64,000 nt of DNA from Chloroflexota bacterium (GTDB taxonomy: Bacteria; Chloroflexota; Dehalococcoidia; JACPQD01): assembly GCA_016190665.1 (NCBI GenBank), contig JACPQD010000065.1:1-64000 (forward strand), written 5' to 3'. A program made the translations under genes and the position numbers. The first letter of the stretch is position 1. Every line of letters starts with the position of its first letter. Shown here one piece after another: positions 1 to 64,000 of the stretch. Under the pieces are notes generated by a model that had not been told where the DNA came from, did not search any database, and was given only the letters and a program-made list of their open reading frames with translations.

Positions 1-97
1 GCTTCTTTGCTGTCATTCCGAGCGGGTGGTCGAATGCCGCTTGCATATGCCGGACCTCTGCCCGCGAGGAATCCCACGCTGTTTCCAGACCACCTGC

Positions 98-118
98 GGC
101 AGGGGACAAGCCCCTGCC
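98..118. repeat. Short palindromic hairpin in the left intergenic region
   Basis: An 8-bp inverted repeat GGCAGGGG / CCCCTGCC surrounds a 5-base loop ACAAG. It lies in the gene-free stretch 1-249, where I see no convincing gene. It looks like a dispersed intergenic palindrome, similar in style to the paired hairpins near 41.75 kb. It could also end transcription of a gene to the left of the window, but there is no T-run. Confidence 0.45.
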
Positions 119-249
119 CTACGGTTATCTTAACGCCGATGCCCCTAACCCCTCCCCTAACCTCCGGTCCCCCCAATTGCCCCCCGGCGCATCTTGCACT
201 ATACTTCTAACTATAAGGACGATTCGCTGGTTCACTGGGAGGAGGGGAT

Positions 250-789
250 ATGTCTCGGCCAAGACGGGCTTCAGGTCTGTGGAAATGGCTTCCGGTCGTC
301 GCTGTCCTGGCGATATTCTTCATTGGATACCTGAGTCAGGGCCAGAGTGCTGGCGTCGCTCCGGCGCCCAAAGTTGTCCCTCCAGCGCCTAAAGTTGTCG
401 CGCCGGCGCCTGCTGCTCCTGCCGGACCGCCGCCGAGCGCCACCTTCGATGTGGACTCGGTTGATCTGGGCACGGTGCCGGTAGGGCAGGTTGTCAGCTA
501 CACTTTTCGCATCGGAAACGCTGGGCCTGGCCCTCTCGTAATACAGGGTGCGTGGTCAAAAGTCCTGGAGGGCTGCTGACCGACGCCCCCTCAGGTTGTG
601 GGTCCCACGACCTTGAAGACGGGAGAGGAAACGCGAGTTGTGTATTCAGCGAGCATGCACGAGGGTATGGAAGGGCCCCATCTCTTCGAGATAACCGTTA
701 AGACGAATGATCCCGCGAACGCGGAGAAGAAGCTCCTCGTGAGAGCGAACTGGGCGGCCCGGGATGCCAAGGTGAGGCCAACGAAGTAG
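250..789 (+). CDS. Membrane-anchored DUF1573-like selenoprotein (in-frame UGA at codon 110)
   Basis: The protein is 179 residues if UGA at 577-579 is read as selenocysteine. Start ATG 250 follows GGGAGGAGGGG. Residues about 10-29 form one membrane segment (LWKWLPVVAVLAIFFIGYL), followed by a Pro/Ala-rich linker and an extracytoplasmic Ig-like domain of DUF1573 type (FDVDSVDLGTVPVGQ, then TFRIGNAG.GPLVI). In DUF1573 proteins the next strand usually carries a CGCT-like motif; here it reads EGC-U-PTPP, so Cys and Sec are adjacent. The same frame continues after the UGA for 69 sense codons with the expected C-terminal half of the fold (VGPTTLKTGEETRVVYSA, then LFEITVKTNDPANAEKKLLVRANW) and ends at TAG. 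A hairpin at 593-613 fits a bacterial SECIS. Read as a stop, the domain would be cut in half, with no good start for the rest. The role is probably an extracytoplasmic thiol/selenol redox protein or metal/sulfur carrier; this is inference. Confidence 0.8.
593..613 (+). promoter_or_regulatory. Candidate bacterial SECIS hairpin for the DUF1573-like selenoprotein
   Basis: A continuous 9-bp stem (AGGTTGTGG pairing with CCCACGACCT-side bases 605-613, one G-U pair) closes a triloop GTC at 602-604. The loop begins 22 bases after the UGA at 577-579 and has G as its first base. This matches the known bacterial SECIS pattern (loop roughly 16-37 bases after UGA, G in the first two loop positions). No folding energy was computed. 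Confidence 0.65.
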
Positions 790-960
790 TTAATGGCAGC
801 GCATGGCGTCTCACGCCGTGGCTTTGAGCACTACGCTGGCACGTCGGCAAGTACTTTGTCCCTGACTCGGAAAGCATACCGCTCACTCAGCTAAGGCCAG
901 AACACCTTCAATAGCAGTGGTTTCACCTTTGGGCGAATCTATGTCACCCGGGAGCTGACA

Positions 961-1371
961 ATGGACATAGCGACTCTGGCAAAGGCGAGTCTGGCCGTTA
1001 ACGTCTTCATCATGGTGACTCTGTTTGTCGCCGCCTACCTGGCGAAGGTCAGGCGCAGCTATGGAGCACATTGCACCTTTATGCGCGTGGCTGTGCCTTT
1101 GCAACTACTGATCATAGCCAGCGTTATGTTGCCATCTCTCCTGGAGTATATCAGTCATAGAGGCGCGGAGGAACCGTTCGTCCTGGTGGAGATTCTGATC
1201 CACCACACCTTTGGGCTTCTCGCCGTACTCTTATGGGCGTACATCAACCTTGTCTTTGTGGGGGTGGTCAGGTCGCCGCTGCGCCTTGCCATTCTCATGC
1301 GTCTGGCTTTCGTGACGTGGACGCTGGCCTTCCTGATGGGCGTGCGTTTCTATGTGATAATATGGGTCTAG
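961..1371 (+). CDS. Small integral membrane protein, about four TM helices
   Basis: The 136-residue protein has hydrophobic segments at about residues 8-28, 44-62, 72-97 and 107-135, with little soluble sequence. Two His residues sit at the start of the third helix (LIHHTFGLLAVLLWAYINLV). The size, helix count and His placement recall DUF420-type membrane proteins linked to cytochrome oxidase assembly, but I cannot show that homology. ATG 961 follows CGGGAGCTGACA. It lies 171 bp after the DUF1573-like selenoprotein on the same strand; both would act at the membrane or outside it, so a shared redox role is possible but unproven. Confidence 0.6.
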   Translation: MDIATLAKASLAVNVFIMVTLFVAAYLAKVRRSYGAHCTFMRVAVPLQLLIIASVMLPSLLEYISHRGAEEPFVLVEILIHHTFGLLAVLLWAYINLVFVGVVRSPLRLAILMRLAFVTWTLAFLMGVRFYVIIWV

Positions 1372-1615
1372 AATTGTCGCTCCAGCTCGAGGCTGAGAGC
1401 CCGGGAATCCAGAGCCCCAGGCCTTTCCCTCAGCCCGCAGGCTAATTGGCCAGGTCTTTGACTCCCCGAACCGGGGTCCTCGCGCGGCAACGCAGGCGTA
1501 CGAAGCGTTGATGGCGAAAGGCAAATGCGTTACGCTCTAGTTGCCATCCTGTGGCCGGTTTGGTATCGCTCCTGAAGCAGACAGCTTGGCGCGGCCCACG
1601 ATAAGAGGATTTTGG

Positions 1616-3157
1616 GTGTTGTTTCCGCAGTTCTTGTTCCTTAGCCTGTCCTTTATCGTGACGCTGCTTTTCTTCCTGTATGGTTTCAACCACTACTATT
1701 TGCTTTTCGCCGCGCGCAGCTACAGAGTTCGCCCCTTGCCGGGCAGTAACGGTGAAAGGCCCCGCGTTTCGATCCACTTGCCGATTTACAATGAGAAGTA
1801 TGTGGTCCGCAGGCTCGTCGTTGCTTGCACCCGTTTGGCGGAGACGTATGGAATCGACAGGGTGAACATCCTCATTCTGGACGACTCGGATGATGACACG
1901 GCGTCAAAAGTTGATGAAGTTGCCCATGAGTACTTGAAGAAACACTTCAATATCGAGGTTGTGCGGCGTGCCAGCAGACAGGGGTTTAAGGCAGGCGCCT
2001 TGCAGGCGGCCCTCGAAAGGACGTCTGAGGAATTCATCGCCATCTTCGATGCGGATTTTATCCCGCCGCCGGATTTCCTCGTTCGATCCCTGCCCTATTT
2101 CGTGGAGAACGAACGCCTGGGCGTTTTGCAGGGCCGCTGGACCCACCTTAACCGGGACTATAACCTGCTGACCAGAGCGATCGCAATAGGGATCGACATT
2201 CACTTCATTATCGAGCAACCAGGACGATACGCCGCTGGACTTCTTCAGAACTTCAACGGGACTGGAGGTGTGCTGCGAAAGAGAGCCGTGCTGGAAGCCG
2301 GCGGATGGCAGCCCGATACTCTCGCCGAAGACCTGGATCTGAGCTACCGCTTGCAGCTTCAGGGGTACCGCGTCATATATCTTAAGGACCTCCTTTGCCC
2401 GGGTGAGATTCCGCCCACTATTTCCGGTTTCAAGAGCCAGCAGGGCCGTTGGGCTTGCGGGTCCCTGCGGACGGCAAGGAAGATTCTGCCCGCCATCCTG
2501 GCCAACAATGAGCTTAAGTTCAGACAGCGGCTGCAAGCGTTCATTCATCTGACGGGGTACATTATCCACCCTCTGATGACCTTGTCCTTCATATTGACCT
2601 GTATGGCCACATTCTTTGGCTGGAACGGCATTGGTGCGTTTCTGGCCTATAGTCAAGGCGATGGAATCCCCGACTTCGGAGGAACAGCGCTTTTCTGGAA
2701 CGACCTGCCCTGGATGCTGCTTGGCCTGATGATTCTCCTTTGCACGATGGCGCCCTGGGTAGCTTCGGTTTCAACTCTGAGGAGCCTGGGACTCTCTCTA
2801 GCTCGAAACATGAGCAGCCTTCTGCTCCTCTTCTTGCTGGGATTCGGCATCAGCCTGAACAGCACGTGGCAAGCCGGCAAAGCTATCTTGTCAAATCGGA
2901 GGTGGGAGTTTGTACGAACACCGAAATACGCTGAGCTGCACCGCAAGACAGGCTGGCGATCGAGGGAGTATCAGATAGCGCCCGGCACTATGTGGCTGGC
3001 GGAGTTGGCCTTCGGCTGCATGGGGCTCATGGCCATCGGCGTGGCCATCTGGCGTTCGAGCTTCTTTGTCTTATTGATCCTCATGCCCTTCACCACCGCC
3101 TACGTTTTTGTTTCGTTGCTCACCGTCGTGCAAAGCCGGGGAAAGAAAGGCATGTGA
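1616..3157 (+). CDS. Family 2 processive glycosyltransferase (cellulose synthase-like), membrane protein
   Basis: This is a membrane-embedded GT2 enzyme of the cellulose/glucan/hyaluronan synthase class: an N-terminal TM pair, a cytosolic GT-A domain, then three or more C-terminal TM segments. Visible motifs are HLPIYNE near the start of the GT domain, LDDSDDD, the metal-binding DAD in IFDADFIPP, TLAEDLDLSYR (catalytic ED) and QQGRW (the QxxRW acceptor-site motif). The open frame reaches back to 1541 right after a TAG, but the only upstream start is a TTG without a ribosome site; GTG 1616 follows AAGAGG at good spacing and begins just before the first TM helix, so I chose it. The likely donor is a UDP-hexose; the product polymer is unknown. 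The next gene starts 1 base after its stop, so the two are probably co-translated. Confidence 0.85.
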   Translation: MLFPQFLFLSLSFIVTLLFFLYGFNHYYLLFAARSYRVRPLPGSNGERPRVSIHLPIYNEKYVVRRLVVACTRLAETYGIDRVNILILDDSDDDTASKVDEVAHEYLKKHFNIEVVRRASRQGFKAGALQAALERTSEEFIAIFDADFIPPPDFLVRSLPYFVENERLGVLQGRWTHLNRDYNLLTRAIAIGIDIHFIIEQPGRYAAGLLQNFNGTGGVLRKRAVLEAGGWQPDTLAEDLDLSYRLQLQGYRVIYLKDLLCPGEIPPTISGFKSQQGRWACGSLRTARKILPAILANNELKFRQRLQAFIHLTGYIIHPLMTLSFILTCMATFFGWNGIGAFLAYSQGDGIPDFGGTALFWNDLPWMLLGLMILLCTMAPWVASVSTLRSLGLSLARNMSSLLLLFLLGFGISLNSTWQAGKAILSNRRWEFVRTPKYAELHRKTGWRSREYQIAPGTMWLAELAFGCMGLMAIGVAIWRSSFFVLLILMPFTTAYVFVSLLTVVQSRGKKGM

Positions 3158-3158
3158 T

Positions 3159-4448
3159 GTGCCTGTCGCAGTAGACTCCGCCTTGAGGCGAAGGCGATTC
3201 CTGACCCAGGACCGGTTTCTTTTGGGGATAAGCGTGCTGCTTCAACTGGTTCTGGCTCTGCTCTTCGGACACCTTTACGACATTCGTATCTTCATGGCGA
3301 CCGGTTATCTCGTCGGAACCGGTCAGAACCCCTATATTGCCCAGGACCTGAGCACGATTTTTCACCCTTCCTTTCAAGGCATGACCACTGTAGGATATCC
3401 GCCACCATGGTCACTGGTGCTCGGGCTTGTCTACCTTCTCACGTACAATAACATCCCGAATCTGCTCCTGTACAATATCGCGATCAAGATACCCATCATA
3501 GCAGCCAACATCTGCCTGGCATTTCTAGTCGCTCATGTGTTAAACAGGCTGGGGGCTGACGAGGGAATATCGCGACGCGCCTGGACATTCTTGCTTTTCA
3601 ACCCTTTCCTTCTCTATGCCTCCTCAGCCTGGGGCCAATTCGATTCCATCGTCGCTGTGCTTGGTCTCCTCGCGCTTGTTCTCCTGTGGGAAGAGAGACT
3701 GTCGGGCTCGGCGATTTTGCTTGCGCTCGCTATTTCGTTCAAGCCAACCGCCCTCGCCCTTATTCCCGTGGTACTGGTCTACCTGCGTGGGAGGCCCTTT
3801 CCGGTGGTGCTCCGCTTTTTTGCCCTATTCTGGGTCAGCGCTCTTCTGCTCTTCGTGGGCCCCTTCGTAATCCTTCGATGGGACCCCACACCGATACTTC
3901 AGCATTGGAACGCCCACTTTGTGGTGGGCGGCGGACTTTCGTTCATGACATTTGTGGAACTTCTCCGGAATAGCTATGAGCTGCCTGGCTTGTTGTGGCT
4001 CGTGGGATGGGTATGGGCGCCTGCCTTGGGCATCGCTGCCTATGCACTGAAACCCGGCGCAAGAGGGTTGTTGAACCTCCTGAAAAACAGCGCTGCCTTG
4101 ATCCTGGTGTTCTTCCTCTTCCGGACGTGGCTGTCCGAACCGAATGTTATCCTGGTACTGCCCCTTGTCCTGATCCTGACATCCCTGGGGGAATTGAATC
4201 CTCTTGCTCTTACCTTCATTTGGGTGTTGCCCCTGGTCTTCAGCGTTTTCAATACCTCTCTAGCCCAAGCCTTCTTTCCCAGTATGCCGGACGTGATGAA
4301 TCGTTTGCTGCAATTGTCCGATGCTTTCCGCACACCAGGGTTGGTCCTGCGTATCGTGGTCGTGATTCCCTGGCTGATTACAGGTTGGTGGATTGTGATG
4401 AGATGTCTTCGACAACGCCGGGTTCCAGAAGAAGGCGCGCAGCCCTGA
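3159..4448 (+). CDS. Polytopic glycosyltransferase, GT87/mannosyltransferase-like
   Basis: About 430 residues with roughly ten TM helices. The pattern resembles the polyprenyl-phosphate-sugar-using GT-C enzymes (GT87/DUF2029): a long first periplasmic loop with NPYIAQD and YPPPW, then FNPFLLYASSAWGQFDS, where the WGQFD motif is typical of this group, and ISFKPTALALIPVVL. GTG 3159 lies just behind the stop of the GT2 gene and after GGGGAAAGAAAGG; the longer frame from 3108 would overlap the GT2 gene. It probably adds sugar residues to a lipid-linked or surface glycan made by the upstream synthase. Family membership is from motif memory, and specificity is unknown. Confidence 0.75.
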   Translation: MPVAVDSALRRRRFLTQDRFLLGISVLLQLVLALLFGHLYDIRIFMATGYLVGTGQNPYIAQDLSTIFHPSFQGMTTVGYPPPWSLVLGLVYLLTYNNIPNLLLYNIAIKIPIIAANICLAFLVAHVLNRLGADEGISRRAWTFLLFNPFLLYASSAWGQFDSIVAVLGLLALVLLWEERLSGSAILLALAISFKPTALALIPVVLVYLRGRPFPVVLRFFALFWVSALLLFVGPFVILRWDPTPILQHWNAHFVVGGGLSFMTFVELLRNSYELPGLLWLVGWVWAPALGIAAYALKPGARGLLNLLKNSAALILVFFLFRTWLSEPNVILVLPLVLILTSLGELNPLALTFIWVLPLVFSVFNTSLAQAFFPSMPDVMNRLLQLSDAFRTPGLVLRIVVVIPWLITGWWIVMRCLRQRRVPEEGAQP

Positions 4449-4466
4449 TTGAAAGGGCATACTGCT

Positions 4467-5303
4467 GTGAAGATAGAAATACCAGTATTCCAGGGACTCG
4501 TGCTGGCTATCTCAGATAGGACGAAGGAGCGGAGCGATTACCCCACTTCGCGTCTGCAGAAAGGTCTCTTGATGGTCTCTGACGGTCAGGAGCTGGCGGA
4601 GGAAGCCGTGGGTTTTGGCGTCCCCCTTCTCAAGCTGGGGTTGGAGGCCGTCTTTCCGGGCAGCGTCGACCTGACTGCGGTTCGTAACGACCCAACTTGG
4701 AAGATAGTCGCCGTGTATAACTTGAATCTGGTGGAGAAGATCGCCAGGCCAGGCGCAGTGATTGTAGGGAACAGGTTGTTCTATACCGCGAGAGATTCTC
4801 TGGCTGCCCTCATGCGCCGGTTTCCGCCAGCGCGGGGATTTCTGACCGGTCTGTCGAACAGGTTGCGTGAAATGTTCGGTTGGGAGACGACCTACGAGGA
4901 TTCGGGATTCAGCGCCTGGGTGGGGATGACCTACACCTTTGATGTGCAAACGGGAGGACTTAAGGTCGAGGCCGATTTGACCGGTCTCCCCCGTGATCGT
5001 GTGAGTGAAGTTATCATAATGAATGAACAGGGGGCGCAGTTCTTTGACGAGTACTGGGATTCATCAGGAGCTTCCCTCTCGGGGGAAGAGATCGGATGCT
5101 GGGAAGAAGTGACTGCCGACGAGGCTTCCTTCGCAGATGCCGCACATCGAATTGCCTTCACCGTGCCCCGAGTGGCTGGCGCGAGGCTGTTTCGGGGCAG
5201 GGAATTAGTCGGTTCGCGGCTGGCCTGGTCGGGGTTCGGCTATTCGCTGCATCGCAAGACCAGGGGATTCAGCTTCACGGTGAGGATCGACAAGCTCCCA
5301 TGA
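4467..5303 (+). CDS. Unrecognised soluble protein in the glycan operon
   Basis: About 278 residues from GTG 4467 (AAAGG nine bases upstream); TTG 4449 would add six residues. I do not recognise the family. There is no signal peptide or TM helix. The N-terminal third is alpha/beta-like (VDLTAVRNDPTWKIVAVYNLNLVEKI); the C-terminal half is rich in beta-strand-like sequence with Trp and Tyr (AWVGMTYTFDVQTGGLKVEADLTG) and ends with a FTVRIDKLP strand. Its stop overlaps the start of the radical SAM gene by 4 bases (ATGA), so the two are translationally coupled and probably act together. Confidence 0.6.
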   Translation: MKIEIPVFQGLVLAISDRTKERSDYPTSRLQKGLLMVSDGQELAEEAVGFGVPLLKLGLEAVFPGSVDLTAVRNDPTWKIVAVYNLNLVEKIARPGAVIVGNRLFYTARDSLAALMRRFPPARGFLTGLSNRLREMFGWETTYEDSGFSAWVGMTYTFDVQTGGLKVEADLTGLPRDRVSEVIIMNEQGAQFFDEYWDSSGASLSGEEIGCWEEVTADEASFADAAHRIAFTVPRVAGARLFRGRELVGSRLAWSGFGYSLHRKTRGFSFTVRIDKLP

Positions 5304-6661
5304 CATCGGTGCTGCTCATCTACCCCTTCTTCAAGCCCCGTCATGACCGCTCGGTTTTCCGCTTTCCTCCCCTGGGGATAAGTTATGTTGCTGCCGGCCT
5401 GCGAGCGGCAGGGCATGAAGTGACATTGCTCGACTGCACATTTCTGGATAGAGACGACGCCGTGAGAAAAGCTTCGGCGGTGGGGGCGGAGGTGGTCGGC
5501 GTTTACTGCATGGTGACAATGCTCAACGACAGTCTATGGTTCGCGCGGCAATTACGCAAGCAGAGCCGCTTGCTGGTTGCCGGAGGGCCCCTGCCAACCT
5601 GTGACCCGCTGTCCTTCTTGGCCCAGTTCGATGTTGTCGTCCGCGGTGAGGCCGAACAGACAATGCAAGATCTGCTGCGCGCTTTTCAGGAAGGCGCCGA
5701 CCTGGAAGGCGTCGCCGGCATCGCGTACCGAAGAGGGACTGGTGGAAAACCCGAGGTCGCTTTCACCGTCGAGCGTTCCTTCGCGAAAGACCTGGACCTC
5801 ATTCCCTTCCCAGCGCGCGATTTGCTGCCCAATCAGGAGTATATTCAACAGACAGGGAAACGGTACGGTTATTCGATCACCACCGTGATGAGTTCCCGCG
5901 GCTGCCCTTACCGTTGCGAGTTTTGCAGCAATGTCGTCTTTGGCGGCTCTCACCGGGAGCGCTCGCCCGGGAATGTAGTTGATGAACTGGAAGAAGCCCT
6001 GGCGTTGGGTTATGAACGGATCTCCTTCGCCGACGATGTCTTCACCATGAATAGAGACAGGGTGCTGCGAATCTGCGAAGAAATCGGACGCCGTGGGCTC
6101 CGGTTCCGGTGGGAGTGCCTGGGCCGGGTGGACTCTTTGGATGCCCCTACTGCCATCAGGATGAAACAAGCGGGTTGCACCAGGATCTACTTTGGGATCG
6201 AGTCGGCAAATGAACAGGTCCTGAAACAGATGAACAAGAGGATAACGTCACAACAGGCGCGAGTGGCTGTGGAAATCGCTCACCAGGCGGGGCTCGAGGT
6301 GGGCGCCTTCTTCATCCTCTGTTATCCGGGGGACACCGATGACACGGTGCTGGAGACGCTGCGGTTCGCGACCTCTCTGCCGTTGGATTATGTTGGCCTC
6401 AGCATGCCCTATCCGCTTCCGGGAACGGCTCTCCTTGAGAGGGTGAAGGACCGTATGAACCGCGATTGGCGCCCGGACCGGAATCTGATCACAGATCAGG
6501 CGCTCATATTCGATGCCGATTTTTCCAGACCCAAAATCTGGTTCGGCATTCTCAAAGGCCATGCGCAATTCAGAATTCTAAAGAGACTGGGAAAGCTGGC
6601 GCCATTATTTCTGGCGCCCTTCGAAAAACTGACGGACGCCGTGTTCAGGATTATGAGGTAA
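5300..6661 (+). CDS. B12-binding-domain radical SAM enzyme
   Basis: 453 residues. The N-terminal about 150 residues form a B12-binding-like Rossmann domain (PFFKPRHDRSVFRFPPLGISYVAAG, then VAGGPLPTCDP). The radical SAM core starts at about residue 195 with SSRGCPYRCEFCSN, the CxxxCxxC motif for the [4Fe-4S] cluster, followed by ISFADDVFTMN and YFGIESANEQVLKQMNK, as in the BchE/HpnP-like class. The C-terminus is basic and hydrophobic and may touch the membrane. These enzymes carry out methylations, ring closures or C-C bond changes on lipids, tetrapyrroles or glycans. Its coupling to the preceding gene and two glycosyltransferases suggests modification of a lipid carrier or glycan. ATG 5300 overlaps the previous stop. 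Confidence 0.85.
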   Translation: MTSVLLIYPFFKPRHDRSVFRFPPLGISYVAAGLRAAGHEVTLLDCTFLDRDDAVRKASAVGAEVVGVYCMVTMLNDSLWFARQLRKQSRLLVAGGPLPTCDPLSFLAQFDVVVRGEAEQTMQDLLRAFQEGADLEGVAGIAYRRGTGGKPEVAFTVERSFAKDLDLIPFPARDLLPNQEYIQQTGKRYGYSITTVMSSRGCPYRCEFCSNVVFGGSHRERSPGNVVDELEEALALGYERISFADDVFTMNRDRVLRICEEIGRRGLRFRWECLGRVDSLDAPTAIRMKQAGCTRIYFGIESANEQVLKQMNKRITSQQARVAVEIAHQAGLEVGAFFILCYPGDTDDTVLETLRFATSLPLDYVGLSMPYPLPGTALLERVKDRMNRDWRPDRNLITDQALIFDADFSRPKIWFGILKGHAQFRILKRLGKLAPLFLAPFEKLTDAVFRIMR

Positions 6662-6811
6662 ATGTTGGCGAAACCGTCGCAGAGGAGGTAGGCAAAGGAA
6701 TCTCGTCTTCACGCTCGCTCACGCGGGAATAATCGAAGGCTATTAACCATGCGTTCTGCTGCGACTAACTACTCATAACCAAAGATTAATACAATATCGG
6801 GGGAGAGCCTC

Positions 6812-7714
6812 ATGAACTTGAACCAGCTTCTCTACTTCTTCGCTGTCGCGAGGACAGGCAACTTCAGCCGGGCGTCGGAGGAGCTCGGGGTCTCGCAACC
6901 CGCCGTGTACAAATCAGTCAAGAGCCTCGAGAACACCTGCGGCATCAAGCTGCTGGAGCGCCAGGGCAAGGGTATGGTCCTCACCAAGGCCGGCCGCTCC
7001 CTCTACGAATGCGCCGAAGAGATAGCTGCCCTGGAGAACGTCGCCGAGCGCGTAGTGGCTGCCGAGAAAGAGCCGATGGTGGGCCATATATCCATCGCCA
7101 CCGGCACCAACGTTGGCTGCTACCTGCTGCCCAACATCCTCAGCAAGTGGATGTCCGAGCACCCGCGCGTCACCCTCACCATCATCCACGGCGAGCACGA
7201 CCAGATGGAAAGCCTCCTCCTCCGCGAGCGCGTCGATTTCGTCCTGGGCTCCGGCGAGCGATGGGCACCCGGCCTGCAGAGCGAGCTCATCTTCTCGGAC
7301 GCCCTCGTCGTCGCGGCCGCCGCCGGCCACCCGCTCGAGAGCGCTGGCTTCATCCCGCTCAAGCAGCTCAACCGCGAGCTCTTCATCGTGCCTCTGAAGG
7401 GCAGCGCCAGCCGCGAAGAACTCAACCTCATCCAGTCGCAGTACGGCGTCCGGTTCCGCATCGCCATGGAAGTCAACCGCCACGACATGATCAAGCACCT
7501 CTGTGCCAAGGGGATTGGCATCGGCGTGCTGCCCCGCGCCATCATCACGGAGGAAGTGAAGAGGGGGGAGATGTGCATCCTCAACGTCGAGGGCTTTCCG
7601 CGGAGCCGGCGCTGCTTCCTCGTCCAGAGGAGAGGCAGCGTGCTGAGCGCCGAGATGCGGTCCCTCCTCGCCTCGGTCCAGATATGGGCGCGCGAGCAGG
7701 GCCGGGGGAAATAG
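6812..7714 (+). CDS. LysR-type transcriptional regulator, left border of the catabolic block
   Basis: 300 residues, normal for the family. The N-terminal winged helix-turn-helix is MNLNQLLYFFAVARTGNFSRASEELGVSQPAVYKSVKSLE; the type 2 periplasmic-binding effector domain follows from about residue 90 (GHISIATGTNVGCYLLPNIL). ATG 6812 follows GGGGGAGAGCC. The C-terminal motif NVEGFPRSRRCFLVQRR is almost repeated in the second LysR gene at 34.9 kb, so the two are paralogues. It faces a long series of minus-strand genes that starts 21 bp beyond its stop. It probably senses a small organic acid and controls those genes, possibly through the palindromes near 19.1 kb; this is inference. Confidence 0.88.
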   Translation: MNLNQLLYFFAVARTGNFSRASEELGVSQPAVYKSVKSLENTCGIKLLERQGKGMVLTKAGRSLYECAEEIAALENVAERVVAAEKEPMVGHISIATGTNVGCYLLPNILSKWMSEHPRVTLTIIHGEHDQMESLLLRERVDFVLGSGERWAPGLQSELIFSDALVVAAAAGHPLESAGFIPLKQLNRELFIVPLKGSASREELNLIQSQYGVRFRIAMEVNRHDMIKHLCAKGIGIGVLPRAIITEEVKRGEMCILNVEGFPRSRRCFLVQRRGSVLSAEMRSLLASVQIWAREQGRGK

Positions 7715-7734
7715 GCCTATTTCTTATCCCGGCG

Positions 7735-8274
7735 CTACCAGGACTTCTCTGCCGCGGCGTGCTCTCCGGCGATGCGTCCGAAAGCGATACATTCGGTGAT
7801 GTTCCCTCCTCCGCCGGGGTAGAGCATGCCATAGACCGAGCCAAGCTCGCCGCACCCATAGAGGCCGGGGATAGGTCTTCCATCCGCGTTGACTATCTGC
7901 CCTCTGCTATTGCGGCGCAGACCCCGCATCGTGGCCGGAGCGCCAGGCCAGACCTCAACAGCACAGTAGGGAGGATTCTCTAGAGGGATCAACTGACGCG
8001 TTCCTGCCGAACTCCGGGTCCCTGTCCTCTCAAGCAGTAACGGTTGAAGTTCCTGACAGTCCGTTCCAGGTTGTCGGCGGGTATCCGCATTTTCTCCGCC
8101 AGGCCGCGTATGCTGTTTGCGGTCTTGATCCAGCCTCGCTCGACCTCCGCGCTGTTGTCGGCGCTCCAGTGATAGAGCCGCACGGGGCCGTCTCATAGGC
8201 CGATCTGCCGAGGGGCCACACCACCTTGTATCTAGGTTCTGCCGTATCCCCTTGTCCCACAGCTTCGCAAGCAT
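7735..8274 (-). pseudogene. Decayed C-terminal piece of an FAD-dependent fumarate reductase-like oxidoreductase
   Basis: The last 85 or so residues (ENPPYCAVEVWPGAPATM, PIPGLYGCGELGSVYGML, FGRIAGEHAAAEKSW) match the end of the intact flavoprotein at 31916-33442 almost word for word. The next 60 residues upstream (YHWSADNSAEVERGWIKTANSI, NFNRYCLRGQ) match it too but lie in a different frame, with the shift at about 8000-8010. The N-terminal about 340 residues, including the FAD-binding GxGxxG, are absent. It is the relic of a second copy and probably makes no working enzyme. Assembly error could cause the frameshift but not the missing N-terminus. Confidence 0.85.
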
Positions 8275-8283
8275 CGGACTACG

Positions 8284-9993
8284 TCAGTTGCTCAGCCAGA
8301 CGTTCTGCCACCTGAAGTTGTTGTAGCTGCCGAACCCGGGCTTGTAGTTGTTGAGCTTCTCCGAGGCCAGGAGGGTGATCGAGTTCCAGAGGAACAGGAG
8401 CGCGGGCACCTCGTCCAGAGCGATCTGGTCCATCTGCTTGACGACCTTCTTGCGTTCTGTCTCGTCGAGTATTGAACCCTGCTTATAGTACAGCTCGTCG
8501 TACTTGGGAGAGCTGTAACCCGGCGGGGCACCCGAGGCGCCAGCCCTGTGTGCGCCGGTCACGTACCGCTTGCCGACGTCGTACGGGTCGAGGAGATAGC
8601 GCGAGTTGCCCCGGCCAAAGGTCTCGAACTTCCCTTCCTGCTCCCAAAGGGTGATAATGGTGGCGTCCTGCACATCCAAAGTCAGGTCGATGCCCACCGT
8701 CCGCAGTTGGTCCTGCAGGAACTGGGCATTGCGCATCATGTCAGTGGAGCTCTTGACCAGCATCTTCCCCTTGAAGCCGTTTGGATAGCCCGCGTCAGCC
8801 AGCAGCTTTCTCGCCTGGGCGCGGTCATCCTCCTTTGGCGGCCTCCAACCGGGCATCTTGAGCAGTTCCTCGTTTGGGACACCCCAGTCAGGGAAGTGGC
8901 TGGCGATGTAAGCCTGGCCTTCGAGCACCTTGATGCCCGCTTCCCGGTCGACTGCCAGGTCGGCGGCTTTCCTCACTCGCACGTCGTCCCACGGCTTCGC
9001 TGTCTGATTCATGGAGAGCTCGGCGGAGTTGAGCGACACCGTTTTGAAGACCTGGGTGGCCGGCTTGGCCTTCACAATGGAGTCCACCTGACCCGGGGTG
9101 ACCGAACCGGAGCCTGTCATGGTCACGTGCACGTTGCCGGTCCTGAAGGCTGCCGCCCTGGCTGTCCCGTCCTTTATGATGTAGATGGTTATGCCATCGA
9201 GGTAAGGCCGGTCCTTGATGAAGTAGTCTTTGTTCTTCTCCACCCTCCACATGACGCCGGGGGCATAGTCCTTGAACCTGAACGGGCCGGTGCCCATGAT
9301 GTCCTTCTTCATGTCGCCCTTGGCCTGGATTACGTGCGGCGGCAGCATGAGCATCCATCCCTGGGCAAGCAACGGGACAATATTGAACGCCTGTTTCAGT
9401 GTGATCTTCAGGGTCACTGCGTCCGTGGCCTCCACCTTATCGATCGGCTTGAGGTACTCCGCCCTGGGGCTGCGGACGGCAGGGTCCATCATCCGCTCCA
9501 GGCTAAACTTCGCATCGGGGGCGGCGAAGGCCTTACCGTCGTGCCATTTAACGCCTTCAAGGAGGTGGAAGGTCAGCAGCTTGCCGTCCGTGCTGTATTC
9601 CCATGTCTTCGCCAGGTCACCTATGACCTTGCTGGGATCGAGCGGGTCATACTGGACCAGGCCATTGTAGACCGGCATGACCGGGTGGAGCAGGGCAACA
9701 CCAGGGGCGCTGTGAGCGTCGAAGTTCGGGGGATCCCCGGCTTCATTGAGAAAGAGGGTGCCTCCCCGTCTCGGCTGCTCCGCTGCCGGCTTTGGGCTCG
9801 AAGTTGGCGCCGCCGGCTGCGGGGTTGGTGGAGCTGGCTTGGCTGGCGCTGCCGTTGGGGCTTTGGCAGCGGCTGGTGCTGCGGGCTTTGCCGTGGGCGC
9901 TGGCGCAACTGCCGGGGCGCAACCCGCCAGAGCCAGACCAAGGACGGTAAGAACCTGGACCGATAGGAGCATGTAATGTCTTGTTGCCTGCAT
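8284..9993 (-). CDS. Lipoprotein substrate-binding protein, SBP_bac_5 (peptide/nickel/organic solute type)
   Basis: About 569 residues. ATG 9993 follows a perfect GGAGG. A signal peptide ends in LALAGC, a lipobox, so the mature protein should be a lipid-anchored Cys lipoprotein; an Ala/Pro/Lys-rich linker follows. The SBP_bac_5 core begins GGTLFLNEAGDPPNFDAHSA and includes VKWHDGKAFAAPDAKFSLERMMDP, typical of DppA/OppA/NikA-type cluster C proteins. The C-terminus ends YNNFRWQNVWLSN, a signature shared with the other copies in this window. No ABC permease or ATPase is nearby. Probably binds an organic substrate outside the membrane for import or sensing; specificity unknown. Confidence 0.9.
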   Translation of the reverse strand: MQATRHYMLLSVQVLTVLGLALAGCAPAVAPAPTAKPAAPAAAKAPTAAPAKPAPPTPQPAAPTSSPKPAAEQPRRGGTLFLNEAGDPPNFDAHSAPGVALLHPVMPVYNGLVQYDPLDPSKVIGDLAKTWEYSTDGKLLTFHLLEGVKWHDGKAFAAPDAKFSLERMMDPAVRSPRAEYLKPIDKVEATDAVTLKITLKQAFNIVPLLAQGWMLMLPPHVIQAKGDMKKDIMGTGPFRFKDYAPGVMWRVEKNKDYFIKDRPYLDGITIYIIKDGTARAAAFRTGNVHVTMTGSGSVTPGQVDSIVKAKPATQVFKTVSLNSAELSMNQTAKPWDDVRVRKAADLAVDREAGIKVLEGQAYIASHFPDWGVPNEELLKMPGWRPPKEDDRAQARKLLADAGYPNGFKGKMLVKSSTDMMRNAQFLQDQLRTVGIDLTLDVQDATIITLWEQEGKFETFGRGNSRYLLDPYDVGKRYVTGAHRAGASGAPPGYSSPKYDELYYKQGSILDETERKKVVKQMDQIALDEVPALLFLWNSITLLASEKLNNYKPGFGSYNNFRWQNVWLSN

Positions 9994-10100
9994 ATTTTGC
10001 CTCCTTATGCTTGGGGCCACCTTCCGCTACTCACCGTTACGCGGCTTACTGCTAGACAACCAACATGCAACCCCTCCTGGTGGCTGCGATCAACCTTCTG

Positions 10101-10484
10101 CTACTCGCCAATAATGCGGCTTACTGCCAGACAATCAACTCCCGGGGGAAGCCAGCAGGAATGCTTGCCCTCTCCCCCGGCGACCATTATCAGGATGTCG
10201 TCCTTGCTGGTACCGATAGGCAAGATGCCGTCCTCTCCTACATCCATGTACGTATCCGGATGTTTCTTCCTGAGCAGACGGTTGCCCTCAGAGATTTGCC
10301 GGAAAGGAATGCCCGCGTGCTCGAAGAGGAAGGCCTTGATGTCCTCTTTGCTGAACCCATCCCTGGCGATTGTGGCGGCGTGCTCAAGCCCCAGGCAGAC
10401 GATGGGCGGGAAATTGCCGGTAAGGTTCTTGCCGCGCGGGTTATTCAACTTCCATGTATCTTGTTGCGACATTGCGAGCTCCAT
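10101..10484 (-). CDS. Small protein resembling the C-terminal domain of the UGSC-family protein
   Basis: 127 residues with no TM helix or signal. The order of motifs PPIVCLGLEHAATIARDGF, SKEDIKAFLFEHAGIPFRQ and DDILIMVAGGEGKHSCWLPPG parallels the end of the 23481-25175 protein (LLCLGPSIASVIAKGGW, KKDDIRQYLYESVRFPARV, DWIGIVVSGDPGRNQSKGY). The similarity is visible by eye and moderate. ATG 10484 follows AGGAAGTAGGTAG; an internal ATG at 10472 is possible. It ends in TAG, not UGA. It may work with the UGSC protein or be a leftover subunit. Function unknown. Confidence 0.7.
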   Translation of the reverse strand: MELAMSQQDTWKLNNPRGKNLTGNFPPIVCLGLEHAATIARDGFSKEDIKAFLFEHAGIPFRQISEGNRLLRKKHPDTYMDVGEDGILPIGTSKDDILIMVAGGEGKHSCWLPPGVDCLAVSRIIGE

Positions 10485-10495
10485 CTACCTACTTC

Positions 10496-10625
10496 CTAGT
10501 ACAACGTAACATCTATTCATGCGTACGGTGGGTGGAGCCAAGTGTGACCCATCGGAAAGAACGCGGCTCGTGATAGTGGGTTGTCCCGCGATTTCGTCAG
10601 GGCTCCACCCACCCTACGGCTGAAA
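10496..10625 (+). repeat. Dispersed palindromic element, copy A
   Basis: About 130 bp. It begins CTAGTACAACGTAACAT and contains long internal inverted arms around GGTGGGTGGAGCC and GGCTCCACCCACC. The same sequence occurs at 53172 (copy B) and inverted at 55846 (copy C). Copy A seems to lack the right end seen in copy B. It sits just upstream of the small gene ending at 10101 and fills most of the gap to the LeuD-like gene. See copy B for the terminal repeats. Confidence 0.75.
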
Positions 10626-10690
10626 CACTACCTACCTTCTTACCTGCTTTGTCTGCTTTCGTACCGTTCGGCACGTCTCTTGGCCGTTCT

Positions 10691-11194
10691 CTAGCCGTTC
10701 ACTTTCTTCACAAGAAGCGGCATGATCCCGCCGGCTTCCAAGATCTCGAGAAGCTGGGGAGGGTGTCGTTCGCCCTGGATAGTGTCTCCAGAAGTGAGAT
10801 TTCTGATCAGACCGCTGCGGACGTCAAGTTCGAGTTCGTCGCCCTCGTTGAATATGTTGCTCACTCCCTGACACGCCATGGCTGAAAAGCCGATCGCTAC
10901 CGCGGTCCGGTAGAAGATTCTAGCGATGGAATCGGCTACAATGCAGCCTATTCCCAGTTGCTTCATGACGTCGTTCGCACTCGCCCTATGTGAGCCAAAG
11001 GCAAAATTCTGGCCGGCCACGATGCAGTCGCCGGGCCTGACCTGATTCCGCCAACCCGGTCTTATGGCAGCAAAGGCGGTGTCTTTGGGGGTGTGAGGGA
11101 TATCGCGGAACATCTCGTTAGGAGTTATATCTGTCGTGCTGATATTGTCGCCAAACTTCCAGACTCTCCCCCTGATGACGCCACGTGCAGGCAT
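10691..11194 (-). CDS. Aconitase-superfamily hydro-lyase, small subunit (LeuD-like)
   Basis: About 167 residues, the swivel-domain subunit of a two-part hydro-lyase. Motifs include WKFGDNISTTDITPNE near the N-terminus and GQNFAFGSHRASANDVMKQL, the substrate-binding GSSR-type loop, here GSHR. ATG 11194 has GAGGAG nine bases upstream; ATG 11203 abuts that site and is less likely. It follows the large subunit almost without a gap, so the two form one unit. In the family this enzyme isomerises 2-isopropylmalate, homoaconitate or 2,3-dimethylmalate. No other leucine genes are present, so a catabolic 2,3-dialkylmalate or similar hydroxyacid substrate is more likely here (inference). Confidence 0.85.
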   Translation of the reverse strand: MPARGVIRGRVWKFGDNISTTDITPNEMFRDIPHTPKDTAFAAIRPGWRNQVRPGDCIVAGQNFAFGSHRASANDVMKQLGIGCIVADSIARIFYRTAVAIGFSAMACQGVSNIFNEGDELELDVRSGLIRNLTSGDTIQGERHPPQLLEILEAGGIMPLLVKKVNG

Positions 11195-11208
11195 GCTCTT
11201 CATCTCCT

Positions 11209-12480
11209 CTACAGCAACTTCCTGGGGTCCGTTATCTTGCCCATTACGGCTGAGGCGGCCGCAGTGGCCGGGGACGCGAGATATATCTCCGCGTTCGGAC
11301 TGCCGTACCTGCCCTTGAAGTTCCGGGTCGTCGCGCCGACGGCCCGTTCACCATCGGTAAGGGCTGCCGCGCCTCCGGCGCAGAGGTCACAGGTCGGCGC
11401 CATCACCATCACCCCCGCGTCAACCAGAGTCGCAATGACGCCCGTCTCTATGGCTCTTCGGTAGATCTTCCAGGTGCCCGGGGCGAAGATCATCCTCGCC
11501 TTCAGTTTCCTCCCCTTGACAATCCTGGCTGCAATTGCCAGATCATCGTACCGCGAGTTGGCGCACGAGCCGAGATTGCACTGGTCTATCTTGAGGCCCT
11601 CGAGTTCCGAGACCGGCTTGACCACGTCGAAGCCGTGCGGCAGGGCCACCTGCGGTTCGAGAGAGGAGAAGTCCTCCTCGTAGGTCTGGTCATACACGGC
11701 ATCGAGATCGGCGGACGTCGGCCAGAAGGCTTCCTTGCCGCGAGGCGTGGAGGCGACGTACTCCAGGCACTTCGCATCAGGCTCGAATGGGGCACACTTG
11801 GCTCCCAGCTCAATCGAATGGCAGGCGAGCGTCAACCTGCCGTCCATGCCCATGGTATCGATGAGCGGCCCTTTCCACTCAACTGAGTTGTACTGGGCCA
11901 TAGAAGGCGTGTACTTTCCGATGATATACAGAAAGACGTCTTTGGCATCGACGCCATCCTGGAGCTTGCCGTTGCAGACGAACTTGATGGTCTCCGGGAC
12001 CCGGAACCACAGCTCGCCGGTCAGGTAGGTCCAGGCCGTCTCCACGGCGCTGACCGGGGTCGCGAAGGCATTGACTGCGCCCGCCGTCGTTGAGTGCGAG
12101 TCCTTGCCGCACACCAGCATCCCTGGCCTGGCCATGCCCTCTTCTGGCACCGCCGCATGGGCTATGCCCGTGTTTGTTTCATGCAATTCGCTTATTCCGT
12201 ATCGGTGAGCCAGTTCTCGCGACTGCTTGTAGATCTCTGCATCGGCCGGCTTGGTGTGACAGCCACGGTGATCTCCCAGCATTATGGCAAGGGCGTCCGG
12301 GTTGGCCAGCTTCGGCAGTCCGTTCGGCAGGCCGCCCTCAACCACCTTCTTGTGGACCTCAACAAAGCCCCCTTCGAGAACGTAGTGCAGGTCAACCTTG
12401 GCTGTGACGAAGTCGCCCGCCTTGACCTCTTTTCCGCCCGAAGCCCGGCTGAGTATCTTCTCCGCTATCGTCTTACCCAT
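11209..12480 (-). CDS. Aconitase-superfamily hydro-lyase, large subunit (LeuC-like)
   Basis: 423 residues, the usual length for the LeuC/HacA type. The [4Fe-4S] ligands are visible: LGSCANSRYDDLA for the first Cys and PTCDLCAGG for the CxxC pair. GKDSHSTTAGAVNAF is the substrate-side HSTT loop, and LGDHRGCHTKPAD lies in the N-terminal region. ATG 12480 follows a GTTGAGGAGAAC site. It forms a heterodimer with the small subunit directly downstream and probably performs stereospecific dehydration/rehydration of a hydroxy-dicarboxylate. The neighbouring PrpD-family gene 68 bp upstream suggests a methylcitrate- or dimethylmalate-like pathway. Confidence 0.87.
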   Translation of the reverse strand: MGKTIAEKILSRASGGKEVKAGDFVTAKVDLHYVLEGGFVEVHKKVVEGGLPNGLPKLANPDALAIMLGDHRGCHTKPADAEIYKQSRELAHRYGISELHETNTGIAHAAVPEEGMARPGMLVCGKDSHSTTAGAVNAFATPVSAVETAWTYLTGELWFRVPETIKFVCNGKLQDGVDAKDVFLYIIGKYTPSMAQYNSVEWKGPLIDTMGMDGRLTLACHSIELGAKCAPFEPDAKCLEYVASTPRGKEAFWPTSADLDAVYDQTYEEDFSSLEPQVALPHGFDVVKPVSELEGLKIDQCNLGSCANSRYDDLAIAARIVKGRKLKARMIFAPGTWKIYRRAIETGVIATLVDAGVMVMAPTCDLCAGGAAALTDGERAVGATTRNFKGRYGSPNAEIYLASPATAAASAVMGKITDPRKLL

Positions 12481-12548
12481 GTTCTCCTCAACAGATACAT
12501 ATGTGAACAGACGAGTGCTTGAGGGTTAACGAGCTCACTATCCCTCCT

Positions 12549-14018
12549 TTACGGGCTTGCCCGCCGGCTCGAAACCATTCGAGTCATCAAGATGTTCACG
12601 TCGCCCACCTGGTCCAGGTTTTCGAGCATCTCCATGAGTCCATCCACCCGTCGTTCATCCTTCAATGCCAGCATGGCATTTGCCCGGAATTTGTTGAGCA
12701 CGTCCTGGCGGGTTGAAGGCCGCTCGGCCAGGCCGAGCAGGTAAGGGCCCGACCGGCTGAAAGTCCGCCCATCGCGGAGAGTCACCGTCACGAAGCCCCT
12801 TTTCTCCCCGAACCAGGCCTGTTCATCAAGGGTGTATTTCACGCGGCTGGCAAGGTCAAGCACCTTAGGATCAGAGACTTTGTCCGGCGTGAAGCTGAGC
12901 GGGCCAAGGTCGCCATCGAAGGCCAGACGGGCGAGCAGGTAGGGAAGACTGAAACGGGCGCTGTACGGCGTCGGATGGAGCTTTGCCTTCTTCGGCTCGA
13001 AATGGAGCTCTATGCGCGAGGCAGGTGCGCGACATTCAATCTCGGCGATATCGTCGGGGCGAAACTGGAATTCCTGGATCAGGGACTTCAGCGCCTCGAT
13101 GAAGTGGTGCGTGCCATGGCCGGCGGGGTAGAACTTGACTACGTTGTTCAGCGTGTTCCACTTCACCCCGAGGCCATCGGCAAGGCGCGAGGCGTCCTGG
13201 AGGTCTCCGGCGATAACGGAAAGGAAGCCCTTGTCGCCCTCGTAGATCAGCCTGGGGCCGGTCAGGCCTTGACGCGCCCAGAGAGCCGCCACAATGCCAC
13301 TATGACTTGCCCATCCAGGATAGAGGGGCTGGGCGTCGGCTCCCTCGTGATGGGATTGCGCCAGGAAGAGGCCGAGCCCGCCCACCAGGCCCTGTGCCCA
13401 CACAAGACGCTGGGCGTCGATCCCAAGGAGAACGCCTGCCTCAACGGCGGAAGCGAAGAGCCCCAAAGTGAAGCTGCGAACGGAACCCCCCGAACGGCGC
13501 ATCTTGTGGTGGATGGCGATGTCTGACTCTCCCCACGTTGCCTTGGCCGCGCGAATCCCATAACGGTCCAGGAGCTGGGCGGCGGCGATACGGGAAGCCA
13601 CTTCATACCCAATCACGGTGGCTTTGATGACTTCCTTGCCGCTGCTGCTGACCGCCTGGCCGACCGTCAGTGCTGTGGCCACCACGTAGCGGCTCATGTG
13701 GCCCCCGCCGCCCCAGTAGTCGGTGTCGTCGTAGTCCGTCGCGGCGATGGCGGCGCCATTGGCGAGGCCGGCGTTGGCCATGGGAATCTTGCCGCGCTGG
13801 CCGAATACCCGCGCCTGTCTCGCACCCCCCATGCTCTGCGAGACCCGGTTGGCCTTCTTGAACCAGTCCATGGTTGTGCCGCAGAGCGCCACACCAACCG
13901 AGTCCAGGATATGCTCTTTCGCCTTCTCGATCACTGATTCAGGGATGTCCTCATAGGAGAGCCCTTTAGCGAAGTGGGCGAAGATCTCGGAGTAGCTTCT
14001 CTCCTCAGTGTTGTCCAT
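12549..14018 (-). CDS. MmgE/PrpD family protein (2-methylcitrate dehydratase-like)
   Basis: About 489 residues. ATG 14018 follows AGAGGGAGAAGGA; the open frame upstream to 14093 has no supporting start. Family features include HILDSVGVALCGTTMDWFKKA near residues 25-50, DYDDTDYWGGGGHMS (the Asp/His-rich active-site region, close to the family's YDD..H pattern), and KFYPAGHGTHHFIEAL. MmgE/PrpD enzymes dehydrate 2-methylcitrate or related tertiary hydroxyacids, or act as decarboxylases (cis-aconitate decarboxylase). Here it sits directly before the LeuC/D pair, so both may handle one branched hydroxyacid. Confidence 0.87.
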   Translation of the reverse strand: MDNTEERSYSEIFAHFAKGLSYEDIPESVIEKAKEHILDSVGVALCGTTMDWFKKANRVSQSMGGARQARVFGQRGKIPMANAGLANGAAIAATDYDDTDYWGGGGHMSRYVVATALTVGQAVSSSGKEVIKATVIGYEVASRIAAAQLLDRYGIRAAKATWGESDIAIHHKMRRSGGSVRSFTLGLFASAVEAGVLLGIDAQRLVWAQGLVGGLGLFLAQSHHEGADAQPLYPGWASHSGIVAALWARQGLTGPRLIYEGDKGFLSVIAGDLQDASRLADGLGVKWNTLNNVVKFYPAGHGTHHFIEALKSLIQEFQFRPDDIAEIECRAPASRIELHFEPKKAKLHPTPYSARFSLPYLLARLAFDGDLGPLSFTPDKVSDPKVLDLASRVKYTLDEQAWFGEKRGFVTVTLRDGRTFSRSGPYLLGLAERPSTRQDVLNKFRANAMLALKDERRVDGLMEMLENLDQVGDVNILMTRMVSSRRASP

Positions 14019-14201
14019 TCCTTCTCCCTCTGTTCTGAGAATAGGTCTATGTGTCTCGCTAGCGACTCCCCTTTCTGATCCTGCCCTACGCAAAAACGTG
14101 CTGTGAAGGCGACGGACCCCGACCCCAGAATACGGGGTTACGAGCTACTGGGGCACTTCAGCTCCAAGACGCTTGCGATGACAATCGTCGGCCGGTGATG
14201 G

Positions 14202-14576
14202 CTACCACAGCCCGCCGACGCTGCACGTCAGTCCGCAGGACTCGACGATGCGCTTGAGTTCCTCCAGGCGCTCGTCGGACTGGCGTTTCGCGTCCTTATA
14301 CTCCCAGTCCAGCCCCACGGCTCTGAACTTGCCCCCGGGCAACTCGTTGAAGCCGAGAATATCGAGCCGCCTTATCCTCTTCAGTGAGCTCACGTATTCC
14401 GCCGTCCCGCGGACGTTCACGTCGTCGTCGTTGTAGCCAGAGATGAGTGGCAGGCGCACGACGTACTCCGTGTCGACCTCCTGGCACATCCGGGCCAGGT
14501 TGCTCAATATCAACTCGTTGCCCTTGCCTGTACCCCTGACGTGTTCGGCATTGTCCACCTCTTCCCAGAAAGCCAT
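14202..14576 (-). pseudogene. C-terminal stump of a glycyl radical enzyme activase (radical SAM)
   Basis: About 124 residues match the last half of PflA-type activating enzymes: HVRGTGKGNELILSNLARM corresponds to the family's TG-x-N-x-x-IL-x-N region, and VVRLPLISGYNDDDVNV to the RxPLIPGxND motif. The N-terminal half with CxxxCxxC is absent. Upstream in this frame there are two UGA codons within 16 codons, with no recognisable activase sequence, before the next gene's end at 14646. It is read as a truncated relic, lying about 2 kb downstream of the glycyl radical enzyme it would have served. Confidence 0.75.
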
Positions 14577-14645
14577 GTTGTAGACCTGTCAGAAGATAAC
14601 CGGGTAGGACGGCTTGACCCACCGTGTGCCGGATCATTTCTGAAC

Positions 14646-16307
14646 TTACTTGTCGGCCAGCCAGACGTTGACGAACCTCTCCCCATCGTGCTGTGTCTGA
14701 GGTATCCGATAGTTCTTGACCTTCGACTGCCAGGCCCTCCACATCCCTCCGCTCCACAGCAGGACCACTAACGGGATCAGCTCCTCCAGTCTCTCGTTGG
14801 CCTGGCGTATGATTGCCTTGCGCTTGACCGGGTCCTGTTCTCGCGATTGAAGCTCGATGAGCTTGTCCAGCTCAGGGTCATTCAGGTTTGAGTAGTTGGA
14901 CGGTGAGCCGCCCTTGTAGAACCTCTTGAGCAGAAGATCAGGCTCATTCACCGTCACGCTGTTTGGCCCGGAATGGCTGTCGTAGGCCCGCTTCTCGCGA
15001 AGGTCATAGAAACCTGCATCGTCCAGCGTCTTGATCGCAAGGTCGATGCCGATCTTGCCGAGTTGATCGCGCAGGAAGACGGCCTGTGCCTCGTATTCTC
15101 CTCCCATACGGTACAGGACTGATGTCTTAAGCCCGTTTGGATAGCCCGCTTCGGCCAGGAGCCTCTTGGCCTCGGCAATATCTGCGTCCTTTGGCTGGCG
15201 GTAGCCGGGTTTCTTCAGCAGTTCCTCGGTCGGGATGCCTCCCATTGCCTCCGGGATATAGCCGCCGATTGTTCCCTGGCCATCTGTCAGGATGTTCACG
15301 GCCGCCTGGCGGTCTATGCCGAGATGGACCGCTTTGCGTACTCGGATGTCCGTCCAGGGTGCCTTATCGACTGGGAGGAAAAGGGAGGGGAACTTGCCCA
15401 CCGGATGGTCCGCGACCGTGCCCTCCTTGAACACCTCCTTAAGCCTCATCATGGAGACGGTGCTAAGTCCCACTATGAAATTCACCCGCCCGGCGCGTAA
15501 CGCTGCGTTGGCAGCTGACTGATCGGAGACGAAGTAGGTCCGGAGGCCGTCCAGATAGGGTCTCCCGGGTAGGAAGTAGTCCCTGTTCTTCTCCAGCTCC
15601 AGTGAGACGCTCCTGTTGTGCCGCTTGAGCTTGAAGGCCCCGGTGCCGACCACGTCCTCCTTCATGCTCCCCTTCTTGTCGAGGATATGCTGGGGTATCA
15701 TTGCAGCCCAGCTTATCGCCATGAAGCTGGGAAAGGCGGCGGCGGGATAGCTCATTGAGACCTTCACCGCGCTGTCGTCGGAGGCCGCAACGCTCTTTAC
15801 CGCCTCCAAGCCCGGCCCGACCTGGACGTGCTTCTTCAGCTTCTCCATACTCAGCAGAACGTCCGCAGTAGTAAGCGGATTCCCGTCATGCCACTTGACG
15901 CCCTCCCTCAATTTGAAGGTGTAAGTGGTGCCATCCAGGCTCACGGTCCAACTCTCGACGAGATCAGGGACTATCTTTCCTGGCTCGAGGGGGTCATTCT
16001 GCAGCAGACCATTGTAGGCGGGAGAAAACGACCAGATGGCCGTCTGACTGGCGTCGCCATGCATATCGTAGTGGCGCGGTTCCGTCCGAATGCTGAGTTC
16101 CACGATACCCCCGTATCTTGGCTGCTGGGCGGCAGGCGTCAACGTAGGGGCCGGCGCAGCCGGAACGGGAGTACGTCCCTCTGCCTGCGGCTTCGCAGCC
16201 AGGTCCCCTTGTTTGGCGACAGGTGCGGCAGCGGGGGCGCAGCTTGCGACGAGCAAGGGGGCCGCTAGGAGCCAGACAATGGTTGGGAAGAGCTTCTTGG
16301 TTGCCAT
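14646..16307 (-). CDS. Lipoprotein substrate-binding protein, SBP_bac_5, second copy
   Basis: 553 residues; ATG 16307 follows AAGGAGGGG. The signal peptide ends LLVASC, a lipobox. Core motifs are RYGGIVELSIRTEPRHYDMHG and VKWHDGNPLTTADVLLSMEKL. It is more diverged from the other three copies than they are from each other, and ends RFVNVWLADK. No permease or ATPase is adjacent. It lies between the glycyl radical enzyme and the activase stump, which suggests that its ligand is a substrate of that pathway. Confidence 0.9.
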   Translation of the reverse strand: MATKKLFPTIVWLLAAPLLVASCAPAAAPVAKQGDLAAKPQAEGRTPVPAAPAPTLTPAAQQPRYGGIVELSIRTEPRHYDMHGDASQTAIWSFSPAYNGLLQNDPLEPGKIVPDLVESWTVSLDGTTYTFKLREGVKWHDGNPLTTADVLLSMEKLKKHVQVGPGLEAVKSVAASDDSAVKVSMSYPAAAFPSFMAISWAAMIPQHILDKKGSMKEDVVGTGAFKLKRHNRSVSLELEKNRDYFLPGRPYLDGLRTYFVSDQSAANAALRAGRVNFIVGLSTVSMMRLKEVFKEGTVADHPVGKFPSLFLPVDKAPWTDIRVRKAVHLGIDRQAAVNILTDGQGTIGGYIPEAMGGIPTEELLKKPGYRQPKDADIAEAKRLLAEAGYPNGLKTSVLYRMGGEYEAQAVFLRDQLGKIGIDLAIKTLDDAGFYDLREKRAYDSHSGPNSVTVNEPDLLLKRFYKGGSPSNYSNLNDPELDKLIELQSREQDPVKRKAIIRQANERLEELIPLVVLLWSGGMWRAWQSKVKNYRIPQTQHDGERFVNVWLADK

Positions 16308-16496
16308 CGATACCCCTCCTTGTTTCCTGGCCTGTCACCCCACGACGCCACCTCATTCCGCGTCCCCGTCACCCTATTGGGGTCATAGTTGCCCTCGCCC
16401 AGCACGGCGTGGAGGAGGCAAGCTGCTCGGTAACACCCATCATAAACTTCTCTCCGCTCGTAATCTCTTCTTCCGGCCGCTCGAAATTGGGCACAG

Positions 16497-16527
16497 CCTG
16501 GCAGTGCCGCCTTGCGGCACTGCCAGG
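16497..16527 (-). terminator. Strong hairpin after the glycyl radical enzyme gene
   Basis: A perfect 14-bp inverted repeat (CCTGGCAGTGCCGC and its complement) closes a 3-base loop. It lies 53 bp past the stop of the minus-strand glycyl radical enzyme gene. There is no clear U-run, so it may act as an RNA-stabilising end or a Rho-assisted stop rather than a classic terminator. A dispersed repeat is an alternative. Confidence 0.55.
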
Positions 16528-16579
16528 AACTCCCGACCGCGATCTGGCCTTTCCTGCACACGCCGGAGGCCCTACTTGC

Positions 16580-19039
16580 CTACACCAGCGCGTGCTCAGT
16601 TCTCTCTATCACCGAGTCCTGAACGAACCTGTTCAGGTCCACGAAGTGGGCGTTAAACCCGGAGATTCTGACCACCAGGTTCTGGTGGTTCTCCGGATGC
16701 GCCTGAGCATCCCTCAGGGTCTTAGCGTCCACCACATTGAACTGGATCATGTCGAGTCCCATGTGCAACGCCGCTTCGATATAGGTCTGCATCTTTCTCA
16801 GACCGGCTTCACCGGCGACGCTGGCAGGAGCAAGCTTCTGGTTGAAGATGTCCGACTTCTGCTTGCGGCCGTCGATCTTTGCTGCTGAAAGTACCGCAGC
16901 CATGGGGCCGTTCCTGTCGTAGTTGGCGTGAGGGCTGATGCCGCCGTCGGCGATCGGGTCGCCGGCCTTCCTTCCGTTGGGCAACGCGCCAACCTGACTG
17001 CCCAAGGACCACATGCGGGTGACCACGCCGCCGGACCGCATGGGAGACATGTTGCTTTCGTCTTTGACGCCACACATGTCCTCAGCGGCGGCGCTGAACA
17101 CGTACTTGCCGATCGCATCCGCGCAGTCGTCGTTGTTCCCCCACTTGGGCGCGTTGATGAACTCCTGCCTCATCTCCTCGTAGCCTTCCCAGTTGGTCTT
17201 GAGGGCGTTCATCACCTGCTCCATGGTGTGTTTCTTGTCCTCGAAGACGAGCTTCTTCAGGGCGATCAGAGCGTCGACGGTATCGACCGTTCCCGGCTCG
17301 TTGACCCATGGGAGGCCCTTTTCCGGCAGGCTCATGATGTCCCTGCCGGCCTCAAGAGAGCGGTGGAAAAGACAGGAGGCAAACGGGCGCTTCAAAGTTT
17401 CAGCGCTCCAGTACTCGTATATGCTCTTGATGGTCGCTGACTTCCGCAACGCCCACCTGAACTGCTCGCGGTAAGCATCGAGGACCTGCTCGAAGGTGGT
17501 GAACTTGGAAGCATCACCCGTGCGCGGGCCGATCTGCGGGTCGTTGGCCAGGATCTGGAAGACGTCATCTGTCCCGGTCCCCTTTGTCTCCACGTTGAGC
17601 AGCAGCGGGTCCACCCCGTCGTTGAGAGCCAACTCCAGGGCCTTGATGGAGCGGACGGCCCAGGCGTCTCTCCGGGTGCGGCCCCAGTGGAGAGTCGGCG
17701 ACGGGGAATGGCAGCCAACTACCGCCCAGCTCCGGGCTTCCTCCAATGTGAAGCCGTAGTGGTCCATCAGGCCGTCGATGACCACCGGGTCGTTCTTGAT
17801 GGATGGCTGGCCGAGGCCACTCCGTACCACTTCTACCACCCGACGCCATACCTTCGGGTTCACGTTGGGGTGCCATCTGAACTTATGGTCCGGGTGGCTC
17901 ACCCTCAGGTCATCCAGGGCGTCGAGGATGAGCAGGGTCAGCTCATTACAGGCATCGCTGCCATCCTCGGGCTTGACGCCGCCTATGGTGTAGGTGGCGA
18001 GGTAGCTGTTGCCCTGGGTCGTCCTGCGCCGGTGCACCGGAGCCGGGCGGCCCAGCTCGTCGATGTGGAGCAGGTACTCCTCTATCAGGTCGAGGGCCTT
18101 CTCTCTGGGCAGGGTCTTGTCAACGATGACGTCCTTCTCGTACCAGGGCCAAAAGATCTGGTCCGTCCGCAGGGACGTCCCGTGGCACATCATTTCGATG
18201 AGGTGGTAGGCCAGGAAACAGGTCCAGTGGCTCTGTATAGCCTCCCAGAAAGTGCGCGGGGGATTGGCGGGCACCCAGCCCATGTTCGATGAGATGGTCA
18301 TCAGCTCCTGCTTGCGCTGCGGGTCCTGCTCCTTCTCAGCTATGTCTCTGGCGAACGCGCTGAATCGATTAGTCCACCGGAGCACCGCCTCGCAGGCGAT
18401 GATCATGGCCGTGACGTCGTTTATCTTGTGGCGGGTCGCTATGGCGTCAGTGCCGCCCGTCGCCGCTGCCCATTCCTCTCTGAGGCCGGCAAGCTTCTCA
18501 CGCAGCCCTTCAAGGACCTTGTTCAGCCCGATGTTCATGTAGATGTCATGGTCCGGCATGGTGCGCGATCCGGTCTCCCCGGGCAGGCACTCCATGTACC
18601 TGTTGGAAGCCGCGGCCACCAGCCAGTCCCTCTCGTCGAGGTTGTTCCTGACAATCGTCCCCAGACTGCGGGGCTTCCAGTACTCGACGATCTCCTTCCA
18701 CTCCTCGAGGTCCTCCTCTTTGCACCGCTTGGAGTTGAGGTATTGCGCCGTGCTCCGCTGCTCCCACCCTTCAATAGAGATTGGCAGCGCGTGCGGGTCC
18801 TCGGCGTGGAACCCTACGATATTCTCGAAGGGCCTGATGAAGAGCGGCAGATTATCCAGGTAAAGGGCGAAAGCCTTGGCCCTGCGGATGGAGAGCGGTT
18901 CTCCCTCGGTCGCCTTCCAGGACTGCGTGTAGTACCGGCTCCTCAAGACCGACAGGAAGACCGGCTTCACGAAGTCATCGCCCACGTGGTACTTGGGGCA
19001 ATGTTCCTTCTGCATCTGCTGGATTCTTGCTGATGGCAT
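16580..19039 (-). CDS. Glycyl radical enzyme of the pyruvate formate-lyase superfamily, unknown substrate
   Basis: 819 residues, full length for the family; ATG 19039 follows AAAGGAGG. The PFL-type barrel starts near residue 25 (VFLSVLRSRYYTQSWKATEGEPLSIRRAKAF). The active-site Cys is residue 443 in VVGCHSPSPT; dehydratases and hydroxyphenylacetate decarboxylase have GCVE here, so the usual Glu two residues on is replaced by Ser. The loop resembles benzylsuccinate synthase-type enzymes (CMSP) more than dehydratases. The glycyl loop near the C-terminus is VVRISGFNAHF, putting the radical Gly at 794. It needs a radical SAM activase, of which only a stump remains at 14.2 kb. The enzyme is anaerobic and oxygen-sensitive. 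A fumarate-adding or C-C lyase role is possible; the substrate is unknown. Confidence 0.88.
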   Translation of the reverse strand: MPSARIQQMQKEHCPKYHVGDDFVKPVFLSVLRSRYYTQSWKATEGEPLSIRRAKAFALYLDNLPLFIRPFENIVGFHAEDPHALPISIEGWEQRSTAQYLNSKRCKEEDLEEWKEIVEYWKPRSLGTIVRNNLDERDWLVAAASNRYMECLPGETGSRTMPDHDIYMNIGLNKVLEGLREKLAGLREEWAAATGGTDAIATRHKINDVTAMIIACEAVLRWTNRFSAFARDIAEKEQDPQRKQELMTISSNMGWVPANPPRTFWEAIQSHWTCFLAYHLIEMMCHGTSLRTDQIFWPWYEKDVIVDKTLPREKALDLIEEYLLHIDELGRPAPVHRRRTTQGNSYLATYTIGGVKPEDGSDACNELTLLILDALDDLRVSHPDHKFRWHPNVNPKVWRRVVEVVRSGLGQPSIKNDPVVIDGLMDHYGFTLEEARSWAVVGCHSPSPTLHWGRTRRDAWAVRSIKALELALNDGVDPLLLNVETKGTGTDDVFQILANDPQIGPRTGDASKFTTFEQVLDAYREQFRWALRKSATIKSIYEYWSAETLKRPFASCLFHRSLEAGRDIMSLPEKGLPWVNEPGTVDTVDALIALKKLVFEDKKHTMEQVMNALKTNWEGYEEMRQEFINAPKWGNNDDCADAIGKYVFSAAAEDMCGVKDESNMSPMRSGGVVTRMWSLGSQVGALPNGRKAGDPIADGGISPHANYDRNGPMAAVLSAAKIDGRKQKSDIFNQKLAPASVAGEAGLRKMQTYIEAALHMGLDMIQFNVVDAKTLRDAQAHPENHQNLVVRISGFNAHFVDLNRFVQDSVIERTEHALV

Positions 19040-19070
19040 CTGTGACCTCCTTTGCTTCTTTCACTATTGC

Positions 19071-19099
19071 AGATTAGCCTCACAAGACTGCGTTGTCAA
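19071..19099 (-). promoter_or_regulatory. Sigma-70 promoter for the glycyl radical enzyme gene
   Basis: On the minus strand, TTGACA (19099-19094) and TAATCT (19076-19071) are separated by 17 bases. The -10 box ends 31 bases before the start codon at 19039. The -35 box is perfect and the spacing is ideal. Confidence 0.6.
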
Positions 19100-19107
19100 T
19101 GCAACAA

Positions 19108-19136
19108 ATGCTATAGCATATATAACTAATAGTTAT
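19108..19136. promoter_or_regulatory. Two perfect palindromes upstream of the glycyl radical enzyme promoter (LysR-type operators)
   Basis: ATGCTATAGCAT (19108-19119) is a perfect 12-base palindrome. ATAACTA-A-TAGTTAT (19122-19136) has perfect 7-base arms and contains the T-N11-A pattern typical of LysR binding sites. Both lie 9-37 bases upstream of the -35 box, where an activator would sit. The paralogous LysR regulators at the block borders are candidate binders. Confidence 0.5.
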
Positions 19137-19400
19137 TTGCCAGCGCCCTCCTAATTCCATAGCTAGCTTATCGGGCGCCTGGAAATTCATGAAAAATTGT
19201 TAGTTGACAAGGGGGTCCTGGCGGGCAGTCCTGGCCCGTGGTCCGGTCGGCGATGAGAGAGCTCTATCAGGCCAGGCGCGGATAATGGGTCACCAGCCCA
19301 ATTGATGCGACTCAAGTGGAAGCGGCTCCCAAATGGGCATGTTGCCGGAGCCGCGCGAGAGCGGAGCCTCGTGGAGGGTGGAGAGGACGCGTTGAGAGGC

Positions 19401-19439
19401 GAGATGGGCTTGCCGAGGCACTCCGGCCAAGCCCATCTC
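19401..19439 (-). terminator. Hairpin behind the crotonase gene
   Basis: A 12-bp inverted repeat GAGATGGGCTTG / CAAGCCCATCTC closes a 15-base loop. It lies 36 bp past the stop of the minus-strand enoyl-CoA hydratase-like gene, without a U-run. The rest of 19137-19400 holds no gene that I can support. Confidence 0.45.
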
Positions 19440-19474
19440 AACGTTCTATTGGCCGGCAAGCCGGACGGCTTGCC

Positions 19475-20269
19475 CTATCTCCCTTTGAAAACCGGTTCGC
19501 GCTTCTCGAGGAAGGAGGCCACCCCTTCTCGGTAGTCCTCTGTCGTTCTGCAAATGTTCTGGGCATAGGCCTCGTACTGTAACTGGGATTCAAAGGTGCT
19601 TTCCATCCCTGAGTAGATCGCTCGCTTGGTGAAGGCGAGCGCAATAGGAGGTAGCTTGGCAATCCTCTGTGCCAGTTCGACAGCGGCCGTCTGCGTTTCA
19701 TCGTGAGGAACCACTCGGTCGACGAGGCCAATTCGTTCTGCTTCGTTAGCACTGATGATATCTCCGGTGAACGCCAGCCGGCACGCCCTGCTGCTCCCTA
19801 CCAGTCGCGGCAGCAGGTAAGTGGCGCCGTTGCCCGGCACAAGACCACGCCTTATGAAAGCTAGGGTGAACCTGGCTTTTTCGGAGGCAATCCGGATATC
19901 ACAGGCCAGAGCCAGACTGAAGCCGGCGCCTGCTGCCACGCCGTTGACCGCTGCGATCGTCGGTTTGTCCAGGTTTCTGATAGCCAGCCCGAATGTGCCC
20001 CTCAAGTTCAGGAAGCTGCCTCGCGTTGGTTCTGCTCGCGCACCCTTTATTTGATCGGCATACGCACCTACATCGGCGCCTGAGCAGAACGCGTCTCCTT
20101 CCCCAGTGAGAACCATCGCCCGGATGGCGTCGTTGTCAGCCACTTCTTTCAACGCTTCTGTCAGACTCGTGCGAAGGGCCGGGCCGAGAGCATTCAACTT
20201 CTCTGGACGGTTGAGGGTTATCACGGCTACGCCGTCTATCAGGCTGAAGATCAGTTGCTTATAATCCAT
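19475..20269 (-). CDS. Enoyl-CoA hydratase/isomerase family protein (PaaG-like crotonase)
   Basis: 264 residues. Family features: AVITLNRPEKLNALG, oxyanion loops GDAFCSGADVGAYADQ and VNGVAAGAGFSLALACDIRIAS, and GLVPGNGATYLLPRLVG. The overall pattern is closer to PaaG-type isomerases (GLVPDSG..YLLPRLVG) than to crotonase. The first hydratase Glu position reads Ser, the second lacks Glu, and the PaaG Asp in VPDSG is Gly here (VPGNG). It may therefore catalyse a different CoA-thioester reaction, or rely on another residue. ATG 20269 follows GAAGGAAAAAGG. Its neighbours suggest anaerobic catabolism of a CoA-activated acid. Confidence 0.85.
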   Translation of the reverse strand: MDYKQLIFSLIDGVAVITLNRPEKLNALGPALRTSLTEALKEVADNDAIRAMVLTGEGDAFCSGADVGAYADQIKGARAEPTRGSFLNLRGTFGLAIRNLDKPTIAAVNGVAAGAGFSLALACDIRIASEKARFTLAFIRRGLVPGNGATYLLPRLVGSSRACRLAFTGDIISANEAERIGLVDRVVPHDETQTAAVELAQRIAKLPPIALAFTKRAIYSGMESTFESQLQYEAYAQNICRTTEDYREGVASFLEKREPVFKGR

Positions 20270-20386
20270 AACCTTTTTCCTTCTTCGATTCGGTGGCTAG
20301 TCTGGTCGATTCTTCTTCTCCAAAGCTAACGTACCCCCATTGCCCCAGGACCTCGCTGCCGGTGAATCTTGGCCTGTTGACGGTCT

Positions 20387-21547
20387 CTACGAATCTATAA
20401 CCACTACCTCGTCCCCTTCTATACGGAACCGGTGGGCATAGTCTTCAGAGCACCATTCCATATAGCGCACCGCATCATCGAAACGCGCGTCGCCCTGTCG
20501 GAGGAACTCGGGGCGGAGTTGTTTGTCTATCAGGACCGGCAGGAAGGAAACGCGGCCTACCCCTTTCTTCGATAGTACGGCGCGTGCGACCAGGCTGCGC
20601 TTGGCGTCCACGCCGTAGGGCAGGTGAGGGTAGTCAGGGTCGAGCTCCGTCCCGTAGCCCTTGAGGCGCCTGATGCGCTCTTCGACCTGTTCCGGAGTGG
20701 TCGGACCCGGGTTGGACATGATGAAGTTGCTCAAGCTGTGGAAGCAGACTTTCCCCTTGTATACTTCGACGGCCTTGGGAAGATGGGCATGGTGTCCGAG
20801 GATGACATCGGCCCCGGCCTCGAAAGCGGCGTGGGCCACTATGGGCTGGTAGTCAGCCATAGCCCTGGGAATCTCGTGGAGCCCCCAGTGGAGGGATAGT
20901 ACGACGACGTCTGCCTTCTGTCTCACCGCGGCGATATCCTCCTTCACCGCCTCCATATCCTCCTCGTAAGGCACAGTCACCACCTTCGGTGGGAGTCCGG
21001 GCTGGTACTCCTCGGCTTCGTAGTAGGTGTGAATCCTCAGGGGTGCACACCCTGGCTTCTTCGAAGTGGCGGCATAACCCGGTCGCAAGACTGAGCAGTA
21101 GGCCAGAAAGGCAACCTTGATCCCCTTTCGCTCCACGATGGCCGGTTTGCGGGCTTCCTGCAGGTTGCTCCCCGCGCCTGTGGTCGCGATTCCCTTCTCC
21201 TCCAACAGCGCTTTGGTATCCAGCAGCGCTTCTCCTCCCCAGTCCATTGTATGGTTGCTGGCCAGAGAGACAACGTCAAAGCCGCAACTGGTGAACACTG
21301 AGGCCATGTGCTTCGGAAGGCGGCTGTGGCTGCCAGCCTGGACCTGGTAGGCGCCACGTTCGGAGTAGACGCGCTCGCACTGGCCGAAGCGGATATCGGC
21401 TGCCGCCAGTGTGGGTCGCGCCAACTCGGCGTAGGCATCCGGGGGCTCATGCACCGGGCCCACATCGCCGCAGCCTAACAGAACAACGTCCCCTGGCAAC
21501 GTATCAGCAACAGCCGCGGCTCCAACCGTCTTCCCGTCACACTTCAT
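20387..21547 (-). CDS. CapA-family metallophosphatase-like protein (poly-gamma-glutamate synthesis type)
   Basis: 386 residues. CapA-type calcineurin-like fold motifs: VVLLGCGDVGP at the N-terminus, VVSLASNHTMDWG, VVLSLHWGLHEIPR and DVILGHHAHLPKAVEVYKG, ending NFIMSNPG. There is no signal peptide, so the protein is probably cytoplasmic, unlike envelope CapA of capsule operons. The family binds metals and is often attached to amide or phosphoester chemistry of unknown kind. No capB/capC partner is nearby. In this block it may act on a peptide-like or amide substrate; this is inference. Confidence 0.85.
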   Translation of the reverse strand: MKCDGKTVGAAAVADTLPGDVVLLGCGDVGPVHEPPDAYAELARPTLAAADIRFGQCERVYSERGAYQVQAGSHSRLPKHMASVFTSCGFDVVSLASNHTMDWGGEALLDTKALLEEKGIATTGAGSNLQEARKPAIVERKGIKVAFLAYCSVLRPGYAATSKKPGCAPLRIHTYYEAEEYQPGLPPKVVTVPYEEDMEAVKEDIAAVRQKADVVVLSLHWGLHEIPRAMADYQPIVAHAAFEAGADVILGHHAHLPKAVEVYKGKVCFHSLSNFIMSNPGPTTPEQVEERIRRLKGYGTELDPDYPHLPYGVDAKRSLVARAVLSKKGVGRVSFLPVLIDKQLRPEFLRQGDARFDDAVRYMEWCSEDYAHRFRIEGDEVVVIDS

Positions 21548-21881
21548 GTCTTCTTCCTTTCGTGCCTCTATTGGTCGCTATCTCGACCGTCTTCGGCAGA
21601 AACCAATGCATCCTACTCTATGACCCCTGCTGTCACATTGTCAAGTCGGGGACGGCCAACAATCCGCAGTATTCAATTAATCCAAGTGAGGATCTTTGGC
21701 TTGCTTTGCTATATTGTCACCGACGATCCTGCACGAAGTGAAACACTCGGCTATGTGGGCGCCGGGCCCCTGGTAGGGCATGCCTACGGGCCGGTCTGTC
21801 CACGGTATCTTCGTCCCTGCTGTTGCAACCTTGTTCTCTTGTTCTCATCGACAACGTTCTCCGATCATGAAATCCCGGGCA
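21548..21881. other. Gene-free stretch with a possible minus-strand promoter
   Basis: No gene is supported. On the minus strand TTGACA (21644-21639) and TAGAGT (21620-21615), 18 bases apart, could drive the CapA-like gene, whose start is at 21547. The remainder shows neither repeats nor an RNA gene. Confidence 0.35.
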
Positions 21882-22463
21882 TCACGGCGCCAACCAGACC
21901 TCCTGAGACCTGAAGTTGTTGTAGATACCGAGTCCCGGCTTATAGTTCCGCGGCTTGAGGTACTCGATTCGCGGCGAGCGCGTCTTGGGATCAAGCATTC
22001 TTTCGAGGTTGAACTTCGCGTCCTCAGCCGCGAAGGCCTTGCCGTCCTGCCATTTGACTCCCTTACGGAAACGGAAAGTGTACTCCTTGGCATCTGGGCT
22101 GATGTCCCAGCTCTCGGCAAGGTCGCCGATAATCTTCTCTGGGTCCAGGGGATCATACTGGACGATGCCGTTATACACTGGCATGAGAGGGTGGAGCAAA
22201 TATATGGTGATCGACTGGTGGATATCGAGGTTTGGTGGATCGGCATTTTCCATGAGCAGGAGATTGCCGCCATACCTTGGTTGTGTCGCAACTGGCGTTC
22301 CTGTTGGAGCAGCAGATACCGGCGTTTGGGCTGCCGACTGAGTTGCCAACTCGGTTGCCTTGTCCGCCTGCTGCTGGACCTGCGAAGTGCAGCCTGTGAA
22401 CGAAAGGCTAATTACCAGGAGAGCGCTGATCGTCACGAAGATCGAAGTGTTCTTCACTCGCAT
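21882..22463 (-). pseudogene. SBP_bac_5 lipoprotein with a large in-frame internal deletion
   Basis: 193 residues instead of about 570. The signal peptide with lipobox SFTGC and the N-terminal core (RYGGNLLLMENADPPNLDIH, VKWQDGKAFAAEDAKFNLERMLDP) are normal up to RIEYLKP, then the sequence jumps to the last 20 residues NYKPGLGIYNNFRSQEVWL. Against the copy at 30077-31783 about 370 residues are missing, with the frame kept. AGGAGG lies nine bases before ATG 22463. The binding cleft cannot form, so I read it as a deletion derivative; a secreted mini-protein is a remote alternative. Confidence 0.8.
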
Positions 22464-22506
22464 TGAAGGCTACCTCCTCGGCTACATTGGTGCCTAGCCA
22501 ATGGTT

Positions 22507-23247
22507 TCACTGAAGGGTGAAGGTCTTCCATTCCCCGGGCTTCGTAACCGCGACGCTGGTGGCCGGGGCATCCTTCCTGACCGCCTTCGCAAACGCACTT
22601 GGCGCCTTCGACCCCTCTATATAGTGGCAAGGAACAGCCCACTTCAAAGACATCCAGCGACAAATGAGTGAGGCCTCCTCCGGGCTCATATCCGGGATAA
22701 AATCGCCGGAGACCCCGCCGATCGGAAGCATCGCCAACTGCGGCTTGTACAGCTCGCCGTAGAGCTTCATGTCGCCATAAATGGAGGTGTCACCGGCGAG
22801 ATATATGCAGGCGCCGGATTCAACAAAAAGCATGAATCCGAAGGGAACTCCGGTGAGCATCTCGTCTCCCGACGGGAAGAAGGAAGTGTGTCTCGCATAC
22901 ACGACTTTGACCTTGATTCCGTTGAAGTCGCGCAGCTTACCGTACGTCGCACCGCGGAATCTTGTCCCATCGAGGCCCTCCTTCACCAGGTGACGCCTTA
23001 CCTCGGCGCCGCACATAATGGGAGCATTCGGCATCCTCTTCGCAAGGGGGAGGATATCGCCGAGATGGTCGCCGGCGCCGTGACTCAGCAGAATGAGGTC
23101 GATGTCCTTGATGTCATCCAGGGGGACAGGCGATATGCCACGTCCCTTGTGTCCAGTGATGCATGGATCGATAAGAATTCTCCGGCCCTTCTCAGACACG
23201 ATCTCGAATGCTGAGATTGCGAAGTATCTGACCCGAATCTTGCCCAT
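22507..23247 (-). CDS. UlaG-like metallo-beta-lactamase-fold hydrolase with an altered metal motif
   Basis: 246 residues; ATG 23247 follows GGGAGG. The fold is the metal-dependent hydrolase type (UPF0173/UlaG): ILIDPCITGHKG, LILLSHGAGDHLGD, VVYARHTSFFPSG, YLAGDTSIYGDMKL, PIGG and VPCHYI. The HxHxDH motif reads HGAGDH, so the second His is Ala, which would remove one ligand of the first metal site. It probably binds one metal or uses another residue. Likely substrates are lactones, phosphodiesters or thioesters. Confidence 0.82.
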   Translation of the reverse strand: MGKIRVRYFAISAFEIVSEKGRRILIDPCITGHKGRGISPVPLDDIKDIDLILLSHGAGDHLGDILPLAKRMPNAPIMCGAEVRRHLVKEGLDGTRFRGATYGKLRDFNGIKVKVVYARHTSFFPSGDEMLTGVPFGFMLFVESGACIYLAGDTSIYGDMKLYGELYKPQLAMLPIGGVSGDFIPDMSPEEASLICRWMSLKWAVPCHYIEGSKAPSAFAKAVRKDAPATSVAVTKPGEWKTFTLQ

Positions 23248-23480
23248 AGTCCCTCCCTAGGTGCAATTTTCGCTTGAGTATCAAAGGACGAATGAGAAGG
23301 TTTATCTCCAGGAGTAAACCAATAAGCTACGCATCTTAGTCGGAGAGCTAGCCACCAAAATCGATGACAAAGCGCCCATCTTTTGCCAAGAGTACGACTT
23401 CTGCGCTGTTTGGCGAAGTGACAGGAAGAAACGGACCGATTTGAAGACGGGGTTCGACAAGGCAGGCAACGCGGCGTTGC

Positions 23481-25175
23481 TCACGGGTGAGGAACAATCA
23501 TCTTCCTGCTCACCGGCACCCCTTGCCTCTGGTTTTCCATGTATCCCTTGCTTTGATTCCTGCCCGGATCGCCGCTGACGACTATGCCTATCCAGTCAGG
23601 CCTCAGGAACACCGGCACCAGCCTGTCCGGGTCTTCCGATTCGGCGAAGTCCTTCGAGATCAGTCCCTCTCCGGCTAGCTGATACAAGCTCACTTTGTGC
23701 CCGCTCGTCTGCCGGTCAAGGTGCTCGAGCACTCTGGCCGGAAACCTCACGCTCTCGTAGAGGTACTGCCGGATATCATCCTTCTTCCAGCCGCCCTTAG
23801 CGATGACGCTCGCGATGCTCGGTCCGAGACAGAGCAAGGGGAACATGAGGCCGTTTCGAGCCGATGTAGCCGTCCAGTAGCCCATCGATCTCCGCCCGAT
23901 GATCTCGGCGATGGTCTCCATGTGCTCGAGGGGCGTGTTACCGCCGCTGTAGCACGGCGGGCTGATGCTCATGCAGCTCTGCACCGTGACCACGTTGTCG
24001 CCGGCCTTGAACCCGCGGTCCACGCTGAAGGGCTGCCAGTCCATCTCGCTCACCGCATCCTCGTTCTCCGCCAGCACCACATTGAACGTCTGCGCTATGC
24101 TGGCCTTGTCGGTCTGCCCCGGCGCGATGCGCAATCCCGGGATATTCCGCATGTAGAGCCGCAGGAAGCGGCCGATGCTCGTGTTCGCCTGCCGGCCCAC
24201 CCGCATCACTGATGCTCCGTAGTTGAAATCCAGCTCCTTGATGACGGGCCCGTTGAGGACGATCAATGGCTCCCAGCCAGGTGTGCTTCCCGCGTCCTCA
24301 ATTCGGAAGTCCGGGTCTCAGATGCACTCCACCACGGCGATCAGCACCGGCATGTACTCGGGGCGACAGCCCGCCATCACCCCGTTGACCGCTACGTTCC
24401 AGATGGTGGCCTGGCGGTTCTCGGGAAGGAGCACGCCCAGGACCTCGTTCGGCGAGCGGTCGGTGTAGCGCAGGAACTTCTCCACGCGGTCGATAGTGGG
24501 GGGCATGACCGGCAGTCCCTCCGACCACATGTTGCGGTGGAAGTACTCCTGCATCTCATCGAGGCTCCCCTCGAACACGATGTCTCTTGGCTCCGGCTCG
24601 GCGGTCCTTGCGGCACTCTGAATCGGAGTCGTCAATCCGATGATTACGTTGCCCGCGACCTCCTCTTCGACCTTTCGGCGCAACTCCTGCGCCGTGTCGA
24701 TCATAGGTACGCCCGGATATTCGGCGATAGGGATGTTCTCCACGCCCATGGCCCTGGCAATGGCTTCTCCCTGCCTCACGAACCCGGAAGCGACGATGGA
24801 GACGGTGCGGACGCCGCTCTTCTCGGCGGTTGCCGCTGCCCGCACGACCGCGGGCGTACAGCTCCCTCAGGCCCCAACCCCGGAGACGACGAGGTCACAG
24901 CCATGTTCCTTCAGTTTCTCCGGAAGCGCCGCAAGGAACTCGCGATGCTTCGGCCCTGAGGTCCGGCCGAATCGGCGGTAATCGAGGAACCGGATGCCAG
25001 GGTACCTGTTCGAAAGGATTTTTCTGAGCACCCTGAACATCTCGTCGCCGCGGAACCCTTCGGTCCAGAGCTCGCAGACGGTCTTACCCCTCAGGTCTCC
25101 GCTTCGTTCAGCCAGTCGAGGGCTATCCCCAGCGCACTTCCCCAGCGGCCAGACCACCTGATACGAGTCCATCAT
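23481..25175 (-). CDS. UGSC-family selenoprotein with two in-frame UGA codons
   Basis: Read through both UGAs the protein has 564 residues. Start ATG 25175 has no clear ribosome site. Codon 103 (24869-24867) is UGA in GVGA-U-GSCTPAV, the defining motif of the UGSC family known from metagenomic selenoproteome surveys; homologues have Cys-GSC. Before it lies the expected CELWTEGFRGDEMF..VLRKIL segment. The second domain (GLPVMPPTIDRVEKFL, AVNGVMAGCRPEYMPV) runs to VVECI, then codon 286 (24320-24318) is UGA, followed at once by DPDFRIEDAGSTPGWEP and IVLNGPVIKELDFN, which continue the same conserved domain. The first UGA has a good SECIS hairpin; the second has weaker ones. Likely a cytoplasmic selenol-based reductase or lyase of unknown substrate. 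It lies beside a class II aldolase and aldehyde oxidoreductase. If the second UGA is a true stop, the product ends at residue 285. Confidence 0.82.
24267..24309 (-). promoter_or_regulatory. Weak SECIS candidates for the second UGA of the UGSC protein
   Basis: Two hairpins are possible after the UGA at 24320-24318. CTTCC/GGAAG (24309-24305 with 24290-24286) closes a 14-base loop starting 14 bases after the UGA, slightly too near. TGGCT-GGG-AGCCA (24279-24267) is a neat triloop but starts 44 bases away, slightly too far. Neither fits as well as the other three hairpins in the window. Confidence 0.3.
24838..24855 (-). promoter_or_regulatory. Candidate SECIS hairpin for the first UGA of the UGSC protein
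   Basis: On the minus strand GCCCGC and GCGGGC form a 6-bp stem around the loop GGTCGT. The loop starts 18 bases after the UGA (24869-24867) and begins with two G, which fits the bacterial SECIS pattern. Energy was not computed. Confidence 0.6.
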
Positions 25176-25285
25176 CCGCGGAGGCTGCTGCGATCATTCA
25201 AGGATTATGCCAGGTAGTTGCATGTTTCCAAGCCCATGGTGAGGATGAGACAATTCGCACAAGGCCCTCAGCCTGCAACTGAACC

Positions 25286-26578
25286 TCAACTTGTAGCGTT
25301 TGCCGTGAAGCGCTGCACGAGGGCGGTGGTGTCAACAACACCGAGTTTCTGGAAGACCAGCGAGAAGTTGGCCTCGAGTTCCTGCCCTATCCCTTCGAGA
25401 TTCCCTCCCGAGAGGCCCCAGAGATCCTCCTTGAAATCGCCGAATGCGTGCTTGCGGGCCTTGCGCAGAAACTGTTCCTGCGTATCCTTGGGTTTCCTTT
25501 CGTCCGCGTACCTCTCCAGCAGATGCCTGTCGATCCTCCCAAGCAACTCTTGCGGGAAACTCCGGCTATCGAAGATCACGTTCTGAAACCCGGTGGCCAG
25601 GTGGATTTCAGCAACACCCTTGCTCGGGAATACGTCTAGGGCCTCATCGGGGAGAGTCGAGTTCCCATGCTGGACTGCTCCGGCCATACCGAACTCCGCC
25701 CGAGCCACTCTGGATGTCTCCTCGAGCGCCTCGAAATCAATTTTCACCCGCGCCGTTGACCCGTCTCGCAGGGCCACTTCCTTCTGCCCCACCTTGGTTT
25801 GAACACTGATCTTGGAGATGCCCGGCGTGCCCGGCGCCAACCTGCTCAGGTATCCGCCCATGAAGGCTCTTACGTCGTCCGCCCTGCTGTTCCTGCTCGC
25901 GATGTCCCCGATTTCCCCACCCACCGAAACGGTCATTCCTGCGGGCTCCGTGCCTCTTATGAGGCTTGTCACGCCAGCGGTCACCGCGCAGTTCTTTTCC
26001 TCCCCGGGAGCCAGCCCTTCGATCTCGGAAAGCGTCGAGGCGTCCAACTGGATGTTCAGGAAGCCGGCGGCTACCGACTCCCGAATCAACTCAATAATGC
26101 CGGCAAGTTCCTTCTCCGCATCGGAAGCATATCGTTTGGGGTTCACCTTGAAGTGGTGTCCCTGAAGGAAAACAGGGCCCCTGAACGCCTCCTTCACCGC
26201 CGCCGCCAGCACACAGGCAGCGAACTCGGCGGGCCTCTGTTTGGTGTATGCTATTTCCGAACACGCGATGTCAAAGATGAAGGCGCCTACCTTGTGCCTC
26301 ACGGCTGCCTTGAACACCATTCGTGCGACCTGATAGGTCATGCCGCGAATGCCAATCGCAGGAACCGTCTTGCCTGTGTATAACCCCTTTCCGGCGGCCG
26401 TATAGAGCCCCTGAATGCTTGCGGGATACGCTCCCTGACTGGCGGCCAGTCTCCGGATCTCCCGGCGGTGCTGCTCTCTCGCTTCCTCGGTTGAGGCAAA
26501 CACCGAATTGTGGATCAGGCTGTCAATACCTTTCATCATTCCCCCTGGCCCCAAACTGGCGTTTTGTGCCCGGCCCAT
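25286..26578 (-). CDS. Class II fructose-bisphosphate aldolase-like protein
   Basis: 430 residues. Motifs: VFLQGHHFKVNPKRY (metal/substrate region, QGDHFQ in relatives), SVGGEIGDI (metal Glu of the GGEIG motif), MAGAVQHGNSTLPDEALDVFPSKGVAEIHLATGFQN (the HGxSTLP..NTATGFQN-type phosphate/metal site). The family cleaves ketose bisphosphates or related aldols and uses Zn. The extra N- and C-terminal length (about 80 residues) is typical of the long class II subgroup. Start ATG 26578 has AGGAGG twelve bases upstream; ATG 26539 after GGGGGA is an alternative. The gene lies between aldehyde oxidoreductase and the UGSC selenoprotein, so its aldehyde product may feed the oxidoreductase (inference). 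Confidence 0.8.
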   Translation of the reverse strand: MGRAQNASLGPGGMMKGIDSLIHNSVFASTEEAREQHRREIRRLAASQGAYPASIQGLYTAAGKGLYTGKTVPAIGIRGMTYQVARMVFKAAVRHKVGAFIFDIACSEIAYTKQRPAEFAACVLAAAVKEAFRGPVFLQGHHFKVNPKRYASDAEKELAGIIELIRESVAAGFLNIQLDASTLSEIEGLAPGEEKNCAVTAGVTSLIRGTEPAGMTVSVGGEIGDIASRNSRADDVRAFMGGYLSRLAPGTPGISKISVQTKVGQKEVALRDGSTARVKIDFEALEETSRVARAEFGMAGAVQHGNSTLPDEALDVFPSKGVAEIHLATGFQNVIFDSRSFPQELLGRIDRHLLERYADERKPKDTQEQFLRKARKHAFGDFKEDLWGLSGGNLEGIGQELEANFSLVFQKLGVVDTTALVQRFTANATS

Positions 26579-26646
26579 GTTCCCTCATTGCCTCCTTTAC
26601 CGGCTCGCCGCGCCAGTCTTCTTGCTCTCCCGGGCAGCTCCAGGTG

Positions 26647-28671
26647 CTACACCGGAATGCCGCGCCCCGCCAGTTCCTCGGCGACGTCCTCGAGCCCTAA
26701 TTCCGTCAACTTCTCCTTCTTCGGGATCCCGGTCTCGACGTGCCACCCCCGCATGGTGTAGTAGTCGTCCATCACCAAGTTGAGCCGCTTCTCGTCCAGC
26801 CACGACGAGAAGAGTTTGCGGTGGTAGTTGTTCCATGAGATGTCGTGGTTCCGCCGCCTTCCCTCGCGCACTTGTATCGCCCGCTCGAGGTTGCACGTCC
26901 GCTCACCCACCTCCTCCAGCCACCGGCTGTCGCTCATCTCAACCCCGGTTACGGCCCGGAAGAGTTTCGGGCCGTACGATGAATCTCCGAGAAGATCCGG
27001 GGTGTAGACGCAGAATTCCCTCGGGAGAGCGAAGCGGCAGATCGGGAGGCTATCGCTCTCCGCGGCCCGGTGCTGCAAGTGGATGGTAACCCCCGCTTTG
27101 CCGTCGGGGGTGCTCTCGTCGAAGGCCCACCTCGACCCGAACATCTTAAGTCCCAACTCCTGGCGCATCCGGCTCAGTTCCTCGTGCCTGTCGGGGGGGA
27201 AGTGGCCCTCGCCTTTCAGCGACTGTTCGACGTGGTTCTCGCGACGGACTCCGGTCGTAATGGTCAGCAGCCAGGACCAGCGTGGCGCGCCCGCGTGTGG
27301 GCCCGCTACATGGTTCTGCCAGTGCACGGTATAGCTCGGCTCGTTCTTCTGGGTGACCTCCTGGAATATCTCCAGCGCTTTCCGGCGCTCCTCGTCTGTC
27401 TTCGCGTCGTCGACAACGCTCTTCAGGTACCTCGTCTGACCCTCTGCCAGCGCGTTTCCGATGCCCTCCCGGTAGGCGATCTTCTTCAGATACGGCCGGA
27501 AGAAGTCGCCCGAGCCCATCTTGTCAACGGGGAGCCCGGTGTTCGCCTCCGTCCACAGCCCGGCGTCGATGAGCAGCCGCGCCCAGGTAGAGCCATGAAG
27601 CTTGTGCCTCGGGTACAGATGTCCCATCACCTGTGTGACCGAAAGACCCAGCTCCTGGCAGAGGAAGCCGAACTCCACGCAGTCCTTGCCCAGCTTCTTG
27701 TCACGTTTGTAGAAGCGCCACTCCTCCTCGACAACGTTTGAGATCTCGTTGCACTGGCCTCCCCCGCTCACCCCGTCATCGAAGCGGTAGGCCTGGATGC
27801 AGCTTACCGGGCAGCCGAAACAGCCTCCCCAGCGCCTCACCGCCCTGCCCTTCGCGATCTCGTCCCCAATGGCAGAGTCATCGATGAAAGGAACGACGAT
27901 GGGACGCGTCTGGGTGAAGTGCTGTATGGCGCGTCTCGGGTTCTGCTGTTCGAGCCCCTCCGGCTGGCGCGTCACCATCCGAGCAAAACGGTCGTGGAGG
28001 TCGACAACCTCCCTTGGCTGGGCCACGCCGATGGCGCCCGTCCCGAGCACCACGACGGCCTTCAGCTTCTTCGAGCCCATCACCGCCCCGAAGCCGCCCT
28101 CGCCAGCGGCCGCGGCAAGGCCGGTCGTAATCACCGCCTCGCGGCAGAGGTTCTCTCCCGCCGGGCCGATGAGCAGCGCCCTCGCCCGCTTGCCGTACAA
28201 CCTCTCGATCTCCGTGTCGGCCTCCCGCGTGGTGAGTCCCCACAGTCGGTGAGCGTCCACGATCTCCGCCCTGCCGTCGTTGATCCAGAGGTAAACGGGT
28301 TTCGCGGCCTTCCCCTGCACGATGATGCCATCGTACCCGGCGAACTTCAGCTCTGGCCCGAAGTGCCCGCTTGGGGCGCTGTAGAAGTAGCAGTCGGGGA
28401 TGGTGTCCGGTGACTTGCTGGCGATGGAGAACCGGCCGACTCCCGGCCCCAGCGTGCCTGTGGCCGGACCCGTCATGATGATGAGCCGGTTCTCGGGATC
28501 GAAGGCCCCGATCTCGGGCATGACCTCTTCCCAGTAGATGCGCGCCGCTATGGCGCGGCCCCCGATGAACTTCGGCGCGTACCTGGCGGTGCTCTCCTCG
28601 CCGGTTATCCCCTTCGTCAGGTCCACCCTGAGGATCTTCCCGACCCACCCGTACCCCATTGCCATGCTCAT
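26647..28671 (-). CDS. Tungsten-dependent aldehyde:ferredoxin oxidoreductase
   Basis: About 674 residues. ATG 28671 overlaps the stop of the Fe-S gene by ATGA, with AAAGGAT upstream. N-terminal AFOR domain: YGWVGKILRVDLTKG, FIGGRAIAARIYWEEV, TGPATGTLGPGVGRFSIASKSP (pterin-binding region). The [4Fe-4S] ligands are CFGCPVSC plus a later Cys in ICRFALPREF, matching CxxCxxxC..C. It oxidises aldehydes to acids with a tungsten bis-pterin cofactor and passes electrons to the Fe-S partner encoded just upstream. The reverse reduction of acids is also possible. Substrate not deducible; the neighbouring aldolase-like gene suggests an aldol cleavage product. Confidence 0.92.
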   Translation of the reverse strand: MSMAMGYGWVGKILRVDLTKGITGEESTARYAPKFIGGRAIAARIYWEEVMPEIGAFDPENRLIIMTGPATGTLGPGVGRFSIASKSPDTIPDCYFYSAPSGHFGPELKFAGYDGIIVQGKAAKPVYLWINDGRAEIVDAHRLWGLTTREADTEIERLYGKRARALLIGPAGENLCREAVITTGLAAAAGEGGFGAVMGSKKLKAVVVLGTGAIGVAQPREVVDLHDRFARMVTRQPEGLEQQNPRRAIQHFTQTRPIVVPFIDDSAIGDEIAKGRAVRRWGGCFGCPVSCIQAYRFDDGVSGGGQCNEISNVVEEEWRFYKRDKKLGKDCVEFGFLCQELGLSVTQVMGHLYPRHKLHGSTWARLLIDAGLWTEANTGLPVDKMGSGDFFRPYLKKIAYREGIGNALAEGQTRYLKSVVDDAKTDEERRKALEIFQEVTQKNEPSYTVHWQNHVAGPHAGAPRWSWLLTITTGVRRENHVEQSLKGEGHFPPDRHEELSRMRQELGLKMFGSRWAFDESTPDGKAGVTIHLQHRAAESDSLPICRFALPREFCVYTPDLLGDSSYGPKLFRAVTGVEMSDSRWLEEVGERTCNLERAIQVREGRRRNHDISWNNYHRKLFSSWLDEKRLNLVMDDYYTMRGWHVETGIPKKEKLTELGLEDVAEELAGRGIPV

Positions 28672-29126
28672 ATCCTTTCCCACCTCAGGGCCCCTTGCTG
28701 GCAGCTCGTCACGCACTTTGGGTCACCGCCGCACAGGTCGCACTTCACCGGGACGCCCTTCGCCTCGCTGAAGCGTAGGGGCGACGGGGTAAACGGGCAC
28801 GCCGGAATACAGGCCTGGCAGCTGGTGCACTCCTCCTCGTTGATCACCAGCGCCCCGGTCTTCTCGTCCCGCGATATCGCCCCCACGGGGCAGGCCGCCT
28901 CGCACTCAGCGGCGCGGCACTGCCTGCACGTATGGGCCTCGGTGCGCCAGGCCTCGTATTCCCAGGTGAAGATCTGTATCCGGCTAAGCGCCGGGCTGAC
29001 CACTCCCTCGTGCCAAAGGGTGCAGACCGCTTCACAGGTGCGGCACCCGGTGCAGAGGCCGGTATCGCAGACTATCCTGCCGCGGGTCAACGCGGCAGCC
29101 GCTTCATTACCCGCTGCTTCCACCAC
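28668..29126 (-). CDS. Four-cluster ferredoxin-like electron carrier, partner of the aldehyde oxidoreductase
   Basis: 152 residues with Cys clusters CDTGLCTGCRTCEAVC, CRQCRAAECEAACP, CTSCQACIPACP and CDLCGGDPKCVTSC, giving up to four [4Fe-4S] centres. The architecture is the DmsB/HycB/AorX-type. It starts at GTG 29126 behind AGGAAGGA. The 4-base overlap with the aldehyde oxidoreductase gene implies obligate co-translation, and the protein should accept its electrons. There is no TM helix. Confidence 0.9.
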   Translation of the reverse strand: MVEAAGNEAAAALTRGRIVCDTGLCTGCRTCEAVCTLWHEGVVSPALSRIQIFTWEYEAWRTEAHTCRQCRAAECEAACPVGAISRDEKTGALVINEEECTSCQACIPACPFTPSPLRFSEAKGVPVKCDLCGGDPKCVTSCQQGALRWERI

Positions 29127-29234
29127 TACTGTCCTTCCTGATTCGTCTCTTACGCCCCATTCCGGGCTATCTTCTCACCGCCTGGCGCCGAGCCTGGCCT
29201 CGCAGCAAATCTGGCAGGATCTGCTCTTCAAGGG

Positions 29235-30020
29235 CTACTTCTCTGAGAACTTCCATGCCTGGAGAGCAGTCTGGCCGAAGATCCACTGCAGGCCATCCTG
29301 GCTCAAGTAGGACAGGTAATCCATGAGTGCGTGCAGCGCCACGCGGTAGCCCTCCTTGTGACTGACCGGGGGGAAATTGCTCCCGTACATCAAGCGCTGT
29401 GGCCCGAAGGCTTCGACCGCCATCTTGATGTAAGGAGGGACTTCCGTGAAATAGGGCGGGCGAAACGGGGCTAGCCTCTTGCAGAGCTCCCCCAGCCCTC
29501 CAAGTTTCATGTAAGTGTTCGGGTGCTTCGCGAGTGATAACGCGCGGCGATAGACTGTGTAGGGCGCCTGCTCTCCGCCGGGTTTGCCGAAGTGTTCGAT
29601 GACAATCTTCAGGGCCGGGAAAGTCTCCACAATCCGGTGAAATTCATCCGACCCCAACTCCTCCGCGCTGCCCAGCAGGGACACGGTCATACCTAGCCCC
29701 TCGGCCTTCCGCCATATCGCGAGATTGTCCGAGCCCGGCGAGCGAGTCTTGCATAGCAGGCGGACGCCGGTGGCGCCCCTCGCGGCCAGATCCTCGAGCC
29801 TGGCGGGGGCATCTGGGCTGTTCGTGTCGACGACCACACACGCGGAGAAGCGACCCGGAAAGCGCCGCAGGCACTCGATGAGATAGTCATTGTCGTAGTT
29901 GCTCGCGAACTGGATCAGAACCGTCTTCGCCACTTCGTTGACGTTCATCTGGTAGAGAAGGACCTCGATAGGCTCAAACCAGAGCGGGGAAGCGTGGGCA
30001 TGTGAGTCAACAACAAGCAT
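29235..30020 (-). CDS. Amidohydrolase-family metal-dependent hydrolase/decarboxylase (Amidohydro_2)
   Basis: About 261 residues; ATG 30020 follows AGGAGGAACGGA, and the frame upstream to 30056 lacks support. TIM-barrel motifs of the 2-pyrone-4,6-dicarboxylate hydrolase/ACMSD group: VVDSHAHAS at the N-terminus (HxH metal site), LKIVIEHFGKP in the centre, NTYMKLGGLG, and LMYGSNFPPVSHKEGY at the C-terminus (the metal Asp of the GSDFP motif is Asn here). It probably hydrolyses a lactone or decarboxylates a dicarboxylic acid. The Asn replacement is uncommon, but some members tolerate it. Confidence 0.83.
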   Translation of the reverse strand: MLVVDSHAHASPLWFEPIEVLLYQMNVNEVAKTVLIQFASNYDNDYLIECLRRFPGRFSACVVVDTNSPDAPARLEDLAARGATGVRLLCKTRSPGSDNLAIWRKAEGLGMTVSLLGSAEELGSDEFHRIVETFPALKIVIEHFGKPGGEQAPYTVYRRALSLAKHPNTYMKLGGLGELCKRLAPFRPPYFTEVPPYIKMAVEAFGPQRLMYGSNFPPVSHKEGYRVALHALMDYLSYLSQDGLQWIFGQTALQAWKFSEK

Positions 30021-30076
30021 TCCGTTCCTCCTGACTGATATTTCCACGCACCACAAGGCCAGGCATCAGGTCTCAC

Positions 30077-31783
30077 TTACGGCGCCAGCCATATGTCCTG
30101 CGACCTATAGTTGTTGTAGTTGCCCAACCCCGGCTTAAAGTTTCTCACCTTCGGGTTAGCCATGATAGTGGCCATCCTCCACATCGATATGACGGCTGGC
30201 ACCTCCTCCAGCAGGATATCGTCCATCTGCCTCACGACTTTCCTGCGCTCCGCTTCATCGAGCATAGCCGACTGCTTGGTGAACAGCTCGTCATATTTCG
30301 GGGAGTTGTATCCCCACACGCCACCCGAGGTACCCGATACAGCAGCTGTGCTCAGATACTTCTTGCCGACCTCATTAGGATCGTAGAGATACCTGGCGTT
30401 CGGCCGGTTCTGTATCTCGAACTTGCCCTCCGACTCCCATTGGACAACAATGCCCGGGTCCTGCGGGTCAATGGTGACATCGATACCGATCGTACGCAGT
30501 TGGTCCTGGTGAAACTGGGCAACCCTCAAGTGTTCCTGGGTGTTTCTGGCAAGCATCCTGGCCTTAATACCGTTGGGGTAGCCGGCCTCGGCCAACAGTC
30601 TCTTTGCTTCGGCACGATCCGCCTCCTTGGACTGCCTCCAACCCGGCCTCTTGACCAGCTCCTCTGGCGGGAAGCCCCAGTGAGGGAAATGGCTGGCCAC
30701 AAATCCCTCGCCATCGCCCATTACCTTGATGGCCTGCTGCCGGTCGATGGCCAGGTCGACGGCCTTCCTGACTCGCACGTCATTCAATGGCTTGATCTTG
30801 TGGTTAAAGTCAACTCCGTAGGTGCCGATGGTGTCCCAGTCGTAGATGACCATCTCTGGGTTCGTCTTCTTGATTGCCTCAGCCTGGGACCGGGTGACCG
30901 CCGCTGAACTGGCTATGGTGATATGCACTTGACCGGTTCTGAGGGCGGCGATCCTTGCTGCTGCGTCCTTTATTATGTAGGTGTTGATCCCGTCGAGATA
31001 AGGCCGGTCTTTACGGAAGTAGTCCTTGTTCTTCACCACACTAAACATCACGCCCGACGCGTAGTCCTTGAGCTTGAAAGGCCCGGTGCCCATGGCGTCC
31101 TTCTTCATGTCGCCCTTCACCTGCAAAATCTGCGGCGGCATCATCATCATCCACCCGATAGCAAGCATGGGAAGAAGCGCGTAGGAGGCATTTAGGGTGA
31201 GCTTCAACGTATCCGCGTCGGGGACTTCCATCTTGTCGATGGACTTGAGGTACTCAGCCCTCGGGCTGCGTACCTTCGGATCCTGCATCCTCTGGAGGTT
31301 ATACTTGGCATCCTCCGCGGTGAATGGCTTGCCGTCCTGCCACTTGATGCCTTTGGCAAAGTGGAAGGTGTAGGACTTGGCATCCGGGCTGATCTCCCAT
31401 TTTTCAGCCAGATCCCCAATGACCTTCTCCGGATTGAGGGGGTCATACTGAACTATGCCATTGTAGATAGGCATGATGGGCCGCAGCAACGCCCCATTCA
31501 CTGACGAGTGTACATCCAGGTTCGGAGGGTCGCCATACTCGTTGAGCGCCAGAATCCCACCATACCTTGGCTGTTCGCCGGCTGGCTTGGGCGTTGCAGC
31601 CGGCGGCGCGGCGTCCTTCGCGACGTTGGCATCTGTCGGCGTCACTGCTTTCGTTGGCGCGGCCGAGGCTGCCATCGGAGTAGGTGGCGCAGAAGTCGCC
31701 GGGGCGCAGCTCGCAAGAGCTAACGCCAGGCCTACAAGCACCTGGACCACCACGAACAGGTCCTTCTTCCTTGTCGTTTCCAT
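30077..31783 (-). CDS. Lipoprotein substrate-binding protein, SBP_bac_5, third full-length copy
   Basis: About 568 residues. ATG 31783 follows ACAGGAGGTG, while the upstream in-frame start at 31801 lacks a site. The lipobox is LALASC. Core: RYGGILALNEYGDPPNLDVHS, IKWQDGKPFTAEDAKYNLQRM, ending YNNYRSQDIWLAP. It is the closest relative of the copy at 8284 and of the deleted copy at 21882. The neighbouring flavoprotein is also paired with a binding protein at the left end of the block, so the pair was probably duplicated as one unit. Confidence 0.9.
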   Translation of the reverse strand: METTRKKDLFVVVQVLVGLALALASCAPATSAPPTPMAASAAPTKAVTPTDANVAKDAAPPAATPKPAGEQPRYGGILALNEYGDPPNLDVHSSVNGALLRPIMPIYNGIVQYDPLNPEKVIGDLAEKWEISPDAKSYTFHFAKGIKWQDGKPFTAEDAKYNLQRMQDPKVRSPRAEYLKSIDKMEVPDADTLKLTLNASYALLPMLAIGWMMMMPPQILQVKGDMKKDAMGTGPFKLKDYASGVMFSVVKNKDYFRKDRPYLDGINTYIIKDAAARIAALRTGQVHITIASSAAVTRSQAEAIKKTNPEMVIYDWDTIGTYGVDFNHKIKPLNDVRVRKAVDLAIDRQQAIKVMGDGEGFVASHFPHWGFPPEELVKRPGWRQSKEADRAEAKRLLAEAGYPNGIKARMLARNTQEHLRVAQFHQDQLRTIGIDVTIDPQDPGIVVQWESEGKFEIQNRPNARYLYDPNEVGKKYLSTAAVSGTSGGVWGYNSPKYDELFTKQSAMLDEAERRKVVRQMDDILLEEVPAVISMWRMATIMANPKVRNFKPGLGNYNNYRSQDIWLAP

Positions 31784-31915
31784 TGGGACACCTCCTGTCA
31801 AACTCGTCCGGACGAAACGGCCAGCACACCGAGGGGGCGGTGCTTCTGCAGCAAAGAGCCAATGGCACTGACAACCGAGCCGATTCTTTCTGATTCTGTT
31901 GTGGATTCGAAACTA

Positions 31916-33442
31916 TTACCTCCTCCTGTAGTTTGGGACTCTCTCGCGGATCACATTTTCGCCAGCAATGCGTCCGGACGTGAAGCACTGCGCCAGATGG
32001 CCTCCGTTGCCCGGGTACAACATCCCGTAGATGCATCCCAACTCGCCGCAACCGTAGAGGCCGGGAATTGGGGACCCGTCCGCTCCAAGGATCTGCCCTT
32101 TGGCATTGCGCTGCGGCCCCCCCATTGTCGCGGGAGCTCCAGGCCAGAGCTGCATTGCGCAGTAGGGAGGATTCTCGAGGGCGATCAGATTCGCTTGCTT
32201 CCTACCAAACTCCGGGTCGTGTCCTTTGAGACAGTAACGATTGAAGTTCTTTACCGTTCGGTCCAGGTTGTCGGCCGGCACTCCTATCTTCGCCGTCAGG
32301 CCACGTATGCTGTTCGCGGTCTTTATCCAACCCCGCTCCACTTCCTTACTGTTGTCCGCACTCCACTGGTACAATCGCGCAGCGCCAGCGGGACCGACGG
32401 TCACTGAAGGGAGCGGCCCGTTTTCCAATCTCCTACGATCAAAGATCAGATAGCTCGGCACCCGGGGATAGATGAGGCGGTGGGAATCGAAATAGGGGAG
32501 TTCGTAGTAGATGCCATGGATGTTGAGGTTTTCACTGGTGAACCGTTTCCCATCCCCGTCCACGATGATATGGCCAGACACGATAGGGACCGCTTCATCT
32601 CCTTTGGCATAACGCAGCTGCTGTCTGCCCCGGTAATCGGGGGCAAAGGCTATCGGGAAATCGGGGAATTTGAACATCAGGTAGGCAGAAAGACAATGCA
32701 TGTGCCAGAGTTGAGCGCCGACTTCAACGGCCATCCTCAACCCATCGCCGGTATTCGCCTCAGACCCGCTCGAATAGGTAGGGTACACCTTGAGGAACTG
32801 GAGCTTAGCCTGCTCGTCGTACTCGAACCCTCCTGGTGCGAGCACTACGCCCCTTGATGCACCGATCCGCAACTTCCGATTTTGGCCGTCCTGAAGCGTC
32901 TGGGCCTCGACTCCTATGACTCTCCCCCTCCCATTGGTCAGCAGGTGAGTGGCTCTGGTTTGGTAGAGGACAGGGATCTTCCTGACCTGGACCTGACCAT
33001 CCAGGAACTTGACAAGGCCAACTCCTAGGCCCTTGAACCGGTGCTTGGGGAGCGAGTCGGCGCCAGGCAAGTGAAGATAGTCAACAGGGCCGGGGCTGAG
33101 AAATGCACTTCCACCCCGTGCCTCAATCCATTCCAGGTTTGTAGCAGAGTATTCCGCGAAGCTTCGCAGCACACTGTCGCCCGTCCAGGAGATGCCTTGT
33201 CCCCCGGTGATGCGACAGAGCGCCCTCATGAAATCCAATGCGCCCTTGGCGTCCGTCGGCGTGATGAAGCTGCCGCCGGCCATACTCGTATTCGTATGGT
33301 GGGTCTCCTTGGGCTGCTTCTCCAATACCAGCACCTCCGCCCCATTTTCGGCGGCAGTAATAGCCGCGACCGGCCCAGCGCAGCCATAGCCGATGACGAC
33401 GACATCGACGGTCCGATCCCACGATACGCTTCGCACAAGCAT
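31916..33442 (-). CDS. FAD-dependent fumarate reductase/ketosteroid dehydrogenase-like flavoprotein
   Basis: 508 residues. The FAD-binding Rossmann motif is VVVIGYGCAGPVAAITAAENGAEVLVLEK at the N-terminus; ASRGVVLAPGGFEYD is the second FAD loop, and GGSFITPTD and PPYCAMQLWPG are in the cap/active-site region. The C-terminal IPGLYGCGELGCIYGMLYP motif closes the FAD site. There is no heme domain or signal peptide, so a cytoplasmic enzyme is expected: an enoate/fumarate reductase or dehydrogenase. In this block it may reduce a double bond created by the hydro-lyases. A decayed copy lies at 7735. The start is uncertain, with ATG at 33442. Confidence 0.85.
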   Translation of the reverse strand: MLVRSVSWDRTVDVVVIGYGCAGPVAAITAAENGAEVLVLEKQPKETHHTNTSMAGGSFITPTDAKGALDFMRALCRITGGQGISWTGDSVLRSFAEYSATNLEWIEARGGSAFLSPGPVDYLHLPGADSLPKHRFKGLGVGLVKFLDGQVQVRKIPVLYQTRATHLLTNGRGRVIGVEAQTLQDGQNRKLRIGASRGVVLAPGGFEYDEQAKLQFLKVYPTYSSGSEANTGDGLRMAVEVGAQLWHMHCLSAYLMFKFPDFPIAFAPDYRGRQQLRYAKGDEAVPIVSGHIIVDGDGKRFTSENLNIHGIYYELPYFDSHRLIYPRVPSYLIFDRRRLENGPLPSVTVGPAGAARLYQWSADNSKEVERGWIKTANSIRGLTAKIGVPADNLDRTVKNFNRYCLKGHDPEFGRKQANLIALENPPYCAMQLWPGAPATMGGPQRNAKGQILGADGSPIPGLYGCGELGCIYGMLYPGNGGHLAQCFTSGRIAGENVIRERVPNYRRR

Positions 33443-33573
33443 CAGATGACCTCCAAGCCATGTAGTTAGAGACTAACTCGCACTCGTATTCGACTAAGCA
33501 GGACCTGCTCGTGAACCTCCGTTCGGCGTGGCAGATCCGAATGATTAACATGCACGTTCCGATCCGGTCCGAG

Positions 33574-34680
33574 TCAGCCTGAACTGTCCCACTTTGAAAC
33601 AACAACCTGTGCCGGATTTGTCGCCTTGTACTCAGACTTGTGAGAGGTGATGTGGAAGGCTTCGGGCACCTTGTCCAGCCCTTCCAGCACGTGACTGATC
33701 AATGGAGCAAGCTGAACCCGCTTCGTGGCTACCAGGTGCACGGCCCACTTGGTGAGTTTCGGCGGGCAGCTTTCCGAGGTGAGGTAGGTTATGCCGCGCT
33801 CCCTCCAACTGTCAATAGGGCAGGTCACCGAATTGCCTATCCAGGCAACCTGGACAACCTTGCCCAGATCCCTGACCATCGCCATCGCCTGGGGGAGAGT
33901 GGTCGTGCCGGCCAGCCCCTGCTGTGGGCTCCCGCCGGCTGCCTCGAAGACGACATCCGCGCCTATGCCTTCGGTGTATTCAAGGACTGCCTTCACTGGG
34001 TCCACTTCACGGGCATTCACGGTGTAGTCGGCCCCGAGCTGCCTGGACAGAGCCAGCGATTCCTGGCGCACGTCTACCCCGATGATCTTCCCCGCTCCGG
34101 AGACACGTGCGAGTTGAAGGCAGTAGAGTCCCATGGGCCCCTGCCCGATCACGGCTACTGTGTCCCCAAGTTGTATCCGCGCCGCTGCGATGCTCTTGAC
34201 CGCCCCCGTCAGGGGCTGAATGCAGGCGCCCTCGTTATCGGTTACAGACTCCGGCAGCACTTCCAGAATCTCAGCGGGCACAGTCGTATACTCGGCGAAG
34301 CCACCGGCAATGTGTCTTCCCATCGAAGGGCCCTTCCGACACAGCCAGGGGGATCCACCGAGGCAGAGACGGCATTGGTGACAGGGTACTCTCGATTCTA
34401 CCGCGACGCGTTCTCCCACCCTCACGTTGGTGACATCGGCGCCCACCTCCACCACCTTGGCGCAGAACTCATGACCAAAGAGAGCTATCGGAGCCTTCTC
34501 CGCGAGCAGTTTCTTGAAAGTCTCCGTGCCGCTGATGGCCAAGCCGACGGCCCGCTGAGCTTCGCTGACACTCGGCTGCACGACTCTAGGCTTGAGGATA
34601 ACCCAGTCCGGCTTCAACTCCGGATAAGGTACTTCGTCAAGCCTCATGTCACCTATGCCGTGGAATCGCCATGCTTTCAT
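33574..34680 (-). CDS. Zinc-binding medium-chain alcohol/polyol dehydrogenase
   Basis: 368 residues. The MDR family: GHEFCAKVVEVGADV with the catalytic-Zn Glu, structural-Zn Cys set CHQCRLCLGGSPWLC (C-x2-C-x2-C-x7-C), and the NAD(P) site VIGQGPMGLYCLQLAR followed by VDVRQESLALS. It resembles threonine/sorbitol dehydrogenases. The start is ATG 34680, 131 bp upstream of the flavoprotein gene. It probably oxidises a secondary alcohol of the catabolic pathway to a ketone. Confidence 0.87.
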   Translation of the reverse strand: MKAWRFHGIGDMRLDEVPYPELKPDWVILKPRVVQPSVSEAQRAVGLAISGTETFKKLLAEKAPIALFGHEFCAKVVEVGADVTNVRVGERVAVESRVPCHQCRLCLGGSPWLCRKGPSMGRHIAGGFAEYTTVPAEILEVLPESVTDNEGACIQPLTGAVKSIAAARIQLGDTVAVIGQGPMGLYCLQLARVSGAGKIIGVDVRQESLALSRQLGADYTVNAREVDPVKAVLEYTEGIGADVVFEAAGGSPQQGLAGTTTLPQAMAMVRDLGKVVQVAWIGNSVTCPIDSWRERGITYLTSESCPPKLTKWAVHLVATKRVQLAPLISHVLEGLDKVPEAFHITSHKSEYKATNPAQVVVSKWDSSG

Positions 34681-34850
34681 CTGGTCTCCCTAATCCCTGT
34701 CCAGGCTAGTCTCTAGAAAGCAGAGGCCCTACGCCAAGCCGGGCACCCCGCAATCCATACTGTCGTGAACCCCGGCAGGGCTCTCGCAGCTCTGCGAGTC
34801 CGCGCCGATAGTCTTCAAACCATCGCGTCCTCCCGCAGTTTCATTATAGT

Positions 34851-34903
34851 TTGTGCTGTCAAGACAACTCATGCTACAATACTGTAGCCTCAGGCTAATA
34901 CAG
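34851..34903 (+). promoter_or_regulatory. Promoter and palindromic operator of the second LysR gene
   Basis: TTGTGC (34851-34856) and TACAAT (34875-34880), 18 bases apart, form a usable sigma-70 promoter. Directly downstream, TAGCCT-C-AGGCTA (34885-34897) is a perfect 13-base palindrome nested inside CTGTA (34882) and TACAG (34899). Its position over the transcript start suggests self-repression by the regulator, a usual LysR arrangement. Confidence 0.5.
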
Positions 34904-34917
34904 CTGTGGAGGGTAGC

Positions 34918-35853
34918 ATGACGTTCACCCAGTTGCGATATTTTTGTGCCCTGGTGCGAAACGGGAACTACAGCGGGGCGGCAGAGGAGTGTTTCGTTTC
35001 TGAGCCGGTGATTCACCGTGTGGTACGGACACTGGAGAGAGACTGTGGCATAGAACTGCTGCAGAGAAAGGCCAAGGGGTTTAGCCTGACGGACGCAGGC
35101 CGTTCCATATATCAATATGGTCAACAGATGGCTTCCGTTATGGATGCTGCAGAGCAGTCACTTCTTGAAAAAAAGCGCGCCCTTCATGGGGATATCTCGA
35201 TAGGAGGTGGCAGCACAATTCTGACACGCGTCATTCGGAACGTTCTTGCTCCTTGGATGTCTGAGCACGATCATATCCACGTGTCGATAGTCGAAGGGAG
35301 GGTATCCTACATGACGCGTCTTTTGCTGGACAACCGCCTCGACTTGATCTTTGGTTCAGGTAGTGTGTGGGCTGACGAGCTGCGATCAGAGCCGATATTC
35401 ACGGATACCTTGGTGGTCATAGCGAACCCGAGTCATCCTTTCACAAAGCTCCACCCTGTCCCGATCCGCGAGTTTGCCAGGCAGAAACTGATTCTCGTTT
35501 CCCCGGGATCAAGAACGAGAAACTTGGTCGACGATATCGGCGCTGAGTTCGGCGCTCTTCTTAAGTCTCGCATCGATGTCGAACGTCAGGGCACTGCGGC
35601 CCTGTTGTGCGAGACCGGCTTGGGGCTGGCAATCGTCCCTAAATCCCTCATTGTGCAGCGCGTCGAGAATGGGCGGCTTTCAATGCTTGACGTCGAAGGC
35701 TTTCCCAGGAGCCGCCCCTACTTCGTGGTCTATCGCAGGGATAAAGTGCTAACCCCTGAAATGCAGTCCTTGCTCACTGCAATAAGAAAGTGGGCACAGG
35801 ATAGGGGCGCAAGCAAGACAACTCCGGCAGGCAACGGCCAGTTCGAGTCCTAG
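34918..35853 (+). CDS. LysR-type transcriptional regulator, right border of the catabolic block
   Basis: 311 residues; ATG 34918 follows GGAGGGTAGC. Winged helix-turn-helix MTFTQLRYFCALVRNGNYSGAAEECFVSEPVIHRVVRTLE, then effector domain GDISIGGGSTILTRVIRNVL. The C-terminal VEGFPRSRPYFVVYRRDKVL and the overall length match the LysR at 6812, so they are paralogues, both facing inward or divergent from the same block. It may detect the same or a related ligand as the first. Confidence 0.87.
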   Translation: MTFTQLRYFCALVRNGNYSGAAEECFVSEPVIHRVVRTLERDCGIELLQRKAKGFSLTDAGRSIYQYGQQMASVMDAAEQSLLEKKRALHGDISIGGGSTILTRVIRNVLAPWMSEHDHIHVSIVEGRVSYMTRLLLDNRLDLIFGSGSVWADELRSEPIFTDTLVVIANPSHPFTKLHPVPIREFARQKLILVSPGSRTRNLVDDIGAEFGALLKSRIDVERQGTAALLCETGLGLAIVPKSLIVQRVENGRLSMLDVEGFPRSRPYFVVYRRDKVLTPEMQSLLTAIRKWAQDRGASKTTPAGNGQFES

Positions 35854-35960
35854 TTTAAGAAGCCAATATCATGGCTGGTTGTCTACCGCGCGTAAACAAT
35901 TTGGGTGAGCCAGCGACTCAGGCTACTCCGTCCCCACCAATTTGGCTCATCGCCACTGCG

Positions 35961-36287
35961 TCAAGGAGGGTTGCGCTCCAGGTGCCCACGCTCTACGAGC
36001 CAGCTGAAGAAGCGCTTGAGCCTCCGATAATGGGTGGCGATGGTGCACTGGGAGACGTGGGACCCGGCGTCGCGGCTGCCGAACCACCGTTGGCGTTCCT
36101 GGAGATGCAACAGGTATTGCTCCAGGTGCTCAGTGGTAAGCTGGGGGACCGGCGGCCACTGTCCTTCCTCGGCGTAGGAAGAGAGGAAAACCAGCGACCC
36201 TTCCAGACCCTCGAGGTAGCGGGGAGAGTAGCGACTGGCGGCCCGCAGGGATATAAGGAACCCGCGCGAGGCCTCGCGGACGGTCAC
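35961..36287 (-). pseudogene. N-terminal fragment of a tyrosine recombinase (phage-type integrase)
   Basis: 108 residues from GTG 36287 (AGGAAAAGGC upstream). They match the SAM-like core-binding domain of XerC/phage integrases (REASRGFLISLRAASRYSPR, LTTEHLEQYLLHLQERQ, ATHYRRLKRFFSWLVERGHLERNPP). The catalytic domain with the R..H-x-x-R..Y residues is missing: the frame ends at a UGA, and the following codons do not continue the family. It lies 82 bp from tRNA-Glu, a common integration target. Confidence 0.75.
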
Positions 36288-36368
36288 GCCTTTTCCTACA
36301 AGGAGGTGACCAGAAAGCTTTCTATTCAATTTTTATGTTAAGGCGGGGACGTTTTCTGAAGCTAAAAG

Positions 36369-36442
36369 TAGCGCATGGGGGATTCGAACCCCCGGTCTCC
36401 TCCTTGAGAGGGAGGTGTCCTGGGCCGCTAGACGAATGCGCC
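36369..36442 (-). tRNA. tRNA-Glu (anticodon CUC)
   Basis: The minus strand gives a 74-base cloverleaf. The acceptor stem is GGCGCAT / ATGCGCT (first pair G-U). The anticodon stem is CCTCC / GGAGG with loop CTCTCAA, so the anticodon is CUC, reading GAG. The T-arm is GGGGG-TTCGAAT-CCCCC. The discriminator is A and CCA is not encoded. Confidence 0.93.
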
Positions 36443-36543
36443 GCGCACGCCCCGATAGGCCGAGGGCCAATGGATATCTTAGGGCACCTGGCTTCCCCTT
36501 GTCAAGGACGGCCGCACCGGCCCGCCGTTCCCGGCCCCACCCG

Positions 36544-37425
36544 CTAGGAACGTCGCAGGCGGGAAGGGACTATCACGCGCAACGCTCTAGGCACGACGCG
36601 AAAGATGACAGGCGCATTGCCTATGGGTTTCCCATCGGCGTGGGCCGGCAAGGGGAGCTCAGGAGCGACCGTCACCTCCCGGGCGCGATACGAGGTCATC
36701 CGAATCTCCCTACGCGGTCTGTTCCGTGCGCTTAGAGCAAAATGGCGGACGAGTTCCGCTTTGTTACAATCGAAAGCGATCACGTCCAGCGCTCCATCGC
36801 CGAGATCAGCCTGGGGAGCTATGGTGAAGCCGGCTCCATAGTACGGCCCATTGGCTACGACTACCATGGGAGACTGCACCCTGGTCTGAACTCCATCGAG
36901 CACAATGGTGAACTCCGCATTGCGGTGGCCAAGGAACTTCACTGCCCCGTCCAGCGCCTTCTCGTACTTCCCCCCTTTCATCTCCTCGCCGATAGGGAAT
37001 ATGGAGGCATCCAGCCCTACTCCCGCCGCCTCGAAGAAATATGTCCCATTGGCGATACCTACGTCGATGTCCACGGCGTTGCCCTGGGCGATGTTTGACG
37101 TGGCCTCGGCCAGGTCCAGGGGCAGGCGCAGACTGTGGGCAATGTTGTTGTAGGTGCCGAAGGGAAGGATGCCAAGGGGGACGCCACTGCCAACGAGGGC
37201 GGCGGCTACCTCACTGACCGTCCCGTCGCCGCCGCCGACGATGATCAGCCGGTAACCTTCCTCGATGGCCTCCTGCACGGTGCGAGTCATGGCCTCCGTT
37301 ATCTTAGTAAAGGCCAGATCAACTCTAATGCCGGCTTCGTCAAAGAGGCTTACGATCTCCGGCAGCTTGTTCCAGGCACGTTGGGCCCAGGGTATAGGGT
37401 TCAGGATCAGTCTTGCTCGCCGCAT
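36544..37425 (-). CDS. YegS/DagK-type lipid kinase
   Basis: 293 residues, the family length. The diacylglycerol kinase/NAD kinase fold is shown by LIIVGGGDGTVSEVAAALVGSGVPLGILPFGTYNN (ATP-binding GGDGT plus GTxN) near residues 60-95 and VANGPYYGAGFTIAPQADLGDGALDV near 190. It phosphorylates diacylglycerol or a related lipid alcohol at the membrane face. Its start is 4 bp behind the histidine kinase stop, so it is part of the response regulator-kinase-DagK operon. Confidence 0.88.
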   Translation of the reverse strand: MRRARLILNPIPWAQRAWNKLPEIVSLFDEAGIRVDLAFTKITEAMTRTVQEAIEEGYRLIIVGGGDGTVSEVAAALVGSGVPLGILPFGTYNNIAHSLRLPLDLAEATSNIAQGNAVDIDVGIANGTYFFEAAGVGLDASIFPIGEEMKGGKYEKALDGAVKFLGHRNAEFTIVLDGVQTRVQSPMVVVANGPYYGAGFTIAPQADLGDGALDVIAFDCNKAELVRHFALSARNRPRREIRMTSYRAREVTVAPELPLPAHADGKPIGNAPVIFRVVPRALRVIVPSRLRRS

Positions 37426-37429
37426 TAGC

Positions 37430-38818
37430 CTAGCGGCCTCTCCGGTCGCCAGCCGCTACGGCCATCGCCGGCAGAGGCGCGATAGGCAGAGTTAGACGAA
37501 AGGAGGCGCCTTTCCCTGGGTCGCTGTCGACACGGATGGTGCCGCCATGCGCCTCGACCAGCTCCTTGGCGATGGTGAGCCCCAGCCCAGCCCCGCCGCT
37601 GGTGCGCGTTCGCGACGCGTCAGCCCGGTAGAACCGCTCAAAGATGTAGGGGAGATCGGCCGGGTCGATACCCGGGCCCGTGTCCTCAACAGCTATCTCC
37701 ACGGCTTTCTCCGGCCCGCCAAGGCGCTTCGCTGAAAGGGTGATGCGTCCCCCACCAGGAGTGAAGGAAATGGCGTTGCTTAACAGATTGCGCAGCACCT
37801 GGCCGATGCGCGCTTCGTCGACAAACACATTTGGCAGGTCCGGGTCCGCCTCCACGACTACCTGCACCCCCTTGGCGCTGACCTCCGGGTCGACGATAGC
37901 GGCCGCCTGTCGGAGGAGCGCCACCGCAGAGGCCGGCCGACGCGACAACTGGAACTGCCCGGATTCCACCATTGCCAACTGCTGCAAGTCATCGACCAGC
38001 CGCTTCAAGATGGAGGCTTCCTCATGAATGCCGGCAATGGCGCCAGGCGTGGGCTCCGTAACCCCGTCACGGAGCATCTCAAGGTAGCCCAGAACGTTAT
38101 GCAGGGGGGTGCGCAGCTCGTGGGCGATATCGGCCACCATATTTCGACGCAGACGCTGCGCCATGTCCAGCCTTACCGCCATCGTATTAAAGGCTTCCGA
38201 GAGCTTCGCCACTTCGCCGCCAGCCTTCGGTACCCGCTGGCTGAGATCGCCTTCTTGCATCTTCTGCACCGCGGAGATGAGGCGTTCGATAGGAATTACG
38301 ATGCGCCGGGCAAGCAGCAGGCTGACCACAAAGGCCATCAGCACGCCCAGGCCTCCCCCAAATGCCAGGGCGCGATTCACACCAGCCAGGAAGGCCTCAG
38401 CTCGATCCTGATCCTTTGGCCTGACATAGATAGTTCCGATGGTTGCACCATTGAGATCCGCGATGGCGAGCGATGGAGCGGTCCTTATCCTGGCTGTGCG
38501 AGACAAGGAGCTGCCAACCGCCAGCACTTTGTCCGTGTCCACTACAACCAGGCCCTGCTGGTCCACGATGACGATCTGGAGGTCAGCAGCCTCCGCTTGT
38601 CGCTGCACAGAGGTGGCGACCCCCGGCCAACCCTGCTCCGGGTGAATACGCCCGGCGATCCGGCTCAGCCGCCGATTCATTAGCTCGGCGCCCTCGCTCT
38701 CGTAGTCCCGAAACTCGCTGGTCGTGGCCAGGTTGACGACCACAGCGATAGTGACCACGGCGATGCCAAGCACCACGGCAATGATCAATAGCAGGCGGAC
38801 CCAAAGCCTCCCCAGCAT
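37430..38818 (-). CDS. Sensor histidine kinase (HAMP, HisKA, HATPase)
   Basis: 462 residues. Two TM helices (about residues 7-30 and 150-170) enclose a 120-residue extracytoplasmic sensor with IVDQQGLVVVDTDKV, like a PAS-type domain. HAMP follows, then the H-box [20 protein letters not shown] with the phospho-His, and the ATP lid motifs NAISFTPGG, DTGPGIDPADLPYIFERF and [18 protein letters not shown]. It is cognate to the OmpR-type regulator 1 bp upstream. Confidence 0.93.
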   Translation of the reverse strand: MLGRLWVRLLLIIAVVLGIAVVTIAVVVNLATTSEFRDYESEGAELMNRRLSRIAGRIHPEQGWPGVATSVQRQAEAADLQIVIVDQQGLVVVDTDKVLAVGSSLSRTARIRTAPSLAIADLNGATIGTIYVRPKDQDRAEAFLAGVNRALAFGGGLGVLMAFVVSLLLARRIVIPIERLISAVQKMQEGDLSQRVPKAGGEVAKLSEAFNTMAVRLDMAQRLRRNMVADIAHELRTPLHNVLGYLEMLRDGVTEPTPGAIAGIHEEASILKRLVDDLQQLAMVESGQFQLSRRPASAVALLRQAAAIVDPEVSAKGVQVVVEADPDLPNVFVDEARIGQVLRNLLSNAISFTPGGGRITLSAKRLGGPEKAVEIAVEDTGPGIDPADLPYIFERFYRADASRTRTSGGAGLGLTIAKELVEAHGGTIRVDSDPGKGASFRLTLPIAPLPAMAVAAGDRRGR

Positions 38819-38819
38819 C

Positions 38820-39503
38820 CTAACTTACCTCGAACTTGTAGCCCACCCGGTAGACGCTCTTGATAAGGCTGCCTGCGCGGGGCCCCAGCTTGCGCCGCAG
38901 GTTCTCGATATGGATATCGACGTTCCCTTCCAGGCCCTCGACATCGGGTCCAAGAGCCTTGTCCACCAGTGCCTGGTGTGTGAAGGCGCGCCCGGGCTCA
39001 CGGACCAGGACAGAGACTAGACGAAACTCACTGGGCGTCAGCGCCACCGGCTGCCCATCCACGCAGACCTTGCGATCAGGGAAACTGACTCTCAGTGGAC
39101 CGAAGGACCGTTCGCCATGCTCTTTTCCGGCCTCCTGCTCAGGCCGGCGCAGAACAGAGCCTATTCGGGCGACGAGTTCCCTGGGGCTAAAGGGCTTGGC
39201 AACGTAATCGTCAGCGCCCAGGTCCAGGCCCAACTGCTTGTCGTCCTCTGCTGACCTGGCGGTAAGCATGATGATGGGCACCTCGGACTCCCGCCTGAGC
39301 GTTTGGCAAATGTCCAGGCCGCTGAAGCCCGGAAGCATCAAATCGAGGACGACAAGGTCCGGCTCTACAGTCCGCGCCAGTTCCAGAGCGGACGGCCCAT
39401 CGTAGGCCGGCACCACCTGGTAGCCCTCACGCTCCAGGTATATGCGGACCATCTCGACGGCCTTCTGGTCGTCGTCCACTACCAGTATTCGCTGACCGGA
39501 CAT
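38820..39503 (-). CDS. OmpR/PhoB-type response regulator
   Basis: About 227 residues from ATG 39503 (AGAGGTG upstream; longer starts at 39524 and 39545 are possible). Receiver domain: ILVVDDDQKAVEM, phospho-Asp in VVLDLMLPGFSG, and [12 protein letters not shown]. The C-terminal winged helix is FRLVSVLVREPGRAFTHQALVDKAL and ENLRRKLG. It forms a pair with the adjacent kinase; target genes are unknown. Confidence 0.92.
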   Translation of the reverse strand: MSGQRILVVDDDQKAVEMVRIYLEREGYQVVPAYDGPSALELARTVEPDLVVLDLMLPGFSGLDICQTLRRESEVPIIMLTARSAEDDKQLGLDLGADDYVAKPFSPRELVARIGSVLRRPEQEAGKEHGERSFGPLRVSFPDRKVCVDGQPVALTPSEFRLVSVLVREPGRAFTHQALVDKALGPDVEGLEGNVDIHIENLRRKLGPRAGSLIKSVYRVGYKFEVS

Positions 39504-39545
39504 TCGCCGCCACCTCTGATTCATTCGTTTGTAAGCGGGGAGCAC

Positions 39546-40826
39546 TCACAGCTTGAGAAGCCGCTCGAACCTCTTCTGACTGCGGAAAGGGCCGACGACA
39601 GCCAGGTTGAGCTTCTCCGTGCCCAACATATTCTGCGCTGCACGCGACAGATCCTCCGACTGGAGCGCGTCGACTTTCCTCACGACTTCGTCAACAGTGA
39701 GGATTTGACCCATCAGGAGTTCCTGGCCCCCCAACCACCCCGCCACACTGCGCGTATCCTCCATCCGTAGCAGCAGACGCCCTTTGCTCAGCTCCTTTGC
39801 CTTGGTCAGCTCAGTATCGGGTATCTGCTCATCTCTGATGCGCCTGAGCTCAGTGAGCACGGCCGCCACCGTTTCGCCGGCCCGCTTCGGGTCGACCCCG
39901 GCGTACACCGTCAGGGCCCCGGAGTCCAGATAGTGGCTTACGTAGCTTTGTATGTCGTAAGCCAGCCCCAGCTTCTCGCGAATCTCGAGGAAAAGACGGC
40001 TGCTCATGCACTCCCCGAGGATGACGTTGAGCAAATCTACGGCGAAACGGTCCCGGTGCACCAGGGAGACGCCCGGTACGGACAAACACAGGTGGGCCTG
40101 CTCTGTCTTTCTGAACTCGACGCGGAGTCTCGGCCCCTTGCGGCCGTCCTGGGCCGGATACCACGTCCTCGGTGTGCTTGGGGGCCAGCCGGTAAGGCAG
40201 CGCTCAATGCTGTCCACTACCTCCTCGTGGCTTATATTCCCGGTGACGCTGATCACCGTATTGCCAGGAGCGTACTGCTGGGCCATGTAGTCAAGCATCG
40301 CAGGACGGCTGATAGCGCTCACCGACTCTTTCGTCCCCGCTACGTCCCTTCCCAGCGGCTGGTCCGGCCACACCAGCTCATCTATGAGAGTGTCCACCCG
40401 CTGGTGGGGGGAGTCCATGACAGCGTTCAGTTCCTCAATGATTACCTGGCGCTCCTTCTCCACCTCCACAGGATCGAACTTGGACTCCCTGAGCATATCC
40501 ACCAGAACATCCAGCGCTTGGGCATAGTGTGGGCGCGCCACTTTGCACCAGTAGACAGTCAACTCCCGATCCGTGCCCCCGTTCAGAATGCCTCCCACCT
40601 CCTCAATAGCCTCGCAAACCTCTTTCGCCGTGGCGCGGCGCTTGGTGCCCTTGAAGCAGAGATGTTCGATGAAGTGGGAGATGCCCGCATTCTCTCGATC
40701 CTCGTAACGGGAACCGGCGCCGATGAAGATACTGATACATACCGAATACGTGTGGGGCATGGTGGAAGTGACGACTCGAAGGCCGCCCGGGAGGGTGCTC
40801 TTCTGGTAAAGCTCCATGTATTGCAT
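39546..40826 (-). CDS. M16-family zinc metallopeptidase (processing peptidase-like)
   Basis: 426 residues. The inverted zinc motif HFIEH (HxxEH) lies in NAGISHFIEHLCFKGTKR, with the third ligand Glu expected in the ERQVIIEELNAVMDSPHQRV helix, where EE is seen. The C-terminal half is the second M16 domain (LAYDIQSYVSHYLDSGALTVY). It probably degrades or trims peptides in the cytoplasm. The start is ATG 40826 or ATG 40817. It ends 42 bp before the response regulator start on the same strand. Confidence 0.9.
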   Translation of the reverse strand: MQYMELYQKSTLPGGLRVVTSTMPHTYSVCISIFIGAGSRYEDRENAGISHFIEHLCFKGTKRRATAKEVCEAIEEVGGILNGGTDRELTVYWCKVARPHYAQALDVLVDMLRESKFDPVEVEKERQVIIEELNAVMDSPHQRVDTLIDELVWPDQPLGRDVAGTKESVSAISRPAMLDYMAQQYAPGNTVISVTGNISHEEVVDSIERCLTGWPPSTPRTWYPAQDGRKGPRLRVEFRKTEQAHLCLSVPGVSLVHRDRFAVDLLNVILGECMSSRLFLEIREKLGLAYDIQSYVSHYLDSGALTVYAGVDPKRAGETVAAVLTELRRIRDEQIPDTELTKAKELSKGRLLLRMEDTRSVAGWLGGQELLMGQILTVDEVVRKVDALQSEDLSRAAQNMLGTEKLNLAVVGPFRSQKRFERLLKL

Positions 40827-40959
40827 TACTCAGGCTCGAACTCTTGTCGTATTTGCTCACATTCTAGTGGTAATATCCTGCCCTGTCAAACTGGCGGAAG
40901 AGCTTTCAGCGGTCAGCAATCAGCTTTCAGTGTGCTGCAGGCTGATTGCCCCAACTCGG

Positions 40960-41715
40960 TCAGGGTTCCGCCAGATCCAGCGTCATCCCATCCCTGGCCG
41001 CAATGACTCTGACGCCCGTCTCCTCCGAGAGCTGCTTCGCCAGCTCCCAGGGTCGGGCGCGCCATACCGTCATGCCGAAATGGGTGAGAACGGCAACGCG
41101 CGGCCGCAAAGCGGTGATCAGCCTCCGGGCATCGGGGATGGAGAGGTGGTCGTAGGCGCTCGGCTCCAGACGCACCACGTTCATGATGGCCAGGTCACCC
41201 CGATATGCCCGGACGAGCGGCTCGAAATAGCGCGTGTCGACGATGCAGGAGAAGGTGTGTTCTGCGGTGCTGAAGATGGCCCCGTAGGTCTCGACCGAGT
41301 GCTGATGACGCAGGGGAGTCTCCAGCGTTACGTCGCCCACCCGATAGGTCTTGCCTTCCTCCAGGATAACGATATCCTCCGGGTAGGACCGCAAGTAGCG
41401 AAGTATCACCGGGTCTTCTTCCAGCGCATCGCGCGGCGCTAAGACCAGGCCTCTCTTGCGCAAGCCCCCTTCGGTCATCGCCTCGATCATGACGTTGATA
41501 TCGCCCGAATGGTCGAGGTGTTTGTGCGAGAGGTAGATGGCTGCCAGCTTGCGGGGATTCAGCCTCCGTTTTGTGGCCTGGACGATGCATCCCGGCCCGG
41601 GGTCGAAGAGGATCTCCGTCCCCCCCAGGTTCATCCACAACCCTCCGGAAGCGACGATCTGCTGCGCCACCATTACCCGCGCCCCACCCGTCCCCAGGAA
41701 GGTAATGCTATCCAT
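40960..41715 (-). CDS. Metallo-beta-lactamase-fold hydrolase (RNase Z/arylsulfatase-like)
   Basis: 251 residues. The fold starts MDSITFLGTGGAR and contains the full HxHxDH site, YLSHKHLDHSGDINV; later motifs are LRHQHSVETYGAIF, CIVDTRYFEP, MNVVRLEPSAYDHLSIPDARRL and AVLTHFGMTVW. This is the long-form tRNase Z-like fold without the exosite arm, so an arylsulfatase or phosphodiesterase role fits as well as an RNase. It starts at ATG 41715 behind CAGGAGTAATTC. Confidence 0.83.
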   Translation of the reverse strand: MDSITFLGTGGARVMVAQQIVASGGLWMNLGGTEILFDPGPGCIVQATKRRLNPRKLAAIYLSHKHLDHSGDINVMIEAMTEGGLRKRGLVLAPRDALEEDPVILRYLRSYPEDIVILEEGKTYRVGDVTLETPLRHQHSVETYGAIFSTAEHTFSCIVDTRYFEPLVRAYRGDLAIMNVVRLEPSAYDHLSIPDARRLITALRPRVAVLTHFGMTVWRARPWELAKQLSEETGVRVIAARDGMTLDLAEP

Positions 41716-41747
41716 GAATTACTCCTGTGCCGTCGCCCTCCCCGCAG

Positions 41748-41790
41748 GACAGGCATTCCTGCCTGTCGCCGACGGTCTGGAAAGACCGTC
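41748..41790. repeat. Paired short hairpins between two genes
   Basis: Two adjacent 8-bp hairpins with 4-base loops: GACAGGCA-TTCC-TGCCTGTC (41748-41767) and GACGGTCT-GGAA-AGACCGTC (41771-41790). They fill the gap behind the DUF92 gene, which stops at 41791. It looks like a REP-type dispersed palindrome pair that could also end transcription. Confidence 0.55.
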
Positions 41791-42609
41791 CTACCCGGCG
41801 AGGATGGCCTGGATGGCCAGGGCTATGACGGCCCCGGAAACCGAGGAAAGGAAGTTGGTCGCGTCATTGCCCAGCCACCGCATGCCGCCCACCAGCCTGG
41901 TGACCTGGCCGCAGCCGTGCAACGCTTTCTCGGTTATCTTACGGCAGCGGTCGCAGTAGAAGCTGGCCTGGATAGTCGCCCCGATAAGGCTATCAACAAA
42001 AGCCCCCACCGTCCCTCCCACCATGCACACGGGAAGGGTCCACCAGGGCGCCGCTTGCCCTTGGAGCAGGCTCTCGGCCCACAGCGAGGACAGCGCCGTC
42101 AGCCCTATGAACAGGGAGCCGAGGATAACCATGGCCGTCCCCAGCGCGGATACGGCGCCAGACGTGCCGGGCGCCGCGACGCGCCAGGTAGAAATCATGC
42201 GAGGCGGAGTCGGACTCAGGACGCCCAGTTCAGTGGCCCAGGTATCGGCGGTCACTGCCGCTGCGGCGCCCAGGAAAGCAGCCAGGAGACGGTCGTCAGG
42301 ATAAAAGATGTGGGCCATTCCCAGAATGCTTGCCAGCCCGCCATTGGAGATGGCCTGCCAGAACCCCCGAGGCCCAACATCGGCGACTATCTCGTTCATG
42401 AAGCCTTTTTCCGACTCCCGGTAAGCGCTTAAAAGGCCAGCGGAATAGACGAAAGCCAGGAGCACGACAAAAAGGGGCCAGCGGGAAGGAATGAAGATGA
42501 CGGCGACAAACACCAGCAGAGCGGCGGAGGACAGGCTCAGAAACCGGAGCCGGTAGGCCAGAATGCCCCAGAACAGCCCCACCCCGGCAGCCAAAACGAC
42601 GCTGGTCAT
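41791..42609 (-). CDS. DUF92 integral membrane protein (possible prenyl-phosphate kinase)
   Basis: About 272 residues from ATG 42609, with six or so TM helices (VVLAAGVGLFWGILAYRL, AALLVFVAVIFIPSRWPLFVVLLAFVY and others). Typical DUF92 signature: ATELGVLSPTPPRMISTWRVAAPGTSGAVS. Plant relatives (VTE6) phosphorylate phytyl phosphate, so a polyprenyl or isoprenoid phosphate kinase role is plausible. The frame upstream of 42609 runs to 42648, but the start there has no better site. Confidence 0.82.
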   Translation of the reverse strand: MTSVVLAAGVGLFWGILAYRLRFLSLSSAALLVFVAVIFIPSRWPLFVVLLAFVYSAGLLSAYRESEKGFMNEIVADVGPRGFWQAISNGGLASILGMAHIFYPDDRLLAAFLGAAAAVTADTWATELGVLSPTPPRMISTWRVAAPGTSGAVSALGTAMVILGSLFIGLTALSSLWAESLLQGQAAPWWTLPVCMVGGTVGAFVDSLIGATIQASFYCDRCRKITEKALHGCGQVTRLVGGMRWLGNDATNFLSSVSGAVIALAIQAILAG

Positions 42610-42787
42610 AGCGTTTCCAGTATGGGCCAAACCCCCCGCCCCTGTCAACGGAGGGCAGCGTTGGACGCGGCCAGGCTCTGCCTAGCGCTCATTTCCCTTG
42701 ACACCCCATTCCATTAAGGCTATAATGACGCTGAAATAACCACGGGTGCCTGGACATTCACCCTTCGGGAGGAAAGGGGGGAAGAAT

Positions 42788-42970
42788 GTGACCGAAGTCG
42801 TGATCGGTGAGAACGAGAGCTTCGAGGCCGCCCTGAGGCGTTTCAACAAGAGGGTCCAGCAGGACGGCATCCTCGCTGAGGCCCGGCGCAGAGAGCATTT
42901 CGAGAAGCCCAGCGTCGCACGAAAGAAGAAGGAAGCCGTCAAGCGGCGCAAGAGCAGCCGAAACTCCTAA
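42788..42970 (+). CDS. rpsU: Ribosomal protein bS21
   Basis: 60 residues from GTG 42788, after GGAGGAAAGGGGGGAAGAAT. The frame extends upstream to 42746 but the family starts at [20 protein letters not shown]. The basic KRRKSSRN tail is typical of small-subunit protein S21, which helps select mRNA at initiation. It begins a plus-strand set of information and purine genes. Confidence 0.93.
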
Positions 42971-43004
42971 GCGGCCGACATATTCTATAAATTAGAGACA
43001 CCTT

Positions 43005-43460
43005 ATGGCTTTACAGGAAAAATTGGCCACCGACCTTAAGGAGGCGATGAGGAAAGGCGACGCCACGCGCCGCTCGACCATCCGCCTGGCGATGGCGGCC
43101 ATCCACAACGCTGAAATTGCTCAAGGCAGGCCCCTCGCTGATGGCGACGTCTTCGGCGTGCTGGCCAAGGAAGTGAAGCAGCGCCGTGATAGCATTGTCG
43201 AGTTCGCCAAAGGGAACCGGCAAGACCTCGTTGCCAAGGAGGAGGCTGAGCTCAATGTTCTTCTCGAGTATCTGCCCCAACAGATGTCCCGCGAGGAAGT
43301 CGTGTTGGCAGCAAGGAAGGTTATGGGCGAGGTGGGAGCCCGTGGCCCGGGCGACAAGGGAAAGGTGATGAAGGAGTTGATGGCCCAGATCAAGGGCCGC
43401 GTCGATGGCCAAGTGGTCAATACTGTGGTCTCCGAACTTCTCTCGGGAAGGGAGGCCTAG
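43005..43460 (+). CDS. GatB/YqeY domain protein
   Basis: 151 residues, all of the YqeY type: MALQEKLATDLKEAMRKGDATRRSTIRLAMAAIHNAEIAQG and the C-terminal GDKGKVMKELMAQIKGRVDGQVVNTVVSELL. The family resembles the tail of GatB, the amidotransferase subunit, and is found next to rpsU in many bacteria; a role near tRNA is suspected. It follows rpsU by 34 bp. Confidence 0.93.
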   Translation: MALQEKLATDLKEAMRKGDATRRSTIRLAMAAIHNAEIAQGRPLADGDVFGVLAKEVKQRRDSIVEFAKGNRQDLVAKEEAELNVLLEYLPQQMSREEVVLAARKVMGEVGARGPGDKGKVMKELMAQIKGRVDGQVVNTVVSELLSGREA

Positions 43461-43542
43461 GCGCTCCGCCTGAGGAATCCTGAGCGGGAATCCACGTCTG
43501 CCCATCCCCTCCGGCGGGGGACCTAAAGAAAGCGCGAGCAAG

Positions 43543-43579
43543 AAGGGAACAAGTAGCTGGCAGGCATGCTTGTTCCCTT
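43543..43579 (+). terminator. Hairpin after yqeY
   Basis: An 11-bp stem AAGGGAACAAG / CTTGTTCCCTT closes a 15-base loop, 82 bp after the yqeY stop and 25 bp before the next start. There is no T-run. It could be a weak terminator or a leader structure for the HD-domain gene. Confidence 0.45.
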
Positions 43580-43603
43580 AGCTGTATTTGATCGCAAGTT
43601 GTT

Positions 43604-45742
43604 ATGGACCTCGAAGCGAGACAGGCAAATCTAATCTCAATAGTCAGAATCGCGAGCCTTTCCCTGGCGACGGGCGTGGTTCTGGCCATGATCCTTGGCT
43701 TTCAGATGCTGCCCACCAGGTATCAGTTCACGGAAGGCAGCGTCTCGCCCCAGACCATTAAGTCCCCCAGCCGGGCCGTTTTCACCAGTGGGGCTTTGAC
43801 AGCGGCGAAGCGTCAGGATGCGGCTGCTCGCGTAGGCGCTGTCCTCGTTTATCGTCCTGAGATCGACCGCGAGCAGTTGAGAAAGCTGCGTCAGTCCTTC
43901 GCCAAGATCTCACAGGTGCGGGATTCCCCCGAGCTCAGCTCCGACGAGGAAAGGGCGCGCGCCCTGAAGCAGTTGACGGAGGTCGAGCTCTCGCCGAAGG
44001 CCCAGGACCTGGCGCTGACTTTCAACGCAACGGAATGGCGCCAGGCCGGTGCTGCAGCCGCTCGCCTCTTGACGGATGCTCTGACAGAGAGACCCACCGC
44101 CTCTCAGCTCCCAGTCATAAAGTCTCGGCTGCCCGACCTGATCGAGGGTTCCCTCTCCAGCGAACAGACCGTGGTATCCATCGAGCTCGCCGCCGCTTTT
44201 TTGGCTGCCAATCGGCTGTCGGACCAGGGCGAGACCGAAAGGGCTCGCAAGACTGCCATGGAGGCCACAGAGCCCGTAGTGGTGACCGTGGAGAGAGGGG
44301 AGACCATCCTTCGCGACGGCGAAATTGTCGAAAAAACGCATTTGGAGAAGCTGGCGGCCGTGGGGCTGCTCAATCGCGAACTGGAATGGCAAAGCCTTGT
44401 CGGCGTAGCTCTGTTAGCAGTTACGTCAAGTGTAATACTGGGCCTCTACATCTATTTCGTCCAGCCTCGTTCGCTTGCTAACGTGCGGCGACTTATACTT
44501 TTCTTCATAATCATCGCCGGAACCGTTCTGGCCGCCAAGCTTACCGTGCCGGGGCGGCCCCTGTGGGCACACCTTTTCCCCCTCGCCGCTGCCCCCATGT
44601 TGATGGCTACTCTCCTGGACGCCCAGATAGCCATAGTGTCGGCCGCCGTACTGAGCATATTGGTAAGCTACGTAGCCGGCTATTCGCCCGAGCTCATGAG
44701 CTTCTCAGCCTTCGGGCCCCTTTCCTCCCTGGAGCCAATATCGATGTACTTCCTGAGTGGGGTCGTCGGCTTGCTCTGGATATGGCGCGCCGAGCGGCTG
44801 AACCGCTTCTTTATCGCTGGGGCGGGCGTGGCCGCCGCCACTTTTGTTGTGACAGTCGCTTTCTGGCTCATGTCTCCGGACCGGGAGATCTCCCAGTTGG
44901 GATGGTATGCCGCCGTATCCGTCGGGTCCGGAGTCCTCGCCTCGTCCTTGACCATCGGTATTTCTTTGCTCTTGAGTCTCATCTTCGGCATAACGACCAA
45001 TTTTCACCTGCTGGAACTGGCGCAGCCGAACCACCCCCTGCTGCGCCGTTTGATGATGGAAGCCCCGGGCACCTACCATCATTCGATTATCACCGGCAAC
45101 CTGGCCGAACGGGGGGCCCAGGCAGTGGGGGCTGACCTGCTTTTTGTCCGGGTCGGCGCCTACTATCATGATATTGGCAAGGTCCTCCGGCCGTGGGCCT
45201 TCTCCGAGAATCAGATGCCTGGCGACAATATCCACGATCGACTCGAGCCAACCACCAGCGCCTCCATCGTTACCTCGCATGTCGCCGATGGGTTGAAGCT
45301 GGCGGACAAGTACCATCTGCCCAGCAAAGTGAAGGACTTCATCGCTGAGCATCATGGCACACGCCTGGCCACCTATTTTTATCGCCGTGCGCGGGAGAGG
45401 GGGGCAGAGGTAGAAGAAAGCGCCTATCGCTACGCGGGTCCTCGCCCCCGTTCCAAGGAGGCGGCCATCGTCATGCTGGCGGACTCCATTGAAGCGACGG
45501 CGCGCAGCGCCCAGAACCGCTCCCCCGAGGAACTGGACCAACTCGTGGACCGGATCGTGACAGAGCGACTCGAGGAGGGTCAGCTAGCAGAGAGCGACCT
45601 GACGCTTCGCGACCTGAACCTGCTCAGGGCTGCCTTCAAGGTAACCCTTAAGGGCATCTTTCACCCCCGCATCGAATACCCGGAATCTCCCCACGAGCCA
45701 AGGGCTGTCATCCAGGCCAAGGAGGGCAAAGCTAAAGTATGA
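43604..45742 (+). CDS. 7TM-HD membrane phosphodiesterase (PgpH-like)
   Basis: 712 residues. An N-terminal TM anchor precedes a long extracytoplasmic 7TMR-HDED domain (to about residue 265). Seven TM helices follow (about residues 270-460), then a cytosolic HD domain: [32 protein letters not shown] and [16 protein letters not shown]. The HD motif HDIGK is intact. Relatives in Firmicutes (PgpH) degrade cyclic di-AMP. The start is ATG 43604; the purQ start overlaps its stop by 4 bases. Confidence 0.93.
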
Positions 45743-46443
45743 GATTTGGCGTGATTCAGTTCCCCGGTACCTGGAGCGACTTCGATTGCCACTATGCCCT
45801 GGGAAATGTGCTGGGCCAGGATGTCCGCTACATCTGGCACAAGGACACTGATCTTTCGGGATTTGACTGCGTCATACTGCCCGGCGGGTTTTCCTACGGA
45901 GACTATCTTCGCGCGGGCGCTATCGCCCGTTTCTCGCCGGTCATGAGCACCGTAGAGCATTTCGCCGCCCATGGGGGGCTGGTATGGGGCATCTGTAACG
46001 GGTTCCAGATTCTTTGTGAGGCCGGACTTCTCCCCGGCGCCCTGATGCAAAACAATCATCTCCAGTTCCGCTGCCAGTGGGTGCACCTGCGAGTGGATAG
46101 CGTCTGCACGCCCTTCACCACCTTCTGCGGGGAGAGACAGGTGCTGCGCATCCCCATCTCCCACGGCGACGGCAACTATTACGCTGACGAGGATACCCTT
46201 GACCAGCTCGAGCGGGAGAACCGGATAGTTTTCCGCTACTGCACCCCTGACGGCGATATTACTGAGGCCGCCAACCCCAACGGCTCACTCCGCAATATCG
46301 CGGGCATTATCAACAAGGAAGGAAACGTTCTCGGCATGATGCCCCATCCGGAACGCTGCTGCGAAGAGCTCCTCGGGGGGACCGATGGCGCCTTTCTCTT
46401 TCAGTCTTTAATCAAGGATTGGGCCTCAAGAGTATGTCAGTAG
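45739..46443 (+). CDS. purQ: Phosphoribosylformylglycinamidine synthase, glutaminase subunit
   Basis: 234 residues. Class I glutamine amidotransferase: [15 protein letters not shown], the nucleophile Cys in [18 protein letters not shown] and the catalytic His-Glu in [12 protein letters not shown]. It supplies ammonia to PurL for purine ring synthesis. The ATG overlaps the preceding stop (ATGA). No purS is seen near it. Confidence 0.95.
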
Positions 46444-46552
46444 GATAGCTGTCAGCTGTCAGTGGGCCGGGGGTGGCCTGATTGCCAATTTCTGATTTCT
46501 GATTGCTGATGGGTCAAGCCTTGAAAAGACCATCTGACTGGTGAGTTGAAAT

Positions 46553-48751
46553 ATGTCAATAGACAAGTCTCTGCTGGACGAGGTTGCCCTCAGCGAAGAG
46601 GAGTACGCCCTGATCGTGGAGCGGCTGGGCCGGGAACCCACCCACGTGGAGCTCGGCATGTTCGGCTCCCTCTGGAGCGAGCACTGCGGCTATAAGCACT
46701 CGAAACCTTTGCTCGGTCTCCTACCGACTACTGCTCCTCATATCCGGGTCAAGGCGGGAGAGGAGAACGCCGGTGTGGTGGACATCGGCGATGGTCTGGC
46801 CATAGTGATGAAGATGGAGTCCCATAATCACCCCTCAGCCATTGAACCCTTCCAGGGGGCCGCGACCGGCGTCGGCGGCATCGTGCGCGACATCTTCGCC
46901 ATGGGGGCGCGACCCATCGCCCTGCTCAACTCCCTCCGCTTCGGACCTCTCACTGAGCCGCACAACCGTTATCTCTTTGGCGGCGTCGTGGGTGGGATCG
47001 GCAGCTACGGCAACTGTCTGGGCATCCCTGATGTGGCGGGGGAGATCTACTTCTCGCCCGCCTACACGCAGAATCCGCTGGTGAACGCCATGTGCGTCGG
47101 GATTGTCGAGACGGGCAAGCTTCTCAAGGCGACCGCCTCCGGGGTGGGCAACCTCCTCATGCTGGTTGGCGCCGACACGGGGCGCGATGGGCTGCACGGC
47201 GCCTCGGGCCTCGCCTCACGCACCTTTGGAGACGAAAAGGAGCTGCGTTCCGCCGTCCAGGTGGGCAATCCCTTCCTGGAGAAGTCTCTCCTGGAGGCTT
47301 GCCTGGAGCTGGCCCAGACGGACTACATCGTCGGGCTGCAAGACCTGGGGGCCGCCGGGCTCACCAGCGCGGCCGTCGAGTGCGCCGGCAAGGCAGGGAC
47401 GGGGATCGAGATAGACGTGCTCAGGGTGCCCCGCCGCGAGACGGGGATGACGCCTTACGAAGTAATGCTTTCTGAGTCTCAGGAGAGGATGCTGGTCATC
47501 GTGAAGAAAGGCTATGAGGACAAGGTCCGGGCGCTCTTCGGCAGATGGGACCTCCATTCAGACATCATCGGGATCGTGACCGATGACGGCCTGGCGCGCA
47601 TCAAAGAGGGGGACAAGGCCGTGGCTGAGGCGCCCGTCGCGCTGCTTACCAGGCCCCCCATGTACCGGCTGCCGGGCGTGAGGCCGGCGTGGCTGGACGC
47701 CGAGTTCGATCTCGCTTCACTGCCTGATATTGCCCCCGAATCGGCCGCTGACGTTTTGGTCAGGCTTTTGGCCTCCCCCACCATCGCTTCCAAGGAATGG
47801 GTCTATCGCCAGTACGATCATATGGTATGGACGAACACCGTCATCCCGCCGGGGGGGGACGGAGCGCTGCTCCGTGTGAGGGGCTCCAAGAAAGGCATTG
47901 CGCTGGCCTCGGACGGCAATGGGCGCTATTGCTATCTGGACCCCTACGAAGGAGGTGCCATCGCCGTGGCCGAGGCAGCGCGCAACGTCGTTTGCACCGG
48001 CGCCACGCCACTGGCCATCACCGACTGCCTGAACTATGGCAACCCCGAGAAGCCGGAAGTCTACTACCAGCTCGAAGAGGGCATCAGGGGCATGGCCGAG
48101 GCCTGCCGCATCCTGGGGACGCCGGTCATCAGCGGCAACGTGAGCCTCTACAACGAGACCGCCGGAGAGCCCATCTATCCGACGCCTGTGGTGGGCATGT
48201 TGGGCCTGATGGACGATGTGGACCGGCGTTGCACCATGGGCTTCAAGAAAGAGGGCGATCTGGCGCTTCTGCTGGGCAACCTGAGTAACCACGTCTCTTC
48301 GCTGAGCGGCAGCGAGTACCTGGAGATGGTCCACAACAAGGTGGCCGGAAGGCCGCAAATCGACCTGGACCTGGAGCAAGGACTGCAGCGCTGCTGCCTG
48401 GCGGCGATCCGACAGGGACTGCTGAGCTCAGCCCACGACTGTTCCGACGGAGGGCTTGCCGTGGCCCTGGCGGAGTGCTGCATCGCCGGAAACATTGGAG
48501 TTAAGGTGGACAGCCGGCCGGGAAGCAGGCTCGATGCCTTCCTCTTCGGCGAGGCCCAGTCCAGGATTATCGTTTCTGTGACTCCACAGAATCGGAAGAA
48601 GCTGGAGGCGCTGGCGTCAGAACATGGGGTCACCATGAAGATGCTGGGGTCCGTGGGCGGCGACAGCCTCGCTCTCGGGCGGGAATTCAGTGTGCCTGTG
48701 AGTCGAGTAGCCCAGGCGTGGAAAGGCGGCTTAGCTGCGGCTTTGAGGTAG
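46553..48751 (+). CDS. purL: Phosphoribosylformylglycinamidine synthase, large subunit
   Basis: 732 residues, the short (Bacillus-type) PurL. Features: LWSEHCGYKHSKPLL with the catalytic His, MESHNHPSAIEPFQGAATGVGGI, ALLNSLRFG, LQDLGAAGLTSAAVE and ISGNVSLYNET. ATG 46553 lies 110 bp after purQ. It makes FGAM from FGAR and ATP with PurQ; in the family a small PurS is also needed. Imperfect TCAG-rich direct repeats lie in the gap. Confidence 0.95.
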   Translation: MSIDKSLLDEVALSEEEYALIVERLGREPTHVELGMFGSLWSEHCGYKHSKPLLGLLPTTAPHIRVKAGEENAGVVDIGDGLAIVMKMESHNHPSAIEPFQGAATGVGGIVRDIFAMGARPIALLNSLRFGPLTEPHNRYLFGGVVGGIGSYGNCLGIPDVAGEIYFSPAYTQNPLVNAMCVGIVETGKLLKATASGVGNLLMLVGADTGRDGLHGASGLASRTFGDEKELRSAVQVGNPFLEKSLLEACLELAQTDYIVGLQDLGAAGLTSAAVECAGKAGTGIEIDVLRVPRRETGMTPYEVMLSESQERMLVIVKKGYEDKVRALFGRWDLHSDIIGIVTDDGLARIKEGDKAVAEAPVALLTRPPMYRLPGVRPAWLDAEFDLASLPDIAPESAADVLVRLLASPTIASKEWVYRQYDHMVWTNTVIPPGGDGALLRVRGSKKGIALASDGNGRYCYLDPYEGGAIAVAEAARNVVCTGATPLAITDCLNYGNPEKPEVYYQLEEGIRGMAEACRILGTPVISGNVSLYNETAGEPIYPTPVVGMLGLMDDVDRRCTMGFKKEGDLALLLGNLSNHVSSLSGSEYLEMVHNKVAGRPQIDLDLEQGLQRCCLAAIRQGLLSSAHDCSDGGLAVALAECCIAGNIGVKVDSRPGSRLDAFLFGEAQSRIIVSVTPQNRKKLEALASEHGVTMKMLGSVGGDSLALGREFSVPVSRVAQAWKGGLAAALR

Positions 48752-48913
48752 TCCACCTAGGCCTGGACTTCTGCTATCACGGCCAGTTCCCCTTGGCGCC
48801 TTAAGACCCGAAGCGCCCCCGGCAACAAGGGGTGTCAGCTCGCTCCGCCTCGTCGTCGTCGCCTCCCCTGGGCACGACGATGCCGCTCCTGGCTAATATT
48901 GAATCTCGGCTCC

Positions 48914-48964
48914 TTGACGCACGGGTGGGCGTATAATATAATGTTGTTCGGAAAAGTTAACAAC
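48914..48964 (+). promoter_or_regulatory. Promoter and palindromic operator before the Rrf2-cysK genes
   Basis: TTGACG (48914-48919) and TATAAT (48937-48942) with a 17-base spacer form a near-consensus sigma-70 promoter. Directly after it GTTGTT (48943-48948), 10 bases, AACAAC (48959-48964) is an inverted repeat over the expected transcript start. An Rrf2 dimer site and autorepression is the simplest reading. Confidence 0.6.
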
Positions 48965-48983
48965 CGGATACCAAGGGCAGCCT

Positions 48984-49424
48984 ATGAAAGTGTCGATGCG
49001 CGCAGATTACGGGTTACGAGCCCTGGTAGACCTGGCTATGCACTATGGGCAGCACCCTGTTCAGACCAGTGAGATTGCCTCTCGTCAAGCTATCCCCGAA
49101 CCGTACCTCGACCAGCTTCTAACCGCGCTCCGCAAAGCCGGGCTCATCCAGAGCCGCCGTGGGCCTCACGGAGGCCACAGTCTGGTCCGAGAACCTGACC
49201 GGATCCTCCTGGGTGAGGTCGTTACTGCACTGGAAGGGCCGTGTTCTCCCCTCGACTGTCTCGACAAACCCGATGCCTGCTTGCGGTCAGGCGTGTGCGC
49301 CCAGCGCGAGGTATGGGAGTTGGTGAGAAGAGCCACCCAGAACGTGCTGGATTCGGTGAGTATTGGAGAGCTGGCGCTTCGGCAGTCGCGATTGGAGAGC
49401 CAAGCCGTCTATTATAGTATTTAG
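48984..49424 (+). CDS. Rrf2-family transcriptional regulator
   Basis: 146 residues. Winged helix: MKVSMRADYGLRALVDLAMHYGQHPVQTSEIASRQAIPEPYLDQLLTALRKAGLIQSRRGPHGGHSLVREP. A Cys group near residues 90-110, C-x4-C-x6-C-x5-C (CSPLDCLDKPDACLRSGVC), could bind an Fe-S cluster as in IscR. It lies 36 bp ahead of cysK. In Firmicutes the Rrf2 protein CymR works with CysK to sense cysteine, so a cysteine- or Fe-S-responsive switch is likely, though CymR itself lacks such Cys. Confidence 0.9.
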   Translation: MKVSMRADYGLRALVDLAMHYGQHPVQTSEIASRQAIPEPYLDQLLTALRKAGLIQSRRGPHGGHSLVREPDRILLGEVVTALEGPCSPLDCLDKPDACLRSGVCAQREVWELVRRATQNVLDSVSIGELALRQSRLESQAVYYSI

Positions 49425-49460
49425 CGTTTTGGCTGGGGTTTTGTAGTATGAGGCTTGGAC

Positions 49461-50381
49461 ATGAGCGAAGTTGTGGGCAGCGTCCTGGAACTGGTCGGCA
49501 ACACACCTTTGGTGAGGCTAAATCGGCTGCCTAAGGACGGTTCAGCCACCGTACTGGCCAAGATGGAGTCTCTCAACCCTGCCGGAAGCGTTAAGGACCG
49601 TATAGCCCTCTCAATGGTCCGCGCGGCGGAGGCCGAGGGACGCCTCAAACCGGGCGATACAATAGTGGAACCAACGAGCGGGAATACTGGCATCGCCCTG
49701 GCCATGGTGGCTGCCGTTAAAGGCTATCGGCTAATTTTGACCATGCCGGAAGGCATGAGCCTGGAGCGGTCTCGCTTGCTGGGGCGCTATGGCGTCGAAG
49801 TAGTCCTGACGCCGGCTAATGAGGGCATGCCGGGCGCAGTGCGCGCCGCTGAGGAGTTGGTCAAGGGAAACTCGAGGTATTTCATGCCGCACCAGTTCGA
49901 GAACCTGGCCAATCCCGAGGCGCATCGCGATACCACCGCCCGCGAAATCGTCGATGCCACTGGCGGGAACGTCAGCGCCTTCGTCGCCGGTGTAGGTACA
50001 GGCGGCACGCTTACTGGAGTAGGCGAGGTGCTCAAGAATGAGGTTCCAGGCGTGAAGGTGTATGCCGTGGAACCCGCTCGGTCTCCAGTCCTCAGCGGCG
50101 GGAAGCCGGGCGTCCATGGCGTTCAAGGTATCGGGCCCGGGTTCGTCCCGGCAGTTCTCAGAATGGATATTGTTGACTCCGTGGTCACCGTTTCCGACGA
50201 GGATGCCTACCATATCTCATTGAGACTTGCTCGGGAGGAGGGCATTCTCGCGGGCATCGCATCTGGGGCCAACGTTTATGGCGCCCTGATGGTGGCGGAG
50301 GGCCTTGGAACCGGCAAGGTTGTCGTGACTCTGATCACAGACACAGGGGAGAGGTATCTCTCCGTGCCTTTCTGTCATTAG
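49461..50381 (+). CDS. cysK: Cysteine synthase (O-acetylserine sulfhydrylase)
   Basis: 306 residues from ATG 49461 (TTG 49455 is possible). PLP-binding Lys in NPAGSVKDRIALSM, substrate loop TSGNTGIALAM, phosphate loop GVGTGGTLTGVGEVLK. It makes cysteine from O-acetylserine and sulfide. It follows the Rrf2 gene by 36 bp and precedes selD by 72 bp, so one sulfur/selenium transcript is likely. Confidence 0.94.
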   Translation: MSEVVGSVLELVGNTPLVRLNRLPKDGSATVLAKMESLNPAGSVKDRIALSMVRAAEAEGRLKPGDTIVEPTSGNTGIALAMVAAVKGYRLILTMPEGMSLERSRLLGRYGVEVVLTPANEGMPGAVRAAEELVKGNSRYFMPHQFENLANPEAHRDTTAREIVDATGGNVSAFVAGVGTGGTLTGVGEVLKNEVPGVKVYAVEPARSPVLSGGKPGVHGVQGIGPGFVPAVLRMDIVDSVVTVSDEDAYHISLRLAREEGILAGIASGANVYGALMVAEGLGTGKVVVTLITDTGERYLSVPFCH

Positions 50382-50453
50382 GCGGGACCAAGCGGCCTGA
50401 ACCTCAAACTCCTCGGGTCAACCAGCAGGTATCCTCACTCAAAAGGAATGGCA

Positions 50454-51512
50454 ATGACATCCAGAGAAGAGATTCGCCTGACCTCGATGGTCAGCGCCGC
50501 GGGGTGAGCTGCTAAGCTCGGTCCGGAGGACCTGGCGCAGGTTCTGCGTCAATTGCCCGAGATACATGATCCCAATTTGCTGGTCGGGCTGAACACAGGG
50601 GACGATGCCGCTGTTTATCGGCTGAACGATGAGCTGTCGCTGGTGGAAACGGTCGATTTCTTCCCTCCTATGGTGGACGACCCTTACACCTTCGGCGCTA
50701 TCGCTGCCGCTAACGCCGTCAGCGACATCTACGCCATGGGAGCTTGTCCTCTCATCGCTCTCAGCCTGGTCTGCTTCCCCCGCGAGTCGCCTGATCTACC
50801 CCTCAGCGCCCTGGTGGAAATACTCAAGGGCAGCGCCGACAAAGCGGCGGAGGCTGGGTTTCCTATCGTGGGTGGACACACTGTGGCGGATAAGGAGCCG
50901 AAATACGGGCTTGCCGTCACCGGGCTGGTGCGCACCGGCAAACACCTCACTAACGCTACCGCCCGTCCCGGCGACCAGCTCATCTTGACCAAGCCCCTTG
51001 GCACGGGTATCATTGCGACGGCCCTCAAGTCGGGCCTTGCCCGCCCGGAAACGATCTCGAAGGTGACCTCCATTATGACTACGCTGAACAAGGCGGCGTC
51101 AGAAGTCATGGTGGCCATCGGGGTGAACGCCTGCACGGATGTAACCGGCTTCGGCCTGCTGGGACACCTGACAGAAGTGACTCAGGCCAGCAGGGTTTCG
51201 GCTGAAATAAGACTCGCGCAGGTACCTGTGCTCGAAGAGGTATGGGGATTCATCGCCGACGGGATAGTTCCCGGCGGCAACTACCGGAACCTGAAGTACG
51301 TCGCCAATTGCGTCGTGTGGGATGAGGGGGTATCCGAGGACGCCAAACTGGCCCTTTGCGACCCGCAGACCTCAGGCGGGCTGCTCATATCTGTATCGGC
51401 GGACAAAGCGGCAGCTCTGAAGGAGGCGCTGAAGGCGGCGGGAGTGGAGACCGCAGCCGACGTGGGAAGGATATTGGCCGGTCCAGCGGGCAGGATTAGC
51501 GTGGTACCCTAG
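50454..51512 (+). CDS. selD: Selenophosphate synthase, itself a selenoprotein (UGA at codon 18)
   Basis: 352 residues if UGA at 50505-50507 is read as Sec. ATG 50454 has AAAAGGA six bases upstream; ATG 50448 is too close. The N-terminus reads RLTSMVSAAG-U-AAKLGPEDLAQVL, so Sec takes the place of catalytic Cys17 of E. coli SelD (GAGCGCK). A start after the UGA would lose this residue and the conserved N-terminal segment. Further motifs are TGDDAAVYRLND, VSDIYAMGA, VGGHTVADKEP, TKPLGTGI and CTDVTGFGLLGHL. It makes selenophosphate from selenide and ATP, the donor for tRNA-Sec. SelA, SelB and tRNA-Sec are not in the window. Confidence 0.95.
50516..50536 (+). promoter_or_regulatory. Candidate SECIS hairpin in selD
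   Basis: GGTCC-GGA-GGACC (50520-50532) is a perfect 5-bp stem on a triloop, extended beyond one C/T mismatch by GCT (516-518) with GGC (534-536). The loop starts 18 bases after the UGA and begins with G. Confidence 0.65.
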
Positions 51513-51572
51513 CGGTCCGGCATGTCGGACCGGTCTGACACGTCGGACTGCTGATCATGGACTGGGGAAGAG

Positions 51573-51992
51573 ATGGCGGAAGACACGATCAACCTCGAGG
51601 AGCGCTATGCCCGGGAGATGATTGCTCATGCCCGGGAGGAGGCGCCTAACGAATGCTGTGGCATACTCGCCGGCTCCGATTCCCAGATAACGGAACTCTT
51701 CCGCGCGGAGAACTCCGAGGCTAGCCCGACCCGCTACAGCATCGCTCCAAAGGACCTCCTCCGGATCTACCGGGTAATTGAATACAGCGGCTGGGAGTTC
51801 CTTGGCATCTACCACTCTCACGTCGCAAGCGAGGCATATCCCTCCCCCACGGATGTCAAATTAGCTTTCTGGCCAGACTCCCTCTATTTCATTATCTCGC
51901 TGCTCGCCTCTCAGCCGAGCATTCGAGCGTTCAGAATCGTCGATGGTGAGATTACCGAAGTGAAGGTGGCTCAGGTTGTCGGGCAGACGTAA
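51573..51992 (+). CDS. JAMM/Mov34-family metallopeptidase (M67)
   Basis: 139 residues. The JAMM site is EAPNECCGILAG near residue 20 (catalytic Glu) and GIYHSHVASEAYPSPTD (H-x-H-x..S-x-x-D). Bacterial M67 enzymes cut C-terminal extensions from ubiquitin-like sulfur carriers; Mec of mycobacteria does this in cysteine synthesis with a CysK-like enzyme. Here it follows cysK and selD, but no ThiS/CysO-like carrier is nearby. ATG 51573 follows GGGGAAGAG. Confidence 0.9.
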   Translation: MAEDTINLEERYAREMIAHAREEAPNECCGILAGSDSQITELFRAENSEASPTRYSIAPKDLLRIYRVIEYSGWEFLGIYHSHVASEAYPSPTDVKLAFWPDSLYFIISLLASQPSIRAFRIVDGEITEVKVAQVVGQT

Positions 51993-53166
51993 CAGAAGGC
52001 TCAACCCCGTTGGTTGCTTCTTTGTCTTGATCGTGCTGGCAGCCATCTTCGGCGGTGCCTACTACCTCGTCAGCTTACCTATCAGCCTTCGAGAGAAGAG
52101 TCTCTCCGAACTCACCAGCGCTTTGGGCCAGCCCCCCATACTGGGGCAGCCCCAGCCCCCCACGCCTGTTCCCACGCCCACGATCGATATCGGAGCGCGC
52201 CTTTCTCAGGCTGATGACCTGTTTCAGCAAGGGCAGTTCAGGATGGCGGCGAAGGAGTACGAATCCGTCGCACAGTTGGACCCCCAGAACTCCACCGCTC
52301 TTGTCAGGCTGACCAAGGCCCTGGTGCTTTCGAATCGGCCTGCTGATGCGGTTAAGGTCGGGAAGCAGGCAGTGGCCCTGGCCCCAAGGAGCGCGGAGGC
52401 TTATGCGAACCTCGCTATGGCCTACGATTGGAATGACGAATATGACACGTCCATCACTACGGCGCTGAGGGCAATAGAGCTGGACCCCTCCTATGCGCCG
52501 GCTTATGCCTTCCTCGCTGTTGCCTACGCCGACAAGACGCGCTGGGAGAAGGCCCTCGAGTCGGCCCAGAAGGCGGTGCAGATCGACGAACAGAATGTCG
52601 ACGCCCATCGTAGCCTGGGCTACGTGCTGGAGAGGCAGGCGAAACACGTGGCAGCTATAGAAGAATACAAGAAGGCGGTGGAGTTTAGGGAGACCTTTGC
52701 CTACATCCACCGGGACTTGGGGAGAATGTATCGCGACTATCCTCCCGTGCGAGATGCCGAGCAGGCTATAGCCTCCTTCCGCAACGCCATTCAACTCGAC
52801 CCCGAGGACCCCAGGGGTTATTGGGGTCTGGGAGTGGTGTACTACAATCGAGGCGATTACGAGGAAGCCGTTTTCCAGTTCAAGAAGGCGGCGACGGCGG
52901 ATCAAGACTACACCCCTGCCTTCGCCTCTATGGGGTGGGCCTATTACCGATCGAGAGACTATCTGGAAGCGGCAAAAAACTTCGAGACCACACTCCGGCT
53001 GAAGCCGGACGACGCGGAAGTCATCTCTGGTCTGGGCTGGACGTACCTCTTGCTGGAGCGCTACGCGGAGGCCAAAGACCAGTTTGAAAAGGCGCTGAAG
53101 TTGAACCCCAACGCTGAGCTTGCCAAACAGGGCCTGGCCAGCCTTAGAGCCAAAGGATACTTCTAA
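51976..53166 (+). CDS. Membrane-anchored TPR-repeat protein
   Basis: 396 residues. TTG 51976 overlaps the JAMM gene by 17 bases; no better start precedes the TM helix PVGCFFVLIVLAAIFGGAYYLV. A Pro-rich linker (GQPQPPTPVPTPT) leads to about eight to nine tetratricopeptide repeats of 34 residues, each with the A-x-x-Y/F and A/P-x-x-P pattern (for example AYANLAMAYDWNDEYDTSITTALRAIELDP). The repeats face the outside of the cell and should serve as a protein scaffold. Its partner is unknown. Confidence 0.85.
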   Translation: MSGRRNRRLNPVGCFFVLIVLAAIFGGAYYLVSLPISLREKSLSELTSALGQPPILGQPQPPTPVPTPTIDIGARLSQADDLFQQGQFRMAAKEYESVAQLDPQNSTALVRLTKALVLSNRPADAVKVGKQAVALAPRSAEAYANLAMAYDWNDEYDTSITTALRAIELDPSYAPAYAFLAVAYADKTRWEKALESAQKAVQIDEQNVDAHRSLGYVLERQAKHVAAIEEYKKAVEFRETFAYIHRDLGRMYRDYPPVRDAEQAIASFRNAIQLDPEDPRGYWGLGVVYYNRGDYEEAVFQFKKAATADQDYTPAFASMGWAYYRSRDYLEAAKNFETTLRLKPDDAEVISGLGWTYLLLERYAEAKDQFEKALKLNPNAELAKQGLASLRAKGYF

Positions 53167-53171
53167 GCATA

Positions 53172-53339
53172 CTAGTACAACGTAACATCGATTTATGCGT
53201 ACGGTGGGTGGAGCCAAGCGTGACCCATCGGAAAGAACGCGGCACGTGATAGCGGGTTGTCCCGCGATTTCGTCAGGGCTCCACCCACCGTACGGCTGAA
53301 ATACCCTTGTCCGAGCTTATTAGTGTTACACGGTACTAG
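53172..53339 (+). mobile_element. MITE-like palindromic element, copy B (most complete)
   Basis: 168 bp with imperfect terminal inverted repeats: left end CTAGTACAACGTAACAT, right end (complement) CTAGTACCGTGTAACAC. Inside it carries the long inverted arms GGTGGGTGGAGCC / GGCTCCACCCACC. No ORF is present. It is the same family as copies A (10496) and C (55846). Target duplication was not found by eye. A non-autonomous transposable element is the simplest reading. Confidence 0.7.
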
Positions 53340-53370
53340 CCCCTAACCACATTCGCGGCATGACCAATTT

Positions 53371-53407
53371 AAAGACCGCAGCAGTCTCCGAGACCGCTGC
53401 GGTCTTT
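53371..53407 (+). terminator. Rho-independent-type terminator after the TPR gene
   Basis: A 12-bp stem AAAGACCGCAGC / GCTGCGGTCTTT closes a 13-base loop, then TTTATG. It lies between the TPR gene and the next regulator. The stem ends in T bases on the plus strand, so it could stop transcription in that direction. Confidence 0.6.
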
Positions 53408-53487
53408 ATGCGTACCTTCCTCTACTTCACACATCCTTAACATGCGCGTGTTATAATTCTTGCCGGGATGAGCGGAGAAGACTCCAT

Positions 53488-54180
53488 ATGAACAAGAAGA
53501 TACTCGTCGTCGACGACGATTACAGAACGGCGCACCTTGTTGAGATGTACCTGAAGAAGGACGGATATCGAGTGGCTATCGCCCACGACGGCAAAGAGGC
53601 GCTGGAACTGGCGGTGAAAGTGCGCCCAGACCTCGTTATCCTTGACCTGATGCTGCCCGAGATCGATGGCCTGAGCGTCTGCCGCAAACTGAGGGATGAA
53701 TCCAGGGTACCCATTATTATGCTCACGGCGAGGACAACCGAGGACGATAAGCTGCGAGGCCTGGACCTAGGGGCCGACGACTACGTCACGAAACCCTTCA
53801 GCCCGCGGGAGCTGGTGGCCAGGGTGCGGGCGGTGTTGCGCCGGGTGGCCGAGGAGAACGATGTACCCGACGTGACCTTTGGTGGTGTGACGGTCAGCGT
53901 GGCCCGTCATGAGGTGACCAATGGCGGCCAGGTGATCGATCTCACGCCCACCGAGTTCAAGCTCCTGGAGACGCTGGTGCGCCACCCGGGGCGCGCTTTC
54001 AACCGCACACAGCTTGTCGATCAAGTCCTTGGCATGGACTACGATGGCCTGGAGCGGACCATCGACGTCCACGTGGCCAACCTGCGCCGGAAGATCGAGC
54101 CCGACCCTTCGCGGCCACGTTATGTTAAGACGGTCCTGGGCGTGGGCTACAAGCTGGAGGCTTCTCCCGATGTTCAATAG
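53488..54180 (+). CDS. OmpR/PhoB-type response regulator
   Basis: 230 residues. Receiver domain [18 protein letters not shown], phospho-Asp in [24 protein letters not shown]; winged helix [30 protein letters not shown] and [31 protein letters not shown]. It overlaps the histidine kinase start by 11 bases. A TATAAT box with only a weak -35 lies at about 53451, upstream. Confidence 0.94.
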
Positions 54181-55612
54181 CCTTCGGCTTCGTCTCCTGG
54201 GTGGCTTCTTGCTGGTCGCCATCGTGACCGTGGGAGTCGTAGCCATCCTGGCCAGCCAGGTGACCGTCGGACAGTTCCGAGGCTACTTGCAGCGGCAGTT
54301 CGAGCAAGGACGCAGCCGTTACGAATTCGTGCTCGGAAGGTATTACTCCGACCAGGGGAGCTGGGAAGGCGTTCAATCCCTGGTCGACCGGATGGGGGAG
54401 ATCTCTGGCGACCAGATAGTGCTCCTGGACTCGGACGGCGCCGTGATCGCCGATTCAGCCCGCCGTTTGCTCGGCCGTCAGGCCGAGCCAGGCTGGGTGG
54501 GCGGCCCGATCCCGGTCTTCAAGCTTGTGCCTCCTCCAGGCTTCGACTCGTCCGCGGACGACGCTCTGCCCGTGAAGCCTCCGCCGCCCGTGATACGGGG
54601 GGCACGGCCCGGTGCGCCCAAGGTCCCCGGAGAACTGGTGGGGACTATCTTTGTGAATCCCCTCGCGGCGCAGACCATCGATAGCTCTTTCCTGGATGCG
54701 GTGAACCGGTGGCTTCTCGTCTCCACCGCAGCGGCAGGAGCCTTGGCCTTGCTTCTGACGCTGGTGGTATCCCGGCGCATACTTGGCCCCATCGAGTCGC
54801 TCACCGCCGCGGCGCGGCGGATGGAGGGCGGCGACCTGAGCTCCCGCGTAGCGGTAAAGGGCAAGGACGAGATCGGCGCCCTCGGTCACGCCTTCAACAC
54901 CATGGCGGAAAGCCTGGCCAGGAATGAGCGGTTGCGCCGCAACATGGTCTCCGACGTCGCGCATGAGCTGCGCACACCGCTGACTAATATCCGCGGCTAT
55001 GTGGAGGGCTTGCGCGACGGTGTTCTCCAGCCTGGCAGGGAGACGCTTGATATCGTCTTCGAGGAGGCGCAGCTCCTGGGCCGCCTCATCGACGATTTGC
55101 AGGAACTGGCCCTGGCCGAGGCCGGACAGCTTCGCCTGGAACGGCAGCCAGCGTCACTGAACGATATCGTCGAGCTCGCCGTGGCAGCGATCCGTCCCCA
55201 GAGCGCGTCCAAGGGATTGCACATGGAAATCGACCTGATGACGGGCCTTCCGGCAGCCAACGTCGACGCGGAGAGGATCGGTCAGGTGCTGCGAAACCTC
55301 CTTAACAACGCCGCGGCGTACACTCCGCCCGGGGGAACTGTAGCAGTCTCCACGCGACAGGCGGAGGGCAGCCTTGAGGTTAGTGTGGAGGATGCCGGCG
55401 CCGGCATCGCGCCGGAGGACCTGCCCTATGTCTTCGAGCGCTTCTATCGCAGCGACCGATCCCGGTCGCGCGCCACCGGCGGGGCTGGCCTTGGTCTTAC
55501 CATCGCCAGGCGGCTCGTCGAAGCCCACGGCGGCGAGATCCGGGTGCACAGCCAGCTCGGTCGCGGAACAACCTTCACCTTCACTCTCCCCGCTGACGAG
55601 CAGGTCACCTAG
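54170..55612 (+). CDS. Sensor histidine kinase, partner of the overlapping regulator
   Basis: About 480 residues from ATG 54170, eleven bases inside the regulator gene; the frame upstream to 54014 is not used. Two TM helices (about 8-30 and 180-205) enclose a Pro-rich sensor loop. HAMP, then the phospho-His in [23 protein letters not shown] domain [30 protein letters not shown] and [18 protein letters not shown]. It is similar to the kinase at 37430. Confidence 0.93.
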
Positions 55613-55845
55613 CCTTCACGTCGCAGCCCCGCGAGCCCCACATCACGCAGTCTCCCTCCTTACTGTTCCCGTCTAGGTCCGGAGGTCCGTGCTGCTGCCT
55701 TTTGCCCGTCATCTAATCGCAGTCTCCCAACGCCATGAGCTGGGCGACAGGTACACCCGCGTTGATGATCTTCACACCGAATTGATGGAGTCTTCATCGC
55801 TCCTTAACACCAGACGGTTACATTATGGTTGTGAGTCGCTACAGT

Positions 55846-55968
55846 CGTAGGGTGGGTGGAGCCCTGACGAAATCTCGGGACGACTGACTGTCACGCGCCG
55901 CGTTCTTTCTGGTGGGTCACGCTTGGCTCCAACGACCGTACACATGAATCTATGTTACGTTGCACTAG
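55846..55968 (-). repeat. Dispersed palindromic element, copy C (inverted)
   Basis: About 123 bp, in opposite orientation to copies A and B. Its right end, complemented, reads CTAGTGCAACGTAACAT and the left part carries GGTGGGTGGAGCCCTGACGA. The left terminal repeat seen in copy B is absent. It fills the gap behind the histidine kinase gene; the rest of 55613-55994 shows no gene. Confidence 0.72.
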
Positions 55969-55994
55969 CCTGAATAAGCTGAAAGGAAGCTGAC

Positions 55995-57245
55995 ATGCCT
56001 CTGACCGAAGGTGTTCTTCTGGCTCTAAGGGGATTGAGCGCCAATAAACTCCGCTCCGCGCTGACGGCGCTGGGCATCGTCATTGGCATCGCTGCCGTCA
56101 TCTCGCTCATGTCCATCGGGCGGGGCGTGCAAGAGAGCGTCACCGCCCAGTTCCAGGGCATGGGGGCGAATCTGCTCTTCGTTAGATCGGGCAGCACCAC
56201 GAGCGGGGGCGTGAGGTCGGCATCCGGTACAAGCGCCAGTTTGACTTTAGAAGATGCTGAGGCCCTCATAGACCAAGACAAGGCTCCTGCGGTGGCGGCT
56301 GTTGCCCCGGAGCGGCAGACCTTCGGCCAGGCGGTCGCCGGGTCGGAGAACATGAATACCAGGATACTGGGAGTCACCCCCGAGTACGCACAGGTGCGGA
56401 ACTACATCGTCGCCGACGGAGAGTTCATCACCGCTCAAGAGGACCAGGCGCGTTCCACGGTGGCCGTCCTGGGCGCCAACGTGGCCGCCACCCTTTTCCC
56501 AGATTCCAGCCCGGTGGGACAGAACGTGACCATAAACAAGAAGCGCTTCCGCGTCGTCGGCATACTGGCGCCCAAGGGAGGCTCCGGAATGGGCAATCAG
56601 GATGACCTGATAGTGGTGCCCATCAGTACCCTCATATACCGGCTTGACGCTCAACGCACGGCAAGCGGCGGGCGGACCGTCTCCACTATTAACGTTCAGG
56701 CGGTGGATGAAGCTTCGATAGACGCCGCCGTGCAACAGATCGGCGCCATACTGCGCAAGCGTCACCGTATCACGGGCGAGGACGACTTCTCAGTCACCAC
56801 CCAGGAAGACATGCTGGCGTCAATGCAGCAGGTGGCCGGCACCATGACATTATTCCTGGGCGCCATCGCCGGCATCTCCCTCCTGGTGGGAGGCATCGGC
56901 ATCATGAACATCATGCTCGTCTCGGTTACGGAGCGCACCAGGGAGATCGGCATCAGAAAGGCGCTGGGGGCGAAGCGCAATGATATCCTGACTCAGTTCA
57001 TGATCGAAGCAACGGTGCTGAGCGTGGTCGGCGGCGGCATCGGCGTCCTCTTGGGCGCGCTAATCGGCAACCTGATCCCGGTGTTCATGAGCCAGTCCGG
57101 GTCCAGCACTCTGAAGACCGTGGTCTCTGCGGACATCGTTCTCTTCGCCTTCTCGGTCTCAGCAGCCATCGGCCTCTTCTTCGGCATCTATCCGTCGAAC
57201 CGAGCAGCGAGCCTTAATCCTATCGAGGCGTTGCGGTACGAGTAG
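55995..57245 (+). CDS. MacB/FtsX-type ABC transporter permease
   Basis: 416 residues. N-terminal TM helix in LTALGIVIGIAAVISLMSIG, a large extracytoplasmic MacB_PCD domain (about 50-285), then an FtsX domain with three TM helices: IAGISLLVGGIGIMNIMLVSVTERTREIGIRKALGA, ATVLSVVGGGIGVLLGALIG and VLFAFSVSAAIGLFFGIYPSNRAASLNPIEALRYE. No ATPase is adjacent, although one should exist; the HlyD-type adaptor at 62 kb may belong to the same export system. Substrate unknown. Confidence 0.9.
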   Translation: MPLTEGVLLALRGLSANKLRSALTALGIVIGIAAVISLMSIGRGVQESVTAQFQGMGANLLFVRSGSTTSGGVRSASGTSASLTLEDAEALIDQDKAPAVAAVAPERQTFGQAVAGSENMNTRILGVTPEYAQVRNYIVADGEFITAQEDQARSTVAVLGANVAATLFPDSSPVGQNVTINKKRFRVVGILAPKGGSGMGNQDDLIVVPISTLIYRLDAQRTASGGRTVSTINVQAVDEASIDAAVQQIGAILRKRHRITGEDDFSVTTQEDMLASMQQVAGTMTLFLGAIAGISLLVGGIGIMNIMLVSVTERTREIGIRKALGAKRNDILTQFMIEATVLSVVGGGIGVLLGALIGNLIPVFMSQSGSSTLKTVVSADIVLFAFSVSAAIGLFFGIYPSNRAASLNPIEALRYE

Positions 57246-57278
57246 GGAGCGAAGTCTTACCACCAAGGAAGCTCCTCC

Positions 57279-57461
57279 ATGGAGAGAAGCGGTAAGATGA
57301 CGGTTCAGTTGGTTCACTCAAGTCACAGGGAACAGGCGCTGGAGCAGAGAATCGAACGCAAATTCTACCTGCCGCCGGACAAAGTGGATCTGGCTCGCGC
57401 ACTGCTCGTCCACGGGAGACAACGCAAGGGAATTAAAAGATTCCAGAGCCACGTTCTATGA
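57279..57461 (+). CDS. Short ORF resembling the start of a VTC polyphosphate polymerase domain
   Basis: 60 residues with RIERKFYLPPDKVDLARALLVHG, which looks like the first strand and helix of CYTH/VTC domains. Those are about 230 residues, so this would be a fragment. ATG 57279 has AAGGAA about nine bases upstream, and its stop overlaps the next start (ATGA), so translation may couple to the glycosyltransferase. It is either a leader ORF or a relic. Confidence 0.4.
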   Translation: MERSGKMTVQLVHSSHREQALEQRIERKFYLPPDKVDLARALLVHGRQRKGIKRFQSHVL

Positions 57462-59650
57462 AGGCCACGTTTCCGGTCGCTCCGGGAGGTGTTCGCATGG
57501 GGACACTGGACCCCCGAAAGGCGCTGCCGGCGATCGCGCTGAGCGCCGTTGTCGGCGTGGCGGCCGCGCTCCGCTTTGCCAATCTGGGGTCGCTCGGATA
57601 CGCGAACCACTATTACGCCGCGGCGGTCGCCAGCATGCTCCAGTCCTGGCACAATTTCTTCTTTGTCGCCGCCGAGCCGGGCGCAACGGTGACCGTCGAC
57701 AAGCCGCCGGTGGGCCTCTGGATTCAGACGATCTCTGCCTATTTCTTCGGCGTCAACGGCTTCGCCCTCCTTCTCCCGCAGATCCTCGCCGGCATCCTGT
57801 CCGTGGTCCTGGTATATCACCTGGTCCGACGCTGGTTCGGGACGATGGCGGGGCTGTTGGCGGCGCTGGCGCTGGCGGTGACACCAGTAGTCGTCGCCAC
57901 CGACCGCAACAACACCATGGACAGCACTTTGATCCTGACGCTCCTGCTGGCAGCGAGGGCCTTCACCAAGGCAACGGAGAGCAGCAAACTCCGCTTCCTG
58001 CTCCTGGGCGCGGCTCTCGTCGGGGTCGGCTTCAACATCAAAATGCTTGAGGCGTATCTACCGCTTCCGGGATTCTATGCCCTTTATTTCTTTGGATCGA
58101 GGGAACGCTTGTGGCGCAAGCTGCCCAATATGGCGCTGGCGACGGTGGTCCTGCTGGCCGTCTCACTCTCCTGGGCCCTCGCCGTGGACCTGACGCCAGC
58201 CGACCAACGGCCCTACGTGGGCAGCAGCGGAAACAACTCGGTGATCAATCTTATGCTGGGATATAACGGCATGGAACGGCTCAACGGAATGGGCGGGCGC
58301 GGCGGCCTGTTGAGCGCCCTCTTCGGCGGCGACCAGGCCAGCCCGAATCGTGGCTTCCCTCAGCCCGGACCTAATCCCGGCCCCCCGCCGCCATTCGCTG
58401 CTGGCGGCGTTCGGCGGCAGGGTGCAAGCGGGTTCCCGGCTCCGCCGGGAGCAGGCTCGGCGCAACAGGGCCTCGTCGGCCCGCGGCAACGGGGCGCTGA
58501 CGGCTCGCCACAAGGCCCCGGCGGTCCCTTTCCACCGGGAATCCGGCCGCCAGCGAGGACTGGGTTTGGCGGAGGCTTCGGCGGAATCGGGCAGGCCGGC
58601 CCGCTACGGTTGTTGAGCGGGCCGCTGACTAAGGAAGCGAGCTGGTTGCTTCCCTTCGGTCTCTTCGCCGTGGCGCTGCTGGCGGTACGGGCGCGGCCAC
58701 GCTGGCCGGTTGGCCTGCGTCATCAAGCTATGCTCTTATGGGGAGGCTGGCTGCTGGCCGGAGTCGCCTTCTTCAGCGTCGCGGGGTTCTTCCACGAGTA
58801 TTACCTTTCCATTCTCGGCGCTCCGCTGGCCGCGCTCGTCGGGATCGGGGCCGTCGAGTTGTGGCGGTTGCGCGGCGAGCACTGCTGGCTGGGCATAGCG
58901 CCGCTGATCGTTGCGGCTGGCGTCACCCTGGGGCTGCAAGTCTTCACTGCGCAGATGTTCGTGGGCCGAGCCTGGTGGCTGGGGATAGGTGGAGGCCTGG
59001 CCGCCTTCGGCGCGATATTGTGGATAGCGGCGGCGTTTCCCATTCTGCGCCGCGTCTCCGTCCCCGGGTTTGCCTGTATCGTCGCTGCCCTCCTGGTCAC
59101 GCCGGGTATCTGGTCAGCGCTGACCATGCTTAGTTCCAGCAGCAACCAGTCGCTGCCGGCCGCCTACGGGGGGCGTCCGTCCGGGCCGCCCGACCGTGGT
59201 GACATACGATTGAATCAGGCGCTCCTGGACTACCTGCAGGCGAACACTCAGGGCGTTAAGTATCTCATGGCGGTGCCCAGCGCCATGCAGGGAGTGGACT
59301 ATGTGCTCGCCACCGGCCGCCCGGTGCTGTATCTCGGCGGGTTCATGGGCCGTGACGAAGTGGCCAGCAGCGAAGACCTCGCCCGCATGGTGGCGAAGGG
59401 CGAGCTGCGATACGTTTACTGGAACGGGGACGCTCGTCGCGGCGGCCAGGCGGGCAGCTCGGGCGTCTCCTCATGGGTGTCGGCAAGTTGCGTGGCCGTG
59501 CCCGGTTTTGACACTCGGACTCAGAATGCGGGGGCGCCTGATGGCACTGCGCCCGGCCCGTTCAGTGGGGCAAACGGTGGTCCCGGCGGTCCCGGCGGTC
59601 CCGGCAACATGAAGGTGACACTCTACTACTGTGCGGGGGGCGTGCCCTAG
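57458..59650 (+). CDS. PMT/ArnT-like glycosyltransferase (GT39/GT83), integral membrane
   Basis: 730 residues. GT-C fold: a first periplasmic loop with GYANHYYAAAVASML, then VTVDKPPVGLWIQ, about twelve TM helices, and TPVVVATDRNNTMDSTLIL. A Gly/Pro-rich low-complexity insert of about 100 residues (about 280-385: FPQPGPNPGPPPPF) interrupts the TM core, and a similar Gly/Pro stretch lies close to the C-terminus. It transfers a sugar from a polyprenyl phosphate donor to a lipid or protein outside the membrane. Confidence 0.88.
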   Translation: MKATFPVAPGGVRMGTLDPRKALPAIALSAVVGVAAALRFANLGSLGYANHYYAAAVASMLQSWHNFFFVAAEPGATVTVDKPPVGLWIQTISAYFFGVNGFALLLPQILAGILSVVLVYHLVRRWFGTMAGLLAALALAVTPVVVATDRNNTMDSTLILTLLLAARAFTKATESSKLRFLLLGAALVGVGFNIKMLEAYLPLPGFYALYFFGSRERLWRKLPNMALATVVLLAVSLSWALAVDLTPADQRPYVGSSGNNSVINLMLGYNGMERLNGMGGRGGLLSALFGGDQASPNRGFPQPGPNPGPPPPFAAGGVRRQGASGFPAPPGAGSAQQGLVGPRQRGADGSPQGPGGPFPPGIRPPARTGFGGGFGGIGQAGPLRLLSGPLTKEASWLLPFGLFAVALLAVRARPRWPVGLRHQAMLLWGGWLLAGVAFFSVAGFFHEYYLSILGAPLAALVGIGAVELWRLRGEHCWLGIAPLIVAAGVTLGLQVFTAQMFVGRAWWLGIGGGLAAFGAILWIAAAFPILRRVSVPGFACIVAALLVTPGIWSALTMLSSSSNQSLPAAYGGRPSGPPDRGDIRLNQALLDYLQANTQGVKYLMAVPSAMQGVDYVLATGRPVLYLGGFMGRDEVASSEDLARMVAKGELRYVYWNGDARRGGQAGSSGVSSWVSASCVAVPGFDTRTQNAGAPDGTAPGPFSGANGGPGGPGGPGNMKVTLYYCAGGVP

Positions 59651-60017
59651 GGGACCGGGCGAAGAATTGCGGGGGGCCGTTTGCCGGGGCGCAGATGCTT
59701 TCCGTCTGTTGCCGACCTGCTGAGCTGAACCTCCCTCGAAATTACCAAAAGGGGGGGGTTGAAGGGAATGCCAACCACGAAAGCGGAGAATCGTTCTCAT
59801 TCCCCTTTTGGGGGAAAGCAGAGGCAGCCAATTCAGATTGCCGTCCGCAACGTCGCTGTCAAGACCTATCGTGGGCCTATTGTCGCCGTTTTAGAAGTGG
59901 GCGGCAAGAAAAACCGGCGCAGTCCCCTAGCCGTCAAACCATGATTCGAGGTACAATCTGGATGAAACTTTTCTGGCGCCTGGATTGTAATATAAGTAAA
60001 GCGAGGGCGAGAAGGCC
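59651..60017. other. Region between the glycosyltransferase and the sigma factor
   Basis: It holds a 10-bp inverted repeat, CCAAAAGGGG (59745) and CCCCTTTTGG (59802), spaced by 47 bases. One small ORF, ATG 59768 to 59944 (58 residues, GAAGGGA just before), is basic and shows no known motif; I cannot support it beyond its ribosome site. The sigma promoter is listed separately. Confidence 0.35.
59963..59992 (+). promoter_or_regulatory. Possible ECF-type promoter of the sigma factor gene
   Basis: TGAAACTTTT (59963) resembles the AAC-containing -35 of ECF sigma factors; GTAATA about 18 bases on could serve as -10. The sigma gene starts 26 bases later. Autoregulation of an ECF operon would fit. 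Confidence 0.35.
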
Positions 60018-60566
60018 ATGCGCCAATCCGACGAGTCCCTGGTTGAGGAGGCGCTCCTCCGTCCTGAGGTCTTCGCGGAACTCATAACGCGCTATCAGAA
60101 TAAGGTTTACAGCTTAGCTTGTCGGATAACAGGGGATGCCGAGGAGGCGAAGGACCTCGCTCAGGAGACTTTCATCAGGGCCTATACGTCGTTGCCTGGC
60201 TTCCATAGGGGGGCGCGCTTTTCTCCCTGGCTTTATCGCATCGCCACAAACCTCAGCCTCAACTACCGGAAGCGGCGGCGAGAGGCGGTACCGCTCGCCG
60301 ATAAGCCGCTGCCGGACGAAACAAGCTTGAGTCCTGAGGAAGCGGTCGAGCGGAAGGAGTCTCAAGAGAGGATACAGAGGGCGATTCTTGGCTTGCCTGG
60401 ACTGTACCGGACGGTGCTGGTACTCAGGCATGTGAATGAACTGACCTACCAGGAGATCGCCCAGGTATTGGAGATACCTGTCGGGACGGTGAAGGCCAGG
60501 CTCTTTCGAGCCAGGGATATGCTTCGCGAGGTGTTGCGGAGCGAAAGGGATGGGACGTCAATATGA
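60018..60566 (+). CDS. ECF-family RNA polymerase sigma factor
   Basis: 182 residues. Region 2 is in YSLACRITGDAEEAKDLAQETFIRAYTSL and region 4 in LPGLYRTVLVLRHVNELTYQEIAQVLEIPVGTVKARLFRARDMLREVL. No sigma-1/3 regions. Its stop overlaps the anti-sigma start by 4 bases, so the ratio is fixed by coupling. Confidence 0.93.
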   Translation: MRQSDESLVEEALLRPEVFAELITRYQNKVYSLACRITGDAEEAKDLAQETFIRAYTSLPGFHRGARFSPWLYRIATNLSLNYRKRRREAVPLADKPLPDETSLSPEEAVERKESQERIQRAILGLPGLYRTVLVLRHVNELTYQEIAQVLEIPVGTVKARLFRARDMLREVLRSERDGTSI

Positions 60567-61153
60567 ACTGCAATGAGATTGTCGAGTTGATTAACCTTGA
60601 GATAGATGGCGTGTTGCCCGAAAGTGAGCAGGAGACCCTTGCCCGTCATCTGCGGCTATGCCACGATTGCGCGGAGAGGGGGCGCCAACTGAGGGAGACT
60701 GCCCGGCTGCTATCGACATTACCGAAAGCTAGCTTGCCAGCCAGCTTCGCCCAAGCTGTCATGGCCAGGCTGCCTTCTATCAGTCGCAAGCCGGCGCTCT
60801 TCGATCTCCGGGGCTCAGTGGCAGCCGCCCTCATGGGTATCCTGGGGTTGCTTCTGCTGTTTCTGGCCGGGTACGGCGCTGGTTCGAATCACTACGTTTT
60901 CCCTCAGACTGAGGTTGAGTTGGACACGGAGCTAGCGCAGGTGACTTCTCCCCTGGAGGGCGTTACCAGCGAGACCGAAGCTGCCTTCGATAGCCTGCTG
61001 GATGCGATCGAGTCCGTCCCTCTCGAGTTCGTCATCGGGATGTGCCTGATACTTGGGTCGACTGCGCTCCTGTTTCTGCATTTGATGAATCAAGCGACAG
61101 AAAGCCCCACGGCCGCGCTGGTCAGGATCAGGAGACCGAGGCATCATGCATAG
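60563..61153 (+). CDS. Zinc-finger anti-sigma factor, membrane protein
   Basis: 196 residues. Zn-binding domain near the N-terminus: ARHLRLCHDCAERG, an H-x3-C-x2-C motif, preceded by the MNCNEIVELINLEIDG helix. TM helices lie at about 90-112 and 150-178, with an extracytoplasmic loop between. It binds and holds the sigma factor at the membrane and should release it on an envelope or redox signal. Confidence 0.9.
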   Translation: MNCNEIVELINLEIDGVLPESEQETLARHLRLCHDCAERGRQLRETARLLSTLPKASLPASFAQAVMARLPSISRKPALFDLRGSVAAALMGILGLLLLFLAGYGAGSNHYVFPQTEVELDTELAQVTSPLEGVTSETEAAFDSLLDAIESVPLEFVIGMCLILGSTALLFLHLMNQATESPTAALVRIRRPRHHA

Positions 61154-61907
61154 ACCCGCCTGGCCCCTACTGGCAGGGTTACTTCTGCTCAATATTGCTG
61201 TCATCCTGGTTATGGCCTTCGTCGTCCCCTATGACGGCCCAACTTTGACTCTGGCTCCGGCCTTGCGAATGGAGGGAAGGTCGACCACTATAGGGATGCG
61301 AGGTCGTTACAGCATTCTGCCCCCCTTCTCGAACCCCGCAGTGGAGCCGAGACCGGAGACGACGAGGATCGTCACCAGCGACTACTTTCTTAGTCCTTTC
61401 GGGGTCCAGCAGAAGGCGTGGGCCGGTGTTGGGCTTTACATGGCCTCGCTGGTTGTCATGCTCGGATTGTATGCCCCGCTCCTGTATCTTTTCCCCTATC
61501 GCCTGCGGCGAGTCCGCGAAGCCATGGACAGCAGTGGGAGCCAGGCGCTGCGCACCATCTTGACGGGCATCCTTGGCTACATACTGGTGGCGGGACTGGT
61601 GACACTTCTGACCATAATAGTGATCGGGATGCCGCTGGCAGTCATTATCGTGTTAGCCACGATCCTGCTTTCTTTGGCGGGCCTGGCTGCTGCCAGCCTT
61701 GTCATTGGACGAGGTCTCGCCAAGGCCGTCGGCCTCAGGCCGGATGGGCCGCTGACTGAGCTAGTGTTCGGGATCCTCCTGCTTTTCCCGCTAAGCATTC
61801 TTCCCCTTGTGGGATGGGTGATGGTTGCGCTGGCTAACTCCTTGGGCTTCGGAGCGATCCTGCTCACGAAGTTTGGAAGCGAAGAGGGATGGACTCTGCA
61901 GGGTTAG
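61146..61907 (+). CDS. Unrecognised polytopic membrane protein in the sigma operon
   Basis: 253 residues. A signal anchor (WPLLAGLLLLNIAVILVMAFVV), an extracytoplasmic part of about 85 residues, then four TM helices (about 95-117, 141-165, 172-194, 220-240). It overlaps the anti-sigma stop by 8 bases, so it is cotranslated and may take part in sensing or be the effector. I do not recognise the family; the C-terminal four-helix part resembles the membrane tail of bactofilin-like polymer proteins, but this is not firm. Confidence 0.75.
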   Translation: MHRPAWPLLAGLLLLNIAVILVMAFVVPYDGPTLTLAPALRMEGRSTTIGMRGRYSILPPFSNPAVEPRPETTRIVTSDYFLSPFGVQQKAWAGVGLYMASLVVMLGLYAPLLYLFPYRLRRVREAMDSSGSQALRTILTGILGYILVAGLVTLLTIIVIGMPLAVIIVLATILLSLAGLAAASLVIGRGLAKAVGLRPDGPLTELVFGILLLFPLSILPLVGWVMVALANSLGFGAILLTKFGSEEGWTLQG

Positions 61908-61962
61908 CATCTGGTTTGCCTTCTAACAATGGGCGCTGTGAGGAAGCGCTAGAGGAGATGAA

Positions 61963-64000
61963 ATGAGATTAAGGTTGCCTCAGTCCCCGCTGCATCCCAC
62001 GAATACAACTCAGCAAGTCAAGGGTCGAGTTTTTGGTCTCAAGGGGTCTCAGACCGGTATCTTGGCCGTGGCAGCCATCGTGGGCATCCTGGCGGGCAAC
62101 TTTGGCTATAACGCGCTGTTTCAAAGTCAAAAGGCTCCGGTGAGCGCTGTCCAACAAGTGAGTGTTGCCCGTGGCACCATTAGAGGTGTAGTCAGCACCA
62201 CGGGGCAGGTGCAGGCCAACGCGATAGCCAATCTGACGTTTATAGCGGCGAGTGGGGACGCAAGAGGGAGAGTCGCCGAGATCTATGTAAGTGAGGGCGA
62301 TGCGGTGAAAGCGGGGCAGCCGCTGGCCAAGCTGGATACGACGCAGCTTGAGTTCCAACTGGCGCAGGCTCAAGCATCGTTGAATAGCGCCCAAGCGAGG
62401 CTGGATGCGCAGGTGGCGGGGAGCCGGGCGGAGGACATATCCTCGGCGGAGGCGTCACTGGCCTCGGCCCAGGAACGGCTGGCGAACATGCTGGCCGGGT
62501 CGCGTACGGAGGAAATTGACGCGGCGAAGGCGGCTTTGGCCAGCGCCCAGGCCAAGCTAGACGAGCTTCGCGCTGGCGCGACTGCCGTTGATCTTCAAAG
62601 CGCGCAGACGGCAGTGGACAACGCCAACGCCACTCTGGTGAGCGCTCAGGCCAGGCTGAAGCAGCTGAAAGAGGGCGCGACGGCGGCCGATTTGCAGTCG
62701 GCGCGGAGCTCGGTGGAGAGCGCGAAGGCTAGCCTGCAGAGCGCTCAGGCCAAGCTGAAGCAACTGAAAGAGGGAGCCACTGCCGCCGATCTGCAGGCGG
62801 CGCAAACGACTGTGGACAATGCCAGGAGTAGCCTTCAGACGGCTGAGGCCAAGCTGAAGCAGCTCAGGGAGGGTCCGACGGCGGCGGACCTGCTGTCGGC
62901 TCAGGCGACGGTGGACAAGGCGAAGGCTAGCCTGGCCAGCGCCGAGGCAAGCCTGAAGGAGCTGAAGGAGGGGCCTACCGCCTACGAGCTTGCCAGCGCA
63001 CAAGCGAGCGTTGATTCGGCGAGATCGTCCCTGGTAAAGGCGCAGAATGACTTGAGCACTTTGATGAAAGGGCTGGACGAGAAAATAATAGTCAACATTC
63101 TGTCGCTCTATGATGCCTATAAAGAGGCGGAGGACAAGCTGCGCGCGGACATTGCGGCCAATGCGCCGCCCTTCCAGATTGCCGAGGATACGCGGCTTGT
63201 GCAGAGCAGATGGGGAGCGCTGAAATTGGCGGAGAATGAGCTGAGCGTGGTGAGGCCAAATGTGACCTACGACCAGTTGAAGGCGGGGCGGGCCGCCGTG
63301 GAGTCGGCGCGGAGCTCATTGAACAGCGCGGAGGCCAAGCTGAAAGAGCTCCAGTCTGGCGCCACGGCGGCCGAGCTCCAGTCAGCCGAGAGTGCGGTCC
63401 TCAACGCGAAGGCCACGCTGGAGACGGCGCAGGCGAATCTGAAGCAGCTGCAGGAGGGGCCCACGGCCTACGATCTTACTGCGGCGCAGTCTTCCATTGA
63501 CACGGCTCGCGCCAACCTGAAGAGCGCCGAAGCGAAGCTGGAGCAGCTGAAGGCGGGGGCAACGGAGGCGGACCTTGCGGGCGCTCAAGCCTCAGTGGAT
63601 TCGTCCCGGGCCAGTGTGAGTAGCGCGCAAGCGAAGCTGGACCAGCTTATAGGGGGGCCCACCGAGGCTGACATCGTGGTGGCGCAATCATCGGTCGACT
63701 CAGCGCAGGCGAACCTGAAAAGCGCCCAAGCCAAACTGGCCGACCTGCGGGCTGGCCCGAAGGTGGCCGATCTGGTGTCCGGGGAGGCCGGTGTCAACCA
63801 GGCTACGTCTTCTGTGGCGGCGAAGGAGAGGCCCTACACCGAGCAGGATATAGCCATCCAGCAAGCGTCGATAGTGCAGGCGCAGAATGCCTTGAGCAAA
63901 TCGAAGGCGCCCTACACTGAATATGATATCAGGATTACACAAGCCAGCCTGGAGCAAGCCAGGATCAACCTTGAGATCGCGAAGATGAACCTGGAGTATG
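61963..64000 (+). CDS. HlyD/MacA-type membrane fusion protein, cut by the window end
   Basis: Starts at ATG 61963 (AGAGGAG upstream) and stays open to base 64000 (679 codons seen, no stop). A TM helix lies at about residues 31-50 (TGILAVAAIVGILAGNFGYN), then the first half of a lipoyl domain (RGVVSTTGQVQAN, VAEIYVSEGDAVKAGQPLAKLD). After that a very long Ala/Gln/Lys-rich coiled coil made of 33-residue repeats. The descending helix and the second lipoyl half are beyond the window. Normal MacA hairpins are far shorter. It is probably the adaptor of an ABC or RND export system, maybe with the MacB-type permease at 56 kb. Confidence 0.88.
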   Translation, partial: MRLRLPQSPLHPTNTTQQVKGRVFGLKGSQTGILAVAAIVGILAGNFGYNALFQSQKAPVSAVQQVSVARGTIRGVVSTTGQVQANAIANLTFIAASGDARGRVAEIYVSEGDAVKAGQPLAKLDTTQLEFQLAQAQASLNSAQARLDAQVAGSRAEDISSAEASLASAQERLANMLAGSRTEEIDAAKAALASAQAKLDELRAGATAVDLQSAQTAVDNANATLVSAQARLKQLKEGATAADLQSARSSVESAKASLQSAQAKLKQLKEGATAADLQAAQTTVDNARSSLQTAEAKLKQLREGPTAADLLSAQATVDKAKASLASAEASLKELKEGPTAYELASAQASVDSARSSLVKAQNDLSTLMKGLDEKIIVNILSLYDAYKEAEDKLRADIAANAPPFQIAEDTRLVQSRWGALKLAENELSVVRPNVTYDQLKAGRAAVESARSSLNSAEAKLKELQSGATAAELQSAESAVLNAKATLETAQANLKQLQEGPTAYDLTAAQSSIDTARANLKSAEAKLEQLKAGATEADLAGAQASVDSSRASVSSAQAKLDQLIGGPTEADIVVAQSSVDSAQANLKSAQAKLADLRAGPKVADLVSGEAGVNQATSSVAAKERPYTEQDIAIQQASIVQAQNALSKSKAPYTEYDIRITQASLEQARINLEIAKMNLEY
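62569..63846 (+). repeat. Exact 99-bp (33-residue) coding repeats of the HlyD coiled coil
   Basis: Five units start at 62569, 62668, 62767, 62866 and 62965, each exactly 99 bases apart (protein KEG-A/P-TAADLQ-AQ...AQAKLKQL). After a diverged spacer of about 290 bases five more start at 63352, 63451, 63550, 63649 and 63748, again exactly 99 apart. DNA identity between units is moderate but the frame and period never slip, which shows selection on the coiled coil. Assembly collapse of such repeats is possible. Confidence 0.85.

Follow-up and report, generated by a model that had tools for sequence, protein, structure and literature searches.

The fused UGSC selenoprotein gene described here, which lies in the window (the whole 64,000-nucleotide stretch of DNA that was analysed), is predicted from sequence to be one of at least 174 selenocysteine (Sec)-coding copies of a single enzyme family in one genome. 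In our overall reading, the window gene belongs to an expanded family of UGSC selenoenzymes in which Sec-103 is inserted by means of a SECIS element and the enzymes reductively cleave solutes supplied by binding proteins, while a further in-frame UGA at residue 286 is a recent stop or an error. We consider the chances of this joint account to be evenly balanced, and its parts are graded separately below.

Gene, reading frame and domains

The reading frame runs on the minus strand from 25175 to 23481, passes through two TGA codons and stops at a third (23483-23481). A preliminary description of this DNA, made from its letters, proved exact in its coordinates, strand, frame, two TGA codons, GVGA-U-GSC motif and length of 564 residues, and was also right to describe a UGSC selenoprotein in a catabolic setting, fused to a conserved C-terminal domain. 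The gene has the following features:

23481..25175, minus strand: fused UGSC selenoprotein gene; 564 codons, two internal in-frame TGA codons being read through
24642..25160, minus strand: UGSC domain, residues 6-178, Pfam PF24696; flavodoxin/Rossmann-like in the model
24867..24869, minus strand: predicted Sec codon UGA, residue 103; 174 genomic copies have UGA at the aligned position, and some other genomes have Cys
24838..24855, minus strand: SECIS-type hairpin directly 3' of the Sec codon; bases 15-21 pair with 26-32 around a GTCG loop
24318..24320, minus strand: second in-frame UGA, residue 286; lies at a helix end in the model; probable nonsense mutation or sequence error
23484..24593, minus strand: C-terminal partner domain, residues 195-564; matches neither Pfam nor NCBIfam families

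Residues 6-178 match the Pfam UGSC family (PF24696), scoring 98.6 bits where the cut-off is 25, whereas the NCBIfam equivalog NF041046 (UGSC_fam) scores 54.6 bits against a cut-off of 125. By these profiles the protein is assigned to the UGSC family of Pfam and stands outside the NF041046 equivalog. The first UGA (24869-24867) lies within GVGA-U-GSC as claimed, placing a Sec codon in the U/C-G-x-C motif. The same genome holds 22 other full-length copies that are 64-74% identical to the window protein, each with one TGA. In the AF2 model (pLDDT 87), the best PDB neighbour of the UGSC domain is the FMN azoreductase 3u7i (E 7e-4), with a low TM score.

A Pfam search of the whole protein gave no match besides UGSC, and no NCBIfam family fits the other 370 residues. 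Searches of the PDB with the partner domain, both by sequence and by fold, returned nothing at E <= 0.001, and weak resemblances to class I fumarase and cyclic amide hydrolases were not relied on. The domain has a nearly invariant cysteine, Cys-270. Across 181 copies in the genome, UGSC and partner domains are fused in 123, split and nearby in 53, where the partner is a separate adjacent gene, and unpaired in 5. A short, weak partner-domain match elsewhere in the window (10101-10484, minus strand) adjoins a binding-protein frame at 8284-10020 and looks like a remnant.

Predicted selenocysteine at residue 103

Taken together, the sequence evidence leaves us nearly certain that UGA-103 is read as selenocysteine. 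Most loci from other genomes have UGA at this site and several have Cys (Curtobacterium and Chelativorans are examples), in line with the earlier statement that the family carries either residue there. A SECIS-like hairpin, with a loop said to start 18 nucleotides past the UGA, had also been proposed, and it is borne out by folding, with a minimum free energy of -24.1 kcal/mol and a z of -1.75 against synonymous shuffles. A SECIS element, as is characteristic of the family, can thus be recognized computationally after UGA-103. When the segment from the UGA to +48 was folded in all 174 copies and compared with synonymous recodings of the same peptides, the mean z was -0.99 ± 0.09 (s.e.m.), as against -0.09, +0.21 and -0.08 in three control windows under the same test; the folding signal downstream of the Sec UGA exceeds chance. 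Over the copies the stem falls at 17-21/27-31, with one strongly covarying pair, 18-30, which alternates between G-C and C-G and is paired in 94% of copies against 51% expected. The register of the stem is not the same in every copy, so that the other pairs covary less.

The genome encodes SelA, SelB and SelD, with SelB present as a single, full-length protein. The selD gene itself lies in the window:

50475..51407, plus strand: selD (selenophosphate synthase), with an in-frame TGA; TIGR00476 386-392 bits

This UGA-containing SelD is a probable selenoprotein in its own right. Searches of this draft assembly with an Rfam model, a DNA pattern and a pattern based on relatives did not find tRNA-Sec, the best match to the Rfam model being a tRNA-Ser; tRNA-Sec is present in three genomes of the same class. 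Genome-wide reassignment of UGA to a sense codon was considered and rejected: of about 974 called frames, 308 terminate in TGA, and the window gene does so too. How one SelB supplies so many Sec codons is a question that these genes raise.

Expansion of the family within one genome

An initial scan of the genome gave at least 150 UGSC matches among about 207-208 first-look candidates, and a strict DNA motif occurred 131 times genome-wide as against twice in a reversed control. From the 5.0-Mb draft genome, which probably belongs to the Chloroflexota, we collected 1.83 Mb of DNA around UGSC hits. This DNA contains 181 UGSC domains and 181 partner domains and, since it covers 129 of the 131 strict motifs, the true total should be near 181. 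A Sec UGA is present in 174 of the UGSC domains and Cys at that site in none; the other seven lack the motif or are fragmentary. Among other genomes of the class and phylum that were searched, the next highest counts of first-look candidates were 50, 38 and 28.

Mixed strains or contamination could inflate such a count, in which case the true genome would have far fewer UGSC genes. The estimated contamination of 6.13% and a published warning about mixtures in metagenome-assembled genomes (PMC13188914) speak for this explanation. Against it, the copies are well diverged from one another (nearest-copy identity has a median of 70% and a maximum of 91%), two single contigs of about 350 kb carry 24 and 21 Sec copies, and the 49 contigs over which the copies are spread have similar G+C contents of 58-63%. 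We therefore regard inflation of the count as very improbable; strain duplicates as the origin of the copies are rejected on their divergence.

Three UGSC-domain proteins, at C101:25288, C58:14994 and C62:25418 of the same genome (G000), have neither a Sec codon nor UGxC and are of a GCSG/GWSG type; their function may differ.

The UGSC-containing protein was described by Zhang and Gladyshev as belonging to a selenoprotein family that ranks among the commonest in environmental samples, and ocean metagenomes had already revealed its fusion to a conserved domain, 'Unknown_1' (PMC2398784). The genes studied here share with that family the Sec in UGxC and the habit of fusion, and Unknown_1 may correspond to the partner domain. 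They differ in number, a single genome having at least 174 Sec copies, in a partner that is either split or fused, and in having solute-binding genes as regular neighbours. The largest published selenoproteomes that we found belong to the Olavius Delta 1 symbiont, with 57 selenoproteins, and to a Methylomirabilota MAG, with 63 (PMC13188914). These bacteria are likewise rich in selenoproteins, yet neither total amounts to half of what the UGSC copies by themselves contribute here. A minimum of 174 Sec copies would be nearly three times the larger of these totals and, if the assignment is true, would make this by far the largest selenoproteome known. According to passages in two papers on SAR202 Chloroflexota (PMC5395668, PMC10444878), expanded paralogues of catabolic enzymes are thought to widen substrate range; the expansions treated in those passages serve organic-matter oxidation, whereas the expanded enzyme here is a selenoprotein.

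Solute-binding proteins as regular neighbours

The neighbourhood of the window gene includes the following genes:

25289..26578, minus strand: class II aldolase-like protein, the gene just upstream; PF01116 29.6 bits
30080..31801, minus strand: SBP_bac_5 solute-binding protein, PF00496 260 bits; member of a 228-member cluster
14649..16307, minus strand: SBP_bac_5 solute-binding protein, PF00496 232 bits

Genes for a glycyl radical enzyme, an AOR and the aldolase-like protein do lie near the window copy, as the preliminary description had it, but the pathway context that it drew from them is not shared by the other copies. What recurs beside UGSC genes is a solute-binding protein. Clustering of the called frames in the 1.83 Mb yielded one giant cluster of 228 members, whose representative is SBP_bac_5 and whose members, in the examples shown, start with lipoprotein-like signal sequences. 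The permease and ATPase clusters have 11, 10 and 7 members, giving about ten permease pairs as against 228 binding-protein frames. A gene of the SBP_bac_5 cluster lies within 1 kb of 80 UGSC genes, where label shuffles predict 37.1 ± 4.7, and 144 of the 181 have one within 3 kb. These counts are approximate, because frame calling simply took the longest frames first and the DNA had been selected for its UGSC genes. UGSC loci in other phyla contain TctC receptors (54 copies in 22 loci, identified through a representative), which adjoin the UGSC genes in Betaproteobacterial relatives, and some loci, Betaproteobacterial ones among them, also lie beside selA or selB.

These observations make a link between UGSC enzymes and solute uptake likely. 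Tight pair-by-pair co-evolution of binding proteins with enzymes was considered and set aside, as co-inheritance of the pairs is weak (Mantel r 0.08; nearest neighbours shared in 6 of 98). Given how loosely individual pairs co-evolve, reshuffling of binding proteins and enzymes seems to have taken place. Solute-binding genes as regular neighbours would give the UGSC family a general context, the uptake and conversion of many solutes, and the ligands of the binding proteins would offer a direct route to UGSC substrates.

Proposed function

The literature surveyed, which lay outside a 2025 neighbourhood paper in mSystems (10.1128/msystems.01417-24), yielded no function for UGSC proteins. The UGSC domain carries a predicted U-x-x-C pair, which we read as a redox pair, next to a partner that elsewhere is a separate adjacent gene. 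At the Sec site there is a weak profile similarity to the D-proline reductase subunit PrdB (TIGR04483), which is likewise described with UxxC; the score of 20.1 bits falls short of the PrdB cut-off of 300. Because the UxxC pair sits on a flavodoxin-like domain, the partner has a nearly invariant Cys-270 and the site weakly resembles PrdB, we tentatively suggest, by analogy and at somewhat less than even confidence, that the Sec attacks an imported solute and that a bond is cleaved reductively. In such a scheme, a family 5 lipoprotein solute-binding protein would hand a specific solute over to one of a small set of shared permeases, the Sec of the UGSC enzyme would attack the imported solute as a nucleophile, and the UxxC pair would then form a selenenyl sulfide. 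The resulting reductive cleavage would be comparable to that of proline or glycine reductase. The substrate would differ from copy to copy.

UGSC proteins might instead be general redox or detoxification proteins, similar to thiol reductases, with the binding proteins reflecting no more than a transporter-rich genome. The UxxC motif and the flavodoxin-like fold are generic enough for such a role, and the weak co-inheritance of binding proteins and enzymes would fit it as well. However, about 170 diverged paralogues suggest substrate diversification, and adjacency to binding proteins both exceeds the shuffled expectation and recurs in Betaproteobacteria with an unrelated receptor family, so that we think a general redox role rather unlikely. 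If the enzymes are instead substrate-specific and fed by uptake, one bacterium would possess a selenium-based catabolism of about 170-180 specialised selenoenzymes, most with an adjoining binding protein, a picture that we hold to be as probable as its negation. The glycan loci of Bacteroidota, or the dehalogenase sets of Dehalococcoides, would then have a selenium-based counterpart.

The second UGA

The second UGA (24320-24318) is real in the assembly and in the same frame, and the preliminary description took it for a second Sec codon in one 564-residue double selenoenzyme. The length and Sec-103 stand; Sec at residue 286 does not. In favour of double decoding, the frame stays open for 278 codons beyond UGA-286 with its conserved residues intact, and Cys does happen to occupy the aligned column in three homologues from other genomes. 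The column is unconserved, however: it holds Ala or Ser in the genomic copies nearest to the window gene, 22 in number (codons TCC, TCG, TCA and GCN), varies among A, V, T, I, L, S, G, C and Q in other homologues, and has no conserved Cys or Sec. An internal UGA occurs in only 1 of the 181 C-domains of the genome, that of the window copy, and the region 3' of it shows no SECIS-like hairpin in the synonymous-shuffle folding test (z +1.18). With residue 286 also placed at a helix end in the model, we reject Sec at this position, and decoding of both UGAs as selenocysteine is highly unlikely.

Homologues ending at the second UGA would have refuted the preliminary description by its own terms, but they do not end there. 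Downstream of residue 286, 2 of 72 residues conserved in all other copies are changed in the window copy, within the range of 0-5 for the others, and because these residues are intact the stop must be recent or not real. A close paralogue (C52) has TCA (Ser) at this position, one base from TGA. Most likely, then, UGA-286 either arose recently by nonsense mutation, for instance from TCA to TGA, or is an assembly or sequencing error. The second of these alternatives would leave the gene an ordinary intact copy and is favoured by the draft state of the genome (107 contigs) and by the lack of any further lesion alongside the intact conserved residues; single-base errors are uncommon in well covered contigs, and we regard an error as plausible but somewhat improbable. 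If the base is real, the window copy is probably not made at full length.

A UGSC copy elsewhere in the genome (G000 C101:30934-31440, minus strand, locus L120) reads UGTU, a second TGA replacing the Cys three residues after the Sec. That Cys is otherwise invariant (173 of 174), and a neighbour 80% identical to this copy reads UGTC. Judged by its sequence, this copy is a more credible candidate for a double selenoprotein than the window gene.
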